Source: an uncultured bacterium
Lineage (GTDB): Bacteria; Cyanobacteriota; Vampirovibrionia; Gastranaerophilales; Gastranaerophilaceae
NCBI GenBank assembly: GCA_902777385.1
Contig: CACYTP010000011.1
Coordinates: 1 to 62,051 of the forward strand
Direction: 5' to 3'
Length of the DNA stretch: 62,051 bases
Part shown: piece by piece, positions 1 to 62,051 of the stretch
Layout of the letters: every line of letters starts with the position of its first letter
Numbering within the stretch: the stretch's first letter is position 1
Position numbers and translations under genes: made by a program
Notes under the pieces: generated by a model
Told to the model about the DNA's origin: nothing
Seen by the model: only the letters and a program-made list of their open reading frames with translations
The model's database searches: none

Positions 1-202
1 TAAAGATTTAACACTATCTGAAAGGTCTGACCCCTCACCCGAAAATCTGACTTTCGCTTTGCTCAAGTTGATTTTCTGCCCTCTCCCGACGGTAGAGGGG
101 AAATTCCCTATTCCAAAATAGCTGAACCTCTCAGCTATAAAATCCTGTAAACCCTTACTACGAGAGGATTTTACCCCCCCCCCTATGCTCAATTCCAATC
201 AT
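1..202 (-). other. Poly-G-interrupted leader ORF, read-through frame open to the window edge
   Basis: An ATG at 202-200 follows a good Shine-Dalgarno (GGAGGA) and a promoter at 237-264. The ATG frame encodes MIGIEHRGGGKILS and stops at TAG (158-160), just after a run of ten G (174-183). The frame reached by losing one G (or gaining two) has no stop from the tract to base 1, and begins GGGVKSSRSKGLQDF. The other two copies of this leader lie in front of prepilin-like genes, so a prepilin gene may lie to the left; that part is inference. Bases 31-100 hold a degenerate inverted repeat (CCCCTC near 31, GAGGGG near 95) that looks like an inserted repeat. Confidence 0.45.
138..183 (-). repeat. Poly-G leader cassette, copy 1
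   Basis: Ten G on the minus strand (174-183) are followed by TAAAATCC, a loop with TAGTAAGGGTTTAC, and GGATTTTA. The two arms (138-145 and 166-173) are a perfect 8-bp inverted repeat. The unit is nearly identical to those at 16302-16347 and 39627-39672. Confidence 0.85.
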
Positions 203-236
203 GATAATATCCTCCGTGGTTTTCTAATACATTTTC

Positions 237-264
237 ATTATAACATTTTTTAGGATTATTTCAA
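237..264 (-). promoter_or_regulatory. Sigma70-type promoter of leader copy 1
   Basis: On the minus strand the -35 is TTGAAA (259-264), the spacer is 16 bp and the -10 is TATAAT (237-242) preceded by TGT. It points at the leader ATG at 202. Confidence 0.65.
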
Positions 265-348
265 TCCTTAAATTAGACATAATTGAAATTCTTTTCTCCC
301 CACAGGGAAGATGTTGTTGTAAATTTTCAATTTATATTAAAATTTCCA

Positions 349-357
349 TGCTATAAT
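349..357 (+). promoter_or_regulatory. Extended -10 of the MCE gene, probably leaderless
   Basis: TGCTATAAT ends six bases before the ATG at 364. There is no Shine-Dalgarno in the gap, so transcription would begin at or beside the start codon. The same TGCTATAAT-6-ATG arrangement precedes uvrC. Confidence 0.5.
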
Positions 358-363
358 CTTACT

Positions 364-1059
364 ATGAATTCAAAAACAAAATTCAGATTATTTATGGTAA
401 TAGAGCTTTTGGTATGGCTATTGATAATAGTCCTTTGTGTTGGAGCCATAAAGATTAATATTGCCAAAAAGCAAGGGGAATTAAGAACATATCGCATATT
501 TATGCAGGATATTGACGGGTTAATAGAGGGTTCTTCAGTCAGGTTAATGGGAGTTCCGATAGGGTATGTAAAACATATCAGTATTGTACAGGATCACATT
601 TATGTGAAATTTGTATTGACAAATAAAGATATTGAACTTCCGCAGGGAGTGATTGCAACAACAGAATTTAACGGGATGGCAGGTTCAAAATCGCTTGAAC
701 TTTATCCGCCTGACAAAGTTTCAAAAGCCAGCGGAAACCTTATTGTAGTCAAAAAAACAAGCCGATTGGGAGCAGCTTTGGGATTATTTGATGATATGTT
801 TGCAAAATTTGACTCTATATTGGTACGTTGCAATCATTTTTCAAGTAAGGTTGAAAATATAATGCCGCACGTTCAAAATCCTTCAACAGATCCTGTAGGA
901 GATGCTGACAAAGCAATTGGTATAATGAACAACACTATTGAAGCAGTAAATAACAGACGTTTAGACCTGAAAAAATCATTATCACCAATTTTACCGAAAA
1001 AGAAAACAGAAAATAATATTAATACAGAAGATAACAATGGAGATGAAAAAGATGAATAA
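364..1059 (+). CDS. MlaD/MCE-family outer-membrane lipid transport protein
   Basis: A 231-residue protein with a short basic N-terminus, one membrane helix (about residues 8-30, rich in L, V and I) and one MCE domain (about 40-115). The domain is recognisable from its early stretch, TYRIFMQDIDGLIEGSSVRL followed by MGVPIGYV. The C-terminal half is polar and ends in an acidic, Asn-rich tail. MCE proteins of this layout sit in the inner membrane and carry phospholipids between membranes as part of an ABC (Mla/TGD-type) system; no permease or ATPase partner is next to it. The ATG at 364 is preferred over an upstream in-frame start at 283, which would put 27 non-conserved residues before the helix. 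The gene overlaps upp by 8 bp. Confidence 0.8.
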   Translation: MNSKTKFRLFMVIELLVWLLIIVLCVGAIKINIAKKQGELRTYRIFMQDIDGLIEGSSVRLMGVPIGYVKHISIVQDHIYVKFVLTNKDIELPQGVIATTEFNGMAGSKSLELYPPDKVSKASGNLIVVKKTSRLGAALGLFDDMFAKFDSILVRCNHFSSKVENIMPHVQNPSTDPVGDADKAIGIMNNTIEAVNNRRLDLKKSLSPILPKKKTENNINTEDNNGDEKDE

Positions 1060-1702
1060 GGATAAAGTCAGAGTAATTTCTAATCCTGTTGTACTGCAAA
1101 ACTTATGTACTATGAGGGATAAATCGACTTGCAGTCAGGATGTAAGAATAGCAACAAGAAAGATTACCAGATGTTTGCTGTACGAAGCTGCCAAAAATCT
1201 TCCGCTTGTAGAAAAAGAAATAACAACTCCAATTGCGACATTTAAAGCAAAAACCATTGATACTGATATTAATCTTATCATTTCACCTATTTTAAGGGCA
1301 GGACTTATATTTACGGACGAAGCCATAGATATTCTTCCACAAGCATGTATACGCCACATAGGCATGTATCGGGATGAAAAAACGCTTAAACCTGTCTGGT
1401 ATTATAATAAAGTTCCTATGGAAGCACCAAATCCGGATAAATTTTACATCTATATAACCGATCCTATGCTGGCAACAGGGAATTCTTTGTTAGAAGCGAT
1501 TAAGCTGTACGCTGATAAAGGAATCCCGATAAAAAACATAAAGTGCATTTGTATAATTGCTGCACCTGAGGGAATTGAGAATATTCAAAAGCAATATCCT
1601 GATATTGAAATTATCACCGCCGCAATTGACGAAGGTTTGAATGATAAAGGCTATATTATTCCGGGAATGGGAGATGCCGGAGACAGAATATTTAACACCT
1701 AA
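1052..1702 (+). CDS. upp: Uracil phosphoribosyltransferase
   Basis: Makes UMP from uracil and PRPP in pyrimidine salvage. The 216-residue product has the PRPP-binding loop as YITDPMLATGNSL (family: VDPMLATGxS) and the uracil-binding C-terminus GYIIPGMGDAGDRIFNT. RAGL in the first half is the usual substrate-pocket segment. The ATG at 1052 lies inside the stop region of the MCE gene (ATGAATAA), with GGAG nine bases upstream, which suggests translational coupling. An ATG-less start at 1037 is possible but less likely. Confidence 0.95.
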   Translation: MNKDKVRVISNPVVLQNLCTMRDKSTCSQDVRIATRKITRCLLYEAAKNLPLVEKEITTPIATFKAKTIDTDINLIISPILRAGLIFTDEAIDILPQACIRHIGMYRDEKTLKPVWYYNKVPMEAPNPDKFYIYITDPMLATGNSLLEAIKLYADKGIPIKNIKCICIIAAPEGIENIQKQYPDIEIITAAIDEGLNDKGYIIPGMGDAGDRIFNT

Positions 1703-1720
1703 AAAGAATTACAAATAAAA

Positions 1721-1770
1721 AAACAGAAGCCCTAAAACTGACTTTTTGCACTGTTTTAGGGTTTCTGTTT
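1721..1770 (+). terminator. Bidirectional terminator between upp and the convergent gene
   Basis: Arms 1721-1738 and 1753-1770 pair over about 18 bp (AAACAGAAGCCCTAAAAC) with one mismatch and a 14-base loop. There are A and T runs on both sides, so it can serve both converging genes. Confidence 0.8.
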
Positions 1771-1790
1771 ACTGTTCAAAACTTCTTTTA

Positions 1791-2195
1791 TTAATCAACT
1801 GAGTATCTTCTTGCCATTTTTTTAAACGATCTTTCGTTTATTCTGTCAGTTAATCCAAAGGATGAATGATACCCTCTTGTCAAACTTTTTCTTGGAATAA
1901 AATTCAGTACATCAGCAAGTTCTGCACCCATAGAATTTTCTTTAACACGGCTAATCATAATTTTATACAAAGGTTCACCGTGATAATGTACAGGATCTTT
2001 TGAGCCGGCTCTTGTAGATACCTGTCTTACTATAACGTCATGCCCCTGCAATAATCTATCCAATGATGGAGAATCAAATTGCATCAATGTTTCCAACAAT
2101 CTTGGATCCCAATTTGAGCCTTTAATTTTTACTCTACCGCTAAAACTTGTATTATTTGTATTTACAGGATTAAGTCCAACCGGTGCTATATACAT
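1791..2195 (-). CDS. Hypothetical lineage-specific protein
   Basis: A 134-residue protein not recognised. It starts MYIAPVGLNPVNTNNTSFSG. This Asn-rich stretch ending in SF(S/K)G also occurs near the N-terminus of the large protein at 12543-15050, so it may be a shared tag of proteins in this lineage. The rest is basic and soluble, with no membrane helix. AAAGGAGAA precedes the ATG, supporting both the start and that the gene is real. It faces upp tail to tail across a terminator. Confidence 0.6.
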   Translation of the reverse strand: MYIAPVGLNPVNTNNTSFSGRVKIKGSNWDPRLLETLMQFDSPSLDRLLQGHDVIVRQVSTRAGSKDPVHYHGEPLYKIMISRVKENSMGAELADVLNFIPRKSLTRGYHSSFGLTDRINERSFKKMARRYSVD

Positions 2196-2306
2196 ATATA
2201 TTTTTCTCCTTTGTCTCTTAGTATGCCCTATTAAAACATGAAAAAATATTTTTTTGCGTTTTTTTTAAAAATTGCATAAAATTTCTTAACATGTTACCAT
2301 TTCGGT

Positions 2307-2804
2307 ATGTACGAGATAAAAAAACAGATATACCTTACACTTACTAAAAATCAAAAATCAGCTTTATGTAATTTTTTAAGAGCTCTCGTTAAAAAGTCAG
2401 AAGAGCTTGATACAGAGGAAATTTTAAATAAATTTCTTGAAGATGAAAAATATTATCTTGAAATTAATGCCTCAAGATTTGAATTTTTGGAAGATTTGTT
2501 ACACGACAACACTTTTCTTGCCGATACAGAACTTTATATACATGAATGCAAAAAATATTACGATTACAAGAAAAAACAGGAACCGCTTAGACAAGCTAAA
2601 AAAGAATATGATAAGAAATTAAGAAAACAGGCTCAAGAATTTAAAATGGGAAAAGAACCGCCTACGCAAAAACAGTTATACTACTATGACAAATTATGCA
2701 AAAAATATAATATTGAAAAAATAGAACTATCATCAAAACTTGAGGCACGAAACGAAATAGATAAAATTATTACTGAACACGAAAAAGATAATACATTGCC
2801 ATAA
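2307..2804 (+). CDS. Hypothetical charged helical protein
   Basis: A 165-residue, Lys/Glu-rich, probably all-helical protein, not recognised. The C-terminal 45 residues (PPTQKQLYYYDKLCKKYNIE, then an EA..EIDKII-like segment) resemble the short TxxQ...EA..I helical module found at the ends of assorted bacterial proteins; its function is unknown. The start has no clear Shine-Dalgarno; TACCAT lies six bases upstream, so a leaderless start is possible. nadE follows 45 bases downstream with its own -10 (TATAAT near 2813). Confidence 0.6.
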   Translation: MYEIKKQIYLTLTKNQKSALCNFLRALVKKSEELDTEEILNKFLEDEKYYLEINASRFEFLEDLLHDNTFLADTELYIHECKKYYDYKKKQEPLRQAKKEYDKKLRKQAQEFKMGKEPPTQKQLYYYDKLCKKYNIEKIELSSKLEARNEIDKIITEHEKDNTLP

Positions 2805-2849
2805 AATTTTTATATTATAATTTAACAGTAAGCTTCAAAAGAGGGAAAA

Positions 2850-4808
2850 ATGGATAAAAAGATTTACGAACTTAGCGAATTAATAGATAAAGATTTAGCA
2901 GAAAATATTTACACCAAAGAAGAGAAATTTAAACTTGCAGAAAAATATAAAAGCTGTATTCCGGAAAATGCAATGGTTCTTGCTCAAGCTAACCCAATTT
3001 CAGGGAATATAAAATACAACGCACTAAAAGCAAAAAAATGGATTGAATGGGCAGAAATCCTCGGGATAAAAACTATCGTTTTCCCTGAAGCATTTTTAAT
3101 GGGAATTCCATTTGGAGATTACTTACTTAAATTTCCTGTTATAGTTGAAGAATGCTGTGAATGGATGAACGCTCTTGCCCAACTTACCCGAAATACAAAA
3201 GTTATAATTGGATTTGTTGAATCTAATAATTCAGATAAAAACAAAAAATATTACAACTCTATTGCAGTTTTAGCAAACGGAAAAATAGAAAAAACTGTTA
3301 AAAAATCTTTATTATTAAACCACGCAGAGTTAAACGATTGCAGATATTTTGAGAGTTCCCCAATTGACAGCGAAAACAGAATTACAACGGCAAGCAATAA
3401 AAAAGCCGGAATAATAATAGGTGAAGATACAGAAAATAACTTTGTCTTTTGCGACAAAAATTTATCCCCTGTTGATACGGTTGAAACTATAATAAAAGAG
3501 CAGCATCCGGATTTTTTGATAAACTGTTCTGCCTCTGTTACAAGAACAAAAAAGGAACAGTTAAAACATAATATGCTATCTTCTGCCGCAATAAAGTTTC
3601 ATACACCGATTGTGTATGTTAATCAGGTAGGTTCTTCCGATTGCTTATCCTTTGATGGGGCAAGCAGGGTGTATGACGCTGACGGGCAATTAATATACCG
3701 TGCAAAATCCTATGAAGAACAGTTCTTTATCATTGATATTTTTGATAATGAAGGACAAATCTACCCGCTACCAAAAGGACTTGAAAAAGCACTAAATTTA
3801 CAAAAAGAATTCAGTCTAAACTACGAACCTGATTTAGAAAGAACGTATAAAACAATCATTCAGTCCATTCGTGATTATTTTAAGAAAACAGGATTTAAGC
3901 GCGCATGTCTGGGACTTTCAGGGGGATTGGACTCTACGGTATGTGCCGTATTACTGGCTGATGCCATTGGGAAAGAAAATGTATTCGGGATAAGCATGCC
4001 GTCAAAAATAACAAGTTTGGAAAGTAAAAACGATGCAAAAGAACTGGCAGAAAATCTGGGAATAAGCTTCCTTGAAGTTCCGATAAAAGAAATATATGAC
4101 GTTATCAGAGAAAAATTTAATAATTTATTTTCACAGATGGAAAAGAACTGGAATTTCAGATATAAACAGTCATATACGAATGACAATATTCAAGCAAGAA
4201 CAAGAGCCACTATTCTTTGGGGAATAGCAAACGAATTTGAGAAATGCTTACCTATTGCGACTTCTGACAAATCCGAAGCATATATGGGCTATGCAACAAT
4301 TAACGGAGATATGTCAGGAGGATATGCACCTATAGCTGACGTTACAAAGACTAAGCTTTTTGCACTCGCAAAATGGATGAATAAAAACAGGGAACAGAAA
4401 AATTCAATACCTCAATCTATAATTGATAAACGTCCGGGAGCAGAATTAGCAATTAATCCTAAAACAGGGAAACCGCTTTTGGCAGAAGAAGCTCTTATGC
4501 CTTACGAATTTTTAGACGAAATTATCTGGCGTGTAGAAAATCTTAACCAGTCAATAAACGATATGATTAACATTGAATTTTTATACGAAAAAACAGAACC
4601 TGTTTCCAAAGAACAAAAACTGGAATGGCTTGAAAAATTCTTCCACAGAATGGCTGCAGCAGGATATAAATGGTCAATATTACCGCCTGCACCTATTGTA
4701 GATGAACATTCAATAAACAGTGCAGAATATCACCAGCCAATAATATCTTCAGGAATTAATTACAAAAAAACACACCTTGAAGATAAGATTGCTTTAATAA
4801 ATGACTGA
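2850..4808 (+). CDS. nadE: NAD+ synthetase, glutamine-type with altered glutaminase site
   Basis: Makes NAD+ from deamido-NAD+. The 652-residue protein has a nitrilase-type glutaminase domain (about 35-320) and a synthetase domain (about 330-620) with the ATP pyrophosphatase loop SGGLDSTVCAVLLAD, the NIQARTRATIL helix and the S-D-KSE loop. In the glutaminase domain the catalytic Glu (E80, in FPEAF) and Lys (K152, in KKSLLLNH) are visible. The nucleophile segment, normally ICED, reads IGED: Gly191, codon GGT. If the read is right, glutamine hydrolysis should be lost and the enzyme would use free ammonia. AGAGGG precedes the ATG. The stop abuts the mutL stop with no gap. Confidence 0.93.
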   Translation: MDKKIYELSELIDKDLAENIYTKEEKFKLAEKYKSCIPENAMVLAQANPISGNIKYNALKAKKWIEWAEILGIKTIVFPEAFLMGIPFGDYLLKFPVIVEECCEWMNALAQLTRNTKVIIGFVESNNSDKNKKYYNSIAVLANGKIEKTVKKSLLLNHAELNDCRYFESSPIDSENRITTASNKKAGIIIGEDTENNFVFCDKNLSPVDTVETIIKEQHPDFLINCSASVTRTKKEQLKHNMLSSAAIKFHTPIVYVNQVGSSDCLSFDGASRVYDADGQLIYRAKSYEEQFFIIDIFDNEGQIYPLPKGLEKALNLQKEFSLNYEPDLERTYKTIIQSIRDYFKKTGFKRACLGLSGGLDSTVCAVLLADAIGKENVFGISMPSKITSLESKNDAKELAENLGISFLEVPIKEIYDVIREKFNNLFSQMEKNWNFRYKQSYTNDNIQARTRATILWGIANEFEKCLPIATSDKSEAYMGYATINGDMSGGYAPIADVTKTKLFALAKWMNKNREQKNSIPQSIIDKRPGAELAINPKTGKPLLAEEALMPYEFLDEIIWRVENLNQSINDMINIEFLYEKTEPVSKEQKLEWLEKFFHRMAAAGYKWSILPPAPIVDEHSINSAEYHQPIISSGINYKKTHLEDKIALIND

Positions 4809-6620
4809 TTAAGCGTTTCTCTGAAACCAGCCTGCAAGCTCCTTATGAGAAATTATTTTGTTAATCGGACGACCGTGAGGACAAGTATATGGCATTTTTG
4901 TCGTACGCCATTTTTTAATTATTTCCTGCATTTGCCACAATGATAACTTCTGTCCGGCTTTCACAGAAGCCTTACAAGCGGTAGTTTTTAATATATGCTC
5001 TTCCAATCCGTCAATATTACCTTCAATATTTTCTAAAATATCACTCAAAATCTCTTTCGGATTAACTTTTGAAAGTAATTGCGGAACTTTTCTGAACACA
5101 AGTTCAGTATCAGACGTAAATTCAATTCCGTACCCGTATCGTTCAAACTTTTCTTTATTTTCTTTTATAATTTCAGCCTCTGTAGCAGAAACCGATAACA
5201 CATCAGATATAAATACAAGCTGTGAAGTAATCTCTTTTTCAGATTTTAGTTTCTCATAATTATATCTTTCTTCAGCAATATGCTGATCTACAATTTCCAA
5301 ACCATCTTCAAGTTCAATTAAAATATATGTGTTTTTATACTGACCTACTATAATATCTTCCGGCTCTGTATTTTGGTTGACAGATTCAAAAAATTTATTC
5401 TGAGTTACATTTGAAATAGTATTAAACTCAGGTATTTGAGGCCTTTTAATATTTCCGTCAGAATCTTCTTGTACAAATATTTCATCTTTTTCTTTATCTA
5501 AAATAACATTAGACTGCTCTTTTTTGGTAAAAATAGATACTACATTTTCTTCTTTTGCAGGTACGTTATCCTGTTCAGAAGGAATTTGTACCGCAAAATC
5601 AGATGTCGAAGGCACCTCTTTTGGTTCTTCTTTATAATTAGAAAGTCCCCCGAGAATTCCTGACATAATAAAATTAAATACCTGATTTACATTCTTATAG
5701 CGAACCTCCTTCTTAGACGGATGAACGTTCACATCAACATCAGAAGGCGGTATTTGAAGATTCAATACAACAAAAGGATATTTCCCGTTTGCCATCAAAT
5801 CTCTGTACGCCATATCTATTGCCTTTTGGAATACAGGGCATTTAACTGTTCTTGAATTTATATAAATATGATAATCTTTTTTGCTGGAACGTGTATAATC
5901 AGGAGTACTGACATAACCATAGATTTTTAATCCCGCAAGTTCATCCGTTTTTAAGACTTCTTTAAGGCTATCAGTTACAGATGAAGAAAAAATTTCTTTT
6001 AAGTTTCGTTTTAAGTCATCCTGAGCAGTTGTTTTTAAAACAGTTTTACCGTTTTTCTTTAATTCAAAAGCTATACTCGGATTTATAACAGCTATAGCCT
6101 GCACAATCTCCTGAATATAAGAAAATTCGGTATTAGGATTTCTTAAAAATTTAAGTCTTGCAGGAATATTATAAAATAAATCTTTAACTTCCATTATAGT
6201 ACCGACTGCACAACCGGTAGGAACCTGTTTAACTTCAGAATTTTCACATACTACTTTAGTCCCGTTATCAAAATCTTTTGTTCTCGTAGTACAAGTCAGC
6301 TTTGAGATAGATATAATACTTGATAAAGCTTCCCCTCTAAAACCAAGAGTTTCTATATCAAACAAATCCTCTTCATTTTGAATTTTACTTGTTGCGTGTT
6401 TTGAAAAAGCAAGCATAATATCTTCCGGATGAATACCTGTACCATTATCGGCAACACGAATATTTCTGCATTCATTAGATATTTCAACACTGATTTTGGT
6501 CGCACCGGCATCAACAGAATTTTCTACAAGCTCTTTTACAACTGATGCCGGACGTTCTATAACTTCTCCTGCCGCAATCTGGTTTATCAAATGTTTTGAC
6601 AGCTGCTTTATTCGTCCCAT
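4809..6620 (-). CDS. mutL: DNA mismatch repair protein MutL
   Basis: A 603-residue MutL. The GHKL ATPase domain shows VVKELVENSVDAGA, ADNGTGI, HATSKI and TLGFRGEALSSI. After a variable acidic linker (about 335-430) comes the endonuclease dimerisation domain with DQHIAEERYNYE, the form of DQHA(x)2E(x)4E with Ile for Ala, then ACKASVKAGQ and CPHGRP. It should therefore be a nicking MutL, as in bacteria without MutH. The ATG at 6620 follows GAGAGGGG at good spacing; an upstream TTG overlaps that site and is less likely. No mutS is nearby. Confidence 0.95.
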   Translation of the reverse strand: MGRIKQLSKHLINQIAAGEVIERPASVVKELVENSVDAGATKISVEISNECRNIRVADNGTGIHPEDIMLAFSKHATSKIQNEEDLFDIETLGFRGEALSSIISISKLTCTTRTKDFDNGTKVVCENSEVKQVPTGCAVGTIMEVKDLFYNIPARLKFLRNPNTEFSYIQEIVQAIAVINPSIAFELKKNGKTVLKTTAQDDLKRNLKEIFSSSVTDSLKEVLKTDELAGLKIYGYVSTPDYTRSSKKDYHIYINSRTVKCPVFQKAIDMAYRDLMANGKYPFVVLNLQIPPSDVDVNVHPSKKEVRYKNVNQVFNFIMSGILGGLSNYKEEPKEVPSTSDFAVQIPSEQDNVPAKEENVVSIFTKKEQSNVILDKEKDEIFVQEDSDGNIKRPQIPEFNTISNVTQNKFFESVNQNTEPEDIIVGQYKNTYILIELEDGLEIVDQHIAEERYNYEKLKSEKEITSQLVFISDVLSVSATEAEIIKENKEKFERYGYGIEFTSDTELVFRKVPQLLSKVNPKEILSDILENIEGNIDGLEEHILKTTACKASVKAGQKLSLWQMQEIIKKWRTTKMPYTCPHGRPINKIISHKELAGWFQRNA

Positions 6621-6746
6621 ATCACATACCCCTCTCAACCATAATTTACTCCAAACAAAATTTCATCTAAATGTTTGATTACAAATTTGATACATTTCTA
6701 TAAGATTGTAGAGTAACAAAATATTACACAAGGGGAGAGGGATAAT

Positions 6747-7619
6747 TTGGCTGGATTAGGTAATAACACAAAATTAAAACCGTCAAAAAAAGCAGACTTG
6801 CAGGTTGTTAAACCGGTTAAAACAACGAAATATAGTGATATAAACCTTAATGCTTGGAAGGATTACGACCACGTCTTAACAGGTACTCTTTGGCAATTTC
6901 CGTCAAGATTGAGAGAACACGGACATTCAAATGAATATCACGGGAATTACATCCCTCAAATTGCCCAGCAAATGTATGAAAGATATACAAAGAAAAATGA
7001 TATCGTTCTTGATTTGTTTTTCGGTTCAGGTACATCAGGTATTGAAGCAATCAATATGGGCAGACGCTGTATTGGAGTTGAATTAAAAGATGAACTTGCT
7101 GAAAAAGTTTCGGAAAAATTTACCCCAAAACAATTGGTAACAGATGTAAACATAATTTGTGCAGACTCAGCATCTCAACTTGCTGTGGATAAAGTTAAAA
7201 CAAGACTTGATATTATGGGTGAAGAAAAAGCACAATTTTTGATGCTTCACCCGCCTTATGATGATATTATTAAATTCTCCGATAAGAAAGAAGATTTATC
7301 TAACTGTGAATCAACTGAACAATTTTATGATTTGTTTGAAAAAGTTGCAAAAAACGGTTACGACCTATTAGAAAAAGGCAGATTTGCCTGTCTTATAATC
7401 GGAGATAGCTACAAAAATTCTGAAGTCCAGCCTCTTGGTTTTGAGTGTATGAACAGAATGAGAAAACTGGGCTTTACTCTGAAATCAACAATTGTTAAAG
7501 ACATACAGGGTAATGAAAGAGGTAAAGGCAGAACCGCAAATTTATGGAGATACAGAGCATTAGCCGGAGGATTCAGTATTTTTACTCACGAATACATATT
7601 TGTATTCCAAAAAGCTTAA
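6747..7619 (+). CDS. DNA N4/N6 adenine/cytosine methyltransferase, orphan
   Basis: A 290-residue SAM-dependent DNA methyltransferase. Motif I is DLFFGSGTSGIEAINMG, closing with GVE for SAM. The catalytic motif IV is HPPYDDIIKF, a His form of (D/N/S)PPY. The N-terminal block TLWQFPSRLREHGHSNEYHG and C-terminal ANLWRYRALAGGF are the other conserved stretches. Motif I precedes motif IV. The start is TTG at 6747, four to five bases after a strong GGGGAGAGGG; no ATG fits. No restriction enzyme gene is adjacent, so it is probably regulatory or protective. Target base and site cannot be told from sequence. Confidence 0.8.
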   Translation: MAGLGNNTKLKPSKKADLQVVKPVKTTKYSDINLNAWKDYDHVLTGTLWQFPSRLREHGHSNEYHGNYIPQIAQQMYERYTKKNDIVLDLFFGSGTSGIEAINMGRRCIGVELKDELAEKVSEKFTPKQLVTDVNIICADSASQLAVDKVKTRLDIMGEEKAQFLMLHPPYDDIIKFSDKKEDLSNCESTEQFYDLFEKVAKNGYDLLEKGRFACLIIGDSYKNSEVQPLGFECMNRMRKLGFTLKSTIVKDIQGNERGKGRTANLWRYRALAGGFSIFTHEYIFVFQKA

Positions 7620-7651
7620 TTTTTATCAATCCCGAAAATATATTACTCAGT

Positions 7652-7683
7652 AAAAACAGTTCTCATTCAAGAGAACTGTTTTT
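7652..7683 (+). terminator. Terminator after the methyltransferase
   Basis: A perfect 13-bp stem (AAAAACAGTTCTC, loop ATTCAA, GAGAACTGTTTTT) with a T run. Confidence 0.85.
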
Positions 7684-7774
7684 GTAAATATTTGTAAACA
7701 TAATTTAAACATGCGAATATTCTTGCTTTGAGAATTTTTTATATATTTAAGTTTACAACGAGAGAGTATTTTTT

Positions 7775-9181
7775 ATGGCAATCGATTTTACACATTCTTA
7801 TGATGCAATGAAACGCCTGCAAGGTACACAAAACACACCGAATACTCAGCGTGCGGATAAAACAGGAAATGCAAACCAAAATTCGAATACTTCTGCAGTT
7901 AAAGAAAATTCATCAGGAGCATCCGAACAAATAAAAGAAAAAATGAACGATTTGTGGAATCAAATTGGGAACTCAGATACCCGACCGGATGGAACTGCTA
8001 ACGCAAATCAACAAACTGCAAATGCTAACTCCACACAGGAAAAAAGTGAGGCCGAAACAAATCGGGAAATAAAAGATGCAAAAGCACAAGAACAAGACAA
8101 AGATGCAATAAAAGCCCGAGAAGAAGCATCCCAAAGTTCGGCTGCAGAAAGTACCGCTCAATCAAGTGATTTAAACGCACGGGGAAAAGATATTTCCTCA
8201 GACACGCAAAAGCTTCAAAAGCAAATGCAAAAAGATACAAAAACTCTTAACAATGAAGTTAAAAAAGCAAATAAAGATATTTCGCAAAATGATAAAATGA
8301 ACTCAAAAGAAGCGGCAGAAATTGCAAAAGCCGAAAAAGAAATACAAGCTGACACCGCAGAACTGGAATCAATAGCCAATGGGGACAAAACCGGCGTAGG
8401 TACAAAAAGTGCGAACTCCCTTACATTAGGCGGAGCAGAGGACACCAATGAAGCTGATGGAACATCAAGTACAAAACATAATGAAGAACAAGCTTCAGGT
8501 GATGATGATGCCTCAAAAATAGAGGAACTCTCATCAAGAATCAACTCAAATGAGACAAAAGTGGCAGCTTCTTCACATAAAATAAAGATTAATGTCGCAA
8601 ACAATCAAAAAGAAATTAAAGTTGCAAGTAAAAATGCACAAGTTGCACAAAAAGCACTACAGGCAGAACAAAAAACATTAAACGCAAACAAAGCTGAAGC
8701 TAATTCAATCACAGAATTCGGACAAAATCTTGAAAAAACAGGTCAAACGGTAGAATCAGCCGGCAAAGTAGTACACACAACAGGTGATGGTATGCAAACA
8801 GCCGGAACAGCTATGATGGGTTATATTCCAACCGCAGCCGCAGGTAAATCTCTGCACAGTGCCGGAGAAGTCGTAACAGATGTCGGAAAAACCGGAGAAA
8901 AAATCGGGCAAGGAGCTCAAAAAGCCGGACAAATAACTCAGGCTGTAGGACAAGCCGCAACAGGTAGTACTAACGCCGCATTGGCTGTCAATGCAAATTC
9001 GATAAAAAATGCTACGAGCAATGTTAATACAACAAAGAAACTTGATACTGCAATAAAAACCACAGGCAAAAAATTAACGAAACAAACTTCTCAAGCAGCT
9101 AAAAATATCAAACAAATGCAAATTAAGGCTCAGGCACTTAAAGAAAAATATCAGGCTAACCAACAAACGGCATTAAGCTAG
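7775..9181 (+). CDS. Hypothetical Ala/Gln/Lys-rich coiled protein with a glycine-heptad helical hairpin
   Basis: A 468-residue protein with no signal peptide, not recognised. Residues 20-310 are polar, low-complexity and probably coiled coil (rich in A, Q, K, E, N and S). Residues about 314-395 are different: Gly recurs every seventh residue (QTVESAG, KVVHTTG, DGMQTAG; then KSLHSAG, EVVTDVG, KTGEKIG, QGAQKAG, QITQAVG) on either side of a short hydrophobic turn, MMGYIPTAAAG. The pattern suggests two amphipathic, Gly-faced helices forming a hairpin. A secreted or membrane-inserting role is a guess. GAGAGAG precedes the ATG. Terminators lie on both sides, so it is a single-gene unit. Confidence 0.65.
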   Translation: MAIDFTHSYDAMKRLQGTQNTPNTQRADKTGNANQNSNTSAVKENSSGASEQIKEKMNDLWNQIGNSDTRPDGTANANQQTANANSTQEKSEAETNREIKDAKAQEQDKDAIKAREEASQSSAAESTAQSSDLNARGKDISSDTQKLQKQMQKDTKTLNNEVKKANKDISQNDKMNSKEAAEIAKAEKEIQADTAELESIANGDKTGVGTKSANSLTLGGAEDTNEADGTSSTKHNEEQASGDDDASKIEELSSRINSNETKVAASSHKIKINVANNQKEIKVASKNAQVAQKALQAEQKTLNANKAEANSITEFGQNLEKTGQTVESAGKVVHTTGDGMQTAGTAMMGYIPTAAAGKSLHSAGEVVTDVGKTGEKIGQGAQKAGQITQAVGQAATGSTNAALAVNANSIKNATSNVNTTKKLDTAIKTTGKKLTKQTSQAAKNIKQMQIKAQALKEKYQANQQTALS

Positions 9182-9187
9182 ATATAA

Positions 9188-9217
9188 CAAAACCCGCAAC
9201 AAAAGTTGCGGGTTTTG
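9188..9217 (+). terminator. Bidirectional terminator
   Basis: A perfect 13-bp stem (CAAAACCCGCAAC / GTTGCGGGTTTTG) with an AAAA loop, between convergent genes. Confidence 0.9.
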
Positions 9218-9241
9218 TGTATTTATCATTATAAATTTACT

Positions 9242-9931
9242 CTACTCTGCAGAATTTTGAACTGTTGTTCCTTCTGCAGGAATTAATAATTTTTGTCCGA
9301 TTGAAAGTCTGTTAGCATCTTTCATATTGTTAAGATTCATAATAGCCTCAACTTTATCACCGGAATATGTACCATAAAATTGTCTTACGATTTTTTCCAT
9401 AGTATCACCGCTTTGGACTTCATACTCTTTATTTGCCTGAGCTACAGAATTTTCAGCAGTACTCTCATCTGATTTTGAACCAAACAGACTAAACTTCTTT
9501 TGCTGAGTTTGAGTTTCCGGCTCTGCAACAGATTCCTGAGCAGTAACCTCCTGCTGAGTTTCAACAGGAGCTGCAACTTCAGCCGGAGCTTTTTCACCAG
9601 TTTTTACATTCATACTAAAATTACCTGAACTCATACCGATAAAAGCAGATACCATAAGAGTAACAATAACACCTGCAGCAAATCCTATGCCTAAATAAAT
9701 AATCGGTGAACGTTCACCTCTGGGTAATTTAAAATCTTTCCAAAGCATATCCAGCTCTTTATCTTTGTTTTGTCTGACATATACTTCCGGAGAATCGTCT
9801 TCCAACGGTTCATTATTCACGCTTGAATCAACAATGTTATTGTCATCAAGGTTATTATACTTCGACAGTGCCTCTAACACGGCAATCTTCTCTTTTGATA
9901 AATTTGATCTTCTGATAGTTGAACTTTTCAT
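9242..9931 (-). CDS. Membrane-anchored LysM domain protein
   Basis: A 229-residue protein with a cytoplasmic acidic N-terminal region (about 1-75), one membrane helix (SPIIYLGIGFAAGVIVTLMV, about 76-100), a Glu/Gln/Ala/Pro linker, and a C-terminal LysM domain (about 170-220). The LysM shows EVQSGDTMEKIVRQFYG and NRLSIGQKLLIP. LysM binds peptidoglycan, so it probably tethers the inner membrane to the wall; no catalytic domain is attached. The ATG at 9931 is preferred over a TTG 15 bases upstream. Confidence 0.85.
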   Translation of the reverse strand: MKSSTIRRSNLSKEKIAVLEALSKYNNLDDNNIVDSSVNNEPLEDDSPEVYVRQNKDKELDMLWKDFKLPRGERSPIIYLGIGFAAGVIVTLMVSAFIGMSSGNFSMNVKTGEKAPAEVAAPVETQQEVTAQESVAEPETQTQQKKFSLFGSKSDESTAENSVAQANKEYEVQSGDTMEKIVRQFYGTYSGDKVEAIMNLNNMKDANRLSIGQKLLIPAEGTTVQNSAE

Positions 9932-10077
9932 ATTCCCATACCCCAATTGCTATCACAACGTGAGATTATAGTATCATAAGCATAGTTCGGTATCAAGCAA
10001 TTGTTAAGTAAAGTGAATAAATAACCTGATAATACGGGAAACAATGTAATAAGAACTTCATTAATCTTTATACAAAC

Positions 10078-10105
10078 TTGAAAAATTCTATGTTCGTGGG
10101 ATAAT
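10078..10105 (+). promoter_or_regulatory. fusA promoter
   Basis: TTGAAA (10078-10083), a 16-bp spacer and GATAAT (10100-10105), about 60 bases before the fusA ATG. The rest of 9947-10165 shows nothing coding. Confidence 0.55.
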
Positions 10106-10165
10106 TTTGTTATGGCTAATTGTTATAAATAGCGAGAGTACACAATATAAAAAAGGAAAAAGAAA

Positions 10166-12253
10166 ATGGCAAGAAAGACTCCATTAGAGAAAATCAGAAA
10201 TATTGGTATTGCTGCTCACATTGATGCCGGCAAAACCACTACAACTGAACGTATCCTGTTTTATACAGGTAAAACTCATAAACTCGGTGAAGTTCACGAC
10301 GGTGCTGCCGTAACCGACTTTATGGAACAAGAAAGAGAAAGAGGTATCACAATCCAATCCGCAGCTGTTACTGCTGAATGGAAAGGGCACCAAATCAATA
10401 TTATTGATACCCCGGGTCACGTTGACTTCACAATTGAAGTAGAACGTTCACTTCGTGTATTGGACGGTGTTGTAGCTGTATTTTGTGCAGTAGGCGGCGT
10501 TCAGTCACAATCTGAAACAGTTTGGAGACAAGCTAACAGATACGAAGTTCCTCGTATGGTATTCGTTAACAAAATGGACAGAACAGGTGCAGATTTCTTC
10601 CGTGTTGTTGAACAAATTAAAACAAGATTAGGCGGTAATGCTGTTCCTATCCAGTTACCTATCGGTGCTGAAGATAAATTTGTAGGTCTTGTTGACTTAA
10701 TGACAATGAAGGCTGAAATTTACACTAACGACTTAGGTACAGATATTAAGGAAGAAGAAATACCTGCTGAATTAGCTGACAAAGCAAAACAAATGAGAGA
10801 TGAAATGGTTGAAGCTATCGCCGGCGAAGACGATGCTTTAATGGAAAAATATTTTGAAGATCCGGATTCTATCACCGTTGAAGAATTAAAAGCAGGTTTG
10901 AGAAAAGCTGTATGTAACAACAAAATCGTTCCTGTTACATGCGGTACAGCATTTAAAAACAAAGGTGTTCAGTTGTTATTGAACAATGTTGTTGATTATA
11001 TGCCATCACCTGTTGATGTAAAAGCTATCGAAGGTGAATTGGAAGACGGCACAAAAGTTGAAAGACATTCATCTGATGATGAACCGTTCTCAGCTTTGGC
11101 ATTCAAGGTTATGACTGATCCGTTCGTAGGTCGTTTAACATTCTTGCGTGTATATTCAGGTAAGATTACTTCAGGTTCTTACGTTCTTAATGCAACTAAC
11201 GGCAAAAAAGAACGTATAGCACGTTTGGTTCGTATGTATGCTGACCAGAGATTAGAAGAAAACGAAGTATACGCAGGTGACATTTGTGCAGCAGTAGGTT
11301 TGAAAGACACTACTACAGGTGATACATTATGTGATGAAAAAGATCCTATCATCTTAGAAAGAATGACTTTCCCTGAACCGGTTATTTCTGTTGCAATCGA
11401 ACCTAAGACAAAAGCTGACCAGGATAAGATGGGTATAGCTCTTCAAAAATTAGCTGAAGAAGATCCGTCATTCAGAGTTAAATCTGATACAGAAACAGGT
11501 CAGACAATTATTTCAGGTATGGGTGAACTTCACCTTGATATTATCGTTGACCGTATGTTAAGAGAATTCAAAGTTGAAGCTAACATCGGTAAGCCACAGG
11601 TTGCATACCGTGAAACTATCAGAGGTAATGCAGATCAGGATTCTAAATTCATCCGTCAGTCAGGTGGTAAAGGTCAATACGGACATTGTAAAGTCAGAAT
11701 TTCACCGGCCGAAGAAAATGCAGGATTTGTATTTGAAAACAAAATCGTTGGTGGTGCTATTCCGAAAGAATACATCGAACCTGCAAGAAAAGGTATGGAA
11801 GAAGCTCTTGAAGGCGGTATCTTAGCAGGATTCCCGATGATAGACGTTAAAGTTGAACTTTATGATGGTTCTTACCACGAAGTCGACTCTTCAGAAATGG
11901 CATTTAAGATTGCCGGTTCTATGGCTATCAAGGAAGGTTGTAAGAAAGCTTCACCTTGTATCTTAGAACCTATGATGAAGGTTGAAATCGAAATTCCTGA
12001 CGAATTTACAGGTACAATTATCGGTGACATTTCAAGACGTCGCGGACGTGTTGAAGGTCAGGAACCTCAGGGTAACACAGGTAATGTAATCGTTAGAGCT
12101 ATTGTTCCATTAGCTAACATGTTCGGTTATGCAACAGACTTACGTTCTAATACGCAAGGTCGTGGAACATTCTCTATGGAATTCCAAAAATACGAACAAG
12201 TTCCGGCTAACGTTGAAAAAGAAATCATCGAGAAAGCGGGAGCGAGCAAGTAA
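10166..12253 (+). CDS. fusA: Elongation factor G
   Basis: The ribosomal translocase GTPase, 695 residues, a normal full length. G motifs are present: [13 protein letters not shown] (G1), GITIQSAA (G2), DTPGH (G3), NKMD (G4). Domain IV carries the conserved [17 protein letters not shown] stretch. AAAAAAGGAAAAAG precedes the ATG. It stands alone with its own promoter and terminator instead of in an rpsL-rpsG-fusA-tuf operon. Confidence 0.98.
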
Positions 12254-12278
12254 TTTAATTACCAAACTTTAATAAATA

Positions 12279-12310
12279 AATGGGGCATCAAATATTTGAT
12301 GCCCCATTTT
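12279..12310 (+). terminator. fusA terminator
   Basis: A 15-bp perfect inverted repeat (AATGGGGCATCAAAT / ATTTGATGCCCCATT) followed by TTTTG. Confidence 0.9.
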
Positions 12311-12328
12311 TGTTTTATTACAACAATT

Positions 12329-12442
12329 TTAGAATTTAATTTTTAAATGTGCTCCAACAGAAGAATCAGAGTACTGACCAATACCCAACTGTCCCATAAA
12401 TAAACATCTTTTCTTTTTGTAATAAATATAAAAGTACAATCC
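12329..12442 (-). pseudogene. Remnant of an outer-membrane beta-barrel C-terminus
   Basis: A short minus-strand frame reads ...FMGQLGIGQYSDSSVGAHLKIKF and stops. Alternating hydrophobic residues and a terminal Phe after a basic residue are what the last strand of an outer-membrane porin looks like. Upstream there is only an AT-rich run with an in-frame TGA and no start or Shine-Dalgarno. I read it as the tail of a deleted porin gene; it could be chance. The rest of 12254-12542 is AT-rich and shows nothing else. Confidence 0.35.
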
Positions 12443-12542
12443 TCATATACTTGTTAAAAATTTTTAGATTGCAAAAATGCTAAAAAAAAATAGTTTACTT
12501 AATAAAAATTGATACACAGAAAAAATTTAAACACTAATAATA

Positions 12543-15050
12543 TTATGCTTTAATTAACTGTTCCATTTTACTGCGATTTTCAAATGAAACATTATCCTCT
12601 TTATCAGATGTTACAACAGTCTTTGAGTTCACAGTATTATTTACATCATAAGATTTTATGGAACGTTTACCCGTCAGTCTTTGCATAAAGTTATAATAAC
12701 CTTTTAAGAAACCTTTTGCATTATCCTGTTTTCTTTCCATTTCAAGAAGTTCATCTCTTGAATGAGCACCAACTGCAACACCTACGGATTTTCTTGTCAA
12801 CCATTCACCAAGCGTTGTATTTGTCAATGTAATCCAGGTCATACCGAACAGAGATTTGTTGTATTGACTTCTGAATGTACTGTTGAACAAGTCAATTAAC
12901 AATGTCTGGTAGAATAATCTCGAACCTTCCTGAACAAATCTTTCTTTGAACTTAGTTTGAGCACCTTCAACATCGTTACCGTTTGATTTCAACATAACCA
13001 TATTATAGTTATCTGTCATCAGGAACCATAATGTAGCTGCTGTTGCGGCTGTTTTTGCAAGATTTGACAACTCAGCGTTAGAAACATTAGAAACAGTATC
13101 AAGATTGAATGATTTTAACAGATTATCACTTACATAATCGTGGAATTTCTTTGCGTCAAAGTTTTCTTTTAATGCACGTTTTCCTATATTATCAATACTC
13201 TTTGCAAGTGCCTCAACATCACCGACTCTGCATAAGAACTGTTTTTCCTCATTAGTTAACTCAGAAGGAGTTTTCTTCTTTAACTGAGAAACGAAGTTTT
13301 CAATGTTATTTGCAAATTCTTCATTCAACTTTAATTCTTTTTGCATATTTTTCGCAATAGTTTCAATTGTGTGTTTATCACTCAACGGAACTTTCACGGT
13401 TGCAGGTTTTTTCGTAAATGCCTTAATAGCTTTATCAACAAGCCTGTAAGGTAATGTAACCGTACTCCAAGCAAATTTGAACGGAGCAATTACAAAGTTT
13501 ACAAACGGCTTAATCTTTTTATCTCTTGCACCCAGACTGATTGATCCGTCAGCATTCTTGGCATAGTTTGCAACTCTTATATAATCTTCTGCCAAATCAG
13601 ACGGTTTCATTACATCAGAATTCTTTGAGAATAAGTTTTTAATAAATCTTGAAGTTTTAGTATATAAGTATCTTGGATAATTCTGTTTTTTCAATGCCGA
13701 ATCGGCAGCCTGTTCAGCTTTTCTTGCAGAAAAACCTGTATCTTCAAGTGCTTTTACTATTTTATTGAAAGTTTCTTCATCAACTCTGTAATCAGGGTTT
13801 GTAGTTAATTTATTATACAATTTCTTGAAAGGTTTGAAGGCATCATTTATAGCACCATCAATAGCTTTAGATTTTCTCAAACCTTTTAATGCAAAGCCGG
13901 CAGCAATTACACCTAACGAAGCCTTTGCAAGTGTGTCTATAGATAATAAAGGTTTTTGCTGAGTTTTACCCATTGTACCATTATTGGCAGCAGAGGCTTT
14001 AAATGAAGTGTCAGGTTTAATATCTTTTTCCGGTGCATTGTTTCTTCTGTTTTCTTCCCTAGCTTCTTCCGGAGTCAGACGCTTAATATGTTTTCCGTTA
14101 GATAAACGAGAGAAAGATTCTGTGAATAATGCGGTCAAACCGGTTGTTAACATAATTCCGGTATTTGAATTATTCATGATTTTTTGCAACGCACCAAATG
14201 TTATCAGGGTAATATATGCATTAATAAATATTCTGCTCATTTCTTGACGGAATCTTACATTCTTTTCATGTTCAGCTTTGTCTTTATCGTCATCCATCAT
14301 TCTTGACAAGTTATAAGCATCATTCGCAAGGAAAATTGCAGGAGGCATACCTGATACAATTCTATTCAAGGAACGTTCATGTTTTGTATCATAATTACCT
14401 GTTTTCGGGTCAAACATTTTCATTTTTCTCTGGAATAAAGCTGAACGGATTTCTTCTTCAGATTTTCCTTCCGCAATTAATTTAGCACGGGTTTCAGCAA
14501 TACCACGCAATGCACTAATCTGAGCTTCTATTTTTGATTCTGCTCTTGTAGATTTCATAAATTGTGAATTATATACAGAATCTGCCCAACTCTTAAACGG
14601 TTTGATTTTTCCAATCATAGCAACAGTACCGTTCATAATATCTGTAGGCAGGTTTCTTAGAACAAGTCCATCTCTTATTAAATGAGGGATGGACTTTTTG
14701 TGGAAAACTATTTCGCCTGTCTTTTCATCTACCTGAAACATTTTCTTTGCAATATCCAATTCAGATGAAGCGACATGGTTATATAAGTCCTCACTTATAT
14801 GACCGAGATGTCTTTTTGAAAATTCCAGAAGCTCAGACTTGAAATATCTGTTACCTTTATTGGCAGCAGTATATAAAAAAGAACCTTTAAATGATAAATC
14901 GGATGAATTATAATTTAAAGGCTCTTTCTTTAACGAATTATTATCTTGAATTGGGGATACCGAGTCCATGAGGGAAAGTTTTTTAGGGGATATTTCGTCC
15001 TCTAACTTCACCTTAGGGGTTATTCTAAATTCGGTTTTCCCTATCAACAT
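12543..15050 (-). CDS. Large lineage-specific membrane-associated protein of unknown function
   Basis: 835 residues, not recognised. The N-terminus is polar and reaches SSDLSFKGSF near residue 55, like the tag of the gene at 1791. Several segments could cross or lie on a membrane: MSRIFINAYITLITFGALQK and the following GIMLTTGLTALF (about 265-300), DTLAKASLGVIAAGFALKG (about 375), PFVNFVIAPFKFAWSTVTL (about 510), and TAATAATLWFLM (about 680). Between them are basic, helical stretches. There is no signal peptide and no catalytic motif I can name. The ATG at 15050 follows a loose AAGGAAAT/AAAGAAA. Length and low complexity suggest a structural or host-facing role, but nothing here proves it. 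Confidence 0.7.
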   Translation of the reverse strand: MLIGKTEFRITPKVKLEDEISPKKLSLMDSVSPIQDNNSLKKEPLNYNSSDLSFKGSFLYTAANKGNRYFKSELLEFSKRHLGHISEDLYNHVASSELDIAKKMFQVDEKTGEIVFHKKSIPHLIRDGLVLRNLPTDIMNGTVAMIGKIKPFKSWADSVYNSQFMKSTRAESKIEAQISALRGIAETRAKLIAEGKSEEEIRSALFQRKMKMFDPKTGNYDTKHERSLNRIVSGMPPAIFLANDAYNLSRMMDDDKDKAEHEKNVRFRQEMSRIFINAYITLITFGALQKIMNNSNTGIMLTTGLTALFTESFSRLSNGKHIKRLTPEEAREENRRNNAPEKDIKPDTSFKASAANNGTMGKTQQKPLLSIDTLAKASLGVIAAGFALKGLRKSKAIDGAINDAFKPFKKLYNKLTTNPDYRVDEETFNKIVKALEDTGFSARKAEQAADSALKKQNYPRYLYTKTSRFIKNLFSKNSDVMKPSDLAEDYIRVANYAKNADGSISLGARDKKIKPFVNFVIAPFKFAWSTVTLPYRLVDKAIKAFTKKPATVKVPLSDKHTIETIAKNMQKELKLNEEFANNIENFVSQLKKKTPSELTNEEKQFLCRVGDVEALAKSIDNIGKRALKENFDAKKFHDYVSDNLLKSFNLDTVSNVSNAELSNLAKTAATAATLWFLMTDNYNMVMLKSNGNDVEGAQTKFKERFVQEGSRLFYQTLLIDLFNSTFRSQYNKSLFGMTWITLTNTTLGEWLTRKSVGVAVGAHSRDELLEMERKQDNAKGFLKGYYNFMQRLTGKRSIKSYDVNNTVNSKTVVTSDKEDNVSFENRSKMEQLIKA

Positions 15051-15225
15051 TTTCTTTTATTTCCTTCCCATTTCCTTTTGCTATTTTTAACCGAATATAA
15101 AATTTTGGCAAGAGGAGTATATACAAAAATTTACACATGTTTACAAATCTGCTAAAAGAGTAGTAATTAAAACTATTTGAGAAGGAAATGATTATCTTTA
15201 TGTAAAATAAAATTTTGAAAATTTG

Positions 15226-16035
15226 TTAATAATCCATTTTCCAACCACTTTCCACAATTCTTGCGGCACAACCCAAACCTTGAGACCAGCGACATCCGTC
15301 TTTTTCTTTAGAACAGCATAAATATAAACCCATAGAATTTGAACCTTTTTTCCAATATTTTTCTGAGTTATCTAAATTACCTGTAAAAGCCAGTGAAGTT
15401 GCTTGTCCTCTATCGGGGAAAAGATGCCCATGATCGTCAAAATAAAATGTAAAAACATCACGACCATATTGATTTGGATTTTTTTCACCATTTACATCAA
15501 TTTCAACACTACCACAGATAGTTTTCATGCTTGATAAATTTGCATACGGTGCTTCTCCGCAATTATAATTACGTTCAGAAAAAAACTGAACAAAAGCCCC
15601 ATTTTCTAACTCTACTGCAGCCCAGCGAAATCTTTGTTGAGTCGAATTTGCACCCTCCAAATAGGTTTTATAATACTTTTCAGTTAATTTTCCATCAGGA
15701 CAATAATCATAGGAACTTCCTTCGCAAACTGCTCTATTAATTTTAACATGTTTTTTCAGATAATCTCTGACAAATGGTCTGAAAAAGGACATATTATAAG
15801 TTGCTGAACCCTCAATAGAACGACCAAAAGAAGTATACGCCAAACTTCCCCCGGCATCTTCTGCAATTTGTCCAAGGGCATTTTCAAGAATTGATACATT
15901 TGCTTTTAACTGATTAACAAGAACTTGTTTTTGATAATTTTGTATCAATGCAGGCAATGTCATAGCCGCAACTACACCGATAATACCGAGGGTGATTAAG
16001 ACTTCGGCAAGAGTAAATGCGGCTTTTTTCCTCAT
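15226..16035 (-). CDS. Type IV prepilin-like (pseudopilin) protein, gene 1
   Basis: 269 residues from ATG 16035: MRKKA then FTLAEVLITLGIIGVVAA, the prepilin peptidase site (cleavage before F) and the N-terminal methylated pilin helix. The soluble part is Cys-rich and contains IDVNGEKNPNQYGRDVFTF, a DxNG..PN..G.D motif like the Ca-binding loop of GspG-type pseudopilins. The two other pilins here share that motif and the ending Cys-hydrophobic-DGW (here ESGWKMDY). The frame stays open upstream through a 249-bp repeat (16036-16284) as far as the poly-G cassette, so a longer product starting at TTG 16263 or, after a one-base G-tract change, at ATG 16372 is possible. The 16035 ATG has no Shine-Dalgarno because the repeat ends right at it. 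Confidence 0.8.
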   Translation of the reverse strand: MRKKAAFTLAEVLITLGIIGVVAAMTLPALIQNYQKQVLVNQLKANVSILENALGQIAEDAGGSLAYTSFGRSIEGSATYNMSFFRPFVRDYLKKHVKINRAVCEGSSYDYCPDGKLTEKYYKTYLEGANSTQQRFRWAAVELENGAFVQFFSERNYNCGEAPYANLSSMKTICGSVEIDVNGEKNPNQYGRDVFTFYFDDHGHLFPDRGQATSLAFTGNLDNSEKYWKKGSNSMGLYLCCSKEKDGCRWSQGLGCAARIVESGWKMDY

Positions 16036-16284
16036 GTCATTGCGAGGAGCAAACAGCTTTGCGACGAAGCAATCCAGCTTTTTTGCAATAACTGAGAATT
16101 TTTGCTTCGCTCTTTTATCTATATTTCTGCAATCTAATGGCTGGATTACTGCCTTGGATTTCTTCCACGCTCCGAGAGTTTCGCTACCTGCACTATGTGC
16201 AAATCGCTCAATCTCGTTGCTATTCGGTACAAGTACCGTACAGAAATCCGCTTCGCAAATCAAGCCTTTGATTTGCTCGTAATG
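16036..16284 (-). mobile_element. MITE-like element with TGTCATT(G/A)CGAG ends
   Basis: About 249 bp bounded by TGTCATTGCGAGGAGCAAA (from 16036) and its inverted counterpart TTTGCTCGTAATGACA (16269-16284). It carries no gene. It belongs to the widespread CATTGCGAGGAGC...GACGAAGCAATCC type of dispersed repeat. The half nearest 16284 matches 61932-62051 closely over about 110 bp. It is inserted directly before the prepilin start and stays free of stops in the prepilin frame. Confidence 0.75.
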
Positions 16285-16301
16285 ACATGTGTCCGCATTA
16301 G

Positions 16302-16347
16302 TAAAATCTTGTAAACCCTTACTACGAGAGGATTTTACCCCCCCCCC
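16302..16347 (-). repeat. Poly-G leader cassette, copy 2
   Basis: Ten G (16338-16347) followed by the TAAAATC...GATTTTA inverted repeat (arms 16302-16308 and 16331-16337) with the same loop as copies 1 and 3. Confidence 0.85.
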
Positions 16348-16372
16348 TGCACATAAATACAGTTATACTCAT
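16322..16372 (-). other. Short leader ORF across the G10 tract of prepilin 1
   Basis: AGGAGG, then ATG (16372), 16 codons and TAG (16322-16324): MSITVFMCRGGGKILS. The G tract lies within the reading frame. With nine G, the frame would run GGVKSSRSKGLQDF and continue without a stop through the element into the prepilin. Confidence 0.6.
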
Positions 16373-16395
16373 AGTTTCAATCCTCCTTTTTTAAT

Positions 16396-16424
16396 AGTAT
16401 AGCATATTTTCTACAGTTATTCAA
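16396..16424 (-). promoter_or_regulatory. Promoter of prepilin 1 leader
   Basis: Minus-strand TTGAAT (16419-16424), a 17-bp spacer and TGC-TATACT (-10 at 16396-16401), about 25 bases before the leader ATG. Confidence 0.65.
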
Positions 16425-16479
16425 TAGGTTGTATAAGTTCAACACACACTATATATACTACTTATAAATTAATCTTGCT

Positions 16480-17601
16480 TCACATACATAATGTTTTATT
16501 CACGAAATCAGAAATAGCATAAGCATCCACAGTACCTACAACTATTTCAAAATCTTCTATTTCCTCTTCAAGTTCTTCTTTCATGTGTGCTAATAATCCG
16601 GGAATAATAATTTTTCTGTTTTTAACTTTCGATGCAAAATCTAAATTTTTTAAAGTCTTTGAAACCATTTTTGCAGTAAATTTTTCAGCCGACCATGCCG
16701 TTAACACACTCATTCCGTCAGCAGGAGTAACTATTAAATATGACGGTACCGGCAGATTTTCAAGCTCATTTGCTACAGCAAAAAAAGTAAGGGCGAAATT
16801 TGTTGTCATGAAAATAAGAGAATTTTCATCAGGATTATTGAATTCGTATATTTTTGATTCGACCTGCAAAGGTTTTTGCGGATCGGTAAAAATATTTTGT
16901 CTTAACGTCATAAGAGTAGAAAACATTGCCTCATCAAATTTGTCGAACAAAAGCATATTTGCATATTTACAGATATAAAATGCACTCTTTGCACAAATTT
17001 TGTTATCATCCGCACCGGTAATATGAACACATACAGGAGCCGAAAATTTTTCCTCTTTTGTTTTTATAGCATTAGTCCTCATATCAATAAGTTCTTTTGA
17101 TGTCGTTTTAAAACCATTGTTCTCTATAAATTTAATCCCACAACTTTTTAATTCACCTAAAGATACATGATTAAATGTTATATCAGGAATTTCTTTACCT
17201 TTAAACACAATCAAATCAACCTTCAGAACTTCGTTAACTCTTTTTATCTCAAAATTTTCAACTGTTTCCAGTTTTTTTTGCCAGCCCTTGGCATCAGTAT
17301 CTATCAAAACAGCAAGAACTGTTTTATTTATAAATGTCTTTTCATGACGATATAAAACATTTTCTCCGCCAATTTTTACTCCCCCGATATCAATAGTCTT
17401 TTGCGGTTGTTTTGAAGAATATTCAAATAAATCTTTTAACTCATCACTTACAAAAGGACAAGCCGAAATATCAACCTGACATTTTGATAATTTCATAGCA
17501 TAAGCCATACAAGTAGGGCATCCGCATTGTTTACAGTTGGTATTTTCAGCCTTTTTTGCCGCAGGTAAGTATTTAAAAATCTGTAATCCCGATAAACCCA
17601 T
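16480..17601 (-). CDS. acsC: Corrinoid iron-sulfur protein large subunit (AcsC/CdhE-like)
   Basis: In the Wood-Ljungdahl pathway this subunit carries a methyl group on a cobamide between methyltetrahydrofolate and acetyl-CoA synthase. The 373-residue product begins with a 4Fe-4S domain: Cys23, 26, 31 and 48 (NCKQCGCPTC...ACPF), the CFeSP spacing. A TIM-barrel part follows, opened by VKIGGENVLYRHEKTF, then the C-terminal cobamide domain (MTTNFALTFFAV, PADGMSVLTAWSAEKF, IIPGLLAHMKEELEEE). All parts are present, but the barrel is shorter than in acetogens (about 445 residues total). It overlaps acsD by one base (TAATG), so it is coupled. No CODH, ACS or methyltransferase gene lies in the window; the physiological partner is unknown. 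Confidence 0.85.
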   Translation of the reverse strand: MGLSGLQIFKYLPAAKKAENTNCKQCGCPTCMAYAMKLSKCQVDISACPFVSDELKDLFEYSSKQPQKTIDIGGVKIGGENVLYRHEKTFINKTVLAVLIDTDAKGWQKKLETVENFEIKRVNEVLKVDLIVFKGKEIPDITFNHVSLGELKSCGIKFIENNGFKTTSKELIDMRTNAIKTKEEKFSAPVCVHITGADDNKICAKSAFYICKYANMLLFDKFDEAMFSTLMTLRQNIFTDPQKPLQVESKIYEFNNPDENSLIFMTTNFALTFFAVANELENLPVPSYLIVTPADGMSVLTAWSAEKFTAKMVSKTLKNLDFASKVKNRKIIIPGLLAHMKEELEEEIEDFEIVVGTVDAYAISDFVNKTLCM

Positions 17602-18449
17602 TACTGCACCAATCCTTTCATTACAGTAATATCAGGAGGATAATTCATTACAATAACATTTGCTCCGCAAGCCCACACTGCTGAGGCTGACGTAAGTTCA
17701 AAATATTTAGCTCTTATATCTAAATCACCCCAATTTTTATCACTCAACTCCGTCTTTGCCTCTTTTGTTTTCAAAGATTCACTGCAAGCAAAACTTATTA
17801 TAGGCATATTCAAATACTTATCACCCTTCAAACCCTCAAGCTTAATCTTCTCCATAATGCTGTATCCATACTCCAGACCGTACCCGAGTCCGCCTATATC
17901 AGTATCTATAAGAATATTATCCAGACTTTGTCCGAGTTCCGTTGACAGTATGTTTAATTCTTTTGCCAAATTTATATCAATAGGACTTTTTAATACAACA
18001 ATATGATTACCCCTTACGGCAGACGGAATAATGTCTTTATATGTATTTTCATTTGCACCGTTTACGATAATCCGTCTGTCTATACATTCAATAATTTCAG
18101 GCAGCAAAATTCTGTCTGTTTCATCACTCCCTGAACCCGAAACCATGAGAGGCTTTGAGATACTCGGTAAAATTGATTTTATCATATCTGCGGCATAACT
18201 TATTTCCTCGACCTCTGAAATATTAAATCTCAGACCGATAATATCACAATCAGATTTATTCGCAATTTCTAATATTTTACTCAAATCCTCAGTACCATAA
18301 TATGATTTTGATATTTCAAAATTATCATTCAAATTACAAACAGGAATATTCAGAACATAAACAGGATTTAAAATCGGGAAAGAATTTTCTCCCCCGATTT
18401 TTATACCGTTAAAATTTATCTCTCTTATGTGATTAAGACTGTCGCTCAC
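17601..18449 (-). CDS. acsD: Corrinoid iron-sulfur protein small subunit (AcsD/CdhD-like)
   Basis: 282-residue TIM-barrel subunit that pairs with AcsC. It shares the opening motif ([12 protein letters not shown]) and has the family stretches [41 protein letters not shown] and the C-terminal [18 protein letters not shown]. It is somewhat shorter than the acetogen subunit (about 310-320). It starts with GTG at 18449, inside the last codons of ftsH (17-bp overlap), and ends on the acsC start, so ftsH-acsD-acsC is one unit. Confidence 0.85.
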
Positions 18450-20319
18450 TTCTGACTCTATTCATAATTTCTTCAAACTCTTTTTCATCAAGAGTTTCTT
18501 TATCAAGCAATTCTCTTGAAATTGCCTCCAGCATATCTCTGTTCTCACTTAGCAAGTTCTTTGCAATAGCATATCTATCGTCAACTATGTGCTTAATTTC
18601 TTTATCAATTTCATAAGCTACCTGCTCGGAATAATCTCTCTGATGTCCAAAATCACGTCCCATAAATACGTTATCTTCATTTTTTCCGTAAGCCAGTGTA
18701 CCTAATTTATCAGACATACCCCAAGCTGTAACCATTTTTCTTGCAATATTTGTTACATTAATCAAGTCTTGAGAAGCACCCGTAGAAACCTTATCCGCAC
18801 CGTAAACAATTTCTTCTGCCGCTCTTCCGCCTAATGAAACAGTAATTTTAGCGAGTAATTTAGCCTTGCTAACGTGTACCTTTTCATCTTTTGGTCTTGT
18901 CCAGGTTACACCAAGTGCCATGCCTCTAGGAATAATTGATACCTTATGTAATTCATTTGCGTCTTTCAGCAATTTATCAATTAAAGCATGACCGACTTCA
19001 TGATAGGATGTTAATTCTTTATCCTCATCGGTCAAAACTTTACTTTTCTTTTCTACACCTGCAATAACTCTGTCAATAGAATTATCAACATCTGACATGG
19101 AAATTTTTGTTTTATTATCTCTTGCCGCAAGTAAAGCAGACTCGTTCAATAAATTTTGCAAATCAGCACCCGTAAATCCCGGAGTACGTTTTGCCAAAAC
19201 TTTTAAATCCACATCTTCTGCCAATTGTTTGTTCTTTGCGTGAACTTTTAATATAGCTTCTCTGCCCTTTACGTCAGGTGCATTAATATAAATTTGTCTG
19301 TCAAATCTTCCCGGTCTTAACAGAGCATTATCCAAAATATCAGGTCTGTTAGTTGCAGCAATAACAATGATGTTTGTATTTTCATCAAATCCATCCATCT
19401 CAACCAACAACTGATTCAGGGTTTGTTCTCTTTCGTCATGCCCGCCGCCTAAACCGGCACCACGCTGACGGCCAACCGCATCAATTTCATCAATAAATAT
19501 TATACAAGGTTGATGTTTCTTTGCCTGTTCAAATAAGTCTCTTACACGGCTGGCACCAACACCTACAAACATTTCAACGAAATCAGAACCGCTTATAGAG
19601 AAAAACGGAACGCCTGCTTCACCTGCGACTGCTTTTGCCATCAAAGTTTTACCTGTACCCGGAGGTCCGACAAGCAAAACACCTTTCGGAATTCTCGCAC
19701 CCAGTTTAACATATTTTTCACCGTGTTTTAGGAAATCAACAATTTCTTCAAGCTCTTTCTTCTCTTCATCAATACCTGCAACATCTTTAAATGTTGTTTT
19801 TACCTTGCTGTCTAAAAGCATTTTTGCCTTGCTTTTTCCAAAGCTCATAGCCTGAGAACCGCCTGCTTGTATGCTTTTTGCAAGTATTACGAGGAATATA
19901 ATCAACAACAGCGGCAACAAAGCACCACCCAGTAAACTAATCATCTGGGCAGATTCTGAAGGCTTTTTAACGGACAAATCCACATTCGCCTTCTCTAACT
20001 TACCCATCAAGCTGTCATCTTTTGGAGTTAAAACTTTGTACTGCTTCAACGGAACTTTCTTTTCTACTGCAAAAGGATTTAGAGGGGTTTCTTCTTTATT
20101 AACTTCTTCAGCTTTTGGCTGTTCCTTTGGTACAGCTATCAAGAAGTCTTCAGCTTTTTCTACTTTTGAAAATTCACCCTTATCCAGCTTCTGCAAAAAT
20201 TCTGAATAAGTAAGCTCTTTTGTATCGGTTGCCGGTCCTGACATAAACACTGATGCAGTAAAGACCATAAAAATTATTGCCAATACAATATACATACCCG
20301 CTGATTGATTTTTATTCAT
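18433..20319 (-). CDS. ftsH: ATP-dependent zinc metalloprotease FtsH
   Basis: Membrane-bound AAA+ protease for quality control. The 628 residues contain two N-terminal membrane helices (about 8-28 and 125-148) around a periplasmic domain; Walker A GPPGTGKT (about 214), Walker [12 protein letters not shown], an arginine-rich second region of homology (RPGRFDRQI), and the zinc site HEVGH (about 440, usually HEAGH). The C-terminal peptidase domain is complete. The gene leads an operon with acsD and acsC. Confidence 0.97.
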
Positions 20320-20392
20320 TATTTTTCCTCATTAATCTTCTTATTGACGGTTTAATTATACCGTAAATAATCTGATGTTGCAAGGTACATAA

Positions 20393-21553
20393 TTATAGCC
20401 CGGTCTTCTGATTTAGCTTGAAATAATCAACCAGCAAAAATATTGATGTAAGTTCATTAAAAAATGTTTCCATTTGTTTTGGATCATCCAGACTTTTAAA
20501 TAAATTTCCTATTTCAAATAAGTTTTTTCTTGTTGAAATAGCGAACATAAATTCATCTTCATAGAATGAACATTTTGCTTTTTCTGTACCAAATGAAGTC
20601 TGTAGATTTTTAAATCTCTCCATAAATGCAGTTGTGATAAGATATCTGCCCTGAACCTGATCTGTAGAATATGCTTTATAGCTTTTGTCAAAATCCGGAT
20701 CCTCAAGCTTCATCTCGCTTAAAACCAGTTTATTTTTGTTCATATATTTTGCAACTATGCCAATTATTGCTGAAATCAGAAAAACTGCACCCAACACTCC
20801 GATGTAAACCAATAACAGCGTAAAATCAAAATGCCCGTCTTTAAATAAACTCGGTACTATTTGCACTGAACTGATAATAAAACCTGTAAAACTTGCATAT
20901 TTAGCGGCATTATTAACCCCTGTATAAGGATCCTTCTTCGATGCAACAACCGTAATTCCGTTTGCATTTTTGTTGGACTTAAATTTTACGACAACCCCTT
21001 TAAAAATAGATACTACCCTGCGATTTTTACCACTACCTGTCTCAAGCATTAATTCTGTTTCACATATTTTGAAATCTACGCCATTATATGAACCTGAAAA
21101 AGCATCATTTGAAATTCGTCTGTTGTATCTGGAAAACAAGCAGGATTTATTCATATCCGTATCAGGAATTAATGCAACTTTATCATGCCACGATATTTGA
21201 CCAAACATGCTGATTATCCTACTCATGCAGGTTGCTTTTAACTCATCAACAAATTTACCGTTAAAATGAAACGGAAGAAAAATAAATAATACTATAGCGG
21301 CAACACCTGCAACAAACTCAACCGTAACCCAGATTTCATTTGAATTTGCAGACATACTACCTGAGAAAAAACGCCACAGGAATGAAATGATAAACAACAA
21401 TATCAGAGCGTTTATAAAATATAAATTTATCAATTTATCTCTGCGTTTTTTTTCAAACTGCCTAAACACAGGGGCTATCGTTGAATGATAAACCTTATAA
21501 AAATTACGTCTGTAATTTGACATTGTTTCATTTACTGATGCTTGTTTATTCAT
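20393..21553 (-). CDS. DUF3137-family membrane protein, paralog 1
   Basis: 386 residues with two N-terminal membrane helices (about 40-62 and 75-97) and two more (about 225-275). The soluble middle has the family signature SRYNRRISNDAFSGSYNGVD followed by a KICETEL strand and FKGVVVKFKSNK. The C-terminal 100 residues (KAYSTDQVQGRYLITTAFMERFKNL...) are shared closely with the genes at 21565 and 45918. Function of the family is unknown. AAAGGA precedes the ATG. It lies 11 bases after paralog 2. Confidence 0.75.
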   Translation of the reverse strand: MNKQASVNETMSNYRRNFYKVYHSTIAPVFRQFEKKRRDKLINLYFINALILLFIISFLWRFFSGSMSANSNEIWVTVEFVAGVAAIVLFIFLPFHFNGKFVDELKATCMSRIISMFGQISWHDKVALIPDTDMNKSCLFSRYNRRISNDAFSGSYNGVDFKICETELMLETGSGKNRRVVSIFKGVVVKFKSNKNANGITVVASKKDPYTGVNNAAKYASFTGFIISSVQIVPSLFKDGHFDFTLLLVYIGVLGAVFLISAIIGIVAKYMNKNKLVLSEMKLEDPDFDKSYKAYSTDQVQGRYLITTAFMERFKNLQTSFGTEKAKCSFYEDEFMFAISTRKNLFEIGNLFKSLDDPKQMETFFNELTSIFLLVDYFKLNQKTGL

Positions 21554-21564
21554 ATTATTATCCT

Positions 21565-22704
21565 TTATAGTTTAGTGTTTTCATCTAATTTGAAATAATC
21601 TATCATCATATATATTGATATTAATTCGTCAAAAAATTTCTTTAACTGCTTCGGATTTTCAAGGTTTATAAACAATCCGCCAAGCTCAAACAAGTTTTTC
21701 CAAGTCGAAATTGCAAAAATCAGACAATCTTCGTTAAACGAACATTTAATTTTATTTGTCCCAAATGCAGTCTGCAAATTTTTAAACCTTTCCATAAATG
21801 CAGGTGTTATCAAGTATCTCGCTTCAACCTGATTTGAAGAATACGCTTTATATTTTTTATGGAAACCTGCATCTTCCAATTTTACTTCATCCAATACTAT
21901 ATCACTGTTTCTGTTACTAAAATATTTGTACACAATATGAATTAAAAATATTATGACAGTAGGCAGCAATAAAGATAACAGAAATTGCAATATGTTAACA
22001 TAAGAACATATTGAAGTAATCAAGATATATCCAAACAATATATATAGCAGACTAAAGTTTCGCTTCGTCATAATATCATTTTTGGAAACAATTATTGTTT
22101 TGCCATCAAATTTTTTATTCATGCCAAATTTGATTACAAGACCTTTAAATACGCTCCAAATTATTTTTCTGCGGCCTTTAGTTTCGCAAAACAAATGAAT
22201 TTCACTAACCTCAAAATTTACATCTTTATAATCACCCTTAAATGAGTCATAAGTATTTCTGTTGGTAAACTCAGAAAACAAGTCACTATCTTTTAAATAA
22301 AAATCAGAAACACATTTTTTGCCGTCAAACCACTTTATATTACCAAAAACTTTCAATATTTTTTTCATACATTCTTTTTTTAAGGAAAGTGCAAATTCAT
22401 TTTTCGTGATAATCGGTGCAAAAACTACAGTAAACGCCGCTGCAATACCTATAAAAAATTCTATTGCTGTTATAATATTCCAAAATTGCGAAATCATAGA
22501 CCGCTCAGGGGCTCTGCCTGATGAAAAGTCACTGTATATGAGATATAATACTATAACAGCAGCCAGACAAATTAGTATCATATTACGCAAATATTTTTTA
22601 CGAACAGGCTCGAAATCTCTCAGTATAGGTAATACAGATTCTCTGCATATTCTGTCAAATTCTTGCTTATATTCTTGTAGTTGAGAGTTAGCACTATCAG
22701 TCAT
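21565..22704 (-). CDS. DUF3137-family membrane protein, paralog 2
   Basis: 379 residues from ATG 22704, with the same layout as paralog 1: N-terminal helix pair, SEFTNRNTYDSFKGDYKDVN signature, second helix pair, and the C-terminal block KAYSSNQVEARYLITPAFMERF. A non-ATG frame extends to 22827, but the extra 41 residues cross the rpoC2 terminator and do not match the paralogs, so ATG 22704 is chosen. The tandem arrangement points to local duplication. Confidence 0.75.
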   Translation of the reverse strand: MTDSANSQLQEYKQEFDRICRESVLPILRDFEPVRKKYLRNMILICLAAVIVLYLIYSDFSSGRAPERSMISQFWNIITAIEFFIGIAAAFTVVFAPIITKNEFALSLKKECMKKILKVFGNIKWFDGKKCVSDFYLKDSDLFSEFTNRNTYDSFKGDYKDVNFEVSEIHLFCETKGRRKIIWSVFKGLVIKFGMNKKFDGKTIIVSKNDIMTKRNFSLLYILFGYILITSICSYVNILQFLLSLLLPTVIIFLIHIVYKYFSNRNSDIVLDEVKLEDAGFHKKYKAYSSNQVEARYLITPAFMERFKNLQTAFGTNKIKCSFNEDCLIFAISTWKNLFELGGLFINLENPKQLKKFFDELISIYMMIDYFKLDENTKL

Positions 22705-22762
22705 AATACCAACAATTCTACCATATTTTTTTTTAAATTTAATAATGTAAATATATGAAATA

Positions 22763-22797
22763 AAAAGCGGTTTGTAGGACTTATACAAACCGCTTTT
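22763..22797 (-). terminator. rpoC2 terminator
   Basis: A 14-bp perfect stem (AAAAGCGGTTTGTA / TACAAACCGCTTTT) just after the rpoC2 stop, with flanking A and T runs. Confidence 0.8.
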
Positions 22798-22819
22798 AAA
22801 TTTATGCGAATAATTAGAA

Positions 22820-25800
22820 TTATTCAATCAATCCGTCATCGTCAATAGTCAAATCAGGAGCTCCGAACATACCTTCAATTTCTTCCAAAATTGCGGATGG
22901 TTTTCTTGCCTGATTTCTTTGAGCAACAGCACGTTTTCTTGCTTCACGTTCTTTCTCTTCGTTTGCATTTGACAAGTGGTGGAAACCTGTACCTGCCGGT
23001 ATCAAACGACCGATAATAACGTTTTCTTTCAAACCTCTCAACATATCCTTCTTACCGTCAACTGCAGCTTCAGTAAGAATTCTTGTTGTTTCCTGGAATG
23101 ATGCTGCTGAAATAAAGCTTTCAGTATTCAAAGATGCCTTTGTAATACCTAACAACATGTATTCGCAAGTTGCAGGATTCAAGCCGTTTTTCTGAGCTTC
23201 AGCATTTTCTTTTTCGAATAACTGAACTTCAACAAGTTCACCAGGAAGAAGTTTTGTATCACCTGCGTCAACAACTTTAACTTTCTTGGTCATTTGACGA
23301 ACGATAATTTCAACGTGTTTATCAGCAATTTCTACACCCTGTGAACGATATACACGCTGAACTTCATCTACCAAGTACTGTTGAGCAGCTTCCGGACCGC
23401 AAAGTCTGATTACATCGTGCGGATTTAAAGGACCGGAAGTTAAAGGCTGACCTTTTGTGATTTTTTCTTTATTATTAACAATGATGTTAGCGTCTATTGC
23501 ATACTTAATCTCAGTTCTGCCATTTTCATTGACTAAGAATAATCTTGGCAAATCTTCTTCGGTATCAATTTCAGCAACACCGTCTTCTTCAGCTAAGATT
23601 GCACAGTCTTTAGGTTTACGACCTTCAAGAAGTTCTTCAACTCTCGGCAAACCTTGAACGATATCACCTGTCTTCTGTCTTTCATAAACAAGTGATGCAA
23701 TCATATCACCACGAAGTACCAATGCTCCAAGTTCAACAAGTAACATTGTACCAGGGCTAACCAAATATGGTCTGCCTTTTCTGATAAGAATTTCGCCTTT
23801 GTTTACGCCGATAACCTGACCTGACGCTGTTGAAACTTCACCTTTATCAGTAATAGGTTCGTCAACTTTAACAAAATCACCTTTCTTAACTTTAGCTTTA
23901 CCTGAAACTTTTATTGCGGTTTCATAAGTTTCGCTTGTCAAAAGCAATCTTCTTGTTTCAGTTTCATTATCATGAACAGATGCAACACCGCCATTCACTG
24001 AAAGTACTTGAGTTTTTGCAATCGGTGTCTTAGCTTCAATAACTTCACCGTCTTTTACAAGTAATTCTGTCTGAAGTGATGATGCTAATTTAGAATTGCT
24101 TTCCTGTTCACGACGAACAATTAAGTTTTCCAATACAACAATTCTTAAATTATTGCTGCTGTCAAGTTCTACCATACCTTTTAGGTGTGATAAGTAACCC
24201 TGCATCTGGAGAACCAAACTTGTTCTTGTAATCGTAGAACCGTCCAAGTTACGAACTCTTGCTCCGTCCTTGTACTGTAATTGAGTTACAGGAACAATGT
24301 CGATAAGTTCATCAGTTGTATTAAATTTAATTGAAACTTCTTTTTGGTCAACATTTAATACCTGAACAGGTCTTACCAAAATCTGGATAGGCTGATTTGA
24401 AATACTGTCTTCATCCAAATTCAAACTTGCATCAAGTTCTTCATCCAAATCGTCAATAGCGATATCATCCATTGATGAATCCATTATAGTAACAATTGAA
24501 GTTTCTTTAACTTTAATTCCGTCTGCAATTACCGTACCTTTCTTAACAACTTCGCCTTCGTCAACCTTTAATGCCCCAACATTAGGCAAAGAATGAATTT
24601 CTCCGGGTCTTACAGTAATTTCGTGGATAATATCGTTGTATTCTTTAAATTCAACAATACCATCGATATGACAGTAAACGTCTTTTACAACTTCTGTACC
24701 TGCTGTAACAAATGTTCCGTTTTCAACCATTTTCAAAGAAGCATCTTTTGAAATCTGGTGGATTTCTTCCGGAATAAATACTACAGAACCGGGTTTTGTA
24801 ATAATTTGATTTTCGTCAACTTCAACGTCAACGTATCTTATTTCCCCTGATGAAGTTACAGCACATTCATCGTCGATTAATTCGGCGATAATCATACCGT
24901 TTTCAACAGGAGTATCAACAGGAGCTTTTACAATATATTTTTCACCTGTTTTATTTACTGTCCAAAGTTGTTCTTTCTTAGTCTGTTCAAATGTTGCATT
25001 TTCAGGAGCCAAAGATGCAATTACAATTGTAATTTCTTTACCTTGTACAATCTTCTTAATCTTTTTGCCTTCAAATTTAACATCTTCCACTACAAGGTCT
25101 TCACCAAATCTGACTTCACCGCCGTGTTCTGAAATTGTTAATGTTTCAGCCAATTTTTCACCGGCTTTAACAGCCTGACCGTCTTTTACAAGAACTTTTG
25201 AACCGCCAGGAAGGTTATAAACGTCACCGCCTAAAACCCAAATAACACCCTGTTTATTTGTTGTTCTTGAAATGTTACCTTGTCTGTCTTTCTTTTCGTC
25301 TGCAACAAAATCTTCAAATATTACTTCACCTGACAAATCAGTTGTAATATCTTTTGTTGCCTTTTCTGTCAAACGGGAACCGTCACCTTGGGAAACCGGT
25401 TCATAAGTAGCAAGCTTAAATCCTTTTTCGATTTTCATACCGTTTTCAAAGAATACGGTAGAACCTGCAGGAATATGATATTTTTCAGATTTCTTAGCAC
25501 CTTTTACTTCGATATCTGCTTCATAGTTAGAAATTCTAACTACATCCCCGTGACGTGTTCTGAATTCTCTTGTTTTTACATTAGATACAACTTCACCGGC
25601 AATAGCAGCTTCAACGGTTTTCATAGCACCTGAACCTTTGAATACACCACCTGTGTGGAATGTTCTCATGGTTAACTGTGTACCAGGTTCACCGATTGAC
25701 TGTGCTGCAATAATACCGATTGCTTCGCCGATATCAACCAATTTTTGAGTTGTCATAGCCCAACCGTAACATTTTTGGCATATACCGTACTCAAGTCCGC

Positions 25801-26698
25801 AAGTTAAACCTGAACGTACTCTTAAACCTTCTTCGTTTAGTTTGTCTTGGTTTAATCTTGAGATTTTTCTGATATCTTTTCTGTCTAATGTAGTACCGTT
25901 TGTAACTATTACGTTACCGTTTTCATCAAGAATATCCTGTGCAACTGTTCTGCCTAACAATCTGTCAATTAAAGGAACGATAATTGTATCACCGTCTTTA
26001 ATAGGCTTCATATTGATGTATTTGTCAGTATGACAATCATCAGCACGAATAATTACGTCCTGTGCAACGTCTACCAAACGTCTGGTCAAATAACCTGAGT
26101 CAGCTGTTTTCAACGCTGTATCTACAAGACCTTTTCTTGCACCGTAAGATGAAATAATGTACTCTGTAACGGATAGACCTTCTTTAAAATTCGCTTTAAT
26201 AGGTAAGTCAATAATCTGACCTTGTGCATCAGCCATCAAACCACGCATACCTACCAACTGTGATACCTGTGATAAGTTACCTCTCGCTCCGGAGAATGCC
26301 ATCATATATACAGGATTCAGTTTGTCAAAGTTATCAACTACACTCGAAGTCAACTTTGCAGTTGTTTCGGACCAAGTATCGATAACCTTTGTATATCTTT
26401 CTACTTCGGTAATTTCACCTTTTAAATATCTGTTTGTAGATTTTTCAATTTCTTCTTCTGCTTCTTGTAACAGTTCTTTCTTAACTTCAGGAACCTGCAG
26501 GTCTGCAATTGAAATTGTAGTACCTGATTTGGTTGCATATTTGTAACCGAGGTTTTTCAAACTGTTTGCCAATTCAGCAGTAGTAGCACCACCAAACTCC
26601 AAATACATCTGAGATAAAAACTGGTTTAATGCCTTTTTATCCATTTGTTTGTTTATGAAGTCAAGTGTCTTCTTTGAATTAGTATAAGTTGTTTCCAT
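22820..26698 (-). CDS. rpoC2: RNA polymerase beta-prime, C-terminal part (RpoC2)
   Basis: 1292 residues matching the second part of beta-prime. Present are the zinc site CGLEYGICQKCYGW, the bridge-helix region (FSGARGNLSQVSQLVGMRGL) and the trigger loop GEPGTQLTMRTFHTGG (about 335-350). The loop is followed by an insert of roughly 650 residues made of repeated small beta domains before the protein resumes at TGDIVQGLPRVEELLEGR (about 1015). Such an insert (SI3) and the separate polypeptide are typical of cyanobacterial RNA polymerase. TGAGGAAA precedes the ATG, and 42 bases separate it from rpoC1, so this is a true split gene. Confidence 0.97.
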   Translation of the reverse strand: METTYTNSKKTLDFINKQMDKKALNQFLSQMYLEFGGATTAELANSLKNLGYKYATKSGTTISIADLQVPEVKKELLQEAEEEIEKSTNRYLKGEITEVERYTKVIDTWSETTAKLTSSVVDNFDKLNPVYMMAFSGARGNLSQVSQLVGMRGLMADAQGQIIDLPIKANFKEGLSVTEYIISSYGARKGLVDTALKTADSGYLTRRLVDVAQDVIIRADDCHTDKYINMKPIKDGDTIIVPLIDRLLGRTVAQDILDENGNVIVTNGTTLDRKDIRKISRLNQDKLNEEGLRVRSGLTCGLEYGICQKCYGWAMTTQKLVDIGEAIGIIAAQSIGEPGTQLTMRTFHTGGVFKGSGAMKTVEAAIAGEVVSNVKTREFRTRHGDVVRISNYEADIEVKGAKKSEKYHIPAGSTVFFENGMKIEKGFKLATYEPVSQGDGSRLTEKATKDITTDLSGEVIFEDFVADEKKDRQGNISRTTNKQGVIWVLGGDVYNLPGGSKVLVKDGQAVKAGEKLAETLTISEHGGEVRFGEDLVVEDVKFEGKKIKKIVQGKEITIVIASLAPENATFEQTKKEQLWTVNKTGEKYIVKAPVDTPVENGMIIAELIDDECAVTSSGEIRYVDVEVDENQIITKPGSVVFIPEEIHQISKDASLKMVENGTFVTAGTEVVKDVYCHIDGIVEFKEYNDIIHEITVRPGEIHSLPNVGALKVDEGEVVKKGTVIADGIKVKETSIVTIMDSSMDDIAIDDLDEELDASLNLDEDSISNQPIQILVRPVQVLNVDQKEVSIKFNTTDELIDIVPVTQLQYKDGARVRNLDGSTITRTSLVLQMQGYLSHLKGMVELDSSNNLRIVVLENLIVRREQESNSKLASSLQTELLVKDGEVIEAKTPIAKTQVLSVNGGVASVHDNETETRRLLLTSETYETAIKVSGKAKVKKGDFVKVDEPITDKGEVSTASGQVIGVNKGEILIRKGRPYLVSPGTMLLVELGALVLRGDMIASLVYERQKTGDIVQGLPRVEELLEGRKPKDCAILAEEDGVAEIDTEEDLPRLFLVNENGRTEIKYAIDANIIVNNKEKITKGQPLTSGPLNPHDVIRLCGPEAAQQYLVDEVQRVYRSQGVEIADKHVEIIVRQMTKKVKVVDAGDTKLLPGELVEVQLFEKENAEAQKNGLNPATCEYMLLGITKASLNTESFISAASFQETTRILTEAAVDGKKDMLRGLKENVIIGRLIPAGTGFHHLSNANEEKEREARKRAVAQRNQARKPSAILEEIEGMFGAPDLTIDDDGLIE

Positions 26699-26740
26699 TC
26701 TATTATTTCCTCAATTTAATTTAATTTCCATTTACTTGAG

Positions 26741-28459
26741 TTAAGCTGATAATGCTATCGCTTTTCTAACTGTTTCGTTGAATATAATTCTACCTACGGT
26801 AGTTTCTATTCTGTCACCGTGTTCATCTCTTACGACAATCTTGTCGTGAAGCTCGATTACACCAACTTCCAACGCAGAAATAGCATCCTGGAAGTTATAG
26901 AAGTAACCTTTAACAGGCATTTCAGGATTTTTAATAATAGTCAGGTAGTACATACCAAGGACCATATCCTGAGAAGGTGTAATAATAGGTTTACCTGTAG
27001 CAGGTGCCAAGATGTTATTTGTAGCTAACATCAGCATTCTTGCTTCGGTCTGAGCTTCAATTGAAAGCGGAACGTGAACAGCCATCTGGTCACCGTCAAA
27101 GTCAGCGTTAAACGCTGTACATACTAACGGGTGAAGCTGGATAGCACGACCTTCTACCAATTTAGGTTCAAATGCCTGAATACCTAATCTGTGAAGGGTT
27201 GGAGCACGGTTCAATAATACAGGGTGTCCGTTGATAACCTCTTCAAGAATATCCCATACTATTGCCTCTGAACGTTCTATTTTCTTCTTTGCAGATTTAA
27301 TATTTTGAACGTATCCTCTTTCAATTAACTTATTTACTACGAATGGTTTGAACAATTCAATAGCCATTTCTTTTGGCAAACCGCACTGATTTAAGCTCAA
27401 TTGCGGACCTACAACGATAACTGAACGACCTGAGTAGTCAACACGTTTACCGAGTAAGTTCTGTCTGAAACGACCTTGTTTACCTTCGATAATATTTGAT
27501 AATGATTTCAACGCTCTGTTGTTAGGACCTACAACTGTTCTTCCTCTTCTTCCGTTATCAATAAGAGCATCAACAGCTTCCTGCAACATACGTTTTTCGT
27601 TTCTTACGATAATCTCAGGAGCACCCATTTCCAAAAGTCTTTGTAAACGGTTGTTTCTGTTAATTACACGTCTGTATAAATCGTTCAAATCAGATGTTGC
27701 AAAACGTCCGCCATCCAATTGAACCATTGGTCTCAAATCCGGAGGAGTAACAGGAAGTACATCCATAATCATCCAGGTAGGATCTGTTTCTGATGAAATC
27801 AATGAATCCAATAATCTTAATCTCTTGATTAATTTAGATTTTCTTTGAACAGAAGTAACTCCGGCATTTAATTCTGCCCTCATTTCTTCTGCCATAACTT
27901 TAATATCAAGTTCGCCTAACAATTCTTTAATAGCTTCGGCACCAATACCTACTTTTAAGGCACTGTCTTCATGTTCAGCCATAAAGTCTTCATATTCTTC
28001 TTCACTTAACAGTTGAAGCTTTTTGAATTCGGAATCAGCAGGATCAATTACAACATAATTGTTAAAATATATAACCTGTTCCAAATCTTTCAAAGTCATA
28101 TCCAACAGCAAACCTAAGTAAGAAGGGATACCTTTTAAGAACCAGATGTGAGATACAGGAGCAGCAAGCTTTATGTGTCCCATTCTCTGACGTCTTACTT
28201 TTGAATCCGTAACTTCTACACCGCAGCGTTCGCAGATAATACCTTTGTGACGAACTCTTTTATACTTACCGCAATAGCATTCCCAATCTTTTGATGGTCC
28301 GAAAATTCTTTCGCAGAATAAACCATCTCTTTCAGGTTTCAACGTACGGTAGTTGATTGTTTCCGGCTTAGTAACTTCACCGTAGGACCATTTTAAAATC
28401 CTTTCAGGTGACGCAATACTAATTCGTATATAGTCAAAATAATCAATACTTGTTGACAT
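26741..28459 (-). CDS. rpoC1: RNA polymerase beta-prime, N-terminal part (RpoC1, gamma)
   Basis: 572 residues carrying the first zinc site ([20 protein letters not shown]), lid/rudder regions, and the catalytic [16 protein letters not shown] with the three magnesium-binding Asp (about 450). It ends where the cyanobacterial gamma subunit ends. It is co-directional with rpoB and rpoC2; the spacer to rpoB (165 bp) holds an inverted-repeat element. Confidence 0.97.
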
Positions 28460-28500
28460 TTTTATTCTTTCTCCTTTTGTTTTAGTTGAAAATCTTTTTG

Positions 28501-28620
28501 GTTGAACGGTCTGACGGTTGAACGGTTGAATGGTTATATCAGTGTTTTACAAATTATATTAAAGTTTTTCAAAAGACTGATATCAACTCTTCAACTTATC
28601 AACCTTTCAACCTTTCAACT
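28501..28620. mobile_element. GGTTGAA-type MITE between rpoB and rpoC1
   Basis: About 120 bp. The left arm is built of GGTTGAA(C/T) units (GTTGAACGGTTGAATGGTT near 28516) ending ATATCAGT. The right arm is the inverted counterpart, from ACTGATAT (28575) to CCTTTCAACCTTTCAACT (28620). The arms pair over about 43 bases with mismatches. They resemble the ends of the IVP element at 41444-41906, so this is probably a gene-less derivative. It starts four bases after the rpoB stop. Confidence 0.65.
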
Positions 28621-28624
28621 AACT

Positions 28625-31600
28625 TTACATATCTCCGAAGGTAGTTGGTGTTTCGAAGAAGTTAATATTTAATAACTCAGAATCTATATCAGAAAGTGTT
28701 CTCTTTGGAGCAGACTTTCTTAAATCGTCCATATCAGTCATTAAATCAACTTCGGCACCATCTTTCTTCGCTACCGTAATATCCAAACCGATACTCTGTA
28801 ACTCTCTTACAAGTACCTTGAATGATTCAGGAATACCAGGTCTTGGAATATTATCACCTTTAACGATTGCTTCGTAAGCTCTGTTACGTCCGTTTACATC
28901 ATCGGATTTGATAGTAAGCATTTCCTGTAATGTATAAGCAGCACCATAAGCTTCCAAAGCCCAAACTTCCATTTCACCGAATCTCTGTCCGCCGAACTGA
29001 GCTTTACCGCCTAAAGGTTGTTGTGTAACTAATGAGTAAGGTCCTGTACTTCTTGCATGAATCTTATCATCAACAAGGTGGACTAATTTCAGGATATAAG
29101 AAAGACCTACAGCAACCGGTCTGTCGAACGGTTCACCTGTTCTTCCGTCTATCAATGTAACCTTACCGTCTTCGTTAACCCAATCGAAGCCTGACTCTTT
29201 AATACCTTTGATAAGCTCAGCCTTAGTAGCTTTTTCAGAAGTATTATCGCCGTATCTTTCGTCGAAAGACGGAGCTTCATAGTGATTACCTGTCAAGTAT
29301 GCTGCCAAACCTAACAACAATTCGTAAGTCTGACCAACATTCATACGAGAAGGAACACCAAGCGGGTTCAATACGATATCTACAGGAGTTCCGTTTGGTA
29401 AGAACGGCATATCTTCTCTCGGAAGAATTCTTGATACGATACCTTTGTTACCATGACGTCCTGAAAGTTTATCACCTACAGAAACCTTACGTTTTTGTGC
29501 AATGTAAACTCTGATTACGGTATTTGCTCCAGGAGGTAACTCGTCACCTTTTTCTCTGTCAAATACCTTAACGTCGATAACACGTCCGCCTTCCCCGTGA
29601 GGAACTCTTAATGAATTATCTTTTACATCTCTTGCTTTTTCCGCAAAAATTGCTCTTAACAATTTTTCTTCAGGCGGATGTTCGGATTCACCCTTAGGTG
29701 TAACCTTACCAACAAGAATATCGTCTGCATAAACTCTGGCACCGATTCTTACAATACCACGTTCATCCAAGTGCCTTAAAGCATCTTCGGAAACATTCGG
29801 AATTTCACGGGTAATTTCTTCAGGGCCGAGTTTTGTTTGACGAGCGTCTATTTCTAATTTTTCAATGTGAACTGATGTAAATACATCATCTTGAACACAT
29901 CTTTCAGAAAGCAAGATAGCATCTTCGAAGTTATATCCTTCCCAAGGCATATACGCAACTAATACGTTCTTACCTAATGAAAGTTCACCGCAGTTAGTAG
30001 AAGCACCATCAGCAATAACATCGCCGGCTTTTACCTTATCACCTGTTCTAACTATTGGTTTTTGAGTGATACAAGTATCCTGGTTACTTCTTAAATATTT
30101 AACCAACGGATAAATATGAGGTTTTTTCTGAGCGTCACGGATAACAATTTCTTCTCCGACAACTCTTTCAACCACACCATCGACATCAGATACAACAACC
30201 ATACCTGAGTCTTTTGCAACACGAGCCTCCATACCTGTACCAACTACAGGTCTGTCTGTAATTAAAAGCGGTACTGACTGACGTTGCATGTTTGAACCCA
30301 TCAATGCACGGTTAGCATCATCGTGTTCGATAAACGGAATCAATGATGTCGCAACTGAAATAATCTGGATAGGAGATACACCGACAAAGTCAACTTTATC
30401 AGCGTCACCCATTGTAAATTCAGATCTGTAACGAATAGGAACTTGATCCGCCTTAATTGTATTATCAGGATTTAACTGAATATCAGCAGGAGCACAACGG
30501 AAGTTTTCATCTTCATCCGCTGTCATATAAACTACTTCATCCGTAACCTTTCTGTCTTTTACAACAAAGAACGGAGCTTCAATAAATCCGTAATCATTAA
30601 CTTTTGCGTGAGTAGCTAATGAACCGATCAAACCTGCGTTCGGACCTTCCGGAGTTTCAATCGGACAAATACGTCCGTAGTGTGAAGGATGAATATCACG
30701 AACAGCAAAACCTGCACGTTCTCTCATCAAACCACCCGGTCCTAATGCTGAAATACGACGTTTGTGAGTCAACTCAGCAAGCGGATTAATCTGATCCATA
30801 AACTGTGATAACTGTGAACTTCCGAAGAATTCTTTTAATGATGCTACTAACGGTTTTGTGTTTAATAAATTCAAAGGTGTTAAAGTTTCTGAATCCTGAA
30901 GAGTCATTCTTTCTTTAACAATTCTTTCAATTCTTGATAAACCAACTCTGAACTGGTTTTGCAACAATTCACCAACCGAGCGAATTCTTCTGTTACCCAA
31001 GTGGTCGATATCATCAACAGTACCTTCATCGTATGTCAAATTGATTAAGTATTCAATTGAAGCTACGATATCCTGAACTGTTAATGTTCTCTGATTCTTA
31101 GGGATATTTAAGTTCAATTTTTTATTTAATTTATAACGACCTACACGACCTATATCGTATTTCTTTTCATCAAAGAAACGAGATTCTAAAATCTGTCTTC
31201 CGCCTTGAGGAGAAGCAGGATCGCCAGGTCTTAATTTCTTGTACAATTCAATTAAAGCATCATCGGTAGTTTCTGTAGTATCCTTATCCAATGTTTTCTT
31301 CAAGAAATCAAAGTGAGTGAATAAAGATTCCATTTCACTTACAGTAATACCCATAGCCTTTAATAAAGTTGTAGCAAGGATTTTTCTGTTTTTATCTATC
31401 TTAACGTAGATTAAATCGTTAGAGTCTGTTTCAATCTTCAACCATGCTCCACGATTAGGAATCATAGTTGCGTTGTATAAACGTTTACCGGCAGGTGAAA
31501 CTTCACGTTTGAAATAAACACCAGGGGAACGAACAATCTGAGAAACGATTACACGTTCTGCACCGTTTACAATGAATGTACCTTTATCGGTCATTGTCGG

Positions 31601-31942
31601 AATATCACCGATGTAAACTTCCTGTTCTTTAATTTCACCGCTGTCACGGTTAACTAATCTAATCATGACACGAAGCTGTTTTGCATAAGTTGCGTCATGA
31701 ATTCTTGCTTCTTCAACAGTATACTTTGCGTTGTCGAATGTGTAATTTGGTAAGAAGTGTAATTCTAATCTGCCTGTATAATCCTTGATAGGAGAGAATG
31801 AAAGTAATTCTTCTTTCAAACCTTCCTTTAAGAACCATTCAAACGATTTTTTCTGCACTTCAATAAGATCGGGTAAATCATCCAAACGAGTATGAGGAAT
31901 ACCCATTGGAGTTACTCTTTTTGCTATTGTTGTCTTAGACAT
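28625..31942 (-). CDS. rpoB: RNA polymerase beta subunit
   Basis: 1105 residues, full length for the short cyanobacterial type of beta. The rifampicin region reads [24 protein letters not shown], and the later conserved stretches are [24 protein letters not shown] and [22 protein letters not shown]. Its promoter at 32147-32175 leaves a leader of about 195 bases. It is not linked to rplJL, which lies 22 kb away. Confidence 0.98.
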
Positions 31943-32146
31943 TAAATCACCTCGTTAAATAAATGGTGTACATACTTTTACAAAAATGGTTTTCTAAATT
32001 CTAACTTAAGGCTGTTAACCTTTTATCTCTTAAAACCAACGGAAACTTTTGCAATCATTGAGTTTCAGGGTGATAAACTTTTTTATATATTTCGGAGTAT
32101 TCTTTAAACGGGCACACTACTCCTACAATATTTTACATGTTCTTAA

Positions 32147-32175
32147 ATAATATTCCCAACAAAATTCATAGTCAA
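32147..32175 (-). promoter_or_regulatory. rpoB promoter and long leader
   Basis: Minus-strand TTGACT (32170-32175), a 17-bp spacer and TATTAT (32147-32152). Transcription would start near 32140, leaving about 195 untranslated bases. The leader opens with a possible GGAGTA...TACTCC hairpin and contains no ORF. GAGGTGA precedes the rpoB ATG. 32176-32360 shows nothing else. Confidence 0.6.
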
Positions 32176-32360
32176 GGAATTTTCTCATATATAAATATGA
32201 ATTGTAAATTAATTGTTACAAAGACAATTTATAAAAATTTACAAATGACGAAAAGTTTTGGTATTAGGGAGTTTTAAGGAAACTTATTGAGCATATAAAT
32301 CGACTAAATTTTTACAAATATTGTACTGAACAAATTTATATGTATTCTTATTTACTTTTA

Positions 32361-33692
32361 TTAATTGTTTAACTCCTTTACACTACTTATAAGGATGAAT
32401 TTATCTAATGGATATTTTGAGGAATATTCAACCATAGTCCAACATTTTGATTTTGTAAATAATGAATAATACACCCTTTTATAGTAATCATCGGTCACCG
32501 TCAAGCCATCCGAGAAATAAAAATATATATACCCTTTATCAGTTTCAACAACTCGAAAAAAATATTCCCCTACCGCAATAATTTTACTGCTTATAATTTT
32601 TCTCCCGCTGCCTTTTATGCAATTTTCAGGATTATGATGAGAAGTCCAACTGCAAGATTTAACCATCAACTTTATTATACCGTTATCAGATACCGTTTTT
32701 TTCACTTGTGCATTATGCTTATTAAAAAAATCAATTTCCTGTTCCGTAAAACTTGTACCGTTATCAGCTTTTATGCTGCTGAATACATTGTAGACAGAAT
32801 TATTAACATTTAAAAATTTAAGGCAAAGTAATACAAATCCAAGCACCAAAACATAAATATACGAATAGTTTCTGATACTTTTTATTTCATAATCCCACTT
32901 ATTATTTAACCTGCTAAAATAATAAAATATCAAAATAATAACAATACCAAAATTAATTAATCCAAGACTTGTATGAACAACAGACATAATATCTTGAGGG
33001 ATTGCATCCGCACTATTATACATAAGCACTAAGACCAAAATTCTCGTAATATTCAATAATATAAAGCAAAATATAGATAACAAAACGACTGATAATGACT
33101 TTACGGAAAGTTTTACACGATACATAAATCCTATAATTGCGGTAAAAATCATAATAACGAGTATTGTATTATTGCCGCTGCAAGGATAGTCAATATTAAC
33201 AAAAGTATTTTCAATATTTATAATTGTTGTTTGCAAAAATTGATTATATCCTAATATAGCCAATACATTACCCGCAATTGAAGCACTTAAAAATCTCAAC
33301 GGTGTTCCGATAAAAATTTGGGTATATTCTGCAATTGGTAAACTCAATACCGTCAATAAACTTAACCAATATAATTTTATTTTTGATGAACTTTCTGCAA
33401 ATAATCCTGTAACAGCAGCTAAACCTATCACAAAAATGACTAACCCTAACAGATACGAATGAATACATACAACATTCATTATCTTGCATAAAGATATCGC
33501 TAAAATAACGCAGATATCAATACCGGAACATTTAAAACTTTTGCCGGCAAATAATATTTTTAGTGCATAAATTACACATAACGAAAATAAAACAAAAAAT
33601 GGAGTGTAACTATTACCGAAAGTTTCCGGCAACAGAGGGAACAGTGCAACAAAATATAATAACGGCAAAACAAATTTTAAAACTTTTTGCAT
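32361..33692 (-). CDS. Exosortase with EpsI-like C-terminal domain
   Basis: An integral-membrane transpeptidase of the exosortase family, about 443 residues with about ten membrane helices. The Cys-Arg-His catalytic set is visible: Cys in YPCSGNNT, Arg in LLNITRILVLV, His in VVHTSLGLINF. A soluble tail of about 130 residues has SWTSHHNPENCIKGSG, like the HxPExC...GxG motif of EpsI domains fused to some exosortases. Exosortases recognise PEP-CTERM tails and process or transfer the protein outside the membrane. ATG 33692 is chosen, overlapping the substrate gene by 16 bp; an in-frame start at 33755 would overlap by 79 bp. Confidence 0.8.
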   Translation of the reverse strand: MQKVLKFVLPLLYFVALFPLLPETFGNSYTPFFVLFSLCVIYALKILFAGKSFKCSGIDICVILAISLCKIMNVVCIHSYLLGLVIFVIGLAAVTGLFAESSSKIKLYWLSLLTVLSLPIAEYTQIFIGTPLRFLSASIAGNVLAILGYNQFLQTTIINIENTFVNIDYPCSGNNTILVIMIFTAIIGFMYRVKLSVKSLSVVLLSIFCFILLNITRILVLVLMYNSADAIPQDIMSVVHTSLGLINFGIVIILIFYYFSRLNNKWDYEIKSIRNYSYIYVLVLGFVLLCLKFLNVNNSVYNVFSSIKADNGTSFTEQEIDFFNKHNAQVKKTVSDNGIIKLMVKSCSWTSHHNPENCIKGSGRKIISSKIIAVGEYFFRVVETDKGYIYFYFSDGLTVTDDYYKRVYYSLFTKSKCWTMVEYSSKYPLDKFILISSVKELNN

Positions 33693-36337
33693 ATTACATT
33701 TCTTTTCATACACATAAACAGTAACAACACAATTCCCATTATTATCATTGCCCATTGTTCAGGCTCAGGAACTGCTTTAATATCTTCAGCTTCTTCATCG
33801 CTCTCATTGACTGTTTTATCAATACCGCTTTGCAAGTTCGCCTCAAACCTGTCTGAAGATTTTTCATTTGCTTTTAATTCTTTTTTTTGCCACTTATCAA
33901 CAAGGGCAATATATGATGAATAAGACGTTACTATACCTTGTGATTTTGCAATTTCATGAATTTTATCAAGAATTGAAATATCCGATACATCTTCTTTTGC
34001 AATTTTGTTATCAATAATTTTAGAATAAATATATTTGGTAAAATCAGCATCATTAATTATTTTGCCATCATTTTTTGATTCTTTTGTCAAAACTATGTTG
34101 TTATCGGAATATATACCATCGGAATTTTGTTTAAAAGAATAGTCATTTACAACATCTTTAATACTATCCGCAATTTTACCATTCGATTTCAACACAGATA
34201 ATGCCAATTCATTATAATATGGCGGAATTTTATTGTCTGCATGAATAATGTATACAGGTGCATTTATCTCATCTGGCAATACTCGTTCAGACTTATCAAA
34301 ATCATCACTATCAGTCAGCATAATAACGATATCATAATTTTTCTCAACTGCTTTTATTGCATCTAATCTTTTGGTTTTTCCTATATTGTATTGTTCTGCA
34401 TTATCCATATCAATTTTTTTGCTTATAAGGTCATTAAAGTAATATGCATCAACAGAATTATTAGTTGTTAAGTTTTGGTATTCTTGATTATTACTTAAAT
34501 AATTTTTCCAAGATATACGATTACTGTAGGAAGTATCAAGTAATAATGCTATTCGTTTATTTTTAAATTCCTTCTGTTTATTTACATTTTTCAGACAGTA
34601 CAAATCTTTTTGTATATATGAACATACATTATAATTTCCAAAACCGGATTCAACATTTATAACGTTTGCCTTTACATCTTTAACAGAATTCCCGTTAACT
34701 TCATATTTATAAGTTGTAAAACTGTTTTTATACACATTACGTTTTTCATAAATTTCAGGTAATTTAACACTTCCGTCTTCATTAACGGTTGTCAAATAAT
34801 CATAACTTATTTTTTGGTAATCTTTAGTTTGAACAGGATAAACTCTCAGTGTATACTGCCTTAAACCGTTTTTCTCCAACAATGCAGGATCATGCCTGTT
34901 TACTACTTGTCCTTCGTATGTTTTTCTTGCAGCACCTTTTGTAGAAATTTCACCCTGATATTCGAGGTCTTTACCTAATTTCAAATCGGTTACAACAGCC
35001 CCCTGCGGTAAAGTTAAGTAATAAAATACTTCTTTATCCGTAGTATCTTTATTAAAATATTCTTCTGTGATATTAACCCTTACAATAGGGCTGTTTGAAC
35101 TCGTAAATACTTTCGTAATACGAGATTTAAGCAATACGGATTTTGCGTCTTTATCCAAAACCGTAGCAGCCGTTTCGCTGCCGAATAAAGTCGAATACAA
35201 AGCCTTTCGTATCTTATTTTTTTGAGCAGATTGAATATTTTTATCAAACAGTTCCTGATAATCAGCATTAGCTGAAGCAGGATCAAATTGCCCGTTATAA
35301 ATAAACGGAAATGCTAAAAAATTAAACATATTTTGACAAATCTGTCCGACAGCTTCATTATCATGAATATTATAAACCGATGAATTGGTTTTATCCGCAT
35401 AATACCTGTATTTTGCAATATACTTGTTTGTAAGAATATTTTTATAATTTAATTCTTTTCCGATAACAAATTTTTTAGCGATATCGACTTTATCTTCATA
35501 CGTTAAAGCTTGACGATATTTTGAAATATTATCTAAAAATTTTGTTTCGGAAGGCTGAAACGATAATAATGCCATAACCAAAAAATATATGACGGCATAA
35601 TTTGCTAAAATTCGTTTGTTTGCAATTCTTTTTGTATATTTAATAAAACTTTTTAGATATATATACGCCGATACAAACGGAGATATAATTGCAACAATAA
35701 ATCCGCCAAAAAATAGCAACATAAAAAACATACTTATAAGTATCGTCGGCAGACCCAATAAAGATTCAAGAGAAAACGATGATATAACTATATCAAACCA
35801 CCCGAATGAGAAAAAAGACTGCAATAAACCAAATAAAAACGGTAATACAAAAAATGATGCTAATATAAGTCCGTATGTTCCGAGAATTACGGTAGTTTCA
35901 TAACCAAGAACCATAAATATTCCTGATTTTAGTTTTTTAATATTATAATATTCGACAATTTGAACTCCAACGGCAACAACAACAGATGCCAAAATCATAA
36001 AAATAAACGGTGTTATTTCTCTTAATAAAAATATTCTCAACAAACAAATTAAAATCAACGGCATTTCTATGCCATAAAAAAGTTTAAATACTTTTCTGTA
36101 ATCTTTATATGTCTTACGCAATACATATAAAATAAAAGCAACTACAGGTATAAGCACATTCAAATTAACAATTAACAGAAGCGGAATATTTACTCCTCTT
36201 CCCAAATCTAAAAAACCTGCAATAGCCAGCACACAAGCTAAATTGACATATAATAAATTAAAAACACAAAATAAAAATCCCATTGTTATGTAGTTATTAA
36301 TAAATTTTTTTACAAATTTAAATATCTTCTTCATCAC
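33677..36337 (-). CDS. PEP-CTERM membrane protein with VIT and VWA-like domains
   Basis: 886 residues. About seven membrane helices fill residues 15-260. A VIT domain follows (about 395-510: EVFYYLTLPQGAVVTDL, then KTYEGQV). Next is a von Willebrand A-like part with a MIDAS start, ALLLDTSYSNRIS (about 575), and IVMLTDSDD (about 650). The C-terminus is a PEP-CTERM sorting tail: VPEPEQWA, a hydrophobic helix (MIIMGIVLLLFMCM) and KRN. It is transcribed with the exosortase and is the only PEP-CTERM protein I see, so it is probably a dedicated substrate. VIT/VWA proteins with their own exosortase are known in other phyla; what they do is not known. Confidence 0.8.
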   Translation of the reverse strand: MMKKIFKFVKKFINNYITMGFLFCVFNLLYVNLACVLAIAGFLDLGRGVNIPLLLIVNLNVLIPVVAFILYVLRKTYKDYRKVFKLFYGIEMPLILICLLRIFLLREITPFIFMILASVVVAVGVQIVEYYNIKKLKSGIFMVLGYETTVILGTYGLILASFFVLPFLFGLLQSFFSFGWFDIVISSFSLESLLGLPTILISMFFMLLFFGGFIVAIISPFVSAYIYLKSFIKYTKRIANKRILANYAVIYFLVMALLSFQPSETKFLDNISKYRQALTYEDKVDIAKKFVIGKELNYKNILTNKYIAKYRYYADKTNSSVYNIHDNEAVGQICQNMFNFLAFPFIYNGQFDPASANADYQELFDKNIQSAQKNKIRKALYSTLFGSETAATVLDKDAKSVLLKSRITKVFTSSNSPIVRVNITEEYFNKDTTDKEVFYYLTLPQGAVVTDLKLGKDLEYQGEISTKGAARKTYEGQVVNRHDPALLEKNGLRQYTLRVYPVQTKDYQKISYDYLTTVNEDGSVKLPEIYEKRNVYKNSFTTYKYEVNGNSVKDVKANVINVESGFGNYNVCSYIQKDLYCLKNVNKQKEFKNKRIALLLDTSYSNRISWKNYLSNNQEYQNLTTNNSVDAYYFNDLISKKIDMDNAEQYNIGKTKRLDAIKAVEKNYDIVIMLTDSDDFDKSERVLPDEINAPVYIIHADNKIPPYYNELALSVLKSNGKIADSIKDVVNDYSFKQNSDGIYSDNNIVLTKESKNDGKIINDADFTKYIYSKIIDNKIAKEDVSDISILDKIHEIAKSQGIVTSYSSYIALVDKWQKKELKANEKSSDRFEANLQSGIDKTVNESDEEAEDIKAVPEPEQWAMIIMGIVLLLFMCMKRNVICKKF

Positions 36338-36530
36338 ACAAACCCTTCATTAATATATTAAAATTACTATATGTTTTTTGCAATACATTTTTCTATATAT
36401 CTTAATAATATTTCATAAAATTTATTGAATTTACCACAGGTTTTACATTTTGTTACAGATAAAAACTTATATTAGAGACCTTAGCATAATTTCATGTTAG
36501 AATTATAGTTAGAATAAGAAGGGATATTAT

Positions 36531-37256
36531 ATGAAAAAAGTTTTATTTTTTGTATTGACAGTATTAATTATAAATAGCGGAAACTATTCTTACACAATGG
36601 CGGAAGAAGCAGAACAAAATTCAAAAGTTCCTGCTGTTGAAAGAATGGGAGCAGAAATAAATACCTCAGAAACCAATATATCAGATTCCAAAAACTCTGA
36701 TGAGTCTAAAGTTTTGGAAGCATCCGTAGAATACGACTGGGTAAACATGCAGCAGGTACAGCGTGATGAAAAAATTGCACAGTACCACGACATATTATTT
36801 GCAGAGATTGACAACAATAAACGAACAAAAAAAGAGTTTCGTACACAATATAAAGACTTTCTGAAAGACGAAAATCATCTTACACATTACCGTCTTATAT
36901 CAAGCGGCAGAAAAGAAACCAATGATGAAAATATGTCAGGATTTTTCACAAAATTCAGAGGGCAGGAAATCTTATATTCGTATGCTATCCAACCAAAATC
37001 AGACTTAAAGCATGTATATTATTATTCTGCAAGAGGAAGACTGGCTTATGTTGATGAAATTTCCGAAAACTATCCTAATTTTCCATATCACTCAAAACAA
37101 TATCGTGCAAACGGTAAATTAGCCGGAACAATATATTTTGAAACACATGACATTCAGTATATGTACGCTCCGGACGGCAAATTCAAAGGCATCTGGTTTA
37201 AGGAAAAAATGTATGATGCAAACGGAAAAGAACTTATGACCCGTTCTAACTGGTAA
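36531..37256 (+). CDS. Secreted hypothetical protein with C-terminal MORN/YwqK-like repeats
   Basis: 241 residues with a signal peptide (MKKVLFFVLTVLIINSG, cleavage near SYTMA-EE). The mature part is polar; the last 80 residues show short repeats of the type YYSARGRLAYV, YRANGKLAGTIYF, YAPDGKFKGIWF, YDANGKELM, like the beta-hairpin repeats of YwqK/MORN proteins. The function is unknown. AGAAGGGA precedes the ATG. asd follows 32 bases on. Confidence 0.7.
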   Translation: MKKVLFFVLTVLIINSGNYSYTMAEEAEQNSKVPAVERMGAEINTSETNISDSKNSDESKVLEASVEYDWVNMQQVQRDEKIAQYHDILFAEIDNNKRTKKEFRTQYKDFLKDENHLTHYRLISSGRKETNDENMSGFFTKFRGQEILYSYAIQPKSDLKHVYYYSARGRLAYVDEISENYPNFPYHSKQYRANGKLAGTIYFETHDIQYMYAPDGKFKGIWFKEKMYDANGKELMTRSNW

Positions 37257-37288
37257 TAAATAGAAAATAAACTCTGGAAGGAATAAAA

Positions 37289-38311
37289 ATGACAAACAGA
37301 AAACCAAACATTGCAATACTCGGAGCTACAGGAGTTGTAGGCAGAGAGATTACACAAATTTTAGACGAATTAAAAGTTGAATATAACAGCATTAAATTTT
37401 TATCAAGTGCAAAAAGTGCAGGCACAAAATTAGAGTTTCAGGGAAAAACATACACCGTAGAAGAAGCAACACCTGAAAGCTTTGACGGAATAAATATCGT
37501 ACTTGCATCCGCAGGCGGTTCAACTTCTCAAAAGTTTGCACCCGAGATTGTAAAAAGAGGGGGAGTACTGATTGATAATTCCAGTGCTTTCAGAATGGAA
37601 AAAGATGTTCCGCTTGTTATTGCGACAGTTAATGATGAAGATTTAAGAAATCACAAAGGTATAGTAGCAAACCCTAACTGTTCAACTTCTCAATTAATGC
37701 TCGTATTAAAACCGTTAAATGAAAGAGCAAAAATTAAGAGATTAATTGTTTCAACATATCAAGCAGTGTCAGGTGCTGGACTTGCAGCGATAAATGAATT
37801 AACAGAAGACACAAAAGCTCATCAACGTGGTGAAAAGTACAATAACAAAGCATTTAAAAAGCCTATTTCATTCAACGTAATTCCGCAGATAGATGTATTT
37901 ACGGAAAACGGATATACAAAAGAAGAAATGAAAGTTGTAAACGAAACAAAGAAAATTTTACATCTTCCGTCAGATTTACCTATATCCTGCACGGCCGTCA
38001 GAGTTCCTGTATACAGAGGACACTCAGAGGCAGTTGATATTGAATTTGAAGATGAAATTTCACCTGATGAAGTTCGGAAGATTTTATCAGAAACTTTCGG
38101 GGTAACAGTTATTGATGATATTGATAATTACGAATACCCGACTACTCGTGATGCTGACGGAGTAGACCCTGTTTTTGTCGGCAGAATAAGAAAAAATCTT
38201 GCTTTTAAAAACGGAATTTCTCTGTGGTGTGTAGCTGATAATCTGAGAATTGGTGCAGCTCTTAACACCGTTAGAATTTGTCAAAAAATTATAGAAATGG
38301 ATTTATTTTAA
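37289..38311 (+). CDS. asd: Aspartate-semialdehyde dehydrogenase
   Basis: Reduces aspartyl phosphate to the semialdehyde for Lys/DAP, Thr and Met synthesis. The 340 residues have the NADP loop ILGATGVVGREI, the catalytic Cys in NPNCSTSQLM, and the substrate helix VPVYRGHSEAV. GGAAGGAA precedes the ATG. Confidence 0.96.
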   Translation: MTNRKPNIAILGATGVVGREITQILDELKVEYNSIKFLSSAKSAGTKLEFQGKTYTVEEATPESFDGINIVLASAGGSTSQKFAPEIVKRGGVLIDNSSAFRMEKDVPLVIATVNDEDLRNHKGIVANPNCSTSQLMLVLKPLNERAKIKRLIVSTYQAVSGAGLAAINELTEDTKAHQRGEKYNNKAFKKPISFNVIPQIDVFTENGYTKEEMKVVNETKKILHLPSDLPISCTAVRVPVYRGHSEAVDIEFEDEISPDEVRKILSETFGVTVIDDIDNYEYPTTRDADGVDPVFVGRIRKNLAFKNGISLWCVADNLRIGAALNTVRICQKIIEMDLF

Positions 38312-38370
38312 CAGGTAGCAAAAAATATTTTGTTTCTGTTTTAAAGCAGAAACAAGGAGAAATCATAATT

Positions 38371-38643
38371 ATGAACATAAAAATCAAACCCATAACAATC
38401 AGCACAAGAAGAAATGCAAGACTACGCCAACAAAATATCAAACGACAAATTGCGGAAGAGGTAAGACTTCAACAAATAACAAGAAATGCCGCAAAATCCG
38501 TTGCTGAACCTTGCTATACATTAAATGTAAATAAAAATATGCTAAATGAAAACACTATTCATCAAACAACACTGGATTATTCCGGTAAGTTAGATTTGGT
38601 TGATTCAATCTGGGCACCATGGAGTAAAAATTTTAAGAATTAA
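38371..38643 (+). CDS. Small basic hypothetical protein
   Basis: 90 residues from ATG 38371, which has AAGGAGA at good spacing; an earlier in-frame start at 38278 overlaps asd and lacks a site. The N-terminal 45 residues are Arg/Gln-rich and helical (RRNARLRQQNIKRQIAEEVR), and the tail is aromatic. Not recognised. It converges on prepilin gene 2 with ten bases between stops. Confidence 0.55.
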   Translation: MNIKIKPITISTRRNARLRQQNIKRQIAEEVRLQQITRNAAKSVAEPCYTLNVNKNMLNENTIHQTTLDYSGKLDLVDSIWAPWSKNFKN

Positions 38644-38652
38644 ATCCGGAAC

Positions 38653-39681
38653 TTACCACGGATAATCGTCTTTTATCTGCCAGCCATCCATGAATATTAC
38701 TGCTAAACAAGCTATGCCCTTTTTAGCTTTATTGCAAAAATAATCATTGCCGGCACTCAATATTGTTGCCCTTGGATTACTTCCACCTGCATCAATCCAA
38801 GCAGGTAAAATTTTCCCTTCATATTCTTTTGACGCTGCTCTCTTCGTTTGCGACAAATACTGTAAACAAAAGACATCCCTACCAACTTTATTAGGACCTC
38901 TTTGTCCGTTGATATCAAAAACAATGTATACCTGCTTAGGATGGTCAACAGAAGTAGTGTACGCTTTTAAAGCTATATATGTTCCATCTGCAAGATAAAA
39001 ACAATATGAGTTATTATCATAATTTTTATCATGACTAAAACGTTGACCATTCAATCCATATATAGGATATGCACAATCATCCGAATTATTATTTTCACAT
39101 ACCCTTGCAACTTTTATAAACGGTATTACATATCTGTCTGCAAAATATTTTGCTGTTGCAAAACTATTACCACTTTGTATTTCCCAACCAACAGTATCTC
39201 CATACTCGGACATTGCCATCATCGTTGTATTAGTCAAAATTGAATAAACTTTTTTTATTTTGGAAACAGTTTCTTGCTTTTGGTAATTATTAATCACAGT
39301 CGGCAATGTCAACGCCGCAACCACACCGATTATACCGAGGGTGATTAAAACCTCCGCCAAAGTAAAGGCGGCACGACGAGGCTTTGCAGACTGAGCTACG
39401 TGCGTAGCACCTTCGGCAAGGGTAAACGCAGCTTTACTATCTCTACACACTTTGTCATGCCGAACTTTACAAAGCGAACCACCGCAACGAAGTGAGGATG
39501 AGTGAGCCTGTATGCAGAGCTGTTTCGGCATCTGACCCATGGTACTTGCTACGACCTCCTCTTTTTGAGTACTACCTAAAGTTTTACTGTGGCTAGATCC
39601 TGAAATAAATTCAGGATGACGTACTCTAAAATCCCGCAAACCCTTACTATGAGAGGATTTTACCCCCCCCCCTAAGGTCAA
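38653..39681 (-). CDS. Type IV prepilin-like protein, gene 2, with repeat-derived N-terminal extension
   Basis: The pilin core runs from FTLAEVLITLGIIGVVAA near 39370 to DGWQIKDDYPW and has the shared FDINGQRGPNKVGRDVF motif. The upstream frame is open to TTG 39681 at the G tract but is mostly repeat sequence: RHPEFISGSS comes from a CATCCTGAATTTATTTCAGG repeat. The prepilin motif is present twice: KAAFTLAE, then GATHVAQSAKPRR, then AAFTLAEVLITLG. There is no ATG near the core; GTG 39450 would give a 265-residue protein with the first KAAFTLAE close to its start. The full frame is listed because the start cannot be decided. Confidence 0.65.
   Translation of the reverse strand: MTLGGGVKSSHSKGLRDFRVRHPEFISGSSHSKTLGSTQKEEVVASTMGQMPKQLCIQAHSSSLRCGGSLCKVRHDKVCRDSKAAFTLAEGATHVAQSAKPRRAAFTLAEVLITLGIIGVVAALTLPTVINNYQKQETVSKIKKVYSILTNTTMMAMSEYGDTVGWEIQSGNSFATAKYFADRYVIPFIKVARVCENNNSDDCAYPIYGLNGQRFSHDKNYDNNSYCFYLADGTYIALKAYTTSVDHPKQVYIVFDINGQRGPNKVGRDVFCLQYLSQTKRAASKEYEGKILPAWIDAGGSNPRATILSAGNDYFCNKAKKGIACLAVIFMDGWQIKDDYPW
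39395..39408. repeat. Small palindrome inside the duplicated prepilin motif
   Basis: GCTACG-TG-CGTAGC sits in the stretch coding GATHVAQ between the two FTLAE copies, suggesting that a small palindromic repeat was inserted at the start of the pilin helix. Confidence 0.5.
39448..39620. mobile_element. REP/MITE-like element with GTCATxCxGAA ends
   Basis: About 170 bp. The left end is GTCATGCCGAAC (39454 region) and the right end is TTCAGGATGAC (39611-39620), inverted versions of GTCAT(G/C)C(C/T)GAA. Internal hairpin-like copies include TTTCGGCATCTGAC and ATCCTGAAATAAATTCAGGAT (the latter a near-perfect palindrome). No gene of its own; it lies between the poly-G cassette and the pilin core. Confidence 0.55.
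39627..39672 (-). repeat. Poly-G leader cassette, copy 3
   Basis: Ten G (39663-39672), then the TAAAATCC...GGATTTTA inverted repeat (arms 39627-39634 and 39655-39662), with a loop differing from copy 1 at a few bases. Confidence 0.85.
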
Positions 39682-39697
39682 ATACAGATATACTCAT
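39647..39697 (-). other. Short leader ORF across the G10 tract of prepilin 2
   Basis: CAGGAG, ATG (39697), then MSISVFDLRGGGKILS and TAG (39647-39649). It is the same length and nearly the same peptide as the leader at 16322-16372. Confidence 0.6.
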
Positions 39698-39723
39698 AGT
39701 TTAAATACTCCTGTTTTTCTTTT

Positions 39724-39752
39724 ATTATAACATAAATTTTTGCAAGTTACAA
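39724..39752 (-). promoter_or_regulatory. Promoter of prepilin 2 leader
   Basis: Minus-strand TTGTAA (39747-39752), a 17-bp spacer and TATAAT (39724-39729), 27 bases before the leader ATG. Confidence 0.65.
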
Positions 39753-39867
39753 GATAGAGTTTACAAAATAATCGTAAAAAAATTTAGCTATATTTCTTAA
39801 CAAAAGATAATGTTTAAGACTTTTTTGCTTGTTTCTGGTAAAATAACTGTAAGGTTAAGGATGTGTT

Positions 39868-40335
39868 ATGGGACAAATTGTAGGAAGAGAAGAAATCACA
39901 AAACTCATAGACAGCTTACATAAAGACGGAAAAACCGTTGTTACAACTAATGGATGTTTTGATATACTTCACGTTGGACATGTAAGATACCTTCAAAAAA
40001 CAAAAAGTTTTGCGGATAAATTGATTGTCCTTTTAAATTCCGACAAATCTGTCCGAGCAATAAAAGGTCCGACAAGACCTGTTAATAATGAAGATGACAG
40101 GGCAGAAATACTTTGTGCGTTAGCATGCGTAGATTATGTGGTTCTTTTTGATGAGAATAGTCCAAGAAATCTTTTGGATGAAATGAAGCCTGATGTATAC
40201 ACAAAAGGAGCAGATTATACAATGGAAACACTGCCGGAAGCTGATATTATGCGTAAGAACGGTACCAGAGTAGAATTTATCAGTTTTGTTGAAGGAAAAT
40301 CAACAACAAATATTATAAACAAGATTAATAAGTAA
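39868..40335 (+). CDS. rfaE2: D-glycero-beta-D-manno-heptose 1-phosphate adenylyltransferase
   Basis: Activates heptose for the LPS core. The 155 residues match the C-terminal nucleotidyltransferase half of HldE as a stand-alone protein: [16 protein letters not shown] contains the HxGH site, [15 protein letters not shown] the substrate loop, and [11 protein letters not shown] the ISTT-like nucleotide motif. AAGGAT precedes the ATG, with an extended -10 (TGGTAAAAT) near 39835. The kinase half (RfaE1) is not here. lpxD follows 14 bases on. Confidence 0.92.
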
Positions 40336-40349
40336 TAAGGAGAATAAGA

Positions 40350-41444
40350 ATGAAATCATTCACTATTGAAGAAATTACACAAATAGTTGGCGGTATGTTG
40401 ACAAAAGTTCAGGATGCAAAAATTGAACGTATTGCTCCTCCTGTGTTGGCAGATGAGAATACTTTGGCTTTGGCTTTAGGAGAAGAAGAGATTGCAAATC
40501 TTGCAAATTCAAAAGCAAAAGCAGCACTTGTACCGCTTGGAGTACAAATTGACGGATTAACTACAATAGAAGTTGAAAGACCACGTCTTGCAATGATGAA
40601 GTTAATTACTTTATTTTATAATCCGCCAAGAATTAATGACGGAATTCATCCTACAGCAGTGGTTGATCCTACCGCAAAAATTGGCGAAAATGTTAAAATC
40701 GGACCTAACGTAGTAATATCTCATGATGCAGTGGTTGGTGACAATACACAGATTATGGCAAACAGCTATATAGGAGGCGAAGCCAAAATAGGTAAAAATT
40801 GTTTCTTCCATCCGGGAGTAAACGTAGGTGACAGAGTTGAAGTCGGAAATGATGTAATCCTTCACCATGGAGTATCTCTTGGTGCTGACGGTTTCAGCTT
40901 TGTTACAGAAAATCCTGACAACATTGAACACGCAAGAAAAGAAGGTGCAATATCAGGAGAAGACGCTGCAAAACATGTAATCTTTAAAATTCCTTCAATA
41001 GGAAGTGTTGTTATAGGTAATAATGTTGAAATCGGTGCAAATTCAACAATTGACAGAGGTACCATTGAAAATACCACTATTGGTGACAATACAAAAATTG
41101 ATGACCTTGTAATGATTGGTCATAATTGCAGAGTAGGCAAAGGTTGTTTGATTGTTTCTCAGGTAGGTATTGCAGGAAGCTGCGTAATAGGTGACAGAGT
41201 TGTTATTGCAGGTCAGGCAGGTTTGGCTGACCACATTGAAATCGGTTCTGATACAATTATCACAGCTAAAGCAGGTGTTACAAAATCATTCCCTGAAAAA
41301 TCAATTATTGTTGGTATCCCTGCAGTTCCGAGAAAAGATTTCATCAAACAACTTAAAACAATGAAAGATGCTCAGGAAATTTTTGCAAAATTCAAAAAAT
41401 ATGAACCTTTGTTCAAAGAATTTGAAGAAAATGTAGCTAAATAG
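40350..41444 (+). CDS. lpxD: UDP-3-O-acylglucosamine N-acyltransferase
   Basis: Adds the N-linked hydroxyacyl chain in lipid A synthesis. The 364 residues have an N-terminal uridine-binding domain (about 1-105), then a left-handed beta helix of hexapeptide repeats (about 105-320, such as [12 protein letters not shown]) with the catalytic His in MIGHNCRVG, and a C-terminal helical tail. AAGGAGAA precedes the ATG. Its TAG stop straddles the edge of the inserted IVP element; without the element the stop would be TAA at the same codon. Confidence 0.96.
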
Positions 41445-41906
41445 TTGAAAGGTTTAATGGTTAAATGGTTGAAAAGTTATTACATACATTCGGATTTGAA
41501 AAGCTTGATATTTGGGTATCTTCAATAGAACTTGCTAAAATAATATATTCTATTACGTCAAGTTTTCCTGAATCTGAAAAATATGGAATTGTTTCTCAGC
41601 TTCGCCGTGCAACAGTTTCGATTTCATCAAATATTGCTGAAGGTTCATGTAAATCCTCATATAAGGAACAAGCAAGATTTTCTGAAATTGCATTTGGTAG
41701 CCTTATGGAAGTTTTAAATCAAATAATCATTGCTAAAACACTAAATTACATATCAGAAGAAGATTATATAAATATTCGCAGTGAAATTGAAAAAATTTCA
41801 AGACAATTAAATGCTTACAAAAATTCTCAAATCAGAAGGGGGAATATGTGATGTTTTATAGTAAACAAAATAACCACCCAACTGTTCAACCATTCAACCG
41901 TTCAAC
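41444..41906 (+). mobile_element. IVP-type element with GTTGAAxGGTT inverted ends
   Basis: 463 bp. The left end is GTTGAAAGGTTTAATGGTT (from 41444) and the right end, read in reverse, is GTTGAACGGTTGAATGGTT (ending 41906). AAATA lies directly outside both ends (41439-41443 and 41907-41911), a candidate 5-bp target duplication. The only gene inside is the four-helix-bundle gene. Removing the element and one AAATA leaves lpxD with an in-frame TAA. Confidence 0.7.
41465..41851 (+). CDS. Four-helix-bundle protein of the 23S rRNA intervening-sequence (IVP) family
   Basis: 128 residues. The family core is clear: FEKLDIWVSSIELAK, SFPESEKYGIVSQLRRATVSISSNIAEG, and a third helix ending FGSLMEVLNQIIIAK. 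These small proteins are often found inside rRNA intervening sequences or flanked by repeats; their role is unknown. The ATG lies within the left inverted end of the element (ATGGTTGAA). The end overlaps the lpxC ATG (GTGATG), so the gene is now embedded in the lpxD-lpxC operon. Confidence 0.88.
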   Translation: MVEKLLHTFGFEKLDIWVSSIELAKIIYSITSSFPESEKYGIVSQLRRATVSISSNIAEGSCKSSYKEQARFSEIAFGSLMEVLNQIIIAKTLNYISEEDYINIRSEIEKISRQLNAYKNSQIRRGNM

Positions 41907-42732
41907 AAATAATCTTTTTATTACACTAAAACAAGAAACTCAAATAACAGGTAACGGTTTGATGAAAAATAAACCGTGTACGGTTAGATTTTTCCCTTCT
42001 AAAGCAGGCAAAATCAGATATTTTGTCGGAGGGGAAGAGTTTGAAGCTACTACAGACAATGTACTATCTACAGATCATTGCGTAGTATTAGGGAAAAACA
42101 AAGCTCAGGCAATGTTAACCGAACATTTGACAGCAGCTTTGGCATTTTGCGGTATAGATTCTTTGGATATTTGTCTTGACGAAATGGAAGTTCCTGCATT
42201 GGATGGCAGCTCAAAACAATGGGTTGAAGTATTTAAAGATGCGGGTATTGATAAACCGCTATTATACAAACCTCAGAAATATACCGTATCTGAGCCTGTT
42301 TACTACTTAAACGGAAAAACAAGTTTGGTTATACTTCCGGCAGAAGATTTATTCATATCTTATGCAGTAAATTACGACCATAAGGATTTAAGACAATGTT
42401 TTGTGAATTATAATCCGAAAAATCAACAGGAAATTATTGAAGCAAGAACCTTTGGATTTTATAAAGATTTAAGAAAATTCCAAATGCTAGGATTTGCGAA
42501 AGGAGTAAACATTGATAATACTGTAGGTTTGACAGATGAAGGATACACGACAGAACTTCGTTCAGACAAAGAACCTGTTAAGCATAAAATGCTTGATTTA
42601 GTAGGTGACTTGTATCTGACCGGAATAAATCCGCTTAACCTTAAATGTCAAATTTTGGCAAAGGAAGCCGGTCATGCAGTACATATTAAAGTAGCAAAAA
42701 TATTAAAAGATAAAATAGTAGAATGTAAATAA
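41848..42732 (+). CDS. lpxC: UDP-3-O-acyl-N-acetylglucosamine deacetylase with element-derived start
   Basis: The committed zinc-dependent step of lipid A synthesis; 294 residues. Motifs: TEHLTAALAFCG (zinc His), ALDGSSKQWVE, KHKMLDLVGDLYLTG (zinc His and Asp) and AGHAVHIKVAKIL (catalytic His). Family homology starts only at FITLKQETQITGNGL, about residue 29. The first 20 or so residues (HPTVQPFNRSTN) are translated from the right end of the IVP element. GGGGG precedes the start. The native start seems to have been replaced; if the element is ignored, no standard start lies just before FITLKQE. Confidence 0.93.
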   Translation: MMFYSKQNNHPTVQPFNRSTNNLFITLKQETQITGNGLMKNKPCTVRFFPSKAGKIRYFVGGEEFEATTDNVLSTDHCVVLGKNKAQAMLTEHLTAALAFCGIDSLDICLDEMEVPALDGSSKQWVEVFKDAGIDKPLLYKPQKYTVSEPVYYLNGKTSLVILPAEDLFISYAVNYDHKDLRQCFVNYNPKNQQEIIEARTFGFYKDLRKFQMLGFAKGVNIDNTVGLTDEGYTTELRSDKEPVKHKMLDLVGDLYLTGINPLNLKCQILAKEAGHAVHIKVAKILKDKIVECK

Positions 42733-42745
42733 TAAGGAGAGACAA

Positions 42746-43201
42746 ATGTCAGAAGAAATTAAAGAACAAGAAGCATTCAGCATGGATATATTTGAAATTA
42801 TGAATATGCTTCCACACAGATACCCATTTTTACTTGTAGACAGAATTACGGAATGTGTAGCCGGAAAATACTGCAAAGGTTATAAAAACCTTACTATGAA
42901 TGAAGAGTTTTTCCAGGGACATTTTCCTAACAATCCTGTAATGCCCGGAGTACTTCAACTTGAAGCGATGGCTCAATGTTCAGCTCCTATTTTGTTAACA
43001 TTACCGCAATTTCAGGGCAAATTAGCACTGTATGCCGGAGTTGAAAATGCAAGATTTAAAAATATTGTTAGACCCGGTGATAAATTTGAAATGGAAATTG
43101 AACTTACAAAATTAAAAGGTCCTATCTGCAAAGCTCACGGTATAGGAAGAGTTGACGGCAAAGTTTGTGTCGAAGCCGATATGACTTTTGCTTTAACATA
43201 A
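42746..43201 (+). CDS. fabZ: 3-hydroxyacyl-ACP dehydratase FabZ
   Basis: Dehydrates beta-hydroxyacyl-ACP in fatty acid synthesis and competes with lipid A synthesis for its substrate, which explains its place after lpxC. The 151 residues have HRYPFLLVDRI with the catalytic His and GHFPNNPVMPGVLQLEAMAQ with the Glu-bearing hot-dog helix. AAGGAGAG precedes the ATG. The usual next gene, lpxA, is missing: a terminator follows. Confidence 0.97.
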   Translation: MSEEIKEQEAFSMDIFEIMNMLPHRYPFLLVDRITECVAGKYCKGYKNLTMNEEFFQGHFPNNPVMPGVLQLEAMAQCSAPILLTLPQFQGKLALYAGVENARFKNIVRPGDKFEMEIELTKLKGPICKAHGIGRVDGKVCVEADMTFALT

Positions 43202-43221
43202 CAGTTAAATAATATTATACT

Positions 43222-43261
43222 AAAAAAGAGGTTGAAAATGTTGTTATTCGACCTCTTTTTT
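43222..43261 (+). terminator. Terminator of the rfaE2-lpxD-lpxC-fabZ operon
   Basis: A 15-bp stem (AAAAAAGAGGTTGAA / TTCGACCTCTTTTTT, with one G-T pair), a 10-base loop and a T run. Confidence 0.85.
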
Positions 43262-43286
43262 AATATGTTTTATGTTTTAAATTTAA

Positions 43287-43295
43287 TGCTATAAT
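43287..43295 (+). promoter_or_regulatory. Extended -10 of uvrC, probably leaderless
   Basis: TGCTATAAT ends six bases before the uvrC ATG; no Shine-Dalgarno is present. Identical in layout to the MCE gene start. Confidence 0.5.
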
Positions 43296-43301
43296 ACAGT
43301 T

Positions 43302-44966
43302 ATGAATGAACAGCTGAAGCAAACACTAAAACTTTTACCATCACTTCCCGGTTGCTATATTTATTACAACAAGGATAATGAAATAATTTATGTTGGAAAA
43401 GCCAAAATTCTTAAACGCCGTGTAATGAGTTATTTTAACCGTAAACACCACGACAGCGTTAAGGTTAATGTACTTGTATCTCAAATAGAGAGAATGGAAT
43501 ACATTATTACTAACACCGAAGTTGAAGCTCTCATTTTAGAAAATCATCTTATTAAAAAACATAAACCAAAATACAATATTCTCCTGAAAGATGACAAAAA
43601 ATATCCGTATTTTTTAATTACTGATGAAGATTTCCCAAGAATTACAGTTGTCAGAAAGAAAAACTTAAATCCGGAAAAGGGCAGATATTACGGACCTTAT
43701 ACTGATGTCAGGGCAATGTATGCCACACTCGATTTTTTGAAGAAAATTTTTCCGCTTAAACAATGCAAAACGCCAAAGTTCAAAGACAGACCATGCTTAT
43801 ACTATCAGATAGGACGCTGTATGGCACCATGTCAGGGGCTTGTATCAAGCGAGGAATACAAAAATCTTGTCAGACAAGCAGAATTGTTTTTATCAGGTAA
43901 ACAATCAGAACTCATCAGACAAATTGAAGAGGAAATGAATAAATATGCAGCTTCAGAACAGTATGAAAAAGCTGCCAGAATGCGTGACAGCTTATTTGAT
44001 TTGAAGAAAACATTGGAAAAACAAAAAGTAGTTTATGAAAACACAAAACTAAATGAAGATGTAATTTCAATGCTCAATGAGGACGGAATTTTTGCTATTG
44101 TAATTTTGATGATAAGAGAAGGCAGACTCATAGACAAAAAAGATTTTACTTACGAAGTGGAAGCCGATGACAGGGCAGAATTCTTTGCAACATTCTTTAA
44201 AGAATATTATAATACACTTTCTTTGGAATTTCCTGACCGAATTGTATCAAATGAACTGGAAGCTGTTGGAGATAAGACTCTTTATGAAGAATGGCTAAAT
44301 ATCATATCAGGTAAAAAAGTCAAAATCAGCTACGGAAAATCTGCACAAGGGAAAGAACTTCAAATGTTAGCAGACAAAAATGCACGCATAGTACTTGATA
44401 ATGCAAAAATTAAAAAAATGGTTAAAATCAATGAGGATTTTAATGAAATCGGTTCGTATCTTGCAGAAAAATTAAAACTCTCGAATTTCCCTCACAGAAT
44501 GGAATGCTATGACATTTCACACATTCAGGGTACTAATACTGTTGCCTCTATGGTTACTTTCATTAACGGAATGCCAAAGAAAAGTGAATATAGAAAGTTC
44601 AAAGTTCGTTCCACTGAAGGGAAACCGGATGACTTTCAATCCATGAAAGAAGTTTTGACAAGAAGATTTAATCACCTTGGTGACGAAAAGAAATGGGCAA
44701 AACCTGATTTAATAATAATTGACGGCGGCAAAGGTCAGTTATCCAGTGTTATGCAAATTGTTGAAGAAATGAATATTAAGGGAATTGATATTGTAAGTTT
44801 GGCAAAACGTGAAGAAGAGGTCTTTTTACCTAAACAATCAAAATCAATTCTTCTGCCAAGAGATTCCGGTGCTTTATATGTAATTCAAAGAATAAGAGAT
44901 GAAGCACACAGATTTGCTATCACATATCATCGAAAACTGCGTGGCAAAAGTGCGTTACAAAAATAA
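43302..44966 (+). CDS. uvrC: Excinuclease ABC subunit C, lacking the C-terminal HhH domain
   Basis: Makes both incisions in nucleotide excision repair. The 554 residues have the GIY-YIG nuclease (LPGCYIYYNKDNEIIYVGKA, about 12-90), a Cys-rich cluster (CKTPKFKDRPCLYYQIGRC), a UVR motif (about 205-240), and the RNase H-like nuclease with Asp in CYDISHIQG, Asp in IIDGGKGQLS, and His in DEAHRFAITYHRKLR. The protein then ends at RGKSALQK, without the helix-hairpin-helix pair (about 50 residues) that usually follows. The bases after the stop do not read as a lost HhH in any frame I checked. Confidence 0.95.
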   Translation: MNEQLKQTLKLLPSLPGCYIYYNKDNEIIYVGKAKILKRRVMSYFNRKHHDSVKVNVLVSQIERMEYIITNTEVEALILENHLIKKHKPKYNILLKDDKKYPYFLITDEDFPRITVVRKKNLNPEKGRYYGPYTDVRAMYATLDFLKKIFPLKQCKTPKFKDRPCLYYQIGRCMAPCQGLVSSEEYKNLVRQAELFLSGKQSELIRQIEEEMNKYAASEQYEKAARMRDSLFDLKKTLEKQKVVYENTKLNEDVISMLNEDGIFAIVILMIREGRLIDKKDFTYEVEADDRAEFFATFFKEYYNTLSLEFPDRIVSNELEAVGDKTLYEEWLNIISGKKVKISYGKSAQGKELQMLADKNARIVLDNAKIKKMVKINEDFNEIGSYLAEKLKLSNFPHRMECYDISHIQGTNTVASMVTFINGMPKKSEYRKFKVRSTEGKPDDFQSMKEVLTRRFNHLGDEKKWAKPDLIIIDGGKGQLSSVMQIVEEMNIKGIDIVSLAKREEEVFLPKQSKSILLPRDSGALYVIQRIRDEAHRFAITYHRKLRGKSALQK

Positions 44967-45072
44967 TACCCTATAATATTTTTATATTATTTAATTTATA
45001 TTAAGGTTATTTCCAATTTTATAGACAAACAGTCTTTTATGTACTAAAATAAAAACGGAATTAAGATTAATA

Positions 45073-45915
45073 TTAAGCGGATAAATGCCCGTAAATTACA
45101 CGGTCAATACCTGCTAAGTCTTTTATTACCTCAATATCAGTAAATCCAAATTGTTTCATTATTTCAGAAACTTTTTCAGCCTGATTAATACCAAGTTCAA
45201 AAATTAGATACCCGCAAGAATTTAATATTCGAGGTGCTTCGGAAGTTATCCGCAAATAAAAATTTACCCCATATTTATCTTCCGCAAAAAGTGCCTCTGC
45301 GGGATCATATTGCACTTCAGCTTGCAAATTGTCCTTTTCGCTAATCGGAATGTACGGAGGATTAGATATAATTATGTCAAATTTTTCTGAGGGTTTAACG
45401 TTTGAAAAAATATCAGATTTTCTAAAAATTGCCTTGTTATAAAGATTTAGCCTTGAGGCATTATCCAGTGCAATTTGTAATGCATCATTTGAAATATCAA
45501 GTCCGATAATTTGGCAATCAGAATATTTAGCAACCATACAGGCTATGCAACCACTTCCTGTACCAACATCCAACGCCAGTTTTAAATTATTTTTATTAAT
45601 TATCTCAACAGATTTTCTGACCAGTAATTCAGTTTCGTCACGGGGAATTAAAACAGAAGGATTGACTATAAATTTTTCACCCATAGAATCTGCAAACCCG
45701 ATTATATGCTGAATAGGCTTTCTTGTGGAAGCTCTTTCCAATGCTTTTTCTTTTACAATTTCTAATTTTTCGGAATCAAGTTTTTTCCCGAGTATTAAAT
45801 CCTTTGCCGAGTAATTGCAAAAATGTTCAATAAGAAGTTTTACTTCGATATTTGCTTCATTTTCTTCTATACCTGCATCAGTCAATATTTTTACTATTTC
45901 CGTTATTGTTGTCAT
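45073..45915 (-). CDS. prmC: Release factor glutamine methyltransferase
   Basis: Methylates the GGQ Gln of release factors RF1 and RF2. 280 residues: a helical N-terminal domain, IPRDETELLV, SAM motif LDVGTGSGCIA, and the catalytic NPPYI (in DIIISNPPYIPISEKD). Two bases separate it from the upstream DUF3137 gene, so they are co-transcribed. The 105 bp between it and uvrC show no convincing terminator. Confidence 0.95.
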   Translation of the reverse strand: MTTITEIVKILTDAGIEENEANIEVKLLIEHFCNYSAKDLILGKKLDSEKLEIVKEKALERASTRKPIQHIIGFADSMGEKFIVNPSVLIPRDETELLVRKSVEIINKNNLKLALDVGTGSGCIACMVAKYSDCQIIGLDISNDALQIALDNASRLNLYNKAIFRKSDIFSNVKPSEKFDIIISNPPYIPISEKDNLQAEVQYDPAEALFAEDKYGVNFYLRITSEAPRILNSCGYLIFELGINQAEKVSEIMKQFGFTDIEVIKDLAGIDRVIYGHLSA

Positions 45916-45917
45916 TA

Positions 45918-46871
45918 TTATAATCCTGTATTTTGATAAAGTTTTAATTCTTCTATAAGTTCAAAAATAGAGATTAATTCTTTTAAAAATATTTCATATT
46001 GTTGAGTATCAGTAACGGGTTTGTTCAAATCTCCCAATGAGAATAAATCTTTTTTCACCGGAATAGTCAAAAGTAAAGTATTATCCTTGAAACTGCAAGA
46101 AATAGTTTTAGCCTCAAATGCGTGTTGGATATTTTTAAATCTCTCCATAAATGCTGTTGTAATGAGGTATCTTGCCTCAACCTGATCCTGAGAACGTACA
46201 TGGAATTTTTTTGAAAATTCGGTATCCTCAAGCTTAACTTCTTCATAAGGTCCGGAATTTACCAGTACCTTTGGTTTAATAATTGTATGACTTTTAAAGT
46301 GCTTTGGAATCTCTAATTTTATTGCAACACCTCTAAATGCAGTGTGGGTTTGGGTTCTGCCTTTAGAATCTTTAGTTTTATAGTACAAATGCATTTCTGA
46401 AATATTTATTGGTATATTCTTATAAGAGCCGATAAAATTATCGTCCACATCCATATTTTCAAAATGTGATATTATTTTAGAGTCTTTAAGCTCATATTTG
46501 CTAATAATCTCATTCATTGTCCATTTAAAATCTCCGAATGCACTGAGGGCAATCGGCATAATTTTTTCTTTTATTTGGAATTCAAATCCTTTTTGTATAA
46601 ATCTTCTGACGCCGACAATGATGGCACAAGACAAGATTGTCCCAAAAAATAAAACCTTACATGCTGATGATATAAATACTTCCGATTGTCTATCACTCAA
46701 TAATAAAACTAACATGACAATGACTGCGATTGTTGCAAATATGCAGGACAGCAAATTAGCTTTATTTCTTGCTTTAATTCGTTCTGCTTCAAACGGTTTC
46801 AATGCAGGGATTACGCTGTTATGAAATGTTTTTGTAAAATTTGTTCTAAATTGATTTATATTATTATCCAA
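45918..46871 (-). CDS. DUF3137-family membrane protein, paralog 3
   Basis: 317 residues. It has the N-terminal helix pair (about 35-85), the signature region (SHFENMDVDDNFIGSYKNIP) and the C-terminal block (VRSQDQVEARYLITTAFMERFKNIQ, ending KLYQNTGL) of the two genes at 20393 and 21565, but lacks their second helix pair, which explains the shorter length. It heads a two-gene unit with prmC. The function is unknown. Confidence 0.75.
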   Translation of the reverse strand: MDNNINQFRTNFTKTFHNSVIPALKPFEAERIKARNKANLLSCIFATIAVIVMLVLLLSDRQSEVFISSACKVLFFGTILSCAIIVGVRRFIQKGFEFQIKEKIMPIALSAFGDFKWTMNEIISKYELKDSKIISHFENMDVDDNFIGSYKNIPINISEMHLYYKTKDSKGRTQTHTAFRGVAIKLEIPKHFKSHTIIKPKVLVNSGPYEEVKLEDTEFSKKFHVRSQDQVEARYLITTAFMERFKNIQHAFEAKTISCSFKDNTLLLTIPVKKDLFSLGDLNKPVTDTQQYEIFLKELISIFELIEELKLYQNTGL

Positions 46872-47050
46872 AATAAAATCCTCCCGATTACTATTATGAA
46901 TAATTTTATGGAGTATTAAATCATTTATCCGTATGAAGTTTGTAAATTCAATACTTGCATAAAATCCGTATATACGTTATAATATCTAAATGGAGTAGGT
47001 AATATATTATTTACTTTGACAATTAGTTTATTAAATTAGGAGACACAAAA

Positions 47051-47323
47051 ATGTACCAAGATGAAAAACTCGTGTGTGAGGATTGCGGCTGCGAATTCGT
47101 ATTTACTGTTGGGGAACAGGAATTCTATGCAGAAAAAGGACTTGTAAACAAACCTAAAAGATGTCCTGATTGCAGAAAAAAACGCAGACAGGCTAACCGC
47201 AGATCACGCAGAATGTATGATGCAGTTTGCTCAAAATGCGGAGTTCAAACTCAAGTTCCATTTAAACCTATTCCGGGAAAAGAAGTTTTCTGTAAAGAAT
47301 GCTTCGTAAAAGAAGAACATTAA
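47051..47323 (+). CDS. Zinc-ribbon protein
   Basis: 90 residues with four CxxC pairs: CEDCGCEF, CPDCRKKRR, CSKCG and CKECF. The first half is the probable-zinc-ribbon domain (LVCEDCGCEFVFTVGEQEFYA) and the second the VPFKPIPGKEVFCKECF module. Such small proteins are common in clostridia and relatives; a nucleic-acid or ribosome-linked role is assumed for the family, not shown. AGGAGA precedes the ATG. Confidence 0.88.
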   Translation: MYQDEKLVCEDCGCEFVFTVGEQEFYAEKGLVNKPKRCPDCRKKRRQANRRSRRMYDAVCSKCGVQTQVPFKPIPGKEVFCKECFVKEEH

Positions 47324-47346
47324 TTAATATTCTGTATAAAGATTTG

Positions 47347-47377
47347 AAAAAGACCACCTATGAATGTGGTCTTTTTT
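47347..47377 (+). terminator. Bidirectional terminator
   Basis: An 11-bp perfect stem (AAAAAGACCAC / GTGGTCTTTTT), loop of eight, T run, between convergent genes. Confidence 0.88.
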
Positions 47378-47379
47378 AT

Positions 47380-47658
47380 TTATATAATATGCATATTATC
47401 AACAATTTCTTTGCGTTGAACCCAGATTTCCATGCCAAGTTCTTCGCCTGATTTTATTAATGCTTCTTTTATTTCTTTGAAAGAATACTTGGATTTTTCA
47501 ATGTTACCAAGCATAAACATTACAAAATGCCCCTGCATAAGTGTTTGTTTTATATCTTCAATATTAACCTCATATTTTGCAAGTACAGCAGTTACCGTTG
47601 CAACAATACCTACTTTATCTACACCTTGTACTGTAACAATAATTTGATAATCTGACAT
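47380..47658 (-). CDS. ACT domain protein
   Basis: 92 residues forming one ACT domain (IIVTVQGVDKVGIVATVTAVLA, then NIEDIKQTLMQGHFVMFML). The family (UPF0237 type) is thought to be a small-molecule, probably amino-acid, sensor. The ATG overlaps the stop of the symporter gene by one base, so the two are coupled and the sensor may act on the transported amino acid. Confidence 0.88.
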   Translation of the reverse strand: MSDYQIIVTVQGVDKVGIVATVTAVLAKYEVNIEDIKQTLMQGHFVMFMLGNIEKSKYSFKEIKEALIKSGEELGMEIWVQRKEIVDNMHII

Positions 47659-49202
47659 TATTTATCCTCCTCTGCTGCAACAGCAACAGGTTTTAACCAA
47701 TCTCTGTTAATTAGTTTACCTATCTGATGTTTTCTGCAATATTCTGCTAAATCTTTCTTGATTTCCGGTGCAAGAATATACATAGTGATAATGTTTGGAA
47801 TAGACATCCCTATCATCATTGCATCAGTAAGATTAATTACTGAACTTACATTCATTACGGAACCAATTATTGTAAAAGACAGAAATATAAACTGAAAAAT
47901 TAATGTTCTTCTTTTACCCTCTCCGACAAGGAAATTCCACGCTTTTAAAGAATAATATGCCCACGACAATATTGTAGTAACAGCAAATAGAACAACAACA
48001 ACAGCTAATACATAAGGGAACCAGTTGAATACTGTTTCAAAAGCATTTGAAGTTAGTTGAATTCCGTTTACTCCATCAACCCCGACATAGGAATTCGTGA
48101 TAATAATTATTGTAGCTGTCAACAAACAAATCAAACCTGTAAACAAAGGTTCCGTTAAAGACACAAAACCAAGTGAAATAGGTTCTTTTGTTTGAGCAGT
48201 CGCATAAGCAATCGGAGCAGAACCCGTACCTGCTTCGTTTGTTTGAACAGAACGTCTTAACCCTGCAATAATTACACCTACAAAGCCGCCATAAGCTGCA
48301 CTCGGATGGAACGCTTCATGGCAAATTGTTGATAAAGCATGCGGCAAATTATGGATATTTACAATTACAATAAATAAACCACCTACAACATATAACAGAC
48401 ACATAAAAGGAATAACTTTTTCTGCAACTTTTGCTATTTGTTTGATACCGCCAATAATGATTATACCGAGTATAATTGCCGTAACAAGACCGACAAGCCA
48501 CATCTTGTCACCCATAAATCCTTCAGCTCCGCCTGTAACGTTCACTATTTGCTGTGCGGTTTGATTAATCTGTATCATATTACCACCGGCAAGACCTGCT
48601 CCAATACAAAGTATTGCAAAAATAACAGAAAGAGGTTGACCAAGCCATCTCATTTTTTTCCTTGTTAATCCGTGTGCCATGTAGTGCATAGGTCCGCCGG
48701 AAATTGAACCGTCAAGATTAAATCTTCTGTATTTTATAGCTAACGCAGCTTCTACAAATTTCAAAGCCATACCTAAAATAGCACCGACAAACATCCAAAA
48801 AACTGCTCCCGGGCCACCTATGGATATTGAAATTGCAACACCTGCAATACTACCTAAACCTATTGTACCTGATAACGCCGTCATTAAAGATTGGAGAGGT
48901 GAAACTTCTCCTCCTCCGTCACTTTCTTTCTTCGCCGGAGTCTTTAAAATTCTGAATGATTCAGATAAGCCCCATACAGCAATACCTCTTAAATAAAAGG
49001 CGAAAAATAATCCGCCGAATAATATCCATAAAATTACCAATGGTATAGAAGTTCCGCCGATTGTTACAGGGAAAAATATAATATCCGATACAAAATTTGA
49101 TATCGGAGTTAAATGTTTATCCAAAAAGGCATCTACACTCATTGCACTTGCACTTTGTATGGTCATTAAAATCATAAATAATGCTATAAAAATTCTCTTC
49201 AT
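47658..49202 (-). CDS. Sodium:alanine/glycine symporter (AgcS family)
   Basis: 514 residues, about 11 membrane helices. The N-terminus starts with a hydrophobic, signal-like stretch (IFIALFMILMTIQSASA). Family motifs: SGTIGLGSIAGVAISISIGGPGAVFWM, MALKFVEAALAIKYR, SGGPMHYM, RRSVQTNEAGTGSAPIAYA. It imports alanine or glycine with sodium. The substrate cannot be fixed from sequence. Confidence 0.9.
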   Translation of the reverse strand: MKRIFIALFMILMTIQSASAMSVDAFLDKHLTPISNFVSDIIFFPVTIGGTSIPLVILWILFGGLFFAFYLRGIAVWGLSESFRILKTPAKKESDGGGEVSPLQSLMTALSGTIGLGSIAGVAISISIGGPGAVFWMFVGAILGMALKFVEAALAIKYRRFNLDGSISGGPMHYMAHGLTRKKMRWLGQPLSVIFAILCIGAGLAGGNMIQINQTAQQIVNVTGGAEGFMGDKMWLVGLVTAIILGIIIIGGIKQIAKVAEKVIPFMCLLYVVGGLFIVIVNIHNLPHALSTICHEAFHPSAAYGGFVGVIIAGLRRSVQTNEAGTGSAPIAYATAQTKEPISLGFVSLTEPLFTGLICLLTATIIIITNSYVGVDGVNGIQLTSNAFETVFNWFPYVLAVVVVLFAVTTILSWAYYSLKAWNFLVGEGKRRTLIFQFIFLSFTIIGSVMNVSSVINLTDAMMIGMSIPNIITMYILAPEIKKDLAEYCRKHQIGKLINRDWLKPVAVAAEEDK

Positions 49203-49336
49203 CTGAAATCCTTTCGGGTTAAATATGCTCAGCCAAAATTATGGCATCAAAGTCTATAAAATATTCTAGCAAAAACAAAAGCTACATAAAAAAAATGTAA
49301 ACAAATTTTTACTATAAAAAATTATATAAAAACAAC

Positions 49337-50809
49337 TTATATCTGCTTCATAACAAGTGCATATATATCATTAGCACACACAACAATAATCAGCAGTATC
49401 AAAAGAATAAAGAACACAGTCATAATTTTATCGGCTGTTTCTTCATCAACCTTTTTACCTCTGATTTTTTCCAGTATCAAAAACATTACATGCCCGCCAT
49501 CCAAAGCAGGAATTGGTAAGAAATTGAATATAGCAAGATATAACGATATTACAGCCGTCAACAATAATCCTGAGAACAAACCGCTTGCATGGATTATATC
49601 TCCGCCAACTTTCGCAACAGCAATAATACCATGCAGACTGCTCATAGGTAACTTACCTGTAAACAACTGATACCAACTATATCCGAATAATTTTGTTTGT
49701 GTCCACAAATAATTAGTACTTGCTTTGATTATGGACGGAATTCCTTTCGTCACAACAGGAATTTCTTTTACATCCATCATTACACCGATTAATCCGTTTT
49801 CATTAGGATAAACAGGTGATAATATAACTTCTTCACCGTTTCGTTCAACTGTAATATTTAAAGGGCAATCGGAATCGGATATAGCATAGGCAATGTCTTC
49901 AAGACTATATGTTCCGTCAGAAACAATAATATTTTTTTCACTTAAATTACCTCTAATTGCCTTTTGAACATCATTCAGCTCTATTCTGTTATCCTTATAT
50001 ATTTCAAGTCCTATAATAACATCATTACTTAATTTAAACGGCTGTTCACTCATTCTGCTTGGCAATTTTATAATTACGTCTTTTGGTATTGTCTCATTTC
50101 TGGCAAATGCCGGATTTAACTTTTTCAGTGCCTCATAATTCTGTTCAAGAGCTATTTTATCGACTTTTCCATCATACTTTTTACTCATTTGAGCATACAT
50201 AACAAGTGCATTAGGATTTTTGACATCCGTGCCGTTTATGCGTACAATTCTGTCACCTGCCTGCATGCCTGAATTCCATATAGATTCAGTTTTTTCTGCA
50301 GTAATATTTTTTACATATACATTATAATTACCTGAAGGCATTTTTCCCCAAATACCGGCAGTAACCGCAACAAATAAAAATGCACAAATTAAGTTTGCAA
50401 TAACACCTGCAGACAATACCCAAAATCTCTGGTGTGCAGGTCTGTTCATAAATCTGTCGGGAGAATCCTCAGGCAAATTTAATTCCTTATCATCATCAGG
50501 AAATGCAACATATCCGCCAAAAAGGAATGCATGTATCAATATTTCAACATCTCCAAATTTTCTCTTCCATAATGTCGGACCAATCGGCAAACCAAAAGCA
50601 AACTTTGTAACCTTCATCTTGAACAACTCAGCTACAAAGAAATGCCCCGCCTCGTGAACCAAAATTAATATACTTAAAAGTATAATCATTTCTACTGTAG
50701 ATATTGCCTGAGCTGCAGCAGGAAGAACAGATGCCGACCAATGCAAAATTAATAATGCGGCAATTAACAATGTCAATATTATAGCTGAAATTATAATGGA
50801 AACGTACAT
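49337..50809 (-). CDS. rseP: RseP-type site-2 intramembrane protease
   Basis: 490 residues. Zinc site HEAGH within ILVHEAGHFFVAEL (about 52), a PDZ domain (about 170-215, SGMQAGDRIVRINGTDV), and the second metal motif NFLPIPALDGGH (about 430). The first 35 residues form an extra hydrophobic helix ahead of the usual catalytic helix. It cuts anti-sigma factors or remnant signal peptides in the membrane. It lies 25 bases after speE. Confidence 0.93.
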   Translation of the reverse strand: MYVSIIISAIILTLLIAALLILHWSASVLPAAAQAISTVEMIILLSILILVHEAGHFFVAELFKMKVTKFAFGLPIGPTLWKRKFGDVEILIHAFLFGGYVAFPDDDKELNLPEDSPDRFMNRPAHQRFWVLSAGVIANLICAFLFVAVTAGIWGKMPSGNYNVYVKNITAEKTESIWNSGMQAGDRIVRINGTDVKNPNALVMYAQMSKKYDGKVDKIALEQNYEALKKLNPAFARNETIPKDVIIKLPSRMSEQPFKLSNDVIIGLEIYKDNRIELNDVQKAIRGNLSEKNIIVSDGTYSLEDIAYAISDSDCPLNITVERNGEEVILSPVYPNENGLIGVMMDVKEIPVVTKGIPSIIKASTNYLWTQTKLFGYSWYQLFTGKLPMSSLHGIIAVAKVGGDIIHASGLFSGLLLTAVISLYLAIFNFLPIPALDGGHVMFLILEKIRGKKVDEETADKIMTVFFILLILLIIVVCANDIYALVMKQI

Positions 50810-50834
50810 ATTTTTATGAATCCTTTTCTATTGT

Positions 50835-51686
50835 TTATAATAATTCTTTTAAATAATTTGGCAGAGCAAAACGTGTAAGATGATAATCTTTATTATATAT
50901 TTTACAAGTTTTTGTAATTTCTTCACATCTTGCTTCATCAATATATGACAAAGGTTCAACATCCTTTGAACAAAATGCCCATGCCCAATATCCGCCCGGA
51001 TATGTAGGAATATTAGAAGTATATGTTGAACATATAGGAAATACTTTCTTTAATTGAACATACATCTTCTTTACGGACTCAGACTGTGCAAACGGGGACT
51101 CAGATTGTGCAACCATAATTCCGCCTTCTTTTAGGGAATTTTTTACGTTTGTATAAAATTCATCCGTAAACAAACCTTCACCCGGTCCCATTGGATCGGT
51201 TGAATCAATAAGAACAATGTCAAATTCATCTTTTTTGTCTTTAATATATTCTATTGCATCCTGAACAAGAATTTCTACTTTTGGATTATCAAGCTCACAG
51301 GCAATAGTAGGCAAAAATTGTTTGCAAGCATCAATTACCATTCCGTCAATTTCACACAAAACGACTCTTTTAACAGTCTTATGTTTCAAAACTTCACGAA
51401 TAGTACCGCCATCACCGCCTCCGATTACCAGTACAGATTCCGGATTTTTATGATTCATCATAGGTATATGAGAAATCATCTCGTGATAATGGAATTCATC
51501 ACCTTCAGTAGTCATCATCAAATCATCCAGAGTCAACACTCTTCCCAAAGAGCTTTCTGTTTCAAAAACTTCAACTTTCTGAAATTCAGACTGTTTTGAA
51601 AACAAAACTTTTCCGGCTTTTATAGCGATACCGAATCCGTTTGGCGTAATCTCGTGATAAAAACCATTTTCTATACCGTTTTTCAT
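50835..51686 (-). CDS. speE: Spermidine synthase
   Basis: Transfers aminopropyl from decarboxylated SAM to putrescine. 283 residues: GGGDGGTIREVLKH (SAM loop), LDDLMMTTEGDEFHYHEMI and DSTDPMGPGEGLF (catalytic Asp). GGGAGAAT precedes the ATG. Confidence 0.95.
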   Translation of the reverse strand: MKNGIENGFYHEITPNGFGIAIKAGKVLFSKQSEFQKVEVFETESSLGRVLTLDDLMMTTEGDEFHYHEMISHIPMMNHKNPESVLVIGGGDGGTIREVLKHKTVKRVVLCEIDGMVIDACKQFLPTIACELDNPKVEILVQDAIEYIKDKKDEFDIVLIDSTDPMGPGEGLFTDEFYTNVKNSLKEGGIMVAQSESPFAQSESVKKMYVQLKKVFPICSTYTSNIPTYPGGYWAWAFCSKDVEPLSYIDEARCEEITKTCKIYNKDYHLTRFALPNYLKELL

Positions 51687-51746
51687 TAATTAATTCTCCC
51701 TAATTCTATGGACAAATTTAATTATACTACAAACATGTTACATTAA

Positions 51747-52058
51747 TTATTTGCCAAGAATATGAATATGCAAATGGAAAACCTCCTGTCCTGCCTCTTT
51801 TCCGGTATTTATCTGTGTCCTGTATGATTTTAAACCTATTTTTTTTGTAACTTCCTTCACTCCCATAAGCAAATCACCAAGTAATTCCTTATCATCTAAC
51901 TCATTTAATGATGTAACATGAAGCTTTGGAACTACAAGCAAATGAACAGGTGCTTTAGGATTTATATCCTTAAATACAACTAATTTATCAGTTTCATAAA
52001 CAAATTCGGTATTAAAATCTCCGTTTATAATCTTACAAAAAATACAATCTTCTGCCAT
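51747..52058 (-). CDS. HIT family purine nucleoside phosphoramidase
   Basis: 103 residues. CIFCKIINGDFNTEFVYE is the HinT start and FHLHIHILG the His triad. It hydrolyses AMP-linked amines. AAGGAGG precedes the ATG; the glycosyltransferase gene ends 14 bases upstream. Confidence 0.95.
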   Translation of the reverse strand: MAEDCIFCKIINGDFNTEFVYETDKLVVFKDINPKAPVHLLVVPKLHVTSLNELDDKELLGDLLMGVKEVTKKIGLKSYRTQINTGKEAGQEVFHLHIHILGK

Positions 52059-52072
52059 AATAACCTCCTTAC

Positions 52073-53149
52073 TTACATATATTTTTGTATATTACTTAAA
52101 TAATTTTCACAACAGGCTTTTTCAGTATATTGCCTTATTGTCTTTAATGAATTTTCACGAATTATATTTAATTCTGAAATGTCCATATCCTGAATTTTTT
52201 TAATAATATTTTTAATTGATTCTTCATTTGGTTCTACGGTAAATCCGTTTTCACCATTTTTTATAATGCCGTCTACACCATCATTTGAAGTACAAATTGA
52301 TATACAACCGCTTGCCATAGCTTCCAAATATACCATACCAAAAGTTTCATTTACACTTGGAAGAATAAAGATATCGGAATTTTTCAGTACATCAAATACT
52401 GATTCATTCGGTAATCTTCCGAGAAAAATACAGTTTCTATTGATTGCTTTTAACTTATCTGCACCCTCTCCGTCACCAATAATAATTAATTCTACATCTG
52501 CAATATCTTTTAGAGCAATTATTAATTTGTCTATATTTTTTCGTTTTTTAAAATTGGCACAGGTAACTATTTTTAAATTTTCCTTATTTATATTATGGGT
52601 AAAATCATTTAATATATATTTTTCATCAATTCCCGACGGAGCAACAAAGGTTTTATCGCTGAACTGAGGAAACATCTCTAAAAACTTATTCATTATTACA
52701 TAAGAACGACATGCAATTGCCCTTGAATGTTCTAACGCAACTAATTCCCTTTTTTTAAAATGAATTGAGTACAGGGGATTAGTCAAAATTTCTAAATCAG
52801 AATTATGTATTCCTGCAATAAACGGCAGCCCTAATTTATCAGCAAATAAAATTCCGGATGGCATGTGAGCTACAACTATATCATAACTTGTAAAACTATA
52901 ACCTTTCAATTTTTGCTTTACATCACCCAAAAACGGACTGTAATAATTTACATTATAAACATTTTCATATAAACCTGTACTATAAAACGGTTTTCTTCTT
53001 ACAAAAGAATTGAGAAGAAAATTAGGTTTTAAAACATCCACCTCTACACCTGAGTTTCTCCAACCTCTTACAAAATTTAAAAGTGTTCTCGGTGTAGTTT
53101 TTTCTTCGTTTTTTACCGGATATAAATCTGTAATAAATAATATCTTCAT
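52073..53149 (-). CDS. GT4 family glycosyltransferase
   Basis: 358 residues of GT-B fold. The N-terminal domain starts MKILFITDLYPVK. The C-terminal domain has IIGDGEGADKLKAI and the retaining-enzyme motif NETFGMVYLEAMASGC (E-x7-E). It probably builds a surface polysaccharide or LPS sugar. ATG 53149 is chosen because the Rossmann strand starts there; a start at 53179 adds ten hydrophobic residues. No Shine-Dalgarno is seen. It lies after the rplL terminator. Confidence 0.88.
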   Translation of the reverse strand: MKILFITDLYPVKNEEKTTPRTLLNFVRGWRNSGVEVDVLKPNFLLNSFVRRKPFYSTGLYENVYNVNYYSPFLGDVKQKLKGYSFTSYDIVVAHMPSGILFADKLGLPFIAGIHNSDLEILTNPLYSIHFKKRELVALEHSRAIACRSYVIMNKFLEMFPQFSDKTFVAPSGIDEKYILNDFTHNINKENLKIVTCANFKKRKNIDKLIIALKDIADVELIIIGDGEGADKLKAINRNCIFLGRLPNESVFDVLKNSDIFILPSVNETFGMVYLEAMASGCISICTSNDGVDGIIKNGENGFTVEPNEESIKNIIKKIQDMDISELNIIRENSLKTIRQYTEKACCENYLSNIQKYM

Positions 53150-53186
53150 AAAATCAATAATTAAAATACCATATATCAAATCAAAA

Positions 53187-53218
53187 AATCAACCCTCCCA
53201 AACTTGAGAGGGTTGATT
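53187..53218 (-). terminator. rplJL terminator
   Basis: An 11-bp stem (AATCAACCCTC / GAGGGTTGATT) with a 10-base loop, just after the rplL stop. Confidence 0.8.
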
Positions 53219-53242
53219 AAATTTGTCTGTATTAAAATCAAA

Positions 53243-53620
53243 CTACTTGATTTCAACAGTAGCACCAGCAGCTTCAAGTTGTTTCTTGATAGCTTCAGCA
53301 TCTTCTTTCTTAACGCCTTCTTTGATTGCCTTAGGAGCACCATCAACTAAATCTTTAGCTTCTTTCAAGCCTAAACCTGTGATAGCACGAACTTCTTTCA
53401 ATACAGCAATCTTGTTAGCACCTGCAGATGCCAAGATTACGTTAACTTCTGATGCTTCATCAGCTGCAGGAGCTGCACCGGCTGCTGCAGGAGCTGCTGC
53501 AACAGCTACAGGAGCTGCTGCTGATACGCCGAATTTTTCTTCCATAGCTTTTACTAATTCAGCTGCTTCTAACAAAGTCAATTTTTCAATTGATTCTAAA
53601 ATAGTTTCTACATTACTCAT
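53243..53620 (-). CDS. rplL: Ribosomal protein L7/L12
   Basis: 125 residues: helical N-terminal dimer domain, an Ala-rich hinge (about 35-55) and the C-terminal factor-binding domain ([24 protein letters not shown]). AAAGGAGAAA precedes the ATG. Follows rplJ by 61 bases. Confidence 0.98.
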
Positions 53621-53681
53621 TATTTTTTCTCCTTTAATTTCATTTTGTAACTATACGGAACTAAGTTCCATCAAGCTGCAA

Positions 53682-54203
53682 TTATGCAGCCTTTTGATCT
53701 CTGACAGCTGCAACAGCTCTTGTAAGGGCTGCCATAACGCCATTGATACCAAGTGTAATACCTGTTGCCGGTGAATTGATAGAGCCAAGCATTTTTGCGT
53801 AAAGTTCTTCTTTTGAAGGAAGATTTGCAAGAGCTTTAGCTTCATCAGCAGACAATAAATTGCCTTCCATAACAGCACCAAGAATTTCACCTTTTTTAGA
53901 TTCTTTAATAAATTGAGATACAACTTTAGCAGGGCTAACCTGATCTTCAAAACCAAATGCTATAGCAATAGGTCCTTTCATCAAATCAGTCAATGCTTCA
54001 AACTCAGTACCCTTAACTGCAACTTTAGTTAATGTATTTTTAGTAACCATATAGTCGCCGCCTTGTTTTTGAAGTTCACGTCTCAATTTTGTGATTTCTT
54101 CTACAGTATAACCTTTGTATTCTGTAACAAGAGCTACCTGAGCTTTTTCAACTTTTGCTTTTATTGCATCAATTTTTTCTGATTTAAATGCTTTTGTTGC
54201 CAT
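53682..54203 (-). CDS. rplJ: Ribosomal protein L10
   Basis: 173 residues; anchors L7/L12 to the 23S rRNA. EYKGYTVEEITKLRRELQKQ and VTKNTLTKVAVKGTEF are family landmarks; the C-terminal helix binds L12 dimers. It is preceded by an L10 leader, through which L10 normally represses its own mRNA. rplK, rplA and nusG are not upstream. Confidence 0.98.
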   Translation of the reverse strand: MATKAFKSEKIDAIKAKVEKAQVALVTEYKGYTVEEITKLRRELQKQGGDYMVTKNTLTKVAVKGTEFEALTDLMKGPIAIAFGFEDQVSPAKVVSQFIKESKKGEILGAVMEGNLLSADEAKALANLPSKEELYAKMLGSINSPATGITLGINGVMAALTRAVAAVRDQKAA

Positions 54204-54369
54204 TTTTGCTCCTTTTTAAGTGAATAGTCATTTCTGACTTATCTTTATCGACCTTTGTGTGTCCGAATAATAAAAATTTTGCAATTCTCACATCCGGAAC
54301 CGCAAAATATTACACACTTATCAATAAATCTATTTATTTTTCGACTTGTGTATAACCTCGATTAGCCAT

Positions 54370-54500
54370 CCTTTCAGATATTTAATGAATTTGGGAACCC
54401 TCTAAAAACTCCCTTGCAAAACAAACTCTATGATTTATTTCTGCACCTCGGAATTTTCTTCCTGTCCCAACCTCAACTAATTGTCTGCGGTCTACAGTGA
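54370..54500 (-). ncRNA. L10 leader (rplJL autoregulatory mRNA structure)
   Basis: The 300-base minus-strand leader holds GTAGACCGCAGACAA, a GGTTGGGACAGG stretch, CCGAGGTGCAG and then AAATAAAT, the conserved pieces of the L10-binding leader. A -10 (TATAAT, 54519-54524) lies just upstream. The exact ends are estimated. Confidence 0.65.
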
Positions 54501-54539
54501 CGATGTTATCAGAAAAAAATTATAAAATCAAGTATCAGC

Positions 54540-55478
54540 TTAAACTTTCTTAACTACACTCCAAATAGTTTCTTCATGACCGGTATTCAAATCATACTTA
54601 CCTTTTACAGCAATATTATATTTTCTGTTCGGAACCAGCTCATATCTGTTTTTGAAATTTCCAAAACATAACAAATCGTTTAATGCGTTTAATTCAAGCA
54701 ACGGTTTTATTGATTTGTATGCAGTAATCATTGGAGTAGTCATTTTATAAACTGTTACTGCCAATCTCGTTCTTATGTTAATCTTTTTAGCCTTGTATTC
54801 TACTCTTAATGCCTCAATGATAATTCCAACACCGGTATTGATTTCATCAAAATTATTTATATTATTTGATGACAAGAGAAGAATATCGTTGTCTTTTGAA
54901 AATCTCAAACCTTTAATTAATTTTACCTGATCGAAGAACTTTGTAATAATTTCAACTTTTGTAGCTTCCATCTCTTCAGGAGTCGGAGCATCCCCTCTTA
55001 TATTATCCTTTAATACTGATTTAATTCTGATTTGTACAGCCATAAGGAAATGGCTTTGGGACATTATATCCTCTTCGATATCATTTTTTAATTGTTTATT
55101 AAAATCTTCTTGTACCTTAATTTTCGTTTTTACCATTTTTGAATGAACAACATCACAAAAACTATGTAATGCCATTTTTATTTGCGAAATAAAGAAAGCC
55201 AGAACTATTCCAAATACAACAAATAATACTAATCTACCGTCAATATCAGGATGTGTTGATTTAATTGAAGTACCAAACATTGATGTTGTCCAATTCTTAA
55301 TTAAATCAAAAAACGGATTCATAAAATCTAACATGTGGCTATGAAAAACAGCCAAAATAACAGATAAACTACATAAAAATACTGCCAACAGCACAAGTAT
55401 TTGAGCACCTATACAAGCATGCTCTAACAATTTTACAAGTTGTTTTAATTTTTCAAAATATTTTACGCTCAATGACAT
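54540..55478 (-). CDS. Hypothetical two-helix membrane protein, possibly a degenerate nucleotide-cyclase-like sensor
   Basis: 312 residues from ATG 55478 (AAGAAGG upstream). Two membrane helices (about 20-45 and 80-105) flank a short outside loop. The cytoplasmic part (about 120-312) has strands FSKDNDILLLSSNN and NIRTRLAVTVY and ends YELVPNRKYNIAVKGKYDL...ETIWSVVKK. This tail resembles the closing strands of class III nucleotide cyclase domains, but I do not see the metal Asp residues, so any cyclase relation is weak. It lies 14 bases after panC. Confidence 0.6.
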   Translation of the reverse strand: MSLSVKYFEKLKQLVKLLEHACIGAQILVLLAVFLCSLSVILAVFHSHMLDFMNPFFDLIKNWTTSMFGTSIKSTHPDIDGRLVLFVVFGIVLAFFISQIKMALHSFCDVVHSKMVKTKIKVQEDFNKQLKNDIEEDIMSQSHFLMAVQIRIKSVLKDNIRGDAPTPEEMEATKVEIITKFFDQVKLIKGLRFSKDNDILLLSSNNINNFDEINTGVGIIIEALRVEYKAKKINIRTRLAVTVYKMTTPMITAYKSIKPLLELNALNDLLCFGNFKNRYELVPNRKYNIAVKGKYDLNTGHEETIWSVVKKV

Positions 55479-55492
55479 TACGCCCAACCTTC

Positions 55493-56347
55493 TTAATTAA
55501 GTTCTATATTATCAATAAGTCTTACATTCTCCACTCTTGCTGCAATAAATACAACGGTATTATTATCAGCGATTTTCTTTTCCTCCAGAGTATCTTTGTC
55601 TCTAAATTCCAGATATTCCAGCGAATGATTTTCATTCAAGAATGAATATGCCGTTTCTGATAACGCACTCGTATCAGTTATGCCCTTATTATAACATACC
55701 TTTATATTAAATAAAAGTTTACTCAATGCAAGAGCATTTTCTTTCCCTTTTTCAGTTAAATATTTGTTTCTTGAACTTAACGCTAATCCATTATCTTCGC
55801 GTACTATAGGGCAAGGAATTATCTCTAAAGGAATATTTAAATCGTTCACCATTTTTTTAAGAATTATTAACTGCTGCATATCTTTTTTCCCAAAAAACGC
55901 ATAATCAGGCTGAACTATATTGAACAATTTGTTAACAACCGTACAAACTCCGTCAAAATGTCCTACTCGTGATTTTCCGCATAGTTTGTCCGTATAAAAA
56001 TAAGGTGGGACAACATAAGTTAAAAAATCATTTGACAATATATGTCCTTCTCCATACATTTCTTTTGGAGTAGGTGCAAACACAATATCTACACCTGCTT
56101 TATCACATAATTCATTATCTGCATCAAGTGTTCTCGGGTATTTGTCTAAATCTTCTCCGGGACAAAACTGTATAGGATTTACAAAAACAGAAACAACAGT
56201 CTTATCACATTTCTCTACACTTTTTTCTATAAGACTTTTATGACCGTTGTGCAAAGCACCCATTGTAGGAACCAACCCTATTGTCAAACCCTGTTTTTTC
56301 CACTCTTTTATCTGTTCTCTGACTTCTATTATTGAATGTAACAGCAT
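55493..56347 (-). CDS. panC: Pantothenate synthetase
   Basis: Joins pantoate and beta-alanine using ATP. 284 residues: PTMGALHNGHKSLI (nucleotide site), FVNPIQF, KYPRTLDAD, GHFDGVCTVVNKLF, FGKKDMQQL and SSRNKYL. ATG 56347 with GAGAGGGAAA upstream is chosen over ATGs at 56365 and 56374. The partner gene panB lies 1.2 kb upstream on the same strand. Confidence 0.96.
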   Translation of the reverse strand: MLLHSIIEVREQIKEWKKQGLTIGLVPTMGALHNGHKSLIEKSVEKCDKTVVSVFVNPIQFCPGEDLDKYPRTLDADNELCDKAGVDIVFAPTPKEMYGEGHILSNDFLTYVVPPYFYTDKLCGKSRVGHFDGVCTVVNKLFNIVQPDYAFFGKKDMQQLIILKKMVNDLNIPLEIIPCPIVREDNGLALSSRNKYLTEKGKENALALSKLLFNIKVCYNKGITDTSALSETAYSFLNENHSLEYLEFRDKDTLEEKKIADNNTVVFIAARVENVRLIDNIELN

Positions 56348-56559
56348 TGCTTTCCCTCTCTTCATAAATATCACTGTATCATCTCATCTTAAAATTATAA
56401 TTTGAATATATACTAATGTAAATAGTTAGTCCTATTTTAATTGTATAAGTTCTGTGTAAATTTTTGTAACGATATTGAAATTTTATGTAAATAGTATATA
56501 CTACTATTCTTTTTATTATTATATAGCGGAAGTAATATAATATTTTGTAAGGAGGCATT

Positions 56560-57570
56560 ATGTCAAACATAGATGGTCTTGGACAAATTAATACTAACTA
56601 TAATAATTCTTCAGTTAGCGGCAATTCATACATGAATGCAGGAAATACGAAAGAATCAATCTTCAGTAAGGTAAAGCTTACAAATTCAGAAGGCAAAACC
56701 GTAAAACTTAATTATACCAACGGTGAAAAGCCAAAAGCTACATTAACGGCAGAGCAAGTTGCAAATTTTGATACTAAAGAACGTAAAGTTGACGGTGAAA
56801 AAACCGAAATTAAGATTGCACCTGACGGGAATGCTTATGCTCTAAATGAAAGTACGGGCAAATATGAATTACTTGCAAAAACTAAGAGCGGCAATATATT
56901 TCACAAAGCACAATACACAAGAAGTCCTGAATTAGGAGAAAATGAAGATATTGACGAAGGCATTTCCCCGGAAGACACTATTCCGGATAGTAAAGCAGAA
57001 GCTTCTGAATCAGATTCAGAGGAACTTCAAGCCGCTCAAGCCAATCAAACCGTTTCACCCACACCTGACGCACCTGACACACCTGACGCTCCTGAGGCTC
57101 CTGACACTTCAGTGTCAAAAAGAAGTTCAAAAGCAGGTAATTTAAGTGATTATGAATACATTACCGATTTAGGTGAAAATGCTGATCCAAAATTAAAAGC
57201 AGCGTACGATGACTGGAAAAATATGACCGATGAAGAATTTAATAAAAAAATGGATGAAGCACAAAAAGGTAACGGATTCGGTTCATTCACTTCTTCAACC
57301 GTTGACGCTGCACATGTTAAAAAATTATTCGGTAATTTTAGCAGAGAACAACTAAATCAAGCATTCGGAGAAGATGCAATGAAGGAATTGCTTGGAGACA
57401 ATAATAATACACTTAGCAGTGCAGATGAAAAGAAACTTATGGGGTGGTACATGAGTCAAGTATTGGGAAGCGAAGGCGGAAATGTTGCCGGAATGGCTTA
57501 TGATCCAAATACAAACACCGTAAGAATGTTAATGCCTATTATGGGTTATTTACATACAGACGGAGATTAA
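56560..57570 (+). CDS. Hypothetical lineage-specific protein with Asp/Pro repeats
   Basis: 336 residues, not recognised; no signal peptide or membrane helix. An Asn/Ser-rich N-terminus (SNIDGLGQINTNYNNSSVSG), a beta-rich part (about 35-125), an acidic linker with PDAPDTPDAPEAPDTS (a degenerate 9-bp tandem repeat at 57060-57110), then a helical C-terminal domain (about 205-336). AGGAGG precedes the ATG. It lies on the opposite strand between panB and panC and ends two bases from the panB stop. Like the gene at 7775 it may be exported by an unknown route; that is only a guess. Confidence 0.6.
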   Translation: MSNIDGLGQINTNYNNSSVSGNSYMNAGNTKESIFSKVKLTNSEGKTVKLNYTNGEKPKATLTAEQVANFDTKERKVDGEKTEIKIAPDGNAYALNESTGKYELLAKTKSGNIFHKAQYTRSPELGENEDIDEGISPEDTIPDSKAEASESDSEELQAAQANQTVSPTPDAPDTPDAPEAPDTSVSKRSSKAGNLSDYEYITDLGENADPKLKAAYDDWKNMTDEEFNKKMDEAQKGNGFGSFTSSTVDAAHVKKLFGNFSREQLNQAFGEDAMKELLGDNNNTLSSADEKKLMGWYMSQVLGSEGGNVAGMAYDPNTNTVRMLMPIMGYLHTDGD

Positions 57571-57572
57571 TA

Positions 57573-58373
57573 TTAAAAAACCTCTGAGTCATCTGGGAAT
57601 TTGCCTGATTTTACATCATCATTATATTGTTTTGCACAATTATAGATAAGTTCGCCCATATTTCCATATTTACGGGCGAATTTAGGCTTAAACTCCGGAT
57701 ATTTACCGAATACATCATCAGAAACAAGAACCTGAGCATCGCAATATCTTCCTGCACCGCAAGAAATTGTAGGCACGGTTAAATTTTCTGTTATATATTT
57801 TGCACTTTCTTCGGGTACCATTTCAAGAACAATAGAAAATACTCCTGCTTTTTCAAGTTTTTTAGCTTGATTTAGAATTTCATCAGCTGCTTCTTTTGTT
57901 TTACCCTGAATTTTATATCCGCCTAACTGGTTCAAGAATTGCGGTGTAAATCCTAAATGCCCCATTACAGGGATTCCGACAGCCGTTAATCTTTCAATTA
58001 CGGAAACAATATAGTCGCTGCCGCCTTCTATTTTAACACCATTTGCACCATATCTAATCATCTGACCGCAATTTTTGACTGCATCTTCTACACTCGTATG
58101 GTAACTCAAAAATGGCATATCCGTTACAACAAAAGCCCTTGTAACACCTCTTGCAACAGCCTTTGTAAAGATACCCATTTCCTCAATTCCTACGGAATTG
58201 GTATTATTATAACCTAATGCTACCATAGCAAGACTATCACCAATTAATACTATATCTATTCCGGCTTCATCCAGATATTTTGCGGTATAACAGTCATAAG
58301 CAGTAAGAACTGAGAACTTTTCATTATCTGATTTATACTTTTTAATTGTGCTTACAGTAACTTTCTTAGTCAT
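57573..58373 (-). CDS. panB: 3-methyl-2-oxobutanoate hydroxymethyltransferase
   Basis: First step of pantothenate synthesis. 266 residues: LTAYDCYTAKYLDEAGID, LIGDSLAMVALGY (metal Asp), DMPFLSYH, GANGVKIEGG and PVMGHLGFTPQ. Same strand as yvcK and panC; the gene at 56560 separates it from panC. Confidence 0.97.
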   Translation of the reverse strand: MTKKVTVSTIKKYKSDNEKFSVLTAYDCYTAKYLDEAGIDIVLIGDSLAMVALGYNNTNSVGIEEMGIFTKAVARGVTRAFVVTDMPFLSYHTSVEDAVKNCGQMIRYGANGVKIEGGSDYIVSVIERLTAVGIPVMGHLGFTPQFLNQLGGYKIQGKTKEAADEILNQAKKLEKAGVFSIVLEMVPEESAKYITENLTVPTISCGAGRYCDAQVLVSDDVFGKYPEFKPKFARKYGNMGELIYNCAKQYNDDVKSGKFPDDSEVF

Positions 58374-58409
58374 ATAATAAATACCCCGGCAAATTTAATA
58401 CTTATTTGA

Positions 58410-59732
58410 TTAATTTTTACTTTTACCGTTTTTTAATTCTTTCCTGAACCAATAGTATATTGCTCTTGCAACTCTGTGAGAACTATGTCTTACAAGGCCT
58501 TCTTTGCTGTCCTCAATCAACTTTTTAGGGAATATCTTTACCCCTAATTTTTTAATATTTTCAGAATCAATTTTTACAGGATAGGAATGAGCCATCTTAT
58601 ACTTATCAGCCAAATTAGGAGGTAAATAATCATTTACTAAAACTGCATCAATAAGTTTTCTGCTGTTTGCATGACGCATCAATGCCTGAATATGGTCAGA
58701 AGCCGAATAACCATCGGTTTCTCCCGGTTGAGTCATAATGTTACAAACATATATTTTCTTTGCACTTGATGCAACTACTTCTTTTGAAATTTCTTCTATC
58801 AAAAGGTTTGGGATAACACTTGTGTATAGACTTCCCGGCCCTAAAATAATTAAATCTGCACTTCTTATTGCGAAAATAACTTCTTCTAATGCTTTGCACT
58901 TCTTAGGATCTGTGTATAATCTCTTGATTTTACCGTTTGCCTCAGGGATATTGGATTCACCGTGAACAATTCTTCCGTCTTCCATCTCTGCAACAAGCTT
59001 CATATCATCTAATGTTGAAGGTAAAACCCTTCCTCTTATTGATAATACATTTGATGATTCTTTAACTGCACGAACCATATCACCTGTAATAGAACATAAC
59101 GCCGTCAGGAAAAGATTACCAAAACTGTGACCTTCAAGTCCTTCACCTGACTTAAAACGATATTGGAACAATTTTGTGACTAAATCTTCATCATCAGCCA
59201 ATGCTGCAATACAGTTTCTTATATCACCAGGAGGCAAGACACCCATTTCTTCTCTGAGTCTGCCTGAACTTCCGCCATCGTCACCAACGGTTACAACTGC
59301 CGTAATATTATTTGTTATATGTTTAATCCCTTTTAATAACATTGAAAGTCCTGTACCGCCGCCAATTGCTACAATTTTAGGACCTCTGTTTAATTTTCTT
59401 CTTCTGTATAATGCTTCCAGTAATGTTTCATTTTCTTTGCCGTTATTCAAATCAAGCATAGAAAGATTTGTTTTCTGCCAACCCTTAAAAAATAAGGCGG
59501 CACCAAACATTACAACTGCAAAAGCAATCCACTCGGTTGAAACTTTAAGGGCAAACTTTTTAATAAATTCCATTGTATAAAATATCGGTCTTATATCGCA
59601 CAATATAAGCAAGCCCAATGCAATAAGAACAGCTCCGACAAATATCATTATAAACCATCTTTTTATCTGCAATCCCGGAATCAGCCATCCTGCATCCTTT
59701 GGCATTTTCACATTATCTGTAAATTTACTCAT
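58410..59732 (-). CDS. yvcK: YvcK/CofD-like protein with membrane anchor
   Basis: 440 residues. Two N-terminal membrane helices (about 25-50 and 65-85), then the YvcK fold: IVAIGGGTGLSMLLKGIK, VTVGDDGGSSGRLREEMG, PPGDIRNCIAAL, ADLIILGPGSLYTSVIPNLL. Soluble YvcK (GlmR) in Bacillus binds UDP-GlcNAc and sets the flow of carbon into cell wall precursors; the anchored form is common in cyanobacteria-type genomes. Confidence 0.92.
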   Translation of the reverse strand: MSKFTDNVKMPKDAGWLIPGLQIKRWFIMIFVGAVLIALGLLILCDIRPIFYTMEFIKKFALKVSTEWIAFAVVMFGAALFFKGWQKTNLSMLDLNNGKENETLLEALYRRRKLNRGPKIVAIGGGTGLSMLLKGIKHITNNITAVVTVGDDGGSSGRLREEMGVLPPGDIRNCIAALADDEDLVTKLFQYRFKSGEGLEGHSFGNLFLTALCSITGDMVRAVKESSNVLSIRGRVLPSTLDDMKLVAEMEDGRIVHGESNIPEANGKIKRLYTDPKKCKALEEVIFAIRSADLIILGPGSLYTSVIPNLLIEEISKEVVASSAKKIYVCNIMTQPGETDGYSASDHIQALMRHANSRKLIDAVLVNDYLPPNLADKYKMAHSYPVKIDSENIKKLGVKIFPKKLIEDSKEGLVRHSSHRVARAIYYWFRKELKNGKSKN

Positions 59733-59758
59733 TTTTTATACCCAACTATATTTTCTAC

Positions 59759-60553
59759 TTATTCTACCCAACCGGATTTACAAGCGTTTTTGTAATTAAC
59801 CGGAACTGGCACGATTAACTCTCTTGCCTGCTTTATCATAGCTTCGGCATTAGCTATTTTATTTGAGAAGTGAATTGTATCAACTTCTACAGTAGTTCTG
59901 CCGCCTGCAACATTATCTACTTGAGAAGTAGCCAATAATGTTTTCAAACGGCTTATTGAACCAAAAATATTTTCAACATCTTTTCTTGAAAAATCAATAC
60001 TTCCGTCTACATTATAATTTTTTTCAAGATGAATTTCCTGAGCTATAGGAAGATTTACATATTCACCGACACGCTGTGTAACTTCACCTGCAGCACCGTA
60101 ATAGACAAGCCATTGAGAACATTTCTTAACAGCTTTTGCAATTGCACAGGCAAAATTAAAATCTTCAGCAGCCTGCTGATACATAGCACCGTGAGGTCTT
60201 ACATGCTCAATCTCTAATTTATAAGTTTTTGCAAATGACATCAAAGCACCTACCTGATATACAACAAGAGCTTCGATTTCATCCTCGGACAACTCCATTG
60301 GGCGATATCCAAATCCTTGAATATCATGAAAACCTATATGTGCTCCGACAACCACATTTTTTTCTTTAGCTTTTAATAAAGCTTCTCTTATTGACATCGG
60401 ATCACCTGCATGAAACCCGCAAGAAATATTTACGGAACTTGCATAATCCAATAAAGACATTTCGGAATTGTTTTTATAAAACCCAAAACTTTGTGCCAAA
60501 TCTATATTAAAATCAATATTCTCTATCTTTCTTCTTTCAACAGTCTGTTGCAT
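59759..60553 (-). CDS. pxpA: 5-oxoprolinase subunit A (LamB/YcsF family)
   Basis: 264 residues: NIDLAQSFGFY, SVNISCGFHAGDPMSIREAL, GAHIGFHDIQGFGYRPM and VRPHGAMYQQA, close to the YcsF pattern (SANIACGFHAGDP, KPHGALY). PxpA with PxpB and PxpC cleaves the damage product 5-oxoproline; pxpB and pxpC are not nearby. A short basic N-terminal extension (QQTVERRKIE) precedes the fold. Confidence 0.85.
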   Translation of the reverse strand: MQQTVERRKIENIDFNIDLAQSFGFYKNNSEMSLLDYASSVNISCGFHAGDPMSIREALLKAKEKNVVVGAHIGFHDIQGFGYRPMELSEDEIEALVVYQVGALMSFAKTYKLEIEHVRPHGAMYQQAAEDFNFACAIAKAVKKCSQWLVYYGAAGEVTQRVGEYVNLPIAQEIHLEKNYNVDGSIDFSRKDVENIFGSISRLKTLLATSQVDNVAGGRTTVEVDTIHFSNKIANAEAMIKQARELIVPVPVNYKNACKSGWVE

Positions 60554-60668
60554 AATAAAACTTTTTCCTTAACTTAATAATGCATCATTTATAAATGATT
60601 ATACTTCTAAAATATTTTTATGGAAGTATCTTTACATAATTTTAACTTAACAGGACACTGCTTATATA

Positions 60669-60983
60669 TTAGCTTTTCATAGCCTTTGATGCAACATATA
60701 ATGCAAACTGTTTATCCTTAGATAACGAATCATAAATTTTAATTATTTCGGATTTATAATCCAAGTTATTTTCTGCGGTATACATAAATAATTTATACAA
60801 ATCAACTTCTAATACATTTGCAATTTTTTCTAACGTTTTAATTGAAGGAAAATTCTGCCCTATTTCAAGCTTACTGATATATCCGTTATCAACTCCAATA
60901 AGTTCTGCTAATTTTTCCTGAGTGATTTTTTTTTGTTTCCTGTACTCTTTAACTCTTAAACCTAAAAGTTCTTTTGTATTCAT
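60669..60983 (-). CDS. XRE-family transcriptional regulator
   Basis: 104 residues. Helix-turn-helix at about 8-62: LRVKEYRKQKKITQEKLAEL, IGVDNGYISKLEIGQNFPS, TLEKIANVLEVDLYKLF. A short C-terminal helix may dimerise. It is divergent from prepilin gene 3, with 150 bp of shared AT-rich upstream DNA, so it may control that pilin or itself. Confidence 0.9.
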   Translation of the reverse strand: MNTKELLGLRVKEYRKQKKITQEKLAELIGVDNGYISKLEIGQNFPSIKTLEKIANVLEVDLYKLFMYTAENNLDYKSEIIKIYDSLSKDKQFALYVASKAMKS

Positions 60984-61071
60984 AAATTTTCCTTTTTAGT
61001 AAATTTTAACGTTATTTGCAGTATATAAAAATACTATTTTATTGATAATTAATCGTTAATCTACTATTATA

Positions 61072-61100
61072 TTGACAATTTATTCAATATATGTGATAAT
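61072..61100 (+). promoter_or_regulatory. Prepilin 3 promoter
   Basis: TTGACA (61072-61077), a 17-bp spacer, GATAAT (61095-61100). AGGAGG at 61124-61129 precedes the ATG. There is no poly-G cassette here, unlike the other two prepilin genes. Confidence 0.75.
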
Positions 61101-61134
61101 ATATATATAATTTGCAATATAATAGGAGGATTTT

Positions 61135-61899
61135 ATGCCACGAAATTCTGCATTCACCCTCGCCGAGGTCTTAATTACTCTCGGTATAATTGGTGTAGTA
61201 GCCGCAATGACCTTGCCAACGTTAATCGGGAATTATCAAAAAAAGCAAGTTATATCTCAGCTTAAAAAAGCTTTCTCAGAATACGCTCAAGCTATGCAAA
61301 TGGCTCAGGTTGAAAACGGAACTCTTGATACGTGGGCACTTATGCCCAGTTCTGATTTTAATAACAACCAGCTTGAACAAAGTAAATACTTTGGTGAAAA
61401 ATATCTTTTCCCAAATATAAAAACATTAAACACATGTATTCCAACATCAAGCGAATGTTGGGCTGATGATGTAAAAAATTTAAACAATCAAGTGGTAAAT
61501 GCTTCAGCTTTTACAAACAGAGCACGAAGTAAAGCTATTTCTTTTATTACTCCTGCAGGATATTCCGTTAATTACTGGTTACATGCGAACGGACGAGGAA
61601 TGTGGTATATTATAGATGTAAATGGTCCAACAAGGAGACCTAACCAAATTGGTAAAGATATATTCGCTTTCGGAGCTTCATGGGGAATGATTGGGGCTAA
61701 GGTAAAGCCTATGGGTATTTCAAATGATACTGAAACAGTGGATTATTCAAGAGAAGATATTTTGTCCGGTAATAATGTAGCGGCAGATAGTCTCAATTAT
61801 AAATGTAAAAAAGAAACTTCCACTGACCCGTTAGGTGGATACTGTGCGGCATTAATTGTTTTAGACGGTTGGGAAATTAAAGACGATTACCCTTGGTAA
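61135..61899 (+). CDS. Type IV prepilin-like (pseudopilin) protein, gene 3
   Basis: 254 residues. MPRNSA precedes FTLAEVLITLGIIGVVAA, a six-residue leader as expected for prepilin peptidase. The soluble domain has IDVNGPTRRPNQIGKDIF and ends CAALIVLDGWEIKDDYPW, nearly the same end as gene 2. Cys pairs suggest disulfides outside the membrane. It is the intact reference form for judging the disrupted 5' ends of genes 1 and 2. Confidence 0.88.
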   Translation: MPRNSAFTLAEVLITLGIIGVVAAMTLPTLIGNYQKKQVISQLKKAFSEYAQAMQMAQVENGTLDTWALMPSSDFNNNQLEQSKYFGEKYLFPNIKTLNTCIPTSSECWADDVKNLNNQVVNASAFTNRARSKAISFITPAGYSVNYWLHANGRGMWYIIDVNGPTRRPNQIGKDIFAFGASWGMIGAKVKPMGISNDTETVDYSREDILSGNNVAADSLNYKCKKETSTDPLGGYCAALIVLDGWEIKDDYPW

Positions 61900-61931
61900 T
61901 TATTTGCACTACATAATATATGTTATAATCA

Positions 61932-62051
61932 TGTCATTGCGAGGAGGAAATGGCTTTCCGACGAAGCGGATTTCTGTACGGCATTTGTGCCGGATAGCGA
62001 CGAGATTGAGCGATTTGCACAAAGTGCTGATAGCGAAACTCTCGGAGCGTG
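61932..62051 (+). mobile_element. TGTCATTGCGAGG element, copy 2 (cut by the window end)
   Basis: Begins TGTCATTGCGAGGAGGAAA 33 bases after the prepilin 3 stop and matches the minus strand of 16170-16284 for about 110 bp (GCGGATTTCTGTACGG, GAGATTGAGCGATTTGCAC, GCGAAACTCTCGGAGCGTG). TGTTATAAT just before it could be a -10 for a gene outside the window. Confidence 0.75.

Follow-up and report, generated by a model that had tools for sequence, protein, structure and literature searches.

Why does a gene with a complete set of expression signals run, a few codons after its start, into ten consecutive Gs and a stop, while a prepilin lies in another frame beyond the tract? The question is raised by a locus in the window, as we call the whole 62,051-nt stretch of DNA analysed here (contig CACYTP010000011.1, from an uncultured bacterium of the Gastranaerophilaceae). 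The first-pass annotation had described a promoter, a Shine-Dalgarno (SD) sequence, an ATG, the G10 tract and an early TAG; reading the minus strand, we found each of them in its place (Table 1). It had also held that the frame reached with 9 or 12 Gs is free of stops into the prepilin, and this proved correct. That frame starts with VKSSRSKGLQDF..., runs without a stop for 370 codons to position 15229 and contains MRKKAAFTLAEVLITLG, with a match to N_methyl (PF07963) over the cut-off. Below, tract lengths that put the prepilin in frame with the ATG are called ON and the others OFF. The window has nine (overlapping) matches to G8 compared to 0.17 expected by chance.

Table 1. Features of the G-tract leaders and prepilin genes in the window
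Feature	Position	Strand	Basis
-35 box TTGAAT	16419..16424	-	sequence
-10 box TATACT, 17-nt spacer from the -35 box	16396..16401	-	sequence
Shine-Dalgarno AGGAGG	16382..16387	-	sequence
ATG start of the tract mini-ORF	16370..16372	-	sequence
Mini-ORF at the assembled G10, reads MSITVFMCRGGGKILS	16325..16372, then TAG 16322-16324	-	sequence
G10 tract, proposed slippage switch; ON lengths 9 or 12	16338..16347	-	
ON-frame ORF from tract to prepilin, 370 codons and stop	15226..16338	-	
Dispersed repeat with 14-bp inverted ends, inserted within the leader; no stop in the ON frame	16033..16289	-	
Prepilin MRKKAAFTLAEVLITLG..., 269 aa if the internal ATG is the start; that ATG has no SD	15229..16035	-	
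Second window copy of the module, G10; its gene is cut by the contig end	174..183	-	
Third window copy of the module, G10, which is one G above an ON length	39663..39672	-	
ON-frame ORF of 336 codons, with the prepilin, at the third copy	38656..39663	-	

The product of the window gene has the two features of a type IV prepilin, an N-terminal methylation/cleavage motif and, following it, a long hydrophobic helix. Both PF07963 and TIGR02532 matched over the cut-off, a helix of 52 residues was predicted (mean pLDDT 79), and T2SSE-family ATPases are encoded in the same genome. No named pilin or pseudopilin subfamily was assigned; GspG, ComGE and others matched the N-terminus only, below the cut-off. 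A Foldseek search with the prepilin head gave no match at E<=0.001. Within the genus we found no orthologue of the gene, the nearest relative being a paralogue (L073) at 62%. The inverted ends of the dispersed repeat in the leader are GTCATTGCGAG...CTCGTAATGAC, and parts of this repeat recur genome-wide.

The first-pass annotation understated the case, as the window switch is one of a genome-wide family. When the leader was searched against the genome that contains the window (2.32 Mb in 37 contigs), 39 matches were returned, and the SD-ATG-polyG leader stands at more than 30 places. The genome has 36 runs of eight or more Gs, nearly all of them within the module and few outside (L089 and L101). 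Each copy consists of a promoter-like box, an SD, an ATG, 4–10 codons, a tract of G8–G15, a conserved segment, a variable stretch, often with dispersed repeats, and the prepilin. At the -10 position other copies have boxes resembling TATAAT or TTATAAT. The genome has 58 N_methyl matches; thus, about half of its prepilins are tract-bearing. Assembly breaks were observed at or near module loci (the ends of contigs C10, C11, C14, C25 and C28 of the window's genome, G000, and many contigs of G014), so the true copy number may be higher.

Beyond this genome, the SD-ATG-polyG pattern was found in 42 of 145 genomes and in 14 of 41 genera of the family, with up to 70 copies per genome, compared to almost none for a reversed-pattern control. 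In the same class but outside the family, 73 genomes were sampled; 69 lacked the pattern and four had one copy each. A by-eye look for SD/anti-SD pairing showed that CCUC after the tract is absent from some genera.

Two further observations concern the surroundings of the tracts. At eight loci (L077, L083, L086, L091, L104, L155, L161 and L162) an in-frame insert, AAFTLAEGATHVAQSAKPRRAAFTLAEVLITLG, duplicates the prepilin motif; it resembles a mobile repeat inserted into the prepilin signal with the frame left intact. In contig C14 (L089:1190-2400), a G10 tract lies in frame in the signal peptide of a TonB-family protein, which is possibly another switch in a different type of gene.

The second frame is coding, as the first-pass annotation had suggested. 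The frame was open from the tract to the prepilin motif in 127 of the 149 loci having at least 700 nt downstream. For the 80 loci with leaders of at least 30 codons (6712 codons in all), the ON frame had no stops, compared to 391 and 597 (988 together) in the other two frames. It was therefore open in 80 of 80 loci versus 1.5 expected by chance, while either of the other frames was open in none. At L073 and L081, the tract leader continues directly into FTLAEVL with no internal methionine. Across species, the ON frame of 44 OFF loci was devoid of ATG, GTG and TTG codons between the SD and the prepilin motif; for these loci, translation that begins at the ATG and crosses the tract would thus be the only visible route to protein. 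In the 33-nt conserved leader segment after the tract, a synonymous excess was not clear, the copies being too alike for this test.

We made a census of 132 loci in 12 species with the frame open from tract to prepilin, the lengths being those of the assembly consensus, which may hide mixtures. At 73 loci the tract had one G too many, at 41 one too few, and at 18 it was in frame (ON). The most frequent length was 10 where 9 or 12 is ON, 9 and 11 where 10 is ON, and 10, then 12, where 11 is ON. Shuffling the lengths among all loci gave an expectation of 42.7 ON loci against the 18 seen (P<5e-5), and shuffling within species gave 25.7 (P=0.014). The global P value is optimistic because paralogues share ancestry; of the two, the shuffle within species is the conservative test.

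Mutational equilibrium alone, without selection, was rejected because tract length depends on the residue class that is ON. For Campylobacter, an insertion bias at 8–9 G and a deletion bias at 10–11 G are reported (PMC4085013). A bias of this type combined with removal of ON lengths explains why the tracts cluster near 10 and why each locus falls on its particular side.

The bodies of the prepilins are under purifying selection. Most orthologous close pairs, OFF/OFF pairs included, had dN/dS of about 0.06–0.24. Tract length varies among related genomes, and the frame is gained or lost with it. For example, L072 (G12, OFF) and L154 (G10, ON) are orthologues with 94.7% DNA identity, L100 (G12, OFF) and L150 (G11, ON) share 94.3%, and L097 and L159 form a third such pair. 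Among the 20 copies considered in the window's genome, none was ON from an ATG start. One copy (L095, contig C17, near 42967) no longer has the ATG, but at G10 a TTG is in frame with its prepilin; this copy is the only candidate ON copy of this genome.

Phase variation, proposed by the first-pass annotation, is well supported by the coding second frame, the purifying selection on the prepilin body, the avoidance of in-frame lengths and the differences in state between orthologues. The loci resemble known slipped-strand phase-variable genes in that homopolymer length sets translation, length and frame differ between genomes, and OFF genes are intact and under selection. We consider it likely that this large prepilin family is under slipped-strand phase variation with OFF as the default, the G10 tract being a contingency switch in the leader.

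In the proposed mechanism, ribosomes would start at the ATG that follows the SD. With the tract at its assembled length, they would exit it out of frame and stop within a few codons, with no prepilin made. Slippage during growth that adds or removes Gs at replication would put the prepilin in frame (9 or 12 Gs at the window locus), and the full leader and prepilin would then be translated, so that ON loci would yield prepilin protein. The ON state of each gene is probably present in rare cells only, after such a gain or loss. Since each prepilin has its own tract, switching within a population would produce a wide range of pilin combinations, while in the typical cell most loci would be OFF. 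The advantage may lie, for example, in host attachment or in escape from phage or immunity.

Other readings of the tract were weighed against this one. Rather unlikely, in our view, is a reading in which the SD-ATG-polyG mini-ORF serves the prepilins as a portable control cassette, acting through RNA-level or ribosomal slippage or through attenuation, with a low, noisy output from every out-of-frame prepilin and DNA switching as a secondary effect. For the held-out species G021, we predicted beforehand that at least 80% of the loci would have a prepilin fused to the leader; only three did, all OFF, and the remaining parts of the prediction held on those three fused loci only. At 17–18 of 21 loci, the tract mini-ORF (G11) stops and a terminator-like hairpin follows, and the prepilin comes with an SD and ATG of its own. 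The frame-switch mechanism is therefore inapplicable to those loci, and the cassette can exist without frame fusion. The arrangement of mini-ORF and terminator hints at the attenuation variant. The order of elements is uniform at L314–L333 of this species: the G11 mini-ORF, a conserved 45-nt element ending in CCTCCG, the terminator-like hairpin, a promoter-like box and the prepilin with its own SD-ATG.

Programmed slippage, in which RNA polymerase or the ribosome slips at a set rate, the out-of-frame gene yields low, steady prepilin, and the DNA is kept out of frame to limit output, appears unlikely. It would fit the fast ending of the resident OFF frame, within 8 codons past the tract in 96% of cases compared to 62% for the other OFF frame; this early stop could also mean that the OFF state is tight or that the mini-ORF is functional. 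It would also fit the dominance of one frame per species (10/10 in G033, 16/20 in G078, 15/18 in G148 and 17/20 in the window's genome) and the retention of the same frame where tracts are interrupted: L104 and L105 have interrupted tracts, yet their downstream frames are intact although such tracts can hardly slip, which speaks against phase variation. However, the required shift is +1 in G000, G003, G007 and G148 and -1 in G033 and G078, some copies are ON, and orthologues differ in state. The frame bias would also be expected from drift to about 10 Gs with removal of ON lengths, given the bias reported for Campylobacter (PMC4085013).

Neither a conserved stem-loop after the tract nor a single direction of shift, the two marks of a frameshift site that were looked for, was found. 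The first-pass annotation had noted an 8-bp inverted repeat after the tract and offered a structured frameshift or leader-peptide control as an alternative. The repeat is indeed present at the window copy, but only two of the genome's 32 copies have 8-nt arms. Fold z-scores were near 0, with no folding excess in species with more than a few loci. Control through a stem-loop is thus unsupported, and stem-loop recoding was rejected.

It is very improbable that the leaders are dead relics, with prepilins starting at internal ATGs by the mature sequence (MRKKAAFTLAEV at 16035 in the window) and the tract spread without function by duplication or repeats. Many loci do have an internal methionine right before the motif, some are plainly broken, and the unfused prepilins of G021 have their own SD and ATG. 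On the other hand, the internal ATG of the window gene lacks an SD, and 50 OFF loci, L073 and L081 among them, have no internal start. A relic would not be expected to keep its ON frame open across varied inserts, nor to have tract lengths that follow the frame, yet both are seen. Purifying selection on OFF genes and the changes of state between orthologues are also hard to reconcile with dead leaders.

Also very improbable is a second start that opens the ON frame elsewhere (e.g., a TTG 4 nt after the ATG) while the ATG mini-ORF competes or regulates: a TTG or ATG lies in the ON frame near the SD at 13 of 20 OFF loci of the window's genome, and L095, without the ATG, is in frame from a TTG, but the window locus has no such codon upstream, the region near the SD is without one at 93 of 114 OFF loci, and at 44 none occurs up to the prepilin motif.

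Slipped-strand phase variation, the preferred reading, can be compared with three known systems. The closest is that of the sortase-dependent pili of Bifidobacterium breve (PMC9187656), also a gut bacterium with a G-tract ON/OFF switch that is commonly OFF. There, a tract of 10–12 Gs lies early in the first pilus gene, and its length decides whether the second ORF is read as a continuation of the first. B. breve differs in having sortase pili, two loci in each strain and measured length mixtures, as against type IV prepilins, about 10–70 loci per genome in tract-rich species and lengths from assemblies here; in B. breve, the annotated length can differ from the majority length (PMC9187656). 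Campylobacter jejuni has about 29 polyG/polyC loci per genome, with poly-G of 8–12 in coding sequence and translational switching (PMC4965091). They serve diverse surface-modification genes, whereas nearly all tracts here lie in one gene family behind a common leader. The vlhA genes of Mycoplasma gallisepticum (PMC6258824) are likewise a large paralogous surface-protein family in which each member has its own repeat and most are silent; unlike here, there is no reading-frame switch, as the promoter carries GAA repeats and transcription is active at exactly 12.

By analogy, the mode of action would match simple-sequence-repeat phase variation, with differences in scale (dozens of paralogues), gene family and lineage. 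In the literature searched, which covered few subscription papers, we found no earlier description of such a system and no paper linking phase variation to Gastranaerophilales; one paper, on flagellins, links it to Melainabacteria.

The best-known poly-G contingency loci are those of pathogens, which act on surface genes of many kinds. In the uncultured gut bacteria studied here, which are related to Cyanobacteria, a single proposed switch design recurs in front of dozens of type IV prepilins, and in-frame lengths are depleted. Standard annotation will give most such genes a wrong start or call them broken. The finding suggests that surface diversity in these commensals is generated pilin by pilin.
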